Shown one piece after another: positions 1 through 33,388 of a stretch of 33,388 bases of DNA. The DNA is from a virus. Both the position numbers and the translations under genes were made by a program. Each line of letters opens with the position of its first letter. Within the stretch, counting starts at the first letter, position 1. Below the pieces are notes generated by a model that saw only the letters and a list, made by a program, of their open reading frames with translations, had not been told where the DNA came from and made no database searches. The stretch spans positions 1 to 33,388 of the IMG/VR virus record IMGVR_UViG_3300048444_000092; one strand, given 5' to 3'.

Positions 1-361
1 CATCGATGATAGATATAGATTCCATAACTGCATTATATACAGAACGGTCTTGACACCACTTTTCAGTTCTTTCAACTAACCAGTCTAGATTCTCAGATTC
101 AGCAGTAAAAATATTAGGCAACATTTCAATTGCTTGTCGATAGTTTTCTTCACTTAATCTGTTGCCTTCATCGACTTCAATTTTAAATGATTCAAGAGTT
201 GGTATCTTATTATACTTAGATACAAACTTTGCGACTTCTTTAAATAAGTCTTTGTAAACACCTTCGAAATAATCAGGTGCTAGAAATGGTAATACTCTAC
301 GTGTGTATTCTTCATTAGTAAGAAGATTTCTAAGTATCGTCTGTTCTAGATTTATATTCAT
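1..361 (-). CDS. 41: gp41 replicative DNA helicase, N-terminal part (cut by window edge)
   Basis: The reading frame starts at ATG 361 and runs off the left edge, giving about 120 residues. The N-terminus (MNINLEQTILRNLL, then VLPFLAPDYFEGVYKDLFKE and YNKIPTLESFK) has the pattern of the helical N-terminal domain of T4 gp41, the DnaB-like hexameric helicase that unwinds the fork and binds primase. The ATPase core lies outside the window. The order uvsX - small gene - 41 is the T4 order, with T4 gene 40 replaced by an unrelated acidic protein. The start overlaps that upstream gene by 32 bp, so translation is probably coupled. Identification rests on the N-terminal pattern and on position. Confidence 0.85.
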   Translation of the reverse strand, partial: MNINLEQTILRNLLTNEEYTRRVLPFLAPDYFEGVYKDLFKEVAKFVSKYNKIPTLESFKIEVDEGNRLSEENYRQAIEMLPNIFTAESENLDWLVERTEKWCQDRSVYNAVMESISIID

Positions 362-713
362 TTTCTGCCCATTCTAAATTTTCTTTTGTTGCAAGAACTT
401 CTTCATTCTCTTTGTCCCATGCCATCATTGACCCATCGGCAATAGATGCCTCTATAATATTACTTAGTATTCTCCCACAGTACTCTTGGAATTCAAAGTT
501 GCCTTCTATTTCTAACTCAGGGTCAGGACTGCTAACTATATTATAGTTAAAAGTAAGTGCATCTTGTTTACCATCGAATGCAACATTACCATAACGTATA
601 ACAGTTTCGGGAAACTCTTCTAGCAGTCTTACGTCCCAACCCTTTTCATCTAACGAACTTGGAATAATTTCATAGTGAATACCTTCACTAAGTTTATCTA
701 CGATATCATTCAC
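330..713 (-). CDS. Conserved-position acidic hypothetical protein between uvsX and 41
   Basis: A 127-residue soluble, acidic protein with no recognised motif, signal peptide or membrane segment. The start must be GTG 713, because the frame holds no earlier or nearby ATG; GTG overlaps the uvsX stop (TGA at 706-708) by 8 bp. It sits where T4 has gene 40, but T4 gp40 is a membrane-associated head-assembly factor and this protein does not look like it. Overlaps on both sides (uvsX and gp41) argue for a real, co-translated gene. Function unknown. Confidence 0.75.
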   Translation of the reverse strand: MNDIVDKLSEGIHYEIIPSSLDEKGWDVRLLEEFPETVIRYGNVAFDGKQDALTFNYNIVSSPDPELEIEGNFEFQEYCGRILSNIIEASIADGSMMAWDKENEEVLATKENLEWAENEYKSRTDDT

Positions 714-1755
714 TAACGATTTCTTCCATATCTACTTTTGAAGTCAAACCAATAGAATATTGATTCTTAACAAAATCTTTAAAGTCTGTATCTGCAAAGA
801 TAGGATTCCAGAACTCGCCTGTCAAAGTATCTTTTTCTCTTAGTTTACTGCCAATCATTTCACCAGATTCTTTATTGACTACTTGGTACCAACCATTACT
901 AGGTTTGACTACATAACCACCAGCAAGTGCAACATCGAGTAGACCACTAAACTCTTCTATGCCACCTTCCCATGATACTGAAATAGGAATCTTAGACTTT
1001 TCTTTAACATATCTACTTTTTTCAATGTTGATAACAAATTCATAACCAGTAACTTCTGTGCCAGTTTTTTGTTGTCTTCTACCTATAATCCAGATGTTGT
1101 CTGCAGAATAATAGATACCAGTACCACCACCAACAACGTCTTTAGGGAACAGACCAATTTCTTTATAAGTATGATTTACTGCAAGAAGCGGTATGTTTTT
1201 CATTTTTAAATAAGGTGTTGTCATTCTAAATAAACCTTTCAATGATTTTGCACGAGACATATCTGCGACTGACTTTTCATTGAACGTGTCTTCAAGTTCT
1301 TTTTTACTTGCAAGGTTACCAATAGAATCAATCACAACGATTACATCATCGTCTCTATCTAATTCTTCTAGTTGTCTAATCAAGTCAAACTTTAATTCTT
1401 CTACGTTAGTAATAGGTGTATGTAAAACTCTCTTTGTGTCAATATCAAATTGTTCAAAGTAAGATTGTGGTGAACCAAACTCTGAATCATAAAATAGTAA
1501 TACTGCATCTTTCTTTTCTTTTAAATAAGACGATGCCATTTTTAATGCAAACGATGTCTTGAAGTGTTTACTTGGTCCAGCAAGAACAGTAAGACCTGGC
1601 ATTACACCACCATCGAAGTTACCACTTAATGCTACGTTAATCATGGGTACGTCTGTAGTTACCATATCTGATTCAGTAAAGAATTTAGAATCAGAAAGTA
1701 TCGCAGTATTTCCTAGTGTTGAATTTTTCTTCAACTTATCCATTATAGATGCCAT
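706..1755 (-). CDS. uvsX: UvsX RecA-like strand-exchange recombinase
   Basis: A 349-residue homologue of T4 UvsX (391 aa). Near residue 60 is a Walker A variant (LAGPSKHFKTSFALK) matching the T4 form GPSKSFKS. Next come LFYDSEFG, the Walker B strand (VIVVIDSIGNLASKKE), the NHTYKE region and GGGTGIYYSAD, all in UvsX order. It coats ssDNA and drives strand invasion for recombination-dependent replication, with UvsY (17286-17735) as mediator. ATG 1755 is chosen over the longer TTG 1770 because a GAGG Shine-Dalgarno lies inside that extension, about 10 nt before ATG 1755, and the upstream stop (1757-1759) is 1 nt away. The C-terminus is shorter than in T4, lacking the long acidic tail. Confidence 0.97.
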   Translation of the reverse strand: MASIMDKLKKNSTLGNTAILSDSKFFTESDMVTTDVPMINVALSGNFDGGVMPGLTVLAGPSKHFKTSFALKMASSYLKEKKDAVLLFYDSEFGSPQSYFEQFDIDTKRVLHTPITNVEELKFDLIRQLEELDRDDDVIVVIDSIGNLASKKELEDTFNEKSVADMSRAKSLKGLFRMTTPYLKMKNIPLLAVNHTYKEIGLFPKDVVGGGTGIYYSADNIWIIGRRQQKTGTEVTGYEFVINIEKSRYVKEKSKIPISVSWEGGIEEFSGLLDVALAGGYVVKPSNGWYQVVNKESGEMIGSKLREKDTLTGEFWNPIFADTDFKDFVKNQYSIGLTSKVDMEEIVSE

Positions 1756-1756
1756 A

Positions 1757-2614
1757 TTATTTATCCTCAAAATTTATGTTGTTAGATTTCTCTCGTTCAT
1801 CGAGTTCATACTCTTCTCGCATTTTGTTGTTTATTTTAACAGACTCGGCAATCAAAGTCAAGTCTTCGTCAAATTTAGTAATTGCATTCATATCTTTTGG
1901 CAAACATGCACCACCAAATCCACGTTTACCATCATACCCAGGAACTCTAGAGTGTGCAAAACCTATTCTATCATCGTTACAGATACCATTGATTATTCTT
2001 TGTGGACTTAAACTTTGTTTTTTTGCACTATCATATATTTGATTCATGAATGTAACTTTCATGCCAAGATAACTATTCACACCATATTTTACCATGGCCG
2101 CTTCTTGTGGTGTCATACTAACCCAAGAAAGATTAATACATAGACTAAACGTATTATAGAGTGACATAATTCTTTGGCAAGATTCTTCTGTTGGTCCACC
2201 AATAATTCTCATTCTAGAAGTCACAAATTGTTCTTTTGCATTATTTTCTGTTAAAAACTCTGGATTGTGTGTGATTCTAAGTTTATCATCGTCATGTACT
2301 GAATTATATAATCTAGTCAGAATATCTGGTGTTACTGTTGATTTAATAACAACAAGTGCATTTGTGTGTTGAATTATTTTTAATACTGCATCTTCTACGA
2401 TAGCACCATCAACTGTTCCATTATCAGACATTGGTGTTGGCGCACACACGAAAACACATGCTGGGTCCCATTTACATAATTCGTCAATGTTGGTATTTAA
2501 TTTTGGGTCAACATAAAACTTATCAACTAAGTCGTGAGTAAATGCATAGTCAATTGCTTGACCTACAAATCCATAACCAACAATACCTATTTTTACTTTT
2601 TCTTTTTGTACCAT
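1757..2614 (-). CDS. UDP-glucose/GDP-mannose dehydrogenase-like protein, short form
   Basis: A 285-residue member of the UDP-glucose 6-dehydrogenase family, which oxidises a nucleotide sugar to its uronic acid in two NAD-dependent steps. Seen: an N-terminal Rossmann fold (IGIVGYGFVGQA), the APTP loop (CAPTPMSDNG), the ST turn (VIKSTVTPD), NPEFLTE, and the catalytic cysteine in GFGGACLPKD. Family members are usually 390-450 aa; here the chain stops about 30 residues after the active site, so the C-terminal UDP-binding domain is missing. It could be a minimal enzyme or specific for another nucleotide sugar. It follows an epimerase gene and a tiny gene in one tight operon, suggesting a two-step route such as UDP-glucose to UDP-galacturonate. 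Confidence 0.88.
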   Translation of the reverse strand: MVQKEKVKIGIVGYGFVGQAIDYAFTHDLVDKFYVDPKLNTNIDELCKWDPACVFVCAPTPMSDNGTVDGAIVEDAVLKIIQHTNALVVIKSTVTPDILTRLYNSVHDDDKLRITHNPEFLTENNAKEQFVTSRMRIIGGPTEESCQRIMSLYNTFSLCINLSWVSMTPQEAAMVKYGVNSYLGMKVTFMNQIYDSAKKQSLSPQRIINGICNDDRIGFAHSRVPGYDGKRGFGGACLPKDMNAITKFDEDLTLIAESVKINNKMREEYELDEREKSNNINFEDK

Positions 2615-2724
2615 TCTTCAAACTCTGGATTATCTTTAAATATTGCATATACATCACGTGGTGAAATTTGTTCTGTCTTAATGCAAAATGCGAGATTATC
2701 CCATTCTTCTTTATTATATTTCAT
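2593..2724 (-). CDS. Tiny coupled gene, 43 aa, unknown
   Basis: An ATG-started 43-codon frame (begins MKYNKEEWDNLAF, ends EFEEWYKKKK). Its ATG overlaps the epimerase stop as TAATG (2722-2726), and its 3' end overlaps the start of the dehydrogenase by 22 bp in another frame, a typical phage coupling arrangement. The product is charged, with no membrane segment; function unknown. Support comes from the exact stop-start junction and protein-like composition, not homology. Confidence 0.6.
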   Translation of the reverse strand: MKYNKEEWDNLAFCIKTEQISPRDVYAIFKDNPEFEEWYKKKK

Positions 2725-3692
2725 TAATTAACCTCATGATAATCTTTGTACCAACTTACAAACTCTGCAACACCTTCTTCGATATCAACTACTGGTTGAT
2801 ATCCAATCTTTTCAATCTTAGATGTATTACTCCAAGTTTCGATTACGTCTGCAGGGTGAGGTGGTGTTTTTATAATATCTGGTTTCCTATTCAATTCAAT
2901 TCCTATTCTATTTATAAAATGCATTAGGTCGACTTGTCTGCCTCTACCAATATTAAAAATTTCATTTGAAGGTATATCTTGATTAAAGATACATAATTTA
3001 ATACCAGAGATTATGTCAGATATATACGTAAAGTCTCTTTTCATGAGACCCCAATTAAATGCTCTAACAGGATTACCAGCAACGATATTTTTTGTCATAT
3101 CATACAATGCCATATCTGGTCTACCCCATGGACCATATACTGTAAAAAATCTTAGACCTATATTATGTAAACCAGACATTTTAAATTGACATTCATTTAC
3201 ATACTTAGTATATGCATATGGATTCTTTTGATGTGGTTGAACTATCTCTTCTGTCCATGGCAATGTTTTTGTGCCACTATAAACAGATGATGTTGATGCA
3301 TAAATTACTTTAGTGACGTTATGTAACTTACATACGTTAATTAAATTTTGTGTGCCATCTATATTATCTCTGTGATACAAGTGTTCGTTGCCGACACTTT
3401 GGCGAACTCCAGCACGTGCCGCTAAATGTACGACAATATCTGGTTCATAATCCTGAAAAAGATAATCTAGTTTTTCAAAGTCATTTAAATCACAATTTCT
3501 TATTTCTAATCCAAAAGCATCACATCTATCTTCTTTTATTTGTGGGTCGTAATAGTTATTAAAGTTATCAATACCAACACAATACAAATCATATTCTTCT
3601 GTTAGTAAAGAATTCATCAAATGACTGCCGATAAATCCTGCTCCACCTGTAACTAAAATTTTCACGTAGTTAACTTCTGTTTCTGTAGACAT
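2724..3692 (-). CDS. NAD-dependent nucleotide-sugar epimerase (extended SDR, UDP-glucuronate epimerase-like)
   Basis: A 322-residue extended short-chain dehydrogenase/reductase. The NAD motif TGGAGFIGSH is at the N-terminus, followed by VVHLAARAGVRQS, a catalytic serine region (YASTSSVYSG) and YAYTKYVNE with the Y-x-x-x-K pair, then FFTVYGPWGRPDMAL, typical of UDP-glucuronate 4-epimerases and related sugar epimerases. With the dehydrogenase downstream it could convert UDP-glucose to UDP-galacturonate. Two starts are possible: ATG 3692, which overlaps the upstream gene by 23 bp, or GTG 3665, which would give the family-typical N-terminus MKILVTGG. Exact sugar specificity cannot be read from the sequence. 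Confidence 0.9.
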   Translation of the reverse strand: MSTETEVNYVKILVTGGAGFIGSHLMNSLLTEEYDLYCVGIDNFNNYYDPQIKEDRCDAFGLEIRNCDLNDFEKLDYLFQDYEPDIVVHLAARAGVRQSVGNEHLYHRDNIDGTQNLINVCKLHNVTKVIYASTSSVYSGTKTLPWTEEIVQPHQKNPYAYTKYVNECQFKMSGLHNIGLRFFTVYGPWGRPDMALYDMTKNIVAGNPVRAFNWGLMKRDFTYISDIISGIKLCIFNQDIPSNEIFNIGRGRQVDLMHFINRIGIELNRKPDIIKTPPHPADVIETWSNTSKIEKIGYQPVVDIEEGVAEFVSWYKDYHEVN

Positions 3693-4623
3693 ATTCTAAG
3701 GCCCTATCTGCTTCTCGTACCATATCTCTGTTTTTATACCAACCACCAGTTTCTGCATCAAACTCTTTGCATAGAGTTGCGACTTGTTGAGCAGTAATTG
3801 GGTAACCTTTCGATACTGCATTACCAGATGTTGCGACCATAATCTGATACATTTTATAATACCAACCACTTTCTGTTATAGTTCGATATTCTGTTTCAAG
3901 TTTCTTTGACCAGAAAGGACAATCTCTATAACTAGACCAATTGACGTTGGTATTATTTAGTTTGCTTTTACGATGTTCAACAACTGCTTTCTGTAATTCT
4001 GGTGGTAATCTATCTAGAAAGTTTACACCCTTGTTTTCAATATAAGAATGTTTCTCCATTAACATTTCTGGGTCAAGTTTGACACCATCGTTAGTAAAGA
4101 TAAAATTAAATGCATTTGGGTATTGTGCAGGAACATAATACATACGGGCAAGGTCTTTTGTTTGTTCGTCACCAATTTCTTTGAATTGTTTGTTCATCGC
4201 AAACCAGAAATGTGATAAGTCCTTCGCATCTACTTCTTTAGTAAGAGGAAAGACTAAACGAAACTTTGGTCGTTTTTCTGTAGATGATGCAGTACTATAA
4301 CATACATAATGATAAGCACCAAACTTTTCATACAACTCTTTTTTTAATTGCACAAGAACATCGCCAGATGTATCAGCAAGTATATAACTATCAACATCAA
4401 GACAAGACCAAGCACCCCATTTATTAACACTCTTATTACTTCTTGTCCGACCTTCGTCAAACCTAGCAGGACTAATAAGAGCAGAACTATTATTTCCACC
4501 TTTTGCACCTCGTTCATTAGATAATTTGTATAGCAACTCTTCAAATTTATCCCATGAATCAAAACTCATAGTTCTATGAGTCTTATTATCATAAGTATTT
4601 TTGAATATTGTTAAACTATACAT
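3670..4623 (-). CDS. Stand-alone archaeo-eukaryotic primase (AEP)-like protein
   Basis: 317 residues without a fused helicase. It carries a pattern seen in AEP/PrimPol-type phage and plasmid primases: an acidic D-x-D strand (WSCLDVDSYIL), then HYVCYSTASSTEKRPKFRLV followed by a FPLTKEV segment, then an acidic residue near KDLARMYYVPAQYPNAFNF. In that fold these would be metal-binding motif I, the S/T-rich motif II and the motif III region. The C-terminal 120 residues are helical and lack recognised motifs. T4-like phages normally use a DnaG-like gp61 primase, so this would be an extra polymerase/primase or a derived, perhaps inactive, protein. ATG 4623 (with GTG 4626 in frame just before it) lies 8 nt downstream of a perfect -10 box, so the mRNA is nearly leaderless. 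The function is inferred from motif spacing only. Confidence 0.55.
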   Translation of the reverse strand: MYSLTIFKNTYDNKTHRTMSFDSWDKFEELLYKLSNERGAKGGNNSSALISPARFDEGRTRSNKSVNKWGAWSCLDVDSYILADTSGDVLVQLKKELYEKFGAYHYVCYSTASSTEKRPKFRLVFPLTKEVDAKDLSHFWFAMNKQFKEIGDEQTKDLARMYYVPAQYPNAFNFIFTNDGVKLDPEMLMEKHSYIENKGVNFLDRLPPELQKAVVEHRKSKLNNTNVNWSSYRDCPFWSKKLETEYRTITESGWYYKMYQIMVATSGNAVSKGYPITAQQVATLCKEFDAETGGWYKNRDMVREADRALEYVYRNRS

Positions 4624-4631
4624 CACCTATT

Positions 4632-4660
4632 ATTATACATAATATAACAATAATTGTCAA
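4632..4660 (-). promoter_or_regulatory. Consensus sigma-70 promoter for the AEP-like operon
   Basis: TTGACA (4655-4660) and TATAAT (4632-4637), both perfect, are 17 bp apart on the minus strand. The next ATG is 8 nt after the -10, so transcription should begin at or within about 3 nt of the start codon. The -10 lies in a short dyad (TATTAT-GT-ATAATA). The -35 overlaps the stop codon of the tiny upstream gene. Confidence 0.85.
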
Positions 4661-4776
4661 TCAGAAGAATCTCTCCAGTGCATACAACCTTGTTCTTTCC
4701 ATATCTTGCGATATTTGGCCATTCGTTTTTCGTGTTCTTCTTGTAACTTTTTTTGTTTTTTTGTAAAATTACCCAA
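4657..4776 (-). CDS. Tiny basic gene, 39 aa, probable TTG start
   Basis: Frame of 39 codons from TTG 4776 (MGNFTKKQKKLQEEHEKRMA ... WKEQGCMHWRDSSD). A GGAG Shine-Dalgarno lies 6 nt before the TTG, and the frame overlaps the end of the membrane-protein gene by 8 bp. An alternative in-frame GTG lies at 4788. The product is basic and probably one long helix. Function unknown. Confidence 0.5.
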   Translation of the reverse strand: MGNFTKKQKKLQEEHEKRMAKYRKIWKEQGCMHWRDSSD

Positions 4777-4924
4777 ACTTCGCTCCACTATTTACATCAT
4801 CTTTTTCTTTCTTTTTGAAAGTAAAAAATCTTTTGAAACCACCACTGAGTCCCCATATAGTAAATAAATATACTACAGTTAGTATACCTATTATTTGTAA
4901 TATTGCTTCAATCCACTCTACCAT
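4769..4924 (-). CDS. Small single-span membrane protein, 51 aa
   Basis: ATG 4924 is preceded by GAGG at good spacing, and the gene overlaps the preceding one by 7 bp. Residues 5-25 (IEAILQIIGILTVVYLFTIW) form one hydrophobic span, followed by a basic cytoplasmic-type stretch (KRFFTFKKKEK), so an N-out/C-in orientation is likely by the positive-inside rule. Function unknown. Short membrane proteins of this type are common in T4-like early regions. Confidence 0.65.
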   Translation of the reverse strand: MVEWIEAILQIIGILTVVYLFTIWGLSGGFKRFFTFKKKEKDDVNSGAKFG

Positions 4925-5253
4925 TTTTCCTCGTCAATTAATTCACCAGTCTTGTAATCCCAACCATTAGTTTTATACAAGTATTTTTCACCATAAGCAT
5001 CGACACCTTCTTTTTGTTCAGCAACTCCATGAGAAGCAGACATAGGGTCGTGTTCTGTGCCAACATATTTAAATGCTTTCGAACCTTCTGAATATCCACC
5101 TTGACCTTCTAACTTACATGGTGGTACGTGGTCAAACTCATGTTCACATTCGCAGTTGTGTTTGACACTATACTTACCAATATCTAAATTAGTACCATAG
5201 ATGTACTCTCCGTTAGTCATCTTCATATAAATCATTTCATGTACTGATGCCAT
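4918..5253 (-). CDS. Hypothetical protein, 111 aa, Cys/His-containing
   Basis: ATG 5253 has a strong Shine-Dalgarno (GAGGTAATT before ATG). The middle holds HNCECEHEFDHVPPC, a dense Cys/His cluster that could bind a metal, although spacing does not match a named zinc-finger type. The N-terminus (YMKMTNGEYIYG) resembles the start of a small beta-barrel. No signal or membrane segment. It overlaps the downstream membrane protein by 7 bp and follows another small membrane protein by 2 nt. Function unknown. Confidence 0.75.
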   Translation of the reverse strand: MASVHEMIYMKMTNGEYIYGTNLDIGKYSVKHNCECEHEFDHVPPCKLEGQGGYSEGSKAFKYVGTEHDPMSASHGVAEQKEGVDAYGEKYLYKTNGWDYKTGELIDEEKW

Positions 5254-5255
5254 AA

Positions 5256-5435
5256 TTACCTCGGTCCGTTACCTTTATTATTACCTGAATCATATTCTCT
5301 AAGTGCTTTCCAATATTCTCTTGTTTTTACACCAACTTTATACCAAAAAATGTTCATACCCCTAGGGTTTGAATTCTCCCCTATCATTAAAATAATACAT
5401 AAAAATACTAATGTCATTAAAATAAATTCGGTCAT
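5256..5435 (-). CDS. Small membrane-anchored protein, 59 aa
   Basis: ATG 5435 follows the polymerase stop by about 10 nt (GGGGTTAAGG precedes the ATG). Residues 4-18 (FILMTLVFLCIILMI) form a hydrophobic anchor, followed by a polar tail (KVGVKTREYWKALREYDSGN) ending in NGPR. It stops 2 nt before the next start, so it reads as part of the same operon. No family recognised. Confidence 0.65.
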   Translation of the reverse strand: MTEFILMTLVFLCIILMIGENSNPRGMNIFWYKVGVKTREYWKALREYDSGNNKGNGPR

Positions 5436-5444
5436 CCTTAACCC

Positions 5445-7913
5445 CTATTCAAAGAAACTCTCCAACGATGCTTTTGGTTCTGCCGACCAATCAATTGCAT
5501 CGAAGATTGGTTCAAGCGGTTCAAGAAAAGTTTTTTCAAACATTGTATCATAGTCAATGTATTTATGCAAATTAAACTCTTCTGGTAATCTCATTTTAAA
5601 AGAAATAACATTTTCATTAATTGGGTTTGGTGTTTTTAGATAACAAAATTTAATCTTTTCACCATTACCAATCATTTCATATCTTTTAGTCAATTGGTGT
5701 TTTTCTACGTAATGATTATGTAGCAAACTGCCTCTAGAATGTATTGGTGTGCCTTTGGTATAAATGTTTTTGTTGTCTTTGTATTTTTTTACATGACGAA
5801 CACCACGAGGAAATGCAATATCTTCTGGGCGTATTTCACTAAACTCTTTACGAAAATCTGCAACAAAACTTTGTGCTTCATCTTGAGTTTTACCAACTAA
5901 GATAGGAAACAACTCTTTCATTTTGTTACGAACTAATTCTGGTGTAGAAGATTTAATTGCTTCAATGCCCATAATTTTTAGTTTTGGTTTTGCATATTGA
6001 ACACCTTCTGAGTTATGTACATTTAGAATATATCTTTTCTTTGCCTGCCAGATACCCTTGTCTGCAATAACTTCTCTACCCATTTCCATACGATTACTCA
6101 TTGCACCAGAATAATCTGCGAACTCTTGATATGAATCTGTTAAGACTTTTTCAAAATGAGTTTTAGATATCTCGTCCAGAAACTTAACAGGATTTTTAGG
6201 ATTGAATTTCTGGACGAGTTCACCCATACGAATGTATAGTGAATCTGTGTCAATTGCTATGACATAATCTTCTTCATCTGTTTCTAATAACTTATTCATT
6301 TCTTTATTGACAGTTCGTTCTGCCCAAAGAATTGCTAACTGACCTGACATTGTGATAGATTCTGCAACACGTTGGTCAAAGTATCTAAACCAACGATTGC
6401 CTAATGCACCATAAAGTGAGTTCATTAAAATCTTAATTGCCATTTGTTCATTGTACAGATGCGATATCTTATTTGATAATGCTTTTGTTGGTGTAGTCTC
6501 ATACTCTTGTTGTAACTTCAACATTTCTTTTTTAATCTCTACACGTTCTTCATAATATTTCTGAATAACAAATGGGATTACACCTTGTCTATCTTTTTTA
6601 AATCTTGCACCATTTGGTGTAGTTGCATATGTTGTATCAATGTCTGTTTGTTTTCTTAACATATGTTCAATAGACGTATCGACTAATCCATCAACTACAG
6701 TTTCGGGTGACATATTATTCTGAACGATAATATTAGGATATAGTGAGTTCAAGTCAAATGATACTACCCAATCATGGGCACCAATCTGAGGTTCTTTGAC
6801 ATATGCGCCAACAAAATCTGATTTACTCTTTTCTATTTTAGGTGGACAAACAACTTTATTCTGTTCGAGTATGCGATAGATAATAGTGTCCCATATCATT
6901 GTCGTGCCTAGCACGTCTCTGTAGTTCACACCACCACGATATGCCATAGTCAATGCTAATGTAATAAGACCTAACTTTTCTTCGAATCTATCAACTAATT
7001 CAACGTCTTTAATATTGTATTCAATAAACTTTTGATAATCATTTTTATATAATGAAAACAAACTGCCTTGGTCTTCATATGATAACTTACCTTCACCAAG
7101 TTCTACGTGTGCAATATGATTTAATGAATACATTTCTTGTTGCACATATGTAAACTTCTTATATAATTCTAAATAGTCAAGTTGAGTTATGCCCATAATG
7201 TCATATGCATAATTAGTATTACCAGTAAACTTATCTTTTCTATTGTCTTCTTTGACATTACCCCAGGGTGATAGTTTTTTAATTTCTTCTTCACCATAAA
7301 CTTTTCTAATTCTATTGACGATGTATACCATATCAAAACCAATACTATTCCAACCAGTGACAATATCTGGATAGTTATCTTTCCAATACTCTAGAAATTT
7401 GTGAAGCAGGGCCGCTTCGTTTTTACATTGTATATAAACTACATTGTCTGCTGGATTAAATTCATTAAAACCCCATGTGCGATAAACATTTTCTTTACTG
7501 TTCTTGATTGTGATTGCAGTAATGGGCCATTCTGCTAAATGTGGTTCAGGGAAACCTTGGTCTGATTGACATTCAATATCAATTGTTGTGACAGATATAT
7601 CATCACGATTAAATTTAATTTCTTCTGGATATTTTTGTGCAATAAATTGTGAAACATAATTATTCATACCATAAACTGTAAAGTCATCTACATGTTCATA
7701 TCTCTTTACAAATTCTGTTGCATCTTTCATAGAATCAAACTCAATTGGTTCTACTAAAATATTGTCTAAAGTTTGATAACCAGTTTTTGGTTTAGATGTT
7801 GAAATGTATAATTTTGGTTTGAATGGAATTCTTTGCTTGACTCTTTGTCCACCTTTGTAACCCATATAGAGCAAACTATTGCCATAACGAGTTACGTTAG
7901 TATAAAAATTCAT
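5445..7913 (-). CDS. 43: gp43 family B DNA polymerase
   Basis: 822 residues (T4 gp43 is 898). The proofreading exonuclease motifs are present: TTIDIECQ (Exo I), [11 protein letters not shown] (Exo II) and [10 protein letters not shown] (Exo III). Polymerase motifs follow in order: [12 protein letters not shown] (motif A), [13 protein letters not shown] (motif B) and AIDTDSLYI (motif C, both catalytic aspartates intact). The C-terminal tail KASLESFFE resembles the clamp-binding tail of T4 polymerase. It works with the gp45 clamp and the gp44/62 loader encoded at 9571-12363. ATG 7913 follows an AGGA Shine-Dalgarno, and a consensus promoter gives a short leader of about 20 nt. Confidence 0.98.
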
Positions 7914-7937
7914 AATATAATCCTGTAGTTATTGTGT

Positions 7938-7966
7938 ATTATACTAGGTTGAACAGAAAATGTCAA
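7938..7966 (-). promoter_or_regulatory. Consensus sigma-70 promoter of gp43
   Basis: TTGACA (7961-7966), 17 bp, TATAAT (7938-7943) on the minus strand. The -35 is built from the 3' arm of the hsp20 terminator hairpin (7961-7988). Confidence 0.88.
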
Positions 7967-7988
7967 GGGATATTTCTACCCCTTGACA
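7961..7988 (-). terminator. Intrinsic terminator of hsp20, fused to the gp43 promoter
   Basis: TGTCAAGGG (minus strand, 7980-7988) and CCCTTGACA (7961-7969) form a perfect 9-bp stem with a 10-nt loop, followed by TTTTCTG. It lies just after the hsp20 stop. The CCCTTGACA arm contains the -35 of the next promoter. Confidence 0.75.
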
Positions 7989-7997
7989 CAAATACTA

Positions 7998-8408
7998 TTA
8001 TTTAATTTTAATAGTTTTAGGTTTTTTCTCTTCAGGTATATTTTTTATCAATTCAATTGATAATATACCATCATCAAGTTCAGCAGATTTTACTTCGACA
8101 AACTCTGCAAGTGCAAAAGTTTTTACAAAGTCTTTTGTTGAAATACCTTTGTGTATTATTTCAGCAAATTTGTCTTCTGACTTAGCGATAACAGATATCT
8201 TAAGTGAAGAATCTTCTACTTCGATGTTGATATCCTTCTTTTGAAAACCTGCAACTGCAAGTTCAACAAAATAACTTTCGCCTTTCTTGACGATGTTATA
8301 TGGAGGATAGTTTGATTGAGGAACCGATACTCTTTGTAAAGTATCAAAGATAGAATCGAATCCCACCGAGAATGGTCTGAATTGACCAAATGCTTCTATT
8401 TGTGTCAT
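7998..8408 (-). CDS. hsp20: Small heat shock protein, Hsp20 / alpha-crystallin family
   Basis: 136 residues with an alpha-crystallin domain: PPYNIVKKGESYFVELAVAG, the F-x-K-x-D-I-x-I-E-V turn (FQKKDINIEVED), SLKISV, and near the end DGILSIELIK, the usual G-x-L family signature, followed by the C-terminal I-x-I (TIKIK). ATP-independent holdase chaperone; marine T4-like phages often carry one, presumably to protect phage or host proteins during infection or assembly. ATG 8408 has a strong AGGAG Shine-Dalgarno. The 108 bp upstream, shared with the divergent gene at 8517, holds AT-rich TATA-like boxes (ATTATATATAT around 8467) but no clear -35. A hairpin terminator follows. Confidence 0.95.
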   Translation of the reverse strand: MTQIEAFGQFRPFSVGFDSIFDTLQRVSVPQSNYPPYNIVKKGESYFVELAVAGFQKKDINIEVEDSSLKISVIAKSEDKFAEIIHKGISTKDFVKTFALAEFVEVKSAELDDGILSIELIKNIPEEKKPKTIKIK

Positions 8409-8516
8409 ATTAACTCCTAATATTAAGCAAGTTTATGTGTATGCCGAACCATTCGCACATACTACTATTATATATATGTGTATGAATTTCTAAATTTCAA
8501 CCCCTAGAGTAAAAAA

Positions 8517-8735
8517 ATGCCAGCAAAGTTTAAACCTACAGAAAAAATTGTTGATAGAGCAACTAAAAAAATAAGTGTAAAACATTATTATCTTAAACAA
8601 GTGCCTCAGAATGAATTGTTTTCAGCACTTAATAATGATTCTACGCCAAATAAAAAGAAACAAAAGATTCGTAATGAATTGATTCGTAGAGGTGTAAAGA
8701 TAGTTCGTACTTCAAAACAAGCAGGCATCTGTTAA
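8517..8735 (+). CDS. Small basic conserved hypothetical protein
   Basis: 72 residues, strongly basic (MPAKFKPTEKIVDRATKK...), ending KKKQKIRNELIRRGVKIV. No membrane segment or known motif. The KIRNELIRRG helix looks like a nucleic-acid or protein-contact helix, but no function can be assigned. It is the only plus-strand gene in a minus-strand block and is divergent from hsp20. Its stop shares the bases TTAA (8732-8735) with the stop of the convergent gene, so the two 3' ends overlap by 4 bp. Confidence 0.75.
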   Translation: MPAKFKPTEKIVDRATKKISVKHYYLKQVPQNELFSALNNDSTPNKKKQKIRNELIRRGVKIVRTSKQAGIC

Positions 8736-9217
8736 CCTTCAATTCCAAAAGAATAAGTTACACGAGATTGTAATGGCGTTATTTCGTGGTCAGTACCTCT
8801 AGGTATGTAAACAATATCGCCTGGCATCATAACTTTATCTATTTCTTCTACTGCTAACTTGATACGACCTTTTACTTGTAGTAATAAAACGTCCATATTA
8901 TCTCTGTGTAATGGATAACTTTCATGTTTACCAAAACCCATAAATGCAATATTTGTAATTGTTTTGTTTGGACAAATGTCTTGCAATAAAGAAATAATTG
9001 TTTTTACAATAGGTTTAACAGATTGTCTTTGATGTAAATCATTTAACATGATTCTATTTTTATTAGGTTCTCTTTTAACTAAATCGTTAGGGTGACTATC
9101 AATCATGTTAACGATTGTAGTCCAGTTTTGATTGATTAGTTTAGGGTCAATACTTGTTTCGAAAACACGATTATTTTGTATTGCCGATGTTATATTTTGG
9201 GCAAAGTTCCCATTCAT
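8732..9217 (-). CDS. Cupin/JmjC-like putative Fe(II) oxygenase
   Basis: 161 residues. The C-terminal half reads as a double-stranded beta-helix: YPLHRDNMDVLLLQVKGRIK contains an H-x-D pair (HRD), and MMPGDIVYIPRGTDHEI contains the G-D turn and a distal histidine. These are the metal ligands expected in cupin_8/JmjC-type 2-oxoglutarate oxygenases. A basic residue for 2OG (R in LQSRVTY) follows. Substrates of this family include proteins, and in some members ribosomal proteins or tRNA; none can be chosen here. It starts inside regA (47-bp overlap), extending the clamp-loader/regA operon. Confidence 0.6.
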   Translation of the reverse strand: MNGNFAQNITSAIQNNRVFETSIDPKLINQNWTTIVNMIDSHPNDLVKREPNKNRIMLNDLHQRQSVKPIVKTIISLLQDICPNKTITNIAFMGFGKHESYPLHRDNMDVLLLQVKGRIKLAVEEIDKVMMPGDIVYIPRGTDHEITPLQSRVTYSFGIEG

Positions 9218-9584
9218 TCTTTTCTTTAAAAGGTATTATTTTAATTTGTTTTAGAGAACTACATTCTTTTACTTGTTCTGTATTTTGTATTTGAATTAAT
9301 CCCCAATCACTTAGCAATGTTGCTATAGTATTTCTACGTTCTAAATCTGATTGCTCTAAATTAGATTTCTTTCCGTCTAGCATAAACAACTCTTTAAAGT
9401 GTACTATAAAGTATCTACCTTGTTTATGTAATATATGACACGATTGAAATAATTTGTTTTCTTTTCTTGATGCAACACCGATACGTGTTAATGTTTCTCT
9501 TACTTTTAAAAAGTCATCTGGTTCTGCAATTGTTACTTCTAACATATCTGCAGGTGACCACGTTACTATATTATTTTCTTCCAC
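9171..9584 (-). CDS. regA: RegA translational repressor
   Basis: Homologue of T4 RegA (122 aa), an RNA-binding protein that blocks translation initiation of many early phage mRNAs. Seen: EPDDFLKVRETLTRIGVA, then QSCHILHKQGRYFIVHFKEL, ERRNTIATLLSDWGLIQI and the C-terminal CPKYNIGN, each alignable with T4. GTG 9584 has an AAGGTGAG Shine-Dalgarno and gives 137 aa. ATG 9545 would align exactly with the T4 start (M-L-E-V-T-I versus M-I-E-I-T-L) and give 124 aa but lacks a clear Shine-Dalgarno, so the start is open. Order 44-62-regA is as in T4, with an insertion between 44 and 62. Confidence 0.95.
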   Translation of the reverse strand: MEENNIVTWSPADMLEVTIAEPDDFLKVRETLTRIGVASRKENKLFQSCHILHKQGRYFIVHFKELFMLDGKKSNLEQSDLERRNTIATLLSDWGLIQIQNTEQVKECSSLKQIKIIPFKEKNEWELCPKYNIGNTK

Positions 9585-9948
9585 CTTTACTCACCTTCTT
9601 TCTTAATACATCTAATTGTTGAGGTGTAAGTAGTTGAATAACTTGTCTTGCTTTTTCATTGCTATATCCATAGTATTCTTTCACCACTTCAACATCATTT
9701 TCGATTTCTGGTTTAATCCATTTACTAAATCGTTTTCTCTTTCTAATAGTATTTATAAGAAATGCGAATTGTAGACGTGATTCTAAGTGGCCATATCTAT
9801 TCATTTCGTTAGCAAGTGCGACAGTATCAGGAAAGTAAGACAATGACCTATTAATTATAAAAGGTGCATATGCTTTTTCTGTCTCTTCATCTACCATGAT
9901 ATTTCTTTTACCATAGTTGATTTCGTTTAAATATTTAAATGGATTCAT
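9571..9948 (-). CDS. 62: gp62 clamp-loader small subunit
   Basis: 125 residues, shorter than T4 gp62 (187). The core pattern INRSLSYFPDTVALANEMNR matches the T4 region around SQFPECMPAVYAMN, followed by RKRFSKWIKPE (T4 GKRYGKWAK). With the gp44 tetramer it loads the gp45 ring. The T4 C-terminal extension is largely missing. The start overlaps the upstream oxygenase-like gene by 14 bp and the end overlaps regA by up to 14 bp. Identification is supported by the 44-62-regA context. Confidence 0.88.
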   Translation of the reverse strand: MNPFKYLNEINYGKRNIMVDEETEKAYAPFIINRSLSYFPDTVALANEMNRYGHLESRLQFAFLINTIRKRKRFSKWIKPEIENDVEVVKEYYGYSNEKARQVIQLLTPQQLDVLRKKVSKGGRK

Positions 9949-10426
9949 TATTTTTAAAATTCATTGATAAACATATTCTACCATCTAATGATGGTTCAAC
10001 GCCATGAACTAAATTAGTATCAAATAATACAAAATAATTCTCTCTAGGTTCTATTGTTATACCTTCATCTGGAAAAACTAAACTGCCTGATTCATCGCCA
10101 ACTTTTAAATAATATACTGCAGTCATATCAGCACGTTCATTTCTATGAGTATGAAACTTACAACCTTGACCACCAGAATACTCAGTTGCCCACATTTTTA
10201 TAACTTTCATTTTAACATGATTTTCAATTTCATTTGTCGTTATAGTCCAAGAAAGTGGTATTTCTTTATTGTAATTTTCCGAATCATATACTGGTTGCCA
10301 TATTTTACCACCAAGTATTCTAGTGATATTTATGTTTGTTCTTGTTTGGTCACGATGGCCATTTTCTTGAATATGATTTATAATCAAGTCTTTGTGTGTT
10401 ATTTCAAGTTTACTTAAACTCAACAT
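9935..10426 (-). CDS. Putative 2-oxoglutarate/Fe(II)-dependent oxygenase
   Basis: 163 residues with the layout of the 2OG-Fe(II) oxygenase fold: CKFHTHRNERADMTAVYYLK (first histidine ligand region, then a conserved strand), GSLVFPDEGITIEPRENYFV (G-x-L-V-F-P and the turn before the second histidine), FDTNLVHGVEPS (distal histidine) and DGRICLSMNF with the arginine expected to bind 2OG. The acidic iron ligand after the first histidine is not in the textbook H-x-D spacing, so activity is uncertain. Unusually, it is inserted between the two clamp-loader genes 44 and 62, overlapping both (17 and 14 bp). Confidence 0.75.
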   Translation of the reverse strand: MLSLSKLEITHKDLIINHIQENGHRDQTRTNINITRILGGKIWQPVYDSENYNKEIPLSWTITTNEIENHVKMKVIKMWATEYSGGQGCKFHTHRNERADMTAVYYLKVGDESGSLVFPDEGITIEPRENYFVLFDTNLVHGVEPSLDGRICLSMNFKNNESI

Positions 10427-11345
10427 TTGCCATAATCTCTGTCAAACATGCTACCATATTTAGTTCATGGTCAGCAACAAAAGAATTTTTGTATTGATAA
10501 TCAGCAAGTATAATTACAAGTTGTGGTATACTTTCTGGTTTGACATTCTCGTGCATAGTATCATAGACACCACGAATAATTGCCACTGGGTCAATATCAA
10601 TATTGTTTACAACCCATGTTCGCATACGTTTGAAATCTTTTGCTTTCAAGGCAGGATATAAATCATTGAAACTGTCATCTTGTCTTATTAAAACTTCTGC
10701 ATCAATTGTGCCACCAATAGAGTTACGTTGACACTCATTTAAAACTCTACGCCAATCTGGTGCATGTTTACTAATAAGTTCTGCAATTACATCTTTATTG
10801 TATTTAATATTTTCTTGAGTAAGAATATCTTCAAGACGTTTCATAAATTGCATACACAATTGTGCCATAGTTTTCTTATCAGTATTAAACTCATAAACAC
10901 CACATCTTGAATGTAGTGGTTCAATCACACGATTCTTAAAATTACATGTGAGAATAAATCTACAGTTCTGAGAAAACTCTTCGATGAAACCACGAAGTGC
11001 TGGTTGAGTTGATTGTGGATTCAAATAGTCTGCTTCATCTAGTATGACTACTTTGTAACCACCCTGTAATGAGATAGAAGATGCAAACTGTTTTATCTTA
11101 CCACGAAGTGTATCTATGTTACCTTCTTCTGACCCATTGATAACAATGTAATCAAGTTGAAGTTGTTCGCATATTGCTTTTGCTACAGTTGTCTTACCAA
11201 GACCTGCAGTACCAGTGAATAACATATTTGGTATTTCACCAGATTCAACAATCTTAGTAAATGTATCTTTTAGTTGTTTTTGAAGTATTGTCTGTTCGAC
11301 AGTTTTTGGTCGATACTTCTCGACCCATAAGAAATCATCATTCAT
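10410..11345 (-). CDS. 44: gp44 clamp-loader large subunit (AAA+ ATPase)
   Basis: 311 residues (T4 gp44 is 319). Walker A is FTGTAGLGKTTVAKA (about residue 43), Walker B VVILDEADYLNP, sensor 1 LTCNFKNR and the SRC arginine-finger motif HSRCGVYEF; the N-terminus LWVEKYRPKTVEQTILQ is the standard clamp-loader start. It hydrolyses ATP to open and load gp45 at primer-template junctions, with gp62. It has its own consensus promoter and a leader of about 90 nt with a 12-bp stem, suggesting regulation separate from gp45. Confidence 0.97.
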   Translation of the reverse strand: MNDDFLWVEKYRPKTVEQTILQKQLKDTFTKIVESGEIPNMLFTGTAGLGKTTVAKAICEQLQLDYIVINGSEEGNIDTLRGKIKQFASSISLQGGYKVVILDEADYLNPQSTQPALRGFIEEFSQNCRFILTCNFKNRVIEPLHSRCGVYEFNTDKKTMAQLCMQFMKRLEDILTQENIKYNKDVIAELISKHAPDWRRVLNECQRNSIGGTIDAEVLIRQDDSFNDLYPALKAKDFKRMRTWVVNNIDIDPVAIIRGVYDTMHENVKPESIPQLVIILADYQYKNSFVADHELNMVACLTEIMANVEFK

Positions 11346-11363
11346 AATATAAAGTTCAAAGGT

Positions 11364-11428
11364 GAGAGTTGTAAGAAAGCGTTGTGTATAATATTACTGT
11401 GACACCTAGCAATGTGCTTACAACTCTC
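11364..11428 (-). promoter_or_regulatory. Long stem-loop in the gp44 mRNA leader
   Basis: On the minus strand GAGAGTTGTAAG (11417-11428) and CTTACAACTCTC (11364-11375) form a perfect 12-bp stem enclosing 41 nt, starting about 10 nt after the predicted transcription start. It ends about 18 nt before the ATG. A candidate binding site for a translational regulator (RegA and gp43 act this way in T4) or an mRNA-stability element. Confidence 0.7.
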
Positions 11429-11444
11429 GAAATTAAAAAAGAGT

Positions 11445-11473
11445 ATTATAACAGGTCTAACTAGACTTGTCAA
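11445..11473 (-). promoter_or_regulatory. Consensus sigma-70 promoter of gp44
   Basis: TTGACA (11468-11473), 17 bp, TATAAT (11445-11450), minus strand. The -35 lies in the last codons of the preceding gene. AGGTCT and AGACCT form a 6-bp dyad around the -35 (11453-11479). Confidence 0.87.
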
Positions 11474-11684
11474 GACCTTGCTTAGATTGAAATTGTTCGC
11501 ACAATTGTATAATCTGAGTTGCTTGGTCTCTAAGTTGACCTATAGTTGTCAACTCTTCTCCTTTGAAACCACCTCTTTGTACTACTGTATCAATGACTGC
11601 TACTGTTGAACGTGCAACTCTATTTGATACTTCGTATATTTGCGAGTGGTCTTCTTCTTTCTTTTCAGGTACTGGTTTTGCCAT
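11457..11684 (-). CDS. Hypothetical protein between gp45 and gp44, 75 aa
   Basis: ATG 11684 is chosen because CGGAG lies 7 nt before it; the longer frame (to 11720) lies inside gp45. The product begins MAKPVPEKKEEDHSQIYEV and has a helical body (SNRVARSTVAVIDTVVQRGG, QLRDQATQIIQLCEQF). No membrane segment. T4 encodes the RNA-polymerase-binding protein RpbA next to gene 45, but that protein is longer and no similarity is evident. The gene follows gp45 with almost no gap, so it is co-transcribed with the clamp. Confidence 0.8.
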   Translation of the reverse strand: MAKPVPEKKEEDHSQIYEVSNRVARSTVAVIDTVVQRGGFKGEELTTIGQLRDQATQIIQLCEQFQSKQGLDKSS

Positions 11685-11685
11685 T

Positions 11686-12363
11686 TTATGCTCCGTATGT
11701 TGAAGATTTCTCAAGTGCAATAAAATATTCTATGTCACTCTGAGTACTTGTGAATTGTGAAATTAATTTTGAAGAGATTGCTACATGAAAGTCTTCATCA
11801 ATAACTTTTAAATTATTCACATTCATTATAAAGTTGAAGTTTACACCTTCAGGGTAAGTACCTTCAACATCTATGCTAAACAAGTTCGAAGTTGCATTTG
11901 ATATATCAGCAATTGATAATCTTACTGCGCCCTGAGTATTAGAGATAGACAATTCACTATGCCCTAAAACACCAGCGGCCTTACGAACTCTTGCAAGTGT
12001 ATCACTATCTAGTGTAAAATTAACTTCTGCTTCTGGCATAACAACGTCTTTACCAGATGAAGTTAACATATCTGGGTCGCTATAGTAATACTTTACTGCA
12101 GAACGACCAGTCTTGTCACCGATAGTTACATAATCAGATTCAAATGAAAGATTCGCACCATCTACTAAATCTAAGACGTTTAGAAATTCACCTAAATCAT
12201 ATATGCCAAACCCTTGTGGGAATGACTCTTGAATTGTTGCCGATGAAAGAACATTTCTTGCTACAGAAATAGTCTTTATTTGATTACCCGATTCGACAAC
12301 GATGTTCGGGTTGATAGTTGCATAATTTCTTAATACACCTATCGTTTGGTCACTTAGTTCCAT
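11686..12363 (-). CDS. 45: gp45 sliding clamp
   Basis: 225 residues (T4 gp45 is 228). The N-terminus MELSDQTIGVLRNYATINPN matches the T4 clamp start, with IYDLGEFLNVLDLV and a C-terminal FIALEKSSTYGA as further family landmarks. The trimeric ring tethers gp43 to DNA and, in T4, also activates late transcription with gp55 and gp33. AGGAG precedes ATG 12363. A candidate internal promoter inside gp46 (12487-12515) could supply extra clamp mRNA. Confidence 0.95.
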   Translation of the reverse strand: MELSDQTIGVLRNYATINPNIVVESGNQIKTISVARNVLSSATIQESFPQGFGIYDLGEFLNVLDLVDGANLSFESDYVTIGDKTGRSAVKYYYSDPDMLTSSGKDVVMPEAEVNFTLDSDTLARVRKAAGVLGHSELSISNTQGAVRLSIADISNATSNLFSIDVEGTYPEGVNFNFIMNVNNLKVIDEDFHVAISSKLISQFTSTQSDIEYFIALEKSSTYGA

Positions 12364-12372
12364 GATATACTC

Positions 12373-14088
12373 CTATCTAATTTTACTAAAGTTCTTATCT
12401 TTGATAAACTCAATCTTTCTATCAAAGATTGAATCCTCAAGTTCTCCCTTATGGGATATTACAAATACTTTTGTATCTTCCTGCAAAGTATACAGTATTT
12501 TCATTAAATTGTCAACCCCTTCCATATCTAAAGATGAATCAAATGTTTCATCAAGTACCAGAAGATTGGTTGCTACACTATTTTTCATCTTAGCGATTTG
12601 TCGCCAAGTAAATAATAATGACAGGTCAATTCTTTGTTTTTCACCTTCTGAAAAAGAATCATAAGTAAAAGCATCACGGTGACGAGAACGAATAGTCTCT
12701 ACGAAACTTTCGTCTAAGTCAAAGTGAACAAAGAAATCTAGTGTCTGTAAATATTGATTAGTCAATTTATTTATTACAGGTAAATATTGTTTTATTATTT
12801 TTGATTTGATACCAGTATCTCTTAACAGTTCACCACTTACTTGATGATAAGAAAACTGTTCATTCAATTTATATTTTTCGTCTTGATGCTTTTCTTTCTC
12901 TTTTCTATATTCTTCTAGGTCTGCATTCGCATCTGATAAATCGCCACTTGATTCTATTTTAGAATCTATTTCATTTCTTAATGAATCAATTACTTTATTT
13001 AATTTATCAATAGTTTTATTATTACCAGATATCTCTGAATTATATTTTGCACAATCATCAATCGTATCTTGAAATAGTTGTATTGATTTTTTATAGTTTT
13101 CTCTTTCTGTATCTGATTTATCTAAACCTACTTTTAAATCGTCTAGTCTTTTTTTAGTTGTCTTTATTTTTTCTCGTTTTAATTTCAAGTCTATTTCTTG
13201 ACTACATGTAGGACATTCATCGTTTTCAGAAAAGAATTTATGTTCTTTCTTAACAACTTTAAATTGTGCATTTATATTTGCGACAGTTTCTTCAAACCTC
13301 TCTTTTACTTTTATTACAGAACTTTGCATGTCTATTGCAGGTTGTAATGACATATCAACTTGTTTAGTTAATTCTATATTTTTATCATTCAGTACTCTAA
13401 TGTCTTCTTGAGTAGAAACAATCATGTCTTCTTTTTCTTTTCTAAACTGTGCATTTACACTTGCTATATCTCTTAGATATTTTTTCTGTGCATTTATTTT
13501 TGAATCAACTAGATTAATATCATTTTCGTTTTGTGTAATCTTTTCTCTTAAGATTGATATCTTTTCTTTTAACAATTGATTCATTATAGAAAACATATTA
13601 ATATCGAGTAGGTCTTCGATTACACCTCTACGTTGTTGTGAGGATAACTGCATAAAAGGTATAAAACTCGAAGACCCTAAAACTACAATTTGGTGAAAAG
13701 ATTTATGATTTAATTTGAGAATGTTTTTCTCTAGCATTGCCTGATAGTCTGTAACATGAGAGTTTTGATTTGCCATGTTACCATCTATCCAGACTTCAAA
13801 CTTATTTGGTTTGATTGTTCTAACTATTTTAAATTGTTTTTTGCCGATTCTAAATTCTACTTCGACTACAGTACCTTTCTGATTGACAGAATTAACTAAC
13901 TGCATTTTAGATATCTTACGATGTGGTTTACCAAACAACCCAAAAGATATCGCATCTAACATTGTAGATTTACCAGCACCATTTTGTCCGACTACTAATG
14001 TAGTTGGTGTTTTTTCAAAATCGATTTCTGTAAAGTTGTTACCGGTACTAAGAAAATTCTTGTACCTCAATTTCTCAAAATGTATCAT
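12373..14088 (-). CDS. 46: gp46 recombination endonuclease subunit (Rad50/SbcC-like)
   Basis: 571 residues (T4 gp46 is 560). Walker A VVGQNGAGKSTMLDAISFGL is near residue 33. A long coiled coil surrounds the zinc hook CPTC (ENDECPTCSQE, about residue 295), and the C-terminal half has the ABC signature SFSEGEKQRIDLSL and Walker B LLVLDETFDSSLD. With gp47 it forms the Mre11-Rad50-type complex that resects DNA ends for recombination-dependent replication. Its ATG 14088 overlaps the stop of a 43-codon frame as ATGA, and it lacks a strong Shine-Dalgarno of its own, so translational coupling is likely. Confidence 0.97.
   Translation of the reverse strand: MIHFEKLRYKNFLSTGNNFTEIDFEKTPTTLVVGQNGAGKSTMLDAISFGLFGKPHRKISKMQLVNSVNQKGTVVEVEFRIGKKQFKIVRTIKPNKFEVWIDGNMANQNSHVTDYQAMLEKNILKLNHKSFHQIVVLGSSSFIPFMQLSSQQRRGVIEDLLDINMFSIMNQLLKEKISILREKITQNENDINLVDSKINAQKKYLRDIASVNAQFRKEKEDMIVSTQEDIRVLNDKNIELTKQVDMSLQPAIDMQSSVIKVKERFEETVANINAQFKVVKKEHKFFSENDECPTCSQEIDLKLKREKIKTTKKRLDDLKVGLDKSDTERENYKKSIQLFQDTIDDCAKYNSEISGNNKTIDKLNKVIDSLRNEIDSKIESSGDLSDANADLEEYRKEKEKHQDEKYKLNEQFSYHQVSGELLRDTGIKSKIIKQYLPVINKLTNQYLQTLDFFVHFDLDESFVETIRSRHRDAFTYDSFSEGEKQRIDLSLLFTWRQIAKMKNSVATNLLVLDETFDSSLDMEGVDNLMKILYTLQEDTKVFVISHKGELEDSIFDRKIEFIKDKNFSKIR
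12487..12515 (-). promoter_or_regulatory. Candidate internal promoter for gp45, inside gp46
   Basis: TTGACA (12510-12515), 17 bp, TATACT (12487-12492), within the gp46 coding sequence and about 120 bp before the gp45 start. One mismatch in the -10. The spacing is identical to the other promoters of the window, but coding constraint makes chance occurrence possible. Confidence 0.45.
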
Positions 14089-14216
14089 AAATTATATTGT
14101 TTCTTTATTTTTTCTGGTATGGGTTCATGAAATGGAATCCCGTTCATCGTTCTCACTTTCATTTCTAGAATTAGATTTCTGTTTTTTCCTGAATATTCTT
14201 TCGTAGTTTTCTTCAT
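14085..14216 (-). CDS. Small gene nested out of frame upstream of gp46, 43 aa
   Basis: ATG 14216 is preceded by AGGA at 6 nt. The frame encodes MKKTTKEYSGKNRNLILEMK ... NGIPFHEPIPEKIKKQYNL and ends in TGA overlapping the gp46 ATG (ATGA, 14085-14088). It overlaps the preceding 49-aa gene by 92 bp in another frame. The Shine-Dalgarno, the exact coupling to gp46 and the ordinary composition support it. No homologue recognised. Confidence 0.5.
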   Translation of the reverse strand: MKKTTKEYSGKNRNLILEMKVRTMNGIPFHEPIPEKIKKQYNL

Positions 14217-14274
14217 ATTTTTTCCTGTCAGTTGGTCTTTGTTTTGAACCTTTACCACCATGCCACTTGCTCAT
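14125..14274 (-). CDS. Small conserved phage protein, 49 aa (MSKWHGGKGS type)
   Basis: ATG 14274 overlaps the gp47 stop (ATGA, 14271-14274). The N-terminus MSKWHGGKGSKQRPTDRKKY is of a type common as a small uncharacterised protein in T4-like and other marine phages; the tail after NYERIFRKK is low-complexity and acidic. Strongly basic first half, possibly nucleic-acid binding. Function unknown. The 3' two thirds are shared with another frame. Confidence 0.75.
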   Translation of the reverse strand: MSKWHGGKGSKQRPTDRKKYEENYERIFRKKQKSNSRNESENDERDSIS

Positions 14275-15329
14275 TGTATTTCAAGATTCTGTGCCTCTGT
14301 CATCAAAGATGATATTTCTCTTTTAATTCTATTTTTATCTAAATCAGTTTGTACTGAGTCGATGTAATTATACACTACTGTTTCAGTATTGTCAATGTTT
14401 ATTTCGCCGTCATCTACATTTGTGCCAATAAACTCAGAAAAGTCTTCTGCAATTTTTAGTTCATGTATTTTTTGACTTTGTATTCTATCAACAAATCTTT
14501 CAAACTTGTAACTATCACCTTTGTTGACTACAATTAGTTTTACAAATTTATTATCTAGATATCTTAAATCTTGAAAGTCATTTATCTTTTCGTGGTCATA
14601 ATATATTTTTTCAAAGATAGTGTTTGGATTTAGTATTGCTTCTATTTCTCTTGTTTCAGTATCAAGAACATGAAAGTATTTTTTATCGCCACAATCATTC
14701 CAGAAGAACTCCATTTGTGCCCCTAGATAATGTATGTTACCCTGAGAAGACTTAGCATGAAAATGTCCAGTCAATACCATTTCGAATCTATCAAATAATT
14801 TTCTATCCATACCGTCATGTGCTGGCATACCTCGATACATGTCAAAACCAATTAGTTCTAAGTGGGCACCAATGATAGATGCATTACAATTGTTAATAAA
14901 CTCTAGTGATTCTTTTTCATTGTCATCTGCAATCCATGGCACTAGACCTATTTTTAATCCATCATAATCCATGACAGTAGGTTTTTGAATGATATTTACT
15001 TCATTCATATAGTGACCTTGTAATTCTTTTAGTGAGTTCAACTCATTCGTGTTTTTAAAATAAGTGTCGTGATTACCTAGAATAATGTCCATAGTCATAC
15101 CATATTCTCTTAGTTTCTCAAGAAATATTTTACGATTATGATTTAAGCATTTGAAATTGACTGTTTTACGATTATCGTAGTAATCACCAAGATGTAATAT
15201 TCTTGTAATGTTGTTTTCTAGTAAATAGGGAAAGAATACATCACGATAAAATAATTCTTGATAGTCCATAAATATATCAGAAGAATTACGAATACCGCAA
15301 TGGGTATCATTTAAGATAGCAATTTTCAT
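14271..15329 (-). CDS. 47: gp47 recombination nuclease subunit (Mre11/SbcD-like)
   Basis: 352 residues (T4 gp47 is 339). Metallophosphoesterase motifs in order: MKIAILNDTHCGI (D-x-H), RILHLGDYYDNR (GD), IILGNHDTYF (GNH[D]), IIGAHLEL and VLTGHFHAKS (GHxH). It is the nuclease partner of gp46. ATG 15329 is chosen because an upstream in-frame extension lies across the promoter; a GAGGA Shine-Dalgarno sits about 6 nt before ATG 15329, giving the family-typical start MKIAILNDTH. The consensus promoter at 15355-15383 gives a leader of about 20 nt. Confidence 0.97.
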   Translation of the reverse strand: MKIAILNDTHCGIRNSSDIFMDYQELFYRDVFFPYLLENNITRILHLGDYYDNRKTVNFKCLNHNRKIFLEKLREYGMTMDIILGNHDTYFKNTNELNSLKELQGHYMNEVNIIQKPTVMDYDGLKIGLVPWIADDNEKESLEFINNCNASIIGAHLELIGFDMYRGMPAHDGMDRKLFDRFEMVLTGHFHAKSSQGNIHYLGAQMEFFWNDCGDKKYFHVLDTETREIEAILNPNTIFEKIYYDHEKINDFQDLRYLDNKFVKLIVVNKGDSYKFERFVDRIQSQKIHELKIAEDFSEFIGTNVDDGEINIDNTETVVYNYIDSVQTDLDKNRIKREISSLMTEAQNLEIQ

Positions 15330-15354
15330 TGAATGTTCCTCACAATTGTGTAGT

Positions 15355-15383
15355 ATTATATATATCTCGGCAACTTTTGTCAA
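15355..15383 (-). promoter_or_regulatory. Consensus sigma-70 promoter of gp47
   Basis: TTGACA (15378-15383), 17 bp, TATAAT (15355-15360) on the minus strand. It drives 47, the two small genes and 46, back to back with the late promoter at 15409. Confidence 0.88.
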
Positions 15384-15408
15384 CCACTAATTTGCAGGTT
15401 GTAAAATA

Positions 15409-15416
15409 TATAAATA
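15409..15416 (+). promoter_or_regulatory. T4-type late promoter, leaderless spacing
   Basis: Perfect TATAAATA, 5 nt (GATGT), then ATG 15422. With the T4 late start site about 6 nt after the box, transcription would begin at the A of the ATG. No Shine-Dalgarno is possible. Confidence 0.8.
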
Positions 15417-15421
15417 GATGT

Positions 15422-15958
15422 ATGGCAGTAAACTCAACAGTACAAGTAGATGACCAGAATCTAACCACGAATCTAAATTATCTACAACCAACTGGATTTA
15501 AACTTTTAATAGATAGAGTTAAATATCCTAATTTAGAATACTTTTGTCAAGGTGTTGCACACCCGAGTGTTCAATTAAATCCTGTCGAGTTGCCTACAAG
15601 AAGAATTACATCTGTACCACTTGCTGGTGATAAAATAACTCATGGTGAAATTACATTTACAATAATACTTGATGAAAACATGACTGGTTATAATGAAATG
15701 TTTAATTGGTTACAACGACTAGTAAATGATGGACAAGTAAATCCTATACAAAGAAATACTAAATTTCCAACTTATGCAGATATAACTCTTGCAATATTAT
15801 CGAGTCACAATAACACAACTCAAAAAATTAGATACAAAGATTGTTTACCTACTGGTTTAGGTGCTATAAACTTTGTTACTACGACTGGTTCAGTAACGTA
15901 CTTAACTTTTGATGCTACGTTTAGATTTAGTCAATTTGAGATAATCGCACAAACCTAA
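15422..15958 (+). CDS. Tail-tube-like virion structural protein (gp19/gp54-type fold)
   Basis: 178 residues starting MAVNSTVQVDDQNLTTNLNY; an upstream in-frame extension would cross the late promoter and is rejected. The layout (YLQPTGFKLLIDRVKYPNLE, a mid-region GDKITHGEITFTIILDE, a helix MFNWLQRLV and a final strand LTFDATFRFSQFEI) parallels the phage's own tail-tube protein gp19 at 29496-30023 (GDRTFESWTATIIND, MERWQNGI, FTVEFAIQYWE). This suggests a tail-tube-fold protein of the tube or baseplate junction, as gp54 is in T4. Late expression from its own TATAAATA fits. The exact role is inferred. Confidence 0.65.
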   Translation: MAVNSTVQVDDQNLTTNLNYLQPTGFKLLIDRVKYPNLEYFCQGVAHPSVQLNPVELPTRRITSVPLAGDKITHGEITFTIILDENMTGYNEMFNWLQRLVNDGQVNPIQRNTKFPTYADITLAILSSHNNTTQKIRYKDCLPTGLGAINFVTTTGSVTYLTFDATFRFSQFEIIAQT

Positions 15959-15959
15959 T

Positions 15960-17045
15960 ATGAAAATAATAAAAACTCAAACTCCAAAAAACATAGTCGA
16001 ATATAACGGAGAGGAATATCCTGCAAACTTAGACCCAACAGATGTTGTTGAAATTTTTCAAACACCTTTAACTGGTTCTTATAACTGGGATTATACTGTT
16101 CAAGATAATCGTATTAAAAAACTATATGAATTAGGTAAAGAACTTAATTGGAATGTAGAAGTCGATGTTGACTGGTCACCAGAATTAAATGATACAATGC
16201 CAGATGGTGAGTTCGAACATAAAGATGCTCAGTGGATAAATCACCCACAATATAAAACTTGGGATAGAATGAGACGTGAAGAGTTTTTTAACGATTTAGA
16301 TAGTTGGGGAACAAGTCAGTTTCTTCATGGCGAACAGGGCGCATTATTAGTTGCAAGTCAATTAACATCATGTGCGCCAACATTTAATGCAAAACTATAT
16401 GCGGCCTCTCAAACTTTTGATGAAGCAAGACACGTTGAAGCATTTAATAAGTATATTCAAACAAGATTAGGAAAAAGATGGCCAGTTGGTAGAGCATTAA
16501 AAGGTTTACTAGATAAAATACTTACTGACCCTAGATGGGATTTAAAATTTATCGGTATGCAAGTAATTATTGAAGGTCTTGCACTAGCGGCCTTTCAAGC
16601 GGCAAAAGAAGGTACTAATGACCCAGTTTATAAACAAATGTTAGAATATATTATAAGAGACGAAGCAAGACACGTTACTTTTGGTATAAATTATTTGACT
16701 GATTTTGTGCAAACACTTTCAGAAGAAGAACAAATGGATAGAGCAAAGTTTGCCTTAGAGGCATGTACTGTCAGCAGAAACAGATTAAAAGCATATGAAG
16801 TATGGAATAAATATGGTCTAAATATAGAAGAGACAGAAGAGTATGAAAAAGGTCATGTATTTCAAACTCAGTTTCAAGATGTATTATTCAGTAGAATAAT
16901 GCCGAATCTTAAAAAGATAGGACTATTACGAGAAGAACTTACGCCTGAATATGAGAAACTAGGTGTTATGGGTTATGCAGAAGGTGATAGTGATTATGAA
17001 ACAAGTTGGGAAGAACTTAGTAAACCATTGAAGGAGGCAGTATGA
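15960..17045 (+). CDS. Ferritin-like diiron protein, putative oxygenase
   Basis: 361 residues. The four-helix diiron signature is complete: a glutamate in FLHGEQGALLVASQL, E-x-x-H in TFDEARHVEAF, a glutamate in VIIEGLALAAF and a second E-x-x-H in IIRDEARHVTFGI. This E...ExxH...E...ExxH order is shared by ribonucleotide reductase R2-like oxidases, AurF-type N-oxygenases and related ferritin-like enzymes. It lacks the usual R2 landmarks, and no R1 subunit is nearby, so an O2-activating oxidase/oxygenase of unknown substrate is the best reading. It starts 1 nt after the tail-tube-like gene, so it should be expressed late. It ends in an ATGA overlap with a small gene. Confidence 0.8.
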   Translation: MKIIKTQTPKNIVEYNGEEYPANLDPTDVVEIFQTPLTGSYNWDYTVQDNRIKKLYELGKELNWNVEVDVDWSPELNDTMPDGEFEHKDAQWINHPQYKTWDRMRREEFFNDLDSWGTSQFLHGEQGALLVASQLTSCAPTFNAKLYAASQTFDEARHVEAFNKYIQTRLGKRWPVGRALKGLLDKILTDPRWDLKFIGMQVIIEGLALAAFQAAKEGTNDPVYKQMLEYIIRDEARHVTFGINYLTDFVQTLSEEEQMDRAKFALEACTVSRNRLKAYEVWNKYGLNIEETEEYEKGHVFQTQFQDVLFSRIMPNLKKIGLLREELTPEYEKLGVMGYAEGDSDYETSWEELSKPLKEAV

Positions 17046-17242
17046 CAAGTGAAATAATTGATGTGTTAATTAAACAATGCGAAGCGGGCATTGAAAGACA
17101 TAAAATGAATGTAAGAGTGCTAACTGAAAAAAGAGTTGGTCTTGCAGAACATGGTGATTTAATAGTGACTATTGAAGAAGAACTAGACAAGATTGCACAC
17201 TACGAAGATAGACTAGAAGTACTAAAAAAACACTTTACATAA
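17042..17242 (+). CDS. Small coiled-coil protein, 66 aa
   Basis: A perfect AAGGAGG Shine-Dalgarno precedes ATG 17042, which overlaps the previous stop as ATGA. Charged, helical throughout (IERHKMNVRVLTEKRVGLAE, EEELDKIAHYEDRLEVLKKH), probably one or two coiled-coil helices. Coupled to the diiron protein, so a partner subunit is possible but unproven. Its last codons carry the -35 of the uvsY promoter. Confidence 0.75.
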   Translation: MTSEIIDVLIKQCEAGIERHKMNVRVLTEKRVGLAEHGDLIVTIEEELDKIAHYEDRLEVLKKHFT

Positions 17243-17262
17243 TCTGCCTAATACTGTATAAT
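17234..17262 (+). promoter_or_regulatory. Sigma-70 promoter of uvsY-uvsW with flanking dyad
   Basis: TTTACA (17234-17239), 17 bp, TATAAT (17257-17262). CTGCCTA (17244-17250) and TAGGCAG (17262-17268) form a perfect 7-bp dyad around the -10, either an operator or a hairpin ending the upstream transcript (TTTATAGG follows). Confidence 0.8.
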
Positions 17263-17285
17263 AGGCAGTTTATAGGAAATATATT

Positions 17286-17735
17286 ATGGTAAATTTAGAA
17301 TCAATACTTGCAGAGTGGAAAGAAGATTCACAGATATCAAAAAATCAATTAGATGAAGTATCTAGAATCACACCTGCATTGCACTCAAAATATCTAGAGT
17401 ATCTTTCACTTACTAAACTCAGATTAAAAAGAGCAGAGTTTGACCAGAAAAATCTGTTAAAAGAAAAATGGTTATATTACGAAGGTAAAATGCCACAAGA
17501 AGATATAGAGAAAAGAGGTTGGAAAGCAGACCCATATGATGGACTTGTTATCACAACAAAAGGTCAGAAAGAAAATTGGTATGATACTGATAAAGAGATT
17601 CAAGATTCTGAATTAAAGTTGCAATATTTACAGACAACTATTGAAACACTAACTGAAATAGTAAACAATCTTACATGGCGACATCAAACGATATCGAACA
17701 TGATTAAGTGGAGACAATTCGAAACTGGAATATAA
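17286..17735 (+). CDS. uvsY: UvsY recombination mediator
   Basis: 149 residues (T4 UvsY is 137). Landmarks: LESILAEWKEDSQISKNQLD at the N-terminus, KLRLKRAEFDQKNLLKEKWL followed by a YYEG turn (T4 KARLDYYSG), and the C-terminal helix TISNMIKWRQFETGI (T4 AIKHIQDMRAFEAG). UvsY loads UvsX on gp32-covered ssDNA. TAGGAAATATATT precedes ATG 17286. Its stop overlaps the uvsW start as TAATG. Confidence 0.92.
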   Translation: MVNLESILAEWKEDSQISKNQLDEVSRITPALHSKYLEYLSLTKLRLKRAEFDQKNLLKEKWLYYEGKMPQEDIEKRGWKADPYDGLVITTKGQKENWYDTDKEIQDSELKLQYLQTTIETLTEIVNNLTWRHQTISNMIKWRQFETGI

Positions 17736-19231
17736 TGCGACCTGCAAATACTATAGAGATTGGTCTCAAAGACCATTCGATGATGTTGATAGATGCCGAA
17801 GGGCATCAACTCAAAGAATTATCTGAATACTTTTCATTCTTTGTCCCTGGGCATAGATATATGCCAGCATTTAAACGTAGAGTCTGGGATGGCAAAATAA
17901 GATTATTTAATCAAATGACACGTGAGTTAAATGTCGGTCTATATCCACATATAAAGAAGTTTGCTCTAGACAGAATGTACCCAATTCAACTTGTCGATAA
18001 TGACGAGTATGGACACCCCGAAGTAAAAAATAAAATACAACACAAGTCTTTAATAAAGTATCTTGATAGTTTAGATGCGCCATTTGAAATAAGAGATTAT
18101 CAGTACGATGCAATATCGCATGGTATAGAAAACAAAAGATGTTTATTATTATCGCCAACTGGTAGTGGTAAATCATTTATTATTTACAATTTATTACGTT
18201 GGTACTATGATAATCACGACAAGAAAATGTTAGTTATTGTTCCGACAACAAGTTTAGTAGAGCAATTATATAAAGACTTCTATGAATATGGGTTTGATGT
18301 TGACAATGAAGTGCATCGTATTTATTCTGGTAAAGATAAAGTGACTGACAAACGTATTATCATTTCTACGTGGCAATCTATCTATCGACTTAAGTTTGAT
18401 TGGTTCGAACAGTTTGGTGCAGTCTTTGGTGATGAAGTGCATTTATTTAAAGCAAAATCATTAACTGGTGTAATGAACAAATGTAAGAATGCAGAATATC
18501 GTTTTGGTACTACGGGTACACTGGACGGTACAGAAACAAATAAATTAGTATTAGAAGGATTGTTTGGTCTAACTCATAAAGTAATCGCAACACGTGATTT
18601 ACAGGTACGTGGTACTCTTGCTGGTTTAGATATTAACGTTCTATTGTTAAGATATCATAATGACGTATGCCACATGATGAAAGGCAAGACATATGCAGAA
18701 GAAGTAGATTATATTGTACGCCACGAAAAACGAAATAACTTTATTAAGAATATGACACTAGATTTAAAAGGCAATACTTTAGTTTTATTTCAGTTTGTCG
18801 AAAAACATGGTAAAGAACTTTTCGAAATAATAAAGAAAGATGCAGACAAAGACCGAAAAGTTTTTTACGTATCTGGTGAAGTAGATGCAAAAGACAGAGA
18901 ACAAATAAGAGGTATAGTTGAAACACAAAAGAATGCGATTATTGTTGCATCATTAGGTACATTTAGTACAGGTATTAATATAAAGAATCTCCACAACATT
19001 GTTTTTGCATCGCCTAGCAAGAGTCAGATAAAAGTATTACAGTCGATTGGTCGTGGTTTGCGACAATCAGACGATGGCAGTAATACAACTTTGTATGATA
19101 TAGCAGACGATATGCATGTGAAGTCACATAAAAACTTTACATTGAGACATAGTGGAGAAAGAATAAAGATATATGCGAAAGAACAATTTCCATATAAAAT
19201 TATTCCTATCAATTTAAAAGGTGATAAATAG
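17735..19231 (+). CDS. uvsW: UvsW helicase (SF2)
   Basis: 498 residues (T4 UvsW is 503). The N-terminal DNA-binding region (FFSFFVPGHRYMPAFKRRVW DGKIR) matches T4. Helicase motifs: LLLSPTGSGKSFII (I), VIVPTTSLVEQLYKDF (Ia), FGDEVHLFKA (II, DEVH), FGTTGTLDG (III), VASLGTFSTGINIKNLHNIV (V) and LQSIGRGLRQSDD (VI). It unwinds R-loops and branched DNA and shuts down origin replication. ATG 17735 is preferred over a longer frame from 17708 because it overlaps the uvsY stop as TAATG. The last codons contain the late-type box of the next gene. Confidence 0.97.
   Translation: MRPANTIEIGLKDHSMMLIDAEGHQLKELSEYFSFFVPGHRYMPAFKRRVWDGKIRLFNQMTRELNVGLYPHIKKFALDRMYPIQLVDNDEYGHPEVKNKIQHKSLIKYLDSLDAPFEIRDYQYDAISHGIENKRCLLLSPTGSGKSFIIYNLLRWYYDNHDKKMLVIVPTTSLVEQLYKDFYEYGFDVDNEVHRIYSGKDKVTDKRIIISTWQSIYRLKFDWFEQFGAVFGDEVHLFKAKSLTGVMNKCKNAEYRFGTTGTLDGTETNKLVLEGLFGLTHKVIATRDLQVRGTLAGLDINVLLLRYHNDVCHMMKGKTYAEEVDYIVRHEKRNNFIKNMTLDLKGNTLVLFQFVEKHGKELFEIIKKDADKDRKVFYVSGEVDAKDREQIRGIVETQKNAIIVASLGTFSTGINIKNLHNIVFASPSKSQIKVLQSIGRGLRQSDDGSNTTLYDIADDMHVKSHKNFTLRHSGERIKIYAKEQFPYKIIPINLKGDK
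19223..19230 (+). promoter_or_regulatory. Late-type promoter GATAAATA, leaderless spacing
   Basis: GATAAATA (one mismatch to TATAAATA) inside the end of uvsW, followed by exactly 5 nt (GTATT) and ATG 19236. Same spacing as the late boxes at 15409, 21262 and 21630. Confidence 0.55.
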
Positions 19232-19235
19232 TATT

Positions 19236-19724
19236 ATGGAAGTAAAACATTTTAAGTTAGACACAGGAGAAGAACTTTTGTGCGAAGTGGTAGAATGGCA
19301 TGATGAAGAAGGGTTTGAAGACGAAATAATAATTCGTAAAGCGGCCAAATTAGTTTACACTAAAACAACAACTGGTATACCTTTTTATTCACTACGCCCA
19401 TGGATGGTGTATCAAGAAAACCTTTCAGATGTTATGACGTTAGACAGAAATCATATTGTCGGTATGGCAACGCCTCCAGATTATTTAATTATACAATGGG
19501 AAGATGCTATTCTAGATATGCAAGAACTTCATAATCAAAGACAGAAAGAAACATTTGCAAAAATGAAAAATTTTTATGAAAAAGCAAAAGATAAACCTGT
19601 ATCAGAATTGATTGGAGATTTATTAGATAATATAAAAGAAAGTATACCGAAAGAAGAGTATGAAGATAATGTGATTGAATTATTTCCTAAAAAAGATGGT
19701 GATGATTCAGATACAATTCATTGA
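19236..19724 (+). CDS. Conserved hypothetical with Sm-like N-terminal strand pattern
   Basis: 162 residues from ATG 19236. The start KHFKLDTGEELLCEVVEW resembles the first strands of an Sm/LSm barrel (residues around a T-G-E-E-L-x-C-E-V core), followed by FYSLRPWMVYQ and a charged helical C-terminal half (QKETFAKMKNFYEKAKDKP), ending in an acidic tail. Proteins of this kind sit near uvsW and gp55 in T4-like marine phages, without known function; RNA binding is only a suggestion from the fold. A GTG start at 19221 would overlap uvsW but is less likely, because the late-type box sits exactly 5 nt before ATG 19236. Confidence 0.8.
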   Translation: MEVKHFKLDTGEELLCEVVEWHDEEGFEDEIIIRKAAKLVYTKTTTGIPFYSLRPWMVYQENLSDVMTLDRNHIVGMATPPDYLIIQWEDAILDMQELHNQRQKETFAKMKNFYEKAKDKPVSELIGDLLDNIKESIPKEEYEDNVIELFPKKDGDDSDTIH

Positions 19725-19752
19725 GTATTCAGCGCCCCGGCGAACTTTAAAG

Positions 19753-19781
19753 ATTATACCACACAAAACATAAATTGTCAA
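19753..19781 (-). promoter_or_regulatory. Consensus sigma-70 promoter pointing into the 3' end of the Sm-like gene (antisense)
   Basis: TTGACA (19776-19781), 17 bp, TATAAT (19753-19758) on the minus strand, both perfect. The predicted RNA starts near 19746 and runs antisense to 19236-19724 and possibly uvsW. No minus-strand gene follows within 4 kb. The first bases contain a GC-rich element (CGCCGGGGCG). Confidence 0.65.
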
Positions 19782-19796
19782 CCATTAATTTAAAGA

Positions 19797-19825
19797 TTGA
19801 CTAAATATGTAACATAGAGTATAAT
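19797..19825 (+). promoter_or_regulatory. Sigma-70 promoter of gp55
   Basis: TTGACT (19797-19802), 17 bp, TATAAT (19820-19825), ending 14 nt before ATG 19840. It is divergent from the antisense promoter at 19753-19781. Confidence 0.8.
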
Positions 19826-19839
19826 ATGGAGAAATGAAA

Positions 19840-20439
19840 ATGACAAAAGCGAGTGAAAAACCACATTACGTAAACAACAAAGAGTTTTCGTTAGCAGTAG
19901 TAGATTATTGTGAGAAAGCAGAGAAGGCAAAAAAACAGAAATCAAAAAAAGTGCCAATCGTACCTGACTACATTGCAGAATGTTTTTTAAAAATAGCAGA
20001 AGGGTTGTCACATAAATCAAACTTTATAAGATATACGTATCGTGAAGAAATGGTCATGGACGCCGTAGAAAATTGTTTAAAAGCAATTAAAAACTATGAT
20101 ATTAAAACTGCAACAAGAACTGGTACACCAAATGCATTTGCATATTTTACTCAGATATCTTGGTATGCATTCTTACGTAGAATCGAAAAAGAAAAGAAAC
20201 AACAAGACATTAAATTAAAATACATCGCCAATGTTGGTATAGATGATTTAGTTGACACACAAGATGGTGATATTAATCCAGACGAATCTACTGCATTTAT
20301 AGACAATCTACGTTCAAGAATCGATGGTGTTAGAGCAAACGATTTATATTGGAAAGATATTGTTACAGAAGAGAAAAAGAAGACAAGAAAGAGACGTGCA
20401 GTAAACGTTGATTCAGATTTAAAAGATTTCTTAAAGTAG
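19840..20439 (+). CDS. 55: gp55 late-transcription sigma factor
   Basis: 199 residues (T4 gp55 is 185). Landmarks: HYVNNKEFSLAVVDY (T4 NYVNNKELLQAIIDW), LKIAEGLSHKSNFIRYTYRE EMVMDAVE, and NAFAYFTQISWYAFLRRIEK EKK, the sigma region-2-like core. It ends in LKDFLK, similar to the T4 C-terminus that contacts the gp45 clamp. It directs host RNA polymerase to TATAAATA boxes, many of which are seen in this window. ATG 19840 is favoured over ATG 19834 because GGAG lies 8 nt before it, versus 2 nt for the upstream ATG. Confidence 0.95.
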   Translation: MTKASEKPHYVNNKEFSLAVVDYCEKAEKAKKQKSKKVPIVPDYIAECFLKIAEGLSHKSNFIRYTYREEMVMDAVENCLKAIKNYDIKTATRTGTPNAFAYFTQISWYAFLRRIEKEKKQQDIKLKYIANVGIDDLVDTQDGDINPDESTAFIDNLRSRIDGVRANDLYWKDIVTEEKKKTRKRRAVNVDSDLKDFLK

Positions 20440-20496
20440 GTATACAGAACCCCCGGATAAGTCTCTAGTCTATAGTATATATACGAACTAAGTTTT

Positions 20497-20817
20497 TCAG
20501 AACTGAACTGACACGCCACATCCACATGACGATACTTCTTTAGGGTTTATTATCTTAAAATACTCGTTGATTCCGTCAACAACCCAATCTAAAGTAGAAC
20601 CTTCTAGATATGGCAATGATACTGCATCTACTACTATATTGAACTTTCCGTAATCTAAAATAGTATCGCTTTCAGCAATGGACTCAACATATTCAATATA
20701 ATACTCAAAACCAGCACACCCACCACCAGTGACCCCAAGACGAATACCACTTCGATTGCCTGTCTCCGTTCTCTCAATCGCTTTAGATATCGCTCCATCT
20801 GTTAACTCAATAACCAT
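20497..20817 (-). CDS. iscA: A-type Fe-S cluster carrier (IscA/ErpA-like)
   Basis: 106 residues, the usual IscA length. The three cluster cysteines are present: GGGCAGFEYYIEY in the middle and SSCGCGVSVQF at the C-terminus. A-type carriers accept clusters from IscU-type scaffolds and pass them to apoproteins. The start overlaps the iscU-like gene by 11 bp, so the two form an operon under a phage late promoter. The 57 bp between this stop and the convergent gp55 stop contain no clear terminator. Confidence 0.93.
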   Translation of the reverse strand: MVIELTDGAISKAIERTETGNRSGIRLGVTGGGCAGFEYYIEYVESIAESDTILDYGKFNIVVDAVSLPYLEGSTLDWVVDGINEYFKIINPKEVSSCGCGVSVQF

Positions 20818-21256
20818 AACCGTTCGGGTCTTCCCATGATTGATTATGTTTTCTATGCTTAGTCTTTTCTTCCCAATCTTCTACTGCACGTTTAATACCT
20901 TCTTCTGCAAGAACAGAACAATGCAATTTAATCGCAGGAAGTTCTAATGCTTCGGCAATGTCTTTATCTTTTATGAGTTTTGCTTCTTCGATAGTTTTAC
21001 CTTTTAGCATTTCGACAAACATCGTTGATGATGCTATCGCACTACCACACCCATATGTTTTAAACTTAACGTCTTCAATTACATCTGTATCAGGATTAAG
21101 TTTGATATCTAATTTCATGACATCACCACATGCTGGTGCGCCTACTAATCCTGTTGCAACATTCGGGTCTTTTGGGTCAAATCTACCCACCGCATGTTTT
21201 TCTGGATTTTTTAATACAGATTCAAATCTGTCTACTACTTTACTACTATATGCCAT
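20807..21256 (-). CDS. iscU: IscU Fe-S cluster assembly scaffold
   Basis: 149 residues; E. coli IscU is 128. The start MAYSSKVVDRFE and GAPACGDVMKLDIK, TYGCGSAIASSTMF and IKLHCSVLAEEGI give the three conserved cysteines, with the conserved aspartate in ACGD. The LPAIK segment resembles the LPPVK site bound by the HscA chaperone in E. coli. A C-terminal extension (HRKHNQSWEDPNGYGY) is not in the bacterial protein. ATG 21256 is 5 nt after a late TATAAATA box, so the mRNA should be leaderless; a longer frame to 21301 would include the promoter. No IscS is nearby, so sulfur must come from host enzymes. Confidence 0.95.
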   Translation of the reverse strand: MAYSSKVVDRFESVLKNPEKHAVGRFDPKDPNVATGLVGAPACGDVMKLDIKLNPDTDVIEDVKFKTYGCGSAIASSTMFVEMLKGKTIEEAKLIKDKDIAEALELPAIKLHCSVLAEEGIKRAVEDWEEKTKHRKHNQSWEDPNGYGY

Positions 21257-21261
21257 ACTAC

Positions 21262-21269
21262 TATTTATA
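21262..21269 (-). promoter_or_regulatory. T4-type late promoter of iscU-iscA, leaderless spacing
   Basis: TATAAATA on the minus strand, then GTAGT (5 nt), then ATG 21256. Same spacing as at 15409, 19223 and 21630. Confidence 0.82.
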
Positions 21270-21301
21270 AGAATCGTGTAGTTGATTGTATAGTAGTTCA
21301 A

Positions 21302-21550
21302 TGTCTCGGGGACTGCCCGATTTCTTACACTCTATTTTTTATCTAGGTGGTTTCGGCCTTCCACCATAACAAGTATCGTTTTACTGCAAATCCCAACCCA
21401 ACTACGTAAGAATTTCATTGCAATCATTGTTCGATGTTTACTCTAGTCTCACTACTATATGCCACGTCTTAATTGACTTTAACAACTAGAACATCTTTTC
21501 TGAGTCTCACAACAACCAACCAACTACGACTCTTCTCTACTTGTGATTTC
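21302..21550. other. Non-coding spacer between tRNA and iscU, with internal repeats
   Basis: No convincing long gene. It contains TCGGG/CCCGA (21305-21320) and GGTGG/CCACC (21347-21364) hairpins. The 14-mer ACTACTATATGCCA (21451-21464) is repeated exactly at the start of iscU (21242-21255), and CCAACCAACTACG-type segments occur near 21396 and 21518. On the minus strand a 31-codon frame from ATG 21427 to 21332 (begins MIAMKFLRSWVGI) exists without a Shine-Dalgarno; it may be a tiny gene or chance. Confidence 0.5.
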
Positions 21551-21624
21551 TGGCGGTCTCTAGGGGAATCGAACCCCTACTTCGTCTTAGACAGAGACAA
21601 GTTCTACCATTAAACTAAGAGACC
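21551..21624 (-). tRNA. tRNA-Asp-like (anticodon GTC), CCA encoded
   Basis: A full cloverleaf on the minus strand: acceptor GGTCTCT/AGAGACC, D stem GTTT/GAAC, anticodon stem TGTCT/AGACG with loop CTGTCTA, T arm AGGGG-TTCGATT-CCCCT, discriminator G and genomic CCA. The loop places GTC at 34-36, and G73 fits an Asp identity. Position 37 is T (U), where a purine is expected, and 38 is A. A late TATAAATA box ends 5 nt before tRNA nucleotide 1, so the primary transcript may begin at the mature 5' end. Confidence 0.9.
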
Positions 21625-21629
21625 AATGT

Positions 21630-21637
21630 TATTTATA
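21630..21637 (-). promoter_or_regulatory. T4-type late promoter placed to start at tRNA nucleotide 1
   Basis: TATAAATA on the minus strand, then ACATT (5 nt), then the first G of the tRNA (21624). Its first T is also the last T of the T-run of the upstream terminator. Confidence 0.7.
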
Positions 21638-21692
21638 AAAAAACCCCGGTCAAGGGAAGGGTGCTACCACTTCAAAATCTACCTCACCGGGG
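21637..21692 (-). terminator. Intrinsic terminator of the small RNA upstream of the tRNA
   Basis: CCCCGGT (21686-21692) pairs with ACCGGGG (21644-21650) on the minus strand, followed by seven T (21637-21643). The loop contains a smaller hairpin. A competing hairpin TCACC-CCC-GGTGA overlaps the 5' arm (21685-21697). Confidence 0.75.
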
Positions 21693-21765
21693 GTGAACGT
21701 CTGTCGACCTTTGACTTTACGCCGTTATTTTATTCTGAATCTTACCTCTCTTTCTTATTTTCAAT
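21638..21765 (-). ncRNA. Putative small non-coding RNA, about 125 nt, with own promoter and terminator
   Basis: Bounded by a consensus promoter (21772-21800) and a hairpin plus T7 terminator. No ATG frame of useful length lies within it. It could be a regulatory sRNA or an attenuated leader of the downstream tRNA/iscU region: the TCACC-CCC-GGTGA hairpin and the terminator stem are mutually exclusive. Confidence 0.6.
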
Positions 21766-21771
21766 ACAAGT

Positions 21772-21800
21772 ATTATAATAGGTTCGGCAACAATTGTCAA
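21772..21800 (-). promoter_or_regulatory. Consensus sigma-70 promoter of the small RNA
   Basis: TTGACA (21795-21800), 17 bp, TATAAT (21772-21777), minus strand. Back to back with the plus-strand promoter at 21824. Confidence 0.85.
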
Positions 21801-21823
21801 CCATTTTTTAAAAAATATTTTAC

Positions 21824-21852
21824 TTGACAATTCTTGTTGAACTTGTTATTAT
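21824..21852 (+). promoter_or_regulatory. Sigma-70 promoter, leaderless spacing, -10 in a palindrome
   Basis: TTGACA (21824-21829), 17 bp, TATTAT (21847-21852), then 6 nt and ATG 21859, which falls at the expected +1. The -10 is in the dyad TTGTTATTATAACAA (21843-21857), which occurs identically at 23293-23307. Confidence 0.82.
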
Positions 21853-21858
21853 AACAAT

Positions 21859-22131
21859 ATGAATAATCTTACATTTCTAAAAGAAACTACAGATTGGGGT
21901 GAATACGAAACTCCTAATAACACTTACATTGTAGATGATAAAGGTTACTTAGTTGCTTTTATTAGAGAAGGTGAGACTAGAGCAAGACGTTTTGCTACTC
22001 CTATCAAAAAGTTTGATAAGAGATACAGAACTTTTGAAAAAGTCAAAGTAACTCCTTCAGAGTGGGTTTGGGCAGATATCAGATATAGTAAAAAGAAATC
22101 TGCTACTTATGGACCATACACAACAAAATAG
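21859..22131 (+). CDS. Small conserved hypothetical protein, 90 aa, leaderless mRNA
   Basis: A basic protein (pattern FLKETTDWGEYETPNNTYIV, GYLVAFIREGE, YRTFEKVKVTPSEW) with probable beta structure and no membrane segment. ATG 21859 lies exactly where the promoter's +1 is predicted, so no ribosome-binding site exists. It is the first gene of an early unit and is followed directly by the bS21 promoter. I do not recognise its family; the expression pattern suggests an early host-takeover role, which is only inference. Confidence 0.8.
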   Translation: MNNLTFLKETTDWGEYETPNNTYIVDDKGYLVAFIREGETRARRFATPIKKFDKRYRTFEKVKVTPSEWVWADIRYSKKKSATYGPYTTK

Positions 22132-22134
22132 TTC

Positions 22135-22163
22135 TTGACATTTTTTGTTTAGTTAAGTATAAT
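22135..22163 (+). promoter_or_regulatory. Consensus sigma-70 promoter of the bS21 gene
   Basis: TTGACA (22135-22140), 17 bp, TATAAT (22158-22163), then 8 nt and ATG 22172, giving a 5' leader of about 0-3 nt. GTTTAGT (22147-22153) and ACTAAAC (22164-22170) form a 7-bp dyad around the -10. Confidence 0.88.
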
Positions 22164-22171
22164 ACTAAACA

Positions 22172-22468
22172 ATGAGAAAAAATAACTATAACAGACGTCC
22201 ACAGAGACCGAAGAAACGAAGATACGATGGGCCAAAAGATACTGGTCTAACTGTATATGTTCGTGATGGCAATGTCGACCAAGCACTCAGAAGATTTAAA
22301 AAGAAAGTTAAAACTGCTGGTGTTATTGAAGACTTAAAGAAAAAAGAATTTTTTGTCACTCGTAGAGAGAAACGTAGATTGCTAAAAGATAAAGCAATAC
22401 GTAGACAAAAAAGAGCAAACGAAGAGTTTAAGAATACTTTCCTTAGGGGAAATAGAGGCATTAGATAG
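22172..22468 (+). CDS. rpsU: Ribosomal protein bS21 homologue
   Basis: 98 residues; bacterial bS21 is about 60-75. After a basic N-terminal extension (NNYNRRPQRPKKRRYDG) comes the bS21 core: TVYVRDGNVDQALRRFKKKV, KTAGVIEDLKKKEFFVTRRE and the basic tail LLKDKAIRRQKRANEEF, matching the family pattern (VRENEPFDVALRRFKR, AGVLAEVRRREFYEKP). bS21 binds the 30S platform near the anti-Shine-Dalgarno of 16S rRNA and affects initiation. Phage-encoded bS21 is known from marine phages, including pelagiphages. The early, nearly leaderless promoter suggests host ribosomes are modified soon after infection. Confidence 0.93.
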   Translation: MRKNNYNRRPQRPKKRRYDGPKDTGLTVYVRDGNVDQALRRFKKKVKTAGVIEDLKKKEFFVTRREKRRLLKDKAIRRQKRANEEFKNTFLRGNRGIR

Positions 22469-22523
22469 TCTTTAATTATCTAACATATAGTCACTATTCG
22501 ACTAAAATGAAATCAGAATAGAG

Positions 22524-22652
22524 TTGGTTACTGAACACCCGTGTGAATATGAGAAAGGTCACATTACCTCTATAAGGGAAGATATTGAAACTATTGTAGA
22601 CTATCTTCCCTTAAATGTAGAGATTGTATTTTATATAAATACTAATGTATAG
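22524..22652 (+). CDS. Possible small protein without a normal start codon (gene remnant or non-ATG start)
   Basis: An open frame of 42 codons from TTG 22524 (LVTEHPCEYEKGHITSIRED ... VEIVFYINTNV) reads like a real alpha/beta peptide, but the only upstream ATG (22507) is out of frame and stops after four codons. There is no convincing Shine-Dalgarno. It could be a gene remnant, a frameshifted start, or chance. Its 3' end contains a late promoter. Confidence 0.3.
   Translation: MVTEHPCEYEKGHITSIREDIETIVDYLPLNVEIVFYINTNV
22573..22613. repeat. 12-bp perfect inverted repeat
   Basis: TAAGGGAAGATA (22573-22584) and TATCTTCCCTTA (22602-22613), 17-nt loop, no T-run after it. It could stabilise the 3' end of the bS21 mRNA or act as an operator. 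Confidence 0.75.
22634..22641 (+). promoter_or_regulatory. T4-type late promoter of the riboswitch-peptide unit
   Basis: Perfect TATAAATA; the predicted start near 22647 is about 15 nt before the riboswitch core. Confidence 0.75.
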
Positions 22653-22659
22653 AAATATA

Positions 22660-22810
22660 CACGTTCATCTTAGTGTTATTGACCACTAAGACGGAAGTAG
22701 GAAAACCTGACAACCTCTTTCTTTTTCATAAAGAAAGGTAAGCAAGTAAGCACTTTTGGGTCAATATATTCCAGTGCTGAACGAGACCGAAAGTTAACCG
22801 AAGGAACGCA
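22660..22810 (+). ncRNA. Glutamine riboswitch (glnA / Downstream-peptide class)
   Basis: The conserved blocks are in order: CGTTCATC (22662-22669), GACGGAAGTAGG (22690-22701) and CCGAAGGAACGC (22798-22809). CGTTC pairs with GAACG to close helix P1. Between the first two blocks is a perfect hairpin CTTAGTG/CACTAAG. The stretch between the last two blocks is about 95 nt, longer than the compact aptamer, and contains a CTTTCTTT/AAAGAAAG hairpin. Aptamers of this class bind L-glutamine and in cyanobacteria and marine phages often precede short peptide genes, as here. Identification is from remembered consensus blocks. Confidence 0.85.
22734..22750 (+). repeat. 17-nt motif shared with the large ncRNA (copy 1)
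   Basis: AAAGGTAAGCAAGTAAG; copy 2 at 23585-23601 differs at one base (AAAGGTAGGCAAGTAAG). Both lie inside predicted structured RNAs. Confidence 0.65.
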
Positions 22811-22873
22811 TGGAGAAGGGTGTACGATTTATATCGTATGTACGAAATCGAAATGAAAACTGGAGGAAATACT

Positions 22874-22996
22874 ATGTATTGTTACAGAGGTATCAAATAT
22901 GATGCTAAAACTCTAAAGAGCAATGCTAAGAAATCCAAAGCGAAAAAAAGTGATGAAATCACTTATCGTGGGATTACTGGTAAAATTGCCGCTTAA
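22874..22996 (+). CDS. Riboswitch-controlled short peptide, 40 aa, DUF4278-like (two YRG motifs)
   Basis: MYCYRGIKYDAKTLKSNAKK then a basic linker and ITYRGITGKIAA. The opening YRGxxY and a second YRG near the end resemble DUF4278, a short domain widespread in cyanobacteria and their phages. A strong TGGAGGAAA Shine-Dalgarno precedes ATG 22874. ACTGGA (22859-22864), which includes part of that Shine-Dalgarno, can pair with TCCAGT (22770-22775) inside the riboswitch, offering a possible switch. Hairpin TACGAT/ATCGTA lies between the aptamer and the gene. A terminator follows. Function unknown; the control by glutamine hints at a link with nitrogen status. Confidence 0.8.
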   Translation: MYCYRGIKYDAKTLKSNAKKSKAKKSDEITYRGITGKIAA

Positions 22997-23014
22997 GAGA
23001 TAAGCATCTAGAAC

Positions 23015-23045
23015 AAGGGCAGACTTAACATCTGCCCTTTTTCTT
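23015..23045 (+). terminator. Intrinsic terminator of the riboswitch-peptide unit
   Basis: AAGGGCAGA (23015-23023) and TCTGCCCTT (23031-23039), 7-nt loop, then TTTTTCTTT counting the last stem bases. Confidence 0.9.
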
Positions 23046-23197
23046 TATATCAATGACAGTAGTACAATACTACAAAGAAATAATGAAGGTATCATGTAAA
23101 TACTAGTGGGCCATTCCCATGGTTTCAACTCAGTATCAATACCAGACCATATCTTATCTAATCTACCACTTTTCATCAATTTGTCTAGTTTTTTCAT
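23045..23197 (-). CDS. Small C-terminally anchored membrane protein, 50 aa
   Basis: ATG 23197 opens a frame encoding MKKLDKLMKSGRLDKIWSGI, then ELKPWEWPTS and a hydrophobic C-terminus IYMIPSLFLCSIVLLSLI that would be a tail anchor. No Shine-Dalgarno is visible. A minus-strand TATAAATA (23242-23249) lies upstream. It converges on, and touches, the terminator of the peptide gene. Function unknown. Confidence 0.6.
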   Translation of the reverse strand: MKKLDKLMKSGRLDKIWSGIDTELKPWEWPTSIYMIPSLFLCSIVLLSLI

Positions 23198-23201
23198 ATT
23201 G

Positions 23202-23230
23202 TGTCATTTGTGTGACAATTGTGTGTCACA
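23202..23230. promoter_or_regulatory. Nested palindromes, possible operator or leader switch
   Basis: TGTGACA (23211-23217) and TGTCACA (23224-23230) form a 7-bp dyad; TGTCA (23202-23206) and TGACA (23213-23217) form an overlapping alternative. It lies between the membrane-protein gene and its late-type box. Confidence 0.5.
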
Positions 23231-23241
23231 ACTGTAACATT

Positions 23242-23249
23242 TATTTATA
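23242..23249 (-). promoter_or_regulatory. T4-type late box upstream of the 50-aa gene
   Basis: Perfect TATAAATA on the minus strand, giving a leader of about 40 nt that includes the nested palindromes. Confidence 0.6.
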
Positions 23250-23261
23250 AGTTTAATATTT

Positions 23262-23269
23262 TATAAATA
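23262..23269 (+). promoter_or_regulatory. T4-type late box upstream of the large ncRNA
   Basis: Perfect TATAAATA just before the sigma-70 promoter at 23274. Together they would allow transcription of the ncRNA both early and late. Confidence 0.55.
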
Positions 23270-23273
23270 ATGG

Positions 23274-23302
23274 TTGACAAAACTTGTTAGTTTTGTTATT
23301 AT
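23274..23302 (+). promoter_or_regulatory. Sigma-70 promoter of the large ncRNA, -10 in a palindrome
   Basis: TTGACA (23274-23279), 17 bp, TATTAT (23297-23302). The 15-mer TTGTTATTATAACAA (23293-23307) is identical to the one at 21843-21857. Confidence 0.83.
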
Positions 23303-23584
23303 AACAACACTCGATAACGTTAACTTTGTAGTGTGAGTTAATAGTTCAGGGTCAATTGAGGTGAAAGTCCTCTTGAAGAAGAGACCTATCATACACGGTC
23401 GACTTGTGACCTGAACCTAGTTGGTGAGAGTTTTGCGACTCAATAAACAATGTAAGTTAATGTTTTGCGCCGAGGGCCAATTCATTAATGACGAAGCGGT
23501 AAAACGTGGGAAAGTAGATGCGAGTATAGATACATGGTTTGTGACCCCTATGGAAACAATAGATTGATTATCTAGAGAATACAA

Positions 23585-23601
23585 AAAGGTAGGCAAGTAA
23601 G
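23585..23601 (+). repeat. 17-nt motif shared with the riboswitch leader (copy 2)
   Basis: AAAGGTAGGCAAGTAAG, one mismatch to 22734-22750. Confidence 0.65.
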
Positions 23602-23790
23602 ACAATGACTATGAGTTAATCACGTAGAATCACAGTTTGACGGCCGTAAAAGAATGTGAACAACTTTGAAAGAGGTTGGGGAATTTACCCGAAAGACGAA
23701 GTATCTGCACCTTGATGAGCATGGAATTGCAAGGCGCCAAATCTCGATGGTAGTGAGTAGTAATGAGAATTGACCCAATACGAGGCGAAG

Positions 23791-23814
23791 AAGGAGTGGT
23801 GACACTCCTTTTTT
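23791..23814 (+). terminator. Intrinsic terminator of the large ncRNA
   Basis: AAGGAGTG-GTGA-CACTCCTT, a perfect 8-bp stem with a GNRA-type loop, then TTTTG. Confidence 0.92.
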
Positions 23815-23820
23815 GTATAT

Positions 23821-23850
23821 AAAAAGGGCACCCCGAAGAGTGCCCCTTTT
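23821..23850 (-). terminator. Intrinsic terminator of the capsid operon
   Basis: GGGCAC (minus, 23840-23845) and GTGCCC (23826-23831), 8-nt loop, then TTTTT on the minus strand; it lies just past the gp23 stop. A weaker hairpin also reads on the plus strand. Confidence 0.88.
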
Positions 23851-23869
23851 GGTCTTTAACCTTTACAGA

Positions 23870-25174
23870 TTATGTTAAGATATTAGTTACCTTGAATATT
23901 CTGTAGTAGAAGTTAGTTTTAACACTAGCAAGACCGTTAGCAGGTGTAGAACCTACAAATGGGTTTGACGCCATTCCGTATCTTGTTTTAAAACCAATTC
24001 TAGGTTGGAAAGTATCTTCCCCAACTGCTTTGACCATTTGTAATGGTACGTATGGGCAGTAGAAAACACCGGCGTCATAAGGGTTAGTACCTTTATAACC
24101 TACTGTACAGTAGTCAGTATTTGCATATGGGTCGATGTATACTTTGATTCTTCCGTTAAGAAGACCAGCAAAAGTATTACCAGTATCGTCAACGTTTAAG
24201 TTGTTAGATATACCTGGAGAGTAATCTAAAGTTCCAGCGGCCGCTAAAGCAGTTGCAACGTCAGAAGAACAGATTAGGATATTACCTTTTCCTCTTCTTG
24301 AGTCTTTCGCTATCTGATTACATTCTCTGTCTATTTGAACACCTAAACCTTTGAACTTCTCAGCACTCCATCTTCCATCAGCATCAGAAGACATATTGAA
24401 CACACCATTAACAGTAACGTTTGCTTGTTGGGCACCGTCTTTTGCTTGTGAGTTAATAGTTCTGATAACTTCTCTATTGATTTCTGCTAAGATTTCAGTA
24501 GATAAGATGTTAGCAAGTTCTGTTTCAGCATCTAGACCGTGAATTGCTTTAAGGTCTTGAGCAAGTTCTAAAGTGTATTCTGCTTTTAGCGCCCTTGAAA
24601 CAGCAGTTACAGTTGATTTCTCAATTGTGAAACCCATTTCATTGAAGGTACTACCAGTAGATGCACCAAGTTCCTCAGCATCAACAGTAGGCATACCAGA
24701 AGCGGCAAGAGACGTTAATCTGTCACCATCTGAGTCAATACCATTGTAACCTGAAACGTTGTCAGAATCATGAGTTCCAGATGAATCACCTGAGAATCTA
24801 GTTTCTGCTTCGTTGAACAATGCTTCTCTATTAGAAGTTGAACCACCTTGATATCTTGCCTTCATGGCAAAGATTAAACCAGTTGGTCCATTCATTGGTT
24901 GAACACCACATACATCGTATGCGATTAAGTTAGGCATAGCACGTCTAACTAATGAGATTAAGACTGGGTCAAAATTGGACACACTTGAAGTATTGTTAGC
25001 AGGTGCGGCCTCAAATAACATAGTCTCATTTTGTTCTGCAATTGCTTTCTCTTGGTTTTCCAAAAGTGCCGCAGTTACGGAACGTCTGTGATTGTCTTTA
25101 ATTTCACCAGCAGATTCTTCATCTAAGACTGGTTTCCATTTTTCAATCAATTGGTCGTAAGATTGTACTTCCAT
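23870..25174 (-). CDS. 23: gp23 major capsid protein
   Basis: 434 residues, shorter than T4 gp23 (521). The N-terminal propeptide ends in ETMLFEAAPANNTS, matching the gp21 protease site (hydrophobic-x-E then cleavage). Mature-region landmarks: DPVLISLVRRAMPNLIAYDV and GVQPMNGPTGLIFAMKARY, followed by GVQIDRECNQIAKDSRRGKG and FVGSTPANGL near the end. An AGGAAAA Shine-Dalgarno precedes ATG 25174. No TATAAATA is visible immediately upstream, so it probably shares the transcript of gp22 and gp21. Confidence 0.97.
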   Translation of the reverse strand: MEVQSYDQLIEKWKPVLDEESAGEIKDNHRRSVTAALLENQEKAIAEQNETMLFEAAPANNTSSVSNFDPVLISLVRRAMPNLIAYDVCGVQPMNGPTGLIFAMKARYQGGSTSNREALFNEAETRFSGDSSGTHDSDNVSGYNGIDSDGDRLTSLAASGMPTVDAEELGASTGSTFNEMGFTIEKSTVTAVSRALKAEYTLELAQDLKAIHGLDAETELANILSTEILAEINREVIRTINSQAKDGAQQANVTVNGVFNMSSDADGRWSAEKFKGLGVQIDRECNQIAKDSRRGKGNILICSSDVATALAAAGTLDYSPGISNNLNVDDTGNTFAGLLNGRIKVYIDPYANTDYCTVGYKGTNPYDAGVFYCPYVPLQMVKAVGEDTFQPRIGFKTRYGMASNPFVGSTPANGLASVKTNFYYRIFKVTNILT

Positions 25175-25199
25175 TTTCTTTTCCTATGTTTAATCTAAA

Positions 25200-26294
25200 T
25201 TAATTTTTAGATTGAGTTTTTCTTAAAGCAGTAACGTACTTATCCATTGAAGAACTAGATTCGATTAACTCGTCACTTTCTCCTTCACTTTCTTCGGATA
25301 TTATTTCGTCACTACCGCTAGGTTCGTTAGAGAAGTGTGCTTCTTTAACAGTTTTAACTTTTTCTGCAAATTTCTCTGCATCTTCAAAGTCAAGGTCGTT
25401 TACTAGAGTTTTTAACTTCTCAACTTGTGTGTCAGCAAGGTCGGAAGAAGATTCTCTGATAATTTCCTCTTTCTTCATTTCTTCTAACTCACCACTTTGG
25501 TCGATAACTTTCTGAGTAGTTTCATTGAGTTTAGACTCAAGTTCTTCTACTTGTTCAGCAAGTTCGTCAACTAGGTCAACTTTAGACTCAGGGACTTCGA
25601 TGTAAGATTCACTAAATAAATCTTTCAACTTAGACATAAACCCTTCGGCGATTTCAGTTCTAAGACCGTTTTCGACTTGAAGTTCATTTTCCTTCATCCA
25701 ATTTTCAACTACATAGTTAAGGTATGAATCGACTTTCTCAACCATTTCAGATTTAGTTGAAGACAATTCTTCTTCTAACTCTTCTTTGTATTGAGATTCT
25801 AATCTATCAATTTCTTCTGATAGTTTAGATTTTACTGCCGCTTCAAATATTACTGCAGTTTTTTCCTTGAACTCATCACTTAGAGTTGCTTCGGATTCGA
25901 CTAGTGCATTAAGTTCTCCCATAGTGTCAACTTCTGGTGATTCAACAATTGCTTCACCTTCCATTTCTTCTACTTCTTCCTTTTTCATTTTATGATAACT
26001 AGCATACATGCTTTCCATGTCTGATTTAGACATTTTCAACATTTTGTCAGTCATCGCACTAATCATACCTGCTTTTGTTTTCGGTGCAGGTGCCTGCTTA
26101 GGTTTTACCGCATCGGCCGCTTTATCTACAGATGCAATAGACTCAGGTTCGCTTACTGGACTGGCGTCCTTAGCACTACCTTTTGCCTTTACACTTGACA
26201 TTGCTTCCGCTTCTTCGAGAGTTTCTTCCACGATTTCGTTAACTACTTCATCAGTAGAAGTCTCGACCTCATCATTTCTGATTTCATCTGTCAT
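25200..26294 (-). CDS. 22: gp22 prohead scaffold (core) protein
   Basis: 364 residues, very acidic and helical, with long charged coiled-coil stretches (ELAEQVEELESKLNETTQKV) and an A/P/K-rich linker near residues 35-75. Several candidate gp21 cleavage sites are visible, for example AVIFE before AAV and ALVE before SEA. It fills the prohead, guides gp23 assembly and is degraded during maturation. Position between 21 and 23 is as in T4. GGGAG precedes ATG 26294. Confidence 0.92.
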   Translation of the reverse strand: MTDEIRNDEVETSTDEVVNEIVEETLEEAEAMSSVKAKGSAKDASPVSEPESIASVDKAADAVKPKQAPAPKTKAGMISAMTDKMLKMSKSDMESMYASYHKMKKEEVEEMEGEAIVESPEVDTMGELNALVESEATLSDEFKEKTAVIFEAAVKSKLSEEIDRLESQYKEELEEELSSTKSEMVEKVDSYLNYVVENWMKENELQVENGLRTEIAEGFMSKLKDLFSESYIEVPESKVDLVDELAEQVEELESKLNETTQKVIDQSGELEEMKKEEIIRESSSDLADTQVEKLKTLVNDLDFEDAEKFAEKVKTVKEAHFSNEPSGSDEIISEESEGESDELIESSSSMDKYVTALRKTQSKN

Positions 26295-26307
26295 AATTGA
26301 CTCCCTA

Positions 26308-26967
26308 TTAATTTCGAGATTTAATTAACGAGAGGAAATTTTTAAATTCTCTTACAGAAGTCTCATAAGCGACTTTTCTGGGAGCATTTTTAATTTCTGT
26401 CTCCATTTCTTCAATTTCTTGAGGTTTTAAAACACCGTTATTCCAAACCCACTCAACACCTTCCATTATACCATTAACAAATGCTTCTGGTGCCGATGGG
26501 TCTTGCACGATATCAACTGTGCTAAGAATGAAGTCCTCTCGGACTTGCATAGCGCCGTTTCTATTCTCAAGACTACCCATACCACGAGTTGACACTCCTA
26601 GTTGAACTCCGCCATCAAGAAGACCTTTTACAATCTTACCATTTGGCGTATCAAGTATTTGCGCCTTTCCTACTACATCACTTCCCTCAAATTTGAGTTC
26701 TTTGATTAAGTGTGAAACCTTATCTAAATTAACAGTTGGTCCTTCTGGGTGATTTAATTCACCGACCGCTCTGTTAGTTTTTATTTGTTCTTTATCATAT
26801 TTTGCAACTGCCTTTTCCATGATTGCTTTGGGATATACTCGACCATTTCTATTCTTTTTGTCGGTTTGTGCAAATATCCCTTGAATCTTATACTGCTTTT
26901 CACCAGCATCGTTCTTTTCAACAATACATTCTAAACTACTTTCTGTATATTCTGTAATTAATTTCAT
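26308..26967 (-). CDS. 21: gp21 prohead maturation protease
   Basis: 219 residues (T4 gp21 is 212), a U35-type herpes-like capsid protease fold. Candidate catalytic residues: histidine in VGELNHPEGPTV, serine in QLGVSTRGMGSL and aspartate in STVDIVQDPSAPEAFV; NRNGRVYP near the N-terminus is also typical. It cleaves gp23 and the core proteins. ATG 26967 overlaps the stop of the preceding small core gene as ATGA. Confidence 0.95.
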   Translation of the reverse strand: MKLITEYTESSLECIVEKNDAGEKQYKIQGIFAQTDKKNRNGRVYPKAIMEKAVAKYDKEQIKTNRAVGELNHPEGPTVNLDKVSHLIKELKFEGSDVVGKAQILDTPNGKIVKGLLDGGVQLGVSTRGMGSLENRNGAMQVREDFILSTVDIVQDPSAPEAFVNGIMEGVEWVWNNGVLKPQEIEEMETEIKNAPRKVAYETSVREFKNFLSLIKSRN

Positions 26968-27173
26968 GTAAGTTCCTTTATAGTTGCACTTATTGCCTTC
27001 TCGGCATCTTTTTGATTCTTATATGAATCTAACTTATCACCATCCACATATGCGACAAATGGCAGACTACCAGTATCTTTGGTAATCACCACGTCTATAC
27101 GATTCATCTTTTTCTTAAAGACGATTTTACCTTTTGGTTTTACCGCCTCTCTAAGCGAAAAAAATGTTTTCAT
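26964..27173 (-). CDS. Small prohead-region protein, 69 aa (gp68-like position)
   Basis: A basic protein, MKTFFSLREAVKPKGKIVFK then VDVV-type beta strands and a helix (NQKDAEKAISATIKELT). It lies directly upstream of gp21, where T4 has prohead core gene 68, but sequence similarity is too weak to name it. The FFSLREA start recalls the short hydrophobic N-termini of T4 prohead core proteins. A late promoter and a GAGGAAAA Shine-Dalgarno precede it. Confidence 0.75.
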   Translation of the reverse strand: MKTFFSLREAVKPKGKIVFKKKMNRIDVVITKDTGSLPFVAYVDGDKLDSYKNQKDAEKAISATIKELT

Positions 27174-27197
27174 AATAAGTTTTCCTCTTTGTCTTAT

Positions 27198-27205
27198 TAT
27201 TTATA
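27198..27205 (-). promoter_or_regulatory. T4-type late promoter of the 68-like/21/22/23 genes
   Basis: Perfect TATAAATA, about 25 nt before ATG 27173, with a normal Shine-Dalgarno in the leader, unlike the leaderless late genes. Confidence 0.8.
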
Positions 27206-27225
27206 CAAAAGAGGTTTTTTAAAAC

Positions 27226-27657
27226 TTATTGCTCTATACTATCTGTCGTTTCGTCTGAGATTTCTTCGCCAGGTGTCTCTAATTCACTCTCATCGCTAGT
27301 TTCAGCACTAACTTCTAATTCATCTGAGGTGTATGTAGGTTCTGCGATATCATCTATACCATTATAAACACTATTAGCAAGTTCTACTTTTCTACTGTCC
27401 ATAGCATCATTTAATTTAGTATCTAAGATATCTTTAAAAGAACCTTCAGCATTAGTTAAGTCGCCATCTAATATCTGGTCAATCATATCTGCTTGAGGAT
27501 TAGACATAACCTCTGCGGCATCATCAACCGCAGATGGCATATCATCTTGGTCATGATACTCTACTTCTGTAGGTTGGTCTAATTCTGCTTCAACTTCTTG
27601 GTCAGAAACGTTGTCATCAAGTTCTAATTCTTGTTGTTCTTCGTTTTCGTTAATCAT
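27226..27657 (-). CDS. Acidic prohead core-type protein, 143 aa
   Basis: Extremely acidic at both ends (EEQQELELDDNVSDQEVEAE and ETSDESELETPGEEISDETT) with a folded middle (ADMIDQILDGDLTNAEGSFK, ILDTKLNDAMDSRKVELANS). The middle has the pattern of the small core-protein family found between gp20 and gp21 in marine T4-like phages. In T4 the comparable acidic core protein is gp67, processed to internal peptides. Stop-start spacing with the upstream gene is 2 nt. Confidence 0.75.
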   Translation of the reverse strand: MINENEEQQELELDDNVSDQEVEAELDQPTEVEYHDQDDMPSAVDDAAEVMSNPQADMIDQILDGDLTNAEGSFKDILDTKLNDAMDSRKVELANSVYNGIDDIAEPTYTSDELEVSAETSDESELETPGEEISDETTDSIEQ

Positions 27658-27659
27658 AA

Positions 27660-27863
27660 TTACGCCTTTTTAGTTGTTTTCTTTTTAGCAGTTGCTTTCT
27701 TAACTGCAGTTTTTGCCTTAGTTGCAGTCTTTTTTACTGCAGTTTTGGCCTTCTTAGCAACAATCTTAGCATCTTCTTTATCTACATCACCGTCACCGTC
27801 TTGGTCAGCAACACCGATAAACCATGCTTTAATTTTTGCATACAAGTCTTTTATATAATCCAT
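27660..27863 (-). CDS. EF-hand plus histone-H1-like tail protein, 67 aa, prohead region
   Basis: Residues 1-18 form an amphipathic helix (MDYIKDLYAKIKAWFIGVA), followed by a canonical Ca-binding loop DQDGDGDVDKED (D1, D3, D5, G6, V8, D12), then a tail of A/K repeats (KKAKTAVKKTATKAKTAVKK ...). The repeats look like histone H1 or bacterial AlgP/Hc1 tails and should bind DNA. It lies between the portal and prohead core genes and may be an internal head protein. Function inferred. Confidence 0.75.
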   Translation of the reverse strand: MDYIKDLYAKIKAWFIGVADQDGDGDVDKEDAKIVAKKAKTAVKKTATKAKTAVKKATAKKKTTKKA

Positions 27864-27877
27864 TCTATTCTCCTAGA

Positions 27878-29413
27878 TTAAAAGTTATCATCACCGCCAG
27901 CATCTGATTCTTCATCGCCACCACTAGCGGCATTTTCACCTTCAACTTGCGCCTTCATTTCGTCAATGTCTTCTTCGGACATTTGCATGACGTTTTTCAT
28001 TACCCACTCACGTGAGAAATATTCACCTACGTATTGAGATATTTGGTCCATAGTATTTAATCTATTCTGTAATATCTCGGAGTCTTTCAACTCTGCAAAG
28101 TGATTATCTCTTAAGAAGTCAACAGTAATGTCGTTCTTCCAGAGATTCCAATCTCCATCAGTAATAATACCTTTGAGGATTAGTTGCTTTCTTAATATCT
28201 CAGTAAAGAGTTTTGAAAATCTTTTTCTTACTTTGTCAATAAACTTTTGAAACTTGACTTCATCACGATTAATCTCAGTACTTCTACCAAGACTAAATTG
28301 TGCTTCTTGTTCTAATCTGCTAAGTGGTACGTTCAATGAACGATACAATCTTTTCTGAAAGTAAACAATATCATCTATTTGACCTAAGTTTTCACCACCA
28401 GGTAATGTAGTAATTTCTGTTCCTCTACCACCTTCACGTCTAGGTAACCAAAAGTCCTCAAGCATTGACATGTGCTTTCTATCATCTTTTAATTCACCAG
28501 TACTTGCATCATAAACTAACTTGTTTCGATAACGAGTCATAATGTCTTTCATATATGCTTCTGATTTACCTCTTGGCATATTACCAACATCGATGTAGAA
28601 TATTCTTCTTTCTGGCGCTCTTGCTAATCGATAGATTACAAGAGAGTCTTCCATCATTCTTAATTGATTGATTGGTTTTAATGCTTTGTGTAAATAAGAT
28701 ACAACAGTTTTCTTTGTTGGGTCCATAAGACCAGATGTAACATATGATACTGAATCAGGTGATAATCTCACACCCTGATTACTACCAGTCTTTTCTTGAA
28801 AGATGTAAAACTCTTCTACTTTATCTACAATCTTGGCACCAGTTGCAGGGTCTTTCTTGTATTTGACATTCTTAACTTTTCTTATTTTAGTAGCATCAAT
28901 GTTTCGAATGTCTTGTATACCAAGTTTAGGTTGTGATTCGTTGACTATTAAGTGATGATATAGTCTACCATCAATGTAATAAGACCTAAAGATATCTGTA
29001 CCCATTTCAGTAAACTTCATCATACCAATAACTTTATTGAATTCTTCTATCATTGTTTTCTTGATATTGTCTGGTGCATCTACGTTATCAAGATTTAATT
29101 CGACTGGTGCTTCATTTTCAGACCCTACGATTGCTTCATTAACAATATCTTCTATCGCCGCATCGACTTCTGGGTGAACTGCAACACCACGATATTTAAG
29201 TACTAGTTGTCTATTATCTTTTGCTTGATTGCCGTCCATGTCAATGAACTGGCCATAGTGAGACCCACTTGCAGTTACATATCCAGCACCATCAGGGTCT
29301 GTGGGTGTGACCACTGATTGAAGTTTTTTCTTTTTCTCTTCTTTTTGTTTATCTTCTGCTCTTTTTAGTTCAAAACCAAAAAGTTTCAGAATACTATTGT
29401 CTTGTTCTGCCAT
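27878..29413 (-). CDS. 20: gp20 portal vertex protein
   Basis: 511 residues (T4 gp20 is 524). Landmarks: KYRGVAVHPEVDAAIEDIVN, AIVGSENEAPVELNLD, RAPERRIFYIDVGNMPRGKS and EYFSREWVMKNVMQMSEEDI, all in the order of the T4-like portal. It forms the 12-fold ring that initiates prohead assembly and binds gp17 during packaging. It ends in an acidic, Gly/Asp-rich tail (GGDEESDAGGDDNF). The leader contains a late promoter and a long hairpin. Confidence 0.97.
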   Translation of the reverse strand: MAEQDNSILKLFGFELKRAEDKQKEEKKKKLQSVVTPTDPDGAGYVTASGSHYGQFIDMDGNQAKDNRQLVLKYRGVAVHPEVDAAIEDIVNEAIVGSENEAPVELNLDNVDAPDNIKKTMIEEFNKVIGMMKFTEMGTDIFRSYYIDGRLYHHLIVNESQPKLGIQDIRNIDATKIRKVKNVKYKKDPATGAKIVDKVEEFYIFQEKTGSNQGVRLSPDSVSYVTSGLMDPTKKTVVSYLHKALKPINQLRMMEDSLVIYRLARAPERRIFYIDVGNMPRGKSEAYMKDIMTRYRNKLVYDASTGELKDDRKHMSMLEDFWLPRREGGRGTEITTLPGGENLGQIDDIVYFQKRLYRSLNVPLSRLEQEAQFSLGRSTEINRDEVKFQKFIDKVRKRFSKLFTEILRKQLILKGIITDGDWNLWKNDITVDFLRDNHFAELKDSEILQNRLNTMDQISQYVGEYFSREWVMKNVMQMSEEDIDEMKAQVEGENAASGGDEESDAGGDDNF

Positions 29414-29439
29414 ATATATTTCTCATATTATATTCAATT

Positions 29440-29483
29440 CGCCCATAATAAAGAGCAAGTTTTATTCTTACTCTTTATTTATA
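29440..29483 (-). promoter_or_regulatory. Late promoter of gp20 merged with a hairpin
   Basis: TATAAATA (29476-29483) on the minus strand. AATAAAGAGTAAG and CTTGCTCTTTATT form a 13-bp stem with one mismatch, and the 5' arm overlaps the TATAAATA box. The hairpin may end gp19 transcription while the box starts gp20 transcription. Confidence 0.7.
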
Positions 29484-29495
29484 TATGTTTTAAGA

Positions 29496-30023
29496 CTACG
29501 ATGTAGTGTTACTTTCCCAATATTGTATTGCAAACTCAACTGTAAACTCTTCAATAGTGTCTACTGTTTCATAGTTTAAGTCAATTGCACTAATATTTAT
29601 AGGGAATGCACCTCTAAAATTATAAGTCTTGATGACCGATTCGTCTCGGTCTAACTGTTCTACGATTAAATCTGCTTGATAATCAACAGGGTTTGTTAGA
29701 CCAGTATTTGCTTTATGATTGTTAATACCATTCTGCCATCTTTCCATAGCATTTCTAACATTAAAATCAGTATCGTTAATTATTGTTGCAGTCCAAGATT
29801 CAAACGTTCTATCACCTGCTACTTTAAGTTGACGACCTCTAAAAGGTACAATTAACTCATTCATAACTGCCGCAGGTAATTGAGCGGCCTTACATAAAAA
29901 TGAAGTCAATTCAACGTCTGCTTCTGCATATGCAGGAAAGTTAATAGTCGCTTTAAAGAGATTAGGTCTAGCACCACCACCTCTTATCTTGGATTTAAAA
30001 TCATCTACGCCCATTATTGCCAT
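29496..30023 (-). CDS. 19: gp19 tail tube protein
   Basis: 175 residues (T4 gp19 is 163). Landmarks: GGGARPNLFKATINFPAYAE, LCKAAQLPAAVMNELIVPFR, KVAGDRTFESWTATIIND (T4 KINVAGDRTFDDWTVTVMND), MERWQNGINNH and FTVEFAIQYWES. It forms the inner tail tube. AAGGAGATAAGTA precedes ATG 30023. It follows gp18 by 11 nt and is probably co-transcribed. Confidence 0.97.
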   Translation of the reverse strand: MAIMGVDDFKSKIRGGGARPNLFKATINFPAYAEADVELTSFLCKAAQLPAAVMNELIVPFRGRQLKVAGDRTFESWTATIINDTDFNVRNAMERWQNGINNHKANTGLTNPVDYQADLIVEQLDRDESVIKTYNFRGAFPINISAIDLNYETVDTIEEFTVEFAIQYWESNTTS

Positions 30024-30034
30024 TACTTATCTCC

Positions 30035-31819
30035 TTAAACTGTTCCTACGACTTCTTCAAACTCTACACCAGTTCTAACTGCTACAAAGTTAAGAGTCAC
30101 AAAGTTAATGCTTCTTGCAGGTTTAATAAATATACTTGCAATAAACTCGTTTCTATCTATAACTGCCGCGGTGTTATTTGTTGAATCACAAACAACCCTA
30201 AAGTCTGTTATACCCCTTCGACCTTGAATTTCTCTTAAGAAAGGTTCGACAATGTTTACGAACTCAGCACGAGTAAACTCATCGTTGAATTCAAACATTA
30301 CATTTCTACCAGCAATCGCAATTGCTCTTTCTATACCTAAGAATAATCGTCTGACATTGATTCTATCAAATGCAGATGGTCTAGATTCGTTAGTTTTATC
30401 ACCGAACAACATAATACCTTGACCTGGTATATTTGCTATTGGGTTTATACCTGCTTTATAAAGTGTATCTCTTTCAGATTTATTTGGACTTAATTCGATA
30501 TCTGTAATACCTAGATATCTACCACGTCTTTGTCCAGCAGGTGAGAACCAATTTGCCGCAACTAAGTCAGTTGCCGCCATTAGACCTGCAGTACTTGATG
30601 CCGCAGGAATCTTAATAAATTGGTCGTTATACTTATCAAATACTTTCAGATAATTATTATCTTGTACTAGATAAGATGATTTAGTGTATGTATTATTACA
30701 TGCTAATACTGCCGTATTTGTACCAAGTGTGACTGCCGCATTTCTACTAGGCGATGCAACTGCTACACAATCTTTTCTTAATGATGATGCAGTAGCAACT
30801 AAGTCATTTACAACTGTAGTTGCATTAGCATCTGCGATAGATTCTGGAGCAATTAAGAAGTCGACTTCAATATTGTCAACATCTTCAAACTTATCAAAAC
30901 CTCTTAATATGTCATCTGTACCTAATGATGATGAACTAGCACCACCAGTAAATGACCATTCGTTTTGACCTGTTCCAAAAGTTACATCAGAAGCAAAGTT
31001 TTGAGAACCATTTACTGCCGCAGTATCCCATAAAGCACCAGAGAAATCGTTGATTCCATCTGAATCACCATGTCTATGAAATGCGCCAGCATAAATGTAT
31101 TCTGAACGTGCTTTGATAACATCTTTGTAATAATTAGACGTACCATCAGTTGCTTTTGCATTAGAGGCAACTGATAAGAAAGGATATGTTTCTAAAACTG
31201 TACCAGCAGTTCCTGATATTTCACCATCTTCGTCAACAACTGCTATATGTATTTCATCGTTTTTACCACCAAGACCACTTACAAATGAAGAAGTCCCTGG
31301 TGCGGCATCAAATTGTGATTTGTATGTCCATGAATTAAAATTAATAGCACCACTACCGTCTGAGTCTGAACTTCCACAGACTGATACTAATAAAGAGTTA
31401 CCTAATGCCCCTGGAAATCTTCCAATAAATGCACCATCATTTGAGTCGATTGATGCGGCCTCAAATGCATTTAAATTGTTTAATGCTTGGTTAGTTGCTA
31501 CTGCATTAGTACCAGTTTTATTGTTAACTGCTAGAGAGTTTCTAGCATCTGAGTCTGTCTCACGTACTACTTGTAGTGCATTAGAGTATTTTAAAAAGAA
31601 AGCGGCCGAGTGAAAGTCAACCGTATTGTCAGTTGTTGGTGCAGAAAAAACTTCTACTAGTCCTGCTTCGTTTGAAACAAGTGTAGTTTCTCCTACTGGT
31701 CCCCAACCGAAGTTACCTACAAAAGCACCTGTATTAGTTGCAACATTAGGGACTACTCCCGTTAAGTCGATTTCTTTTACAGTTACCGCAGGCGATGCCG
31801 AAGGTGTAAATAATGCCAT
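30035..31819 (-). CDS. 18: gp18 contractile tail sheath protein
   Basis: 594 residues (T4 gp18 is 659). The N-terminus (SPAVTVKEIDLTGVVPNVAT) and C-terminal core (FTRAEFVNIVEPFLREIQGR RG, then DRNEFIASIFIKPARSINFV) are the conserved sheath regions; the GQGIMLFGDKT stretch is also typical. The middle is a Gly/Ser/Asp-rich insertion. It contracts to drive the tube through the host envelope. A TAGGATAG Shine-Dalgarno precedes ATG 31819. Confidence 0.97.
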   Translation of the reverse strand: MALFTPSASPAVTVKEIDLTGVVPNVATNTGAFVGNFGWGPVGETTLVSNEAGLVEVFSAPTTDNTVDFHSAAFFLKYSNALQVVRETDSDARNSLAVNNKTGTNAVATNQALNNLNAFEAASIDSNDGAFIGRFPGALGNSLLVSVCGSSDSDGSGAINFNSWTYKSQFDAAPGTSSFVSGLGGKNDEIHIAVVDEDGEISGTAGTVLETYPFLSVASNAKATDGTSNYYKDVIKARSEYIYAGAFHRHGDSDGINDFSGALWDTAAVNGSQNFASDVTFGTGQNEWSFTGGASSSSLGTDDILRGFDKFEDVDNIEVDFLIAPESIADANATTVVNDLVATASSLRKDCVAVASPSRNAAVTLGTNTAVLACNNTYTKSSYLVQDNNYLKVFDKYNDQFIKIPAASSTAGLMAATDLVAANWFSPAGQRRGRYLGITDIELSPNKSERDTLYKAGINPIANIPGQGIMLFGDKTNESRPSAFDRINVRRLFLGIERAIAIAGRNVMFEFNDEFTRAEFVNIVEPFLREIQGRRGITDFRVVCDSTNNTAAVIDRNEFIASIFIKPARSINFVTLNFVAVRTGVEFEEVVGTV

Positions 31820-31886
31820 GATTCTATCCTATTCGTTTGTCTAATTATAAGTTATCATAATACGGTTATATTTCAATATATGCTTT

Positions 31887-31894
31887 TATTTATA
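31887..31894 (-). promoter_or_regulatory. T4-type late promoter of gp18-gp19
   Basis: Perfect TATAAATA between gp17 and gp18, giving a leader of about 60 nt. Confidence 0.8.
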
Positions 31895-31907
31895 CAAAAG
31901 GTGTTTT

Positions 31908-33388
31908 CTACCACTCTTCTTGTATGATTTGGTCATTGTGTTGTTCAAACCAACGTTCTGCTTCTTCTTTTCTTTCTAGTTCTTGTTCAAACTGAGTTCC
32001 ATCATCTATGAATCCAACAGGTGGTACATCTTCATCTATTTCTTTCATTCTATCTTCAAACATTATTTTTTTCAAGTCAATGTCAGTTAAGTCTCTAAAA
32101 TACGTACCAGAAACAAAGTAACCAAATAATACTAGATTCATCATTAGGTCGTCATGATTACCATCACTTGCTTCGTAAGATTGACCTCGAGCAGTAAATG
32201 TAGATATTTCAAGTATCGTTTGTTCATCGTATATCTGGAGTTTACGATGCTCTAGAATATCTTTAATTGATGAACACCCAATACGTTTTACTTTACGTGT
32301 CATTTCAATACCAATTCTATCTGCCTTAACTGCAGATTCCATGTGAATATTTTCATATTCTAGTTCTTGATATAGTCCATTGCAGACTACAGAACCCTGG
32401 TCATTTGATTCTATAACAACATAACAGTCATTATAGAATTTGGCGTACTTATATATAATATTAGGAAACAAAACAGGAGAAATAGTATTATTGCGATAAA
32501 CAGCGACTTGTTTAAAGGGCCTAGTGCTAATATCGATAACGTTAAACGTAGAATAATCCTGTCCCCTTCCTTTGCAGACATCTACTGTCATGATGTATTG
32601 GTGGTCTTTAGTAGGTTCTCGATAAATTAATAAATCACCATTCTCTCGTACCTTTCGTGGATTCTTTGCACGAAAACCCATGAGTGTTTCACCATTAATC
32701 AAAGTATCACCTGTACCAAAGAATGTGTTACCAAACTCTTGGTCGAATTGTAAAGCAGACGTATTTGCGATTGTCATTTCTTTCCATTTCTCGTCACGTC
32801 CAGGGACATCATTCCAATTTACAGTAAATGGCACAAACTCATTTACATTTTGACATGCACCTTCCCATAGTTTATGAAACGTATTACCGATTCCATTTGC
32901 AGTCGAAGTCACGATTACTTTCGTATCAGTACCAGCAGAAATAACAGGATATGTAGATGTGTAAAACTCATTGGCACGTTCTACAAAAGCAAACTCATCA
33001 AGATACAATAGGTTGACTGACATACCACGAATCGAACTACCAGAAGTTGCCGATGCGATAATACGACTGTTGTTACTAAATTCTAGTGAACCTTTGTTAA
33101 GTGCTTTGGTACCTGGTTGAAGAAAGAAAGGTAGATTCTCTAACATAAGAGTTATTCTTGCTAACATTTCTCTTGCTACTGCACCTTTGTTTGCCAGTAT
33201 CGCAATCGTTTTTTCGGGGTGAAAACATGCATACCATAATAGATATGCAACTGAACTAATCGATTTACCTGATTGTCTACATGCTAATACAATAGAAAAT
33301 CTGTTGTTATCAAAATGAGAAAACATTTGATGTTGATATGGATATAGTTTAAAAGGCACAAGACCTTTGTCAAGTGAAATAATTTTTA
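31908..33388 (-). CDS. 17: gp17 large terminase subunit (5' end beyond window)
   Basis: The frame stays open to the right edge (K-I-I-S-L-D-K-G-L-V-P-F-K-L before YPYQHQMF, matching T4 gp17 KIISIDHG), so an internal GTG at 33359 is not the start and the N-terminus is missing. The ATPase shows Walker A VLACRQSGKS and Walker B LLYLDEFAF. The C-terminal RNase H-like nuclease shows MTVDVCKGRGQDYS, VVIESNDQGS and NHDDLMMNLV, with the three acidic residues. It packages DNA into the prohead through gp20. Confidence 0.97.
   Translation of the reverse strand, partial: KIISLDKGLVPFKLYPYQHQMFSHFDNNRFSIVLACRQSGKSISSVAYLLWYACFHPEKTIAILANKGAVAREMLARITLMLENLPFFLQPGTKALNKGSLEFSNNSRIIASATSGSSIRGMSVNLLYLDEFAFVERANEFYTSTYPVISAGTDTKVIVTSTANGIGNTFHKLWEGACQNVNEFVPFTVNWNDVPGRDEKWKEMTIANTSALQFDQEFGNTFFGTGDTLINGETLMGFRAKNPRKVRENGDLLIYREPTKDHQYIMTVDVCKGRGQDYSTFNVIDISTRPFKQVAVYRNNTISPVLFPNIIYKYAKFYNDCYVVIESNDQGSVVCNGLYQELEYENIHMESAVKADRIGIEMTRKVKRIGCSSIKDILEHRKLQIYDEQTILEISTFTARGQSYEASDGNHDDLMMNLVLFGYFVSGTYFRDLTDIDLKKIMFEDRMKEIDEDVPPVGFIDDGTQFEQELERKEEAERWFEQHNDQIIQEEW

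Follow-up and report, generated by a model that had tools for sequence, protein, structure and literature searches.

A probable ~507-nt noncoding RNA gene under purifying selection in an exchangeable slot beside gp23 of a marine T4-like phage

Between positions 23309 and 23815 of a 33-kb IMG/VR virus record (33,388 nt, here called the window) lies a stretch of DNA with good evidence of being functional noncoding sequence. From sequence comparison it is well supported as a discrete noncoding RNA gene of ~507 nt, bounded by a promoter and a terminator of its own and subject to purifying selection. The most likely identity of its product is an early, trans-acting phage RNA that would constitute a new, narrow family. 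On balance we think it probable that a marine T4-like phage here carries an independent gene for a noncoding RNA, which is expressed early and acts in trans in the take-over of the host. The original prediction for this locus, a large functional RNA, thus stands as far as a constrained noncoding gene is concerned; the long-range helix, the switch of fold and the late promoter that were part of it are not supported by the homologues.

Genomic setting and transcription unit

The capsid protein gp23 (23870–25174, minus strand) is 57–69% identical to its counterparts in Phage C48C1, Methylophilales phage Melnitz, the Pelagibacter phages HTVC008M and Mosig, and cyanophages, which places the window in the genome of a marine, T4-like member of the myoviruses (Kyanoviridae). 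The few kb after gp23 contain uvsY, uvsW and the late sigma factor in the reference phages. In the window, a variable, RNA-rich island of 3.4 kb lies between the late sigma factor (19834–20439) and gp23. It contains a NifU/HesB-type iron-sulphur assembly pair (20497–21301, minus strand), a tRNA-Asp, a homologue of ribosomal protein S21 (22172–22468, plus strand), a glutamine riboswitch with a small DUF4278-like peptide, and the ~507-nt RNA. The riboswitch (RF01739) stands directly 5' of the peptide, which has 58 residues and a weak DUF4278 match just under the Pfam cut-off; together they span 22660–22996 on the plus strand and are followed by a strong terminator at 23015–23039. The tRNA-Asp forms a module with ~280 nt of conserved noncoding DNA (21274–21629, minus strand). 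This module is missing as a block in the related contigs L011 and L088, where ~11 nt are found instead.

Upstream of the RNA, a strong early sigma-70-type promoter, TTGACA-17-TATTAT with a TG preceding the -10 element, is located at 23274–23302 (plus strand) and is kept in L088 and in L085, the contig with the most divergent version of the RNA. Since the window contains ten promoters of this quality and shuffled sequences lead one to expect 0.2, the predicted promoter is very probably a real early phage promoter and not a chance match. From it, transcription is predicted to start at about 23309 and to run on the plus strand to an intrinsic terminator at 23790–23815. This hairpin, AAGGAGTG-GTGA-CACTCCTT followed by a run of Ts, has a folding energy of -13.5 kcal/mol and is identical in L085, in agreement with the terminator first proposed. 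The lower AT content that had been noted is also seen, with a GC content above that of the DNA immediately upstream and a positive GC skew.

A second, bidirectional-looking hairpin (23826–23845) separates this terminator from gp23, which is convergent to the RNA gene. Because no gene on the same strand is found downstream before the terminator, a role as leader or riboswitch is unlikely, and it is for the same reason that we infer an action in trans. Judging from its position and promoter type, the RNA would be transcribed soon after infection by the host RNA polymerase with the housekeeping sigma factor, and might then bind a protein or an RNA, of host or phage origin, while take-over proceeds.

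Late expression had been proposed in addition, based on a late-promoter-like box directly ahead of the early promoter. The box, TATAAATA, is indeed present at 23262–23269 (plus strand), and the window has more copies of its motif than expected (12 vs 5.3). However, it has become TACAAATA in L085 and TATAAAATA in the sister contigs L003, L004 and L007. As the box is thus lost in the former and altered in the latter, late expression is not supported.

Homologues, constraint and coding capacity

The distribution of the ~507-nt RNA is very narrow. Three distinct versions, 100%, 97% and 92% identical, were detected in IMG/VR on several contigs from different metagenomes, the last being that of L085. 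An assembly artefact can be rejected because the contigs of several IMG datasets agree. Sensitive blastn searches of GenBank phages gave chance matches only. Scans of IMG/VR with different 16–18-mers returned the same small set of contigs together with chance matches, as checked by nhmmer; these patterns require exact identity, so that homologues below ~80% identity were possibly missed. A scan of bacterial genomes led to one match, with no similarity around it. When a covariance model of the conserved 3' core was applied to 54 related records, one weak second match was obtained (G001 3659–3794, 15 bits), which lies in a structural-gene region and is taken as chance.

How strongly is the RNA constrained? 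Compared with L085, 35 of its 507 sites differ (6.9%), a rate similar to that of the adjacent 3' end of gp23 (19 of 331 sites), whereas 59 of 318 sites differ in adjacent noncoding DNA (18.6%, p=5e-7). The changes are unevenly distributed. Divergence amounts to 3.8% in the first 132 nt (23309–23440, plus strand), which contain an invariant helix GTTCAGG/CCTGAAC, and to 2.2% in a 3' core (23669–23760, plus strand), vs 11% in the middle part (p=0.0015 for the contrast). The 3' core also contains the longest run without change, 83 nt (p=0.03). This pattern suggests conserved 5' and 3' domains that would be linked by a faster-evolving middle.

A decaying remnant, that is, a former gene, intron or tmRNA of which promoter and terminator are left, would fit the narrow distribution, the absence from sister phages and the variable nature of the gp55–gp23 island. 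It is nevertheless a quite unlikely explanation, given that conservation is far above that of the adjacent noncoding DNA and that no similarity to a protein, tmRNA or intron family is found, by searches whose tmRNA model does detect the tmRNAs of relatives.

A protein product, in turn, is ruled out by stops in all frames and by indels of 1–2 nt between the homologues, which are not multiples of three. No long open frame exists on the plus strand within 23309–23815, in line with the absence of a gene noted at the outset, and the region has no protein-family match in Pfam or PHROGs. Codon-type substitution, the observation that would have spoken against an RNA, was looked for in the homologues with an outcome that favors a noncoding function. 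What emerges is a unit with its own promoter and terminator and without a conserved frame, as is characteristic of an independent noncoding RNA gene.

Known RNA families and the predicted fold

To our knowledge, no function has been established for GOLLD, ROOL and similar large RNAs of phages, and few large RNAs are known in ocean T4-like phages. Rfam models applied to the window and to L085 yielded no family match for the RNA, only chance-level matches to other families. None of the families suggested initially is recovered: the GOLLD covariance model (RF02032) has no match at E <= 10, the models for OLE, HEARO, group I and II introns and RNase P have none, and neither does that for ROOL (RF03087), in a family-specific search that was without a positive control, as no control genome gave a match.

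The RNA might still be an 'ornate' molecule of the GOLLD or ROOL kind, architectural, possibly multimeric and made during infection, with an unrelated sequence. Like GOLLD it is a large phage noncoding RNA with a tRNA in the neighbourhood, and like ROOL it is phage-encoded near tRNA genes and of a similar size class (~500–600 nt); a tRNA and a second RNA lie within 2 kb. Its 3' region is conserved and the remainder less so, as has been described for GOLLD (PMC12286853). In contrast, many GOLLD members exceed 800 nt, and the ~507-nt RNA is shorter, narrowly distributed, devoid of an established elaborate fold and not unusually stable once the terminator is left aside. Together with the silent Rfam models, including the family-specific searches (that for ROOL as qualified above), this makes such an RNA rather unlikely.

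A second comparison is provided by the permuted tmRNA (RF01849) of Melnitz-like phages and pelagimyophages, an RNA gene of ~300–420 nt in related Kyanoviridae, which in Melnitz has an early promoter in front. Because in Melnitz this tmRNA has a glutamine riboswitch as its immediate neighbour (PMC9004378), the outcome of the tmRNA searches matters here. The ~507-nt RNA lies 0.5 kb from a glutamine riboswitch, and its neighbourhood and length resemble those in Melnitz, where the tmRNA match covers 418 bases directly before the riboswitch. A highly derived two-piece tmRNA is nonetheless mostly refuted and must be regarded as very improbable. The alpha_tmRNA model, which reaches 1e-31 to 1e-19 in Melnitz, HTVC008M and Mosig as positive controls, finds nothing in the window or in its 99-kb relative; within 23309–23815 there is neither a T-arm motif nor a tag frame ending in Ala-Ala-stop; and ARAGORN reports no tmRNA for the RNA. 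The cyanophage noncoding RNAs CFrI, PhotoRC-II and wcaG (named in PMC9964418) share with the ~507-nt RNA that they belong to T4-like marine phages, but the latter has no Rfam match and is a free-standing unit of that length.

The fold of the ~507-nt RNA is weakly supported by the available sequences. Relative to shuffles, its minimum free energy has a z-score of -2.4 to -2.65 with the terminator and of -0.77 without it; the folding energy of the RNA apart from its terminator is ordinary. A two-sequence consensus fold gives z=-3.5 on the plus strand vs -2.3 on the minus strand, against column shuffles in which dinucleotides are not kept. A fold of all three versions has 142 pairs, two of them changed on both sides and several with single, G-U-compatible changes; with only three distinct sequences, which are at least 92% identical, this does not amount to a real covariation test. 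Substitutions do not avoid the helices predicted from the single sequence (8.3% of paired vs 8.6% of unpaired positions).

Two individual helices had been singled out at this locus. The long-range pairing GGGTCAATT/AATTGACCC, over about 430 nt, can be formed, but one or more perfect inverted repeats of 9 bp arise in 22% of dinucleotide shuffles, and L085 retains seven of the nine pairs, with two broken and no compensatory change, so that this helix was discarded as a defining feature. The local helix GTTCAGG/CCTGAAC exists as described and is uninformative because it does not vary; the switch between the two folds is unsupported.

Alternatively, the RNA could act as a base-pairing regulator or sponge, in which single-stranded stretches would base-pair to RNAs of the host or the phage, with an overall fold of minor importance. 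The ordinary folding energy agrees with this, as does the fact that the longest conserved stretch is a block of sequence with no obvious stable helix. When phage DNA was searched by blastn, however, no extended complementarity was found elsewhere except for promoter repeats, and we consider this mode of action improbable.

An exchangeable slot and a second, smaller RNA

Sister phages with an identical gp23 protein (L003, L004 and L007; 100% in the best segment) lack the ~507-nt RNA at this site. Their flanks are kept: homology to the window ends within the promoter (23288) and is found again from the end of the terminator (23809) onwards. In these phages the slot (23289–23808, plus strand) holds a different RNA of ~130 nt, whose -10 region and terminator are its own. 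Since homology breaks at promoter and terminator, this is an exchangeable RNA cassette.

This arrangement invites a broader interpretation, which we put forward tentatively and as less than likely: the ~507-nt RNA may represent a family, so far undescribed, of large RNAs that are made early and act in trans, and the slot adjoining the capsid gene may be a dedicated RNA site where members of one phage population swap alternative host-takeover RNAs as promoter-to-terminator cassettes. If true, noncoding RNA genes would be traded between phages as modules, just as genes for proteins are, the basis being a constrained ~500-nt RNA whose place is taken, promoter and terminator included, by an unrelated small RNA that shows covariation. 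The large-RNA/small-RNA slot would then offer a defined, testable pair of loci.

The small RNA is also encoded in the window, at a different place and in a different orientation than in the sisters (21638–21767, minus strand). There it adjoins the tRNA-Asp and has a perfect early promoter of its own (21772–21800). In a third group of phages (L009–L022) it is found beside gp23 together with the tRNA. Outside the window it is located at L007:3940–4068(-), L009:4008–4132(+) and L021:2641–2766(+). Across 12 versions, seven pairs of the lower stem and two upper pairs are changed on both sides, and the terminator stem shows strong compensatory changes. These two-sided changes mark the small cassette clearly as a structured RNA. 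With a conserved core, AACGGCGTAAAGTCAAA, and no match in Rfam, it is a good candidate for a new family of phage sRNAs.

Its promoter together with the leader TATAATACTTGTATTGAGAATGAG is common to several early genes of related phages, at L046:5226, 5620 and 6225, L036:7169 and 7804, and L075:8766. As this conservation extends beyond the -10 element, the first transcribed bases may matter.
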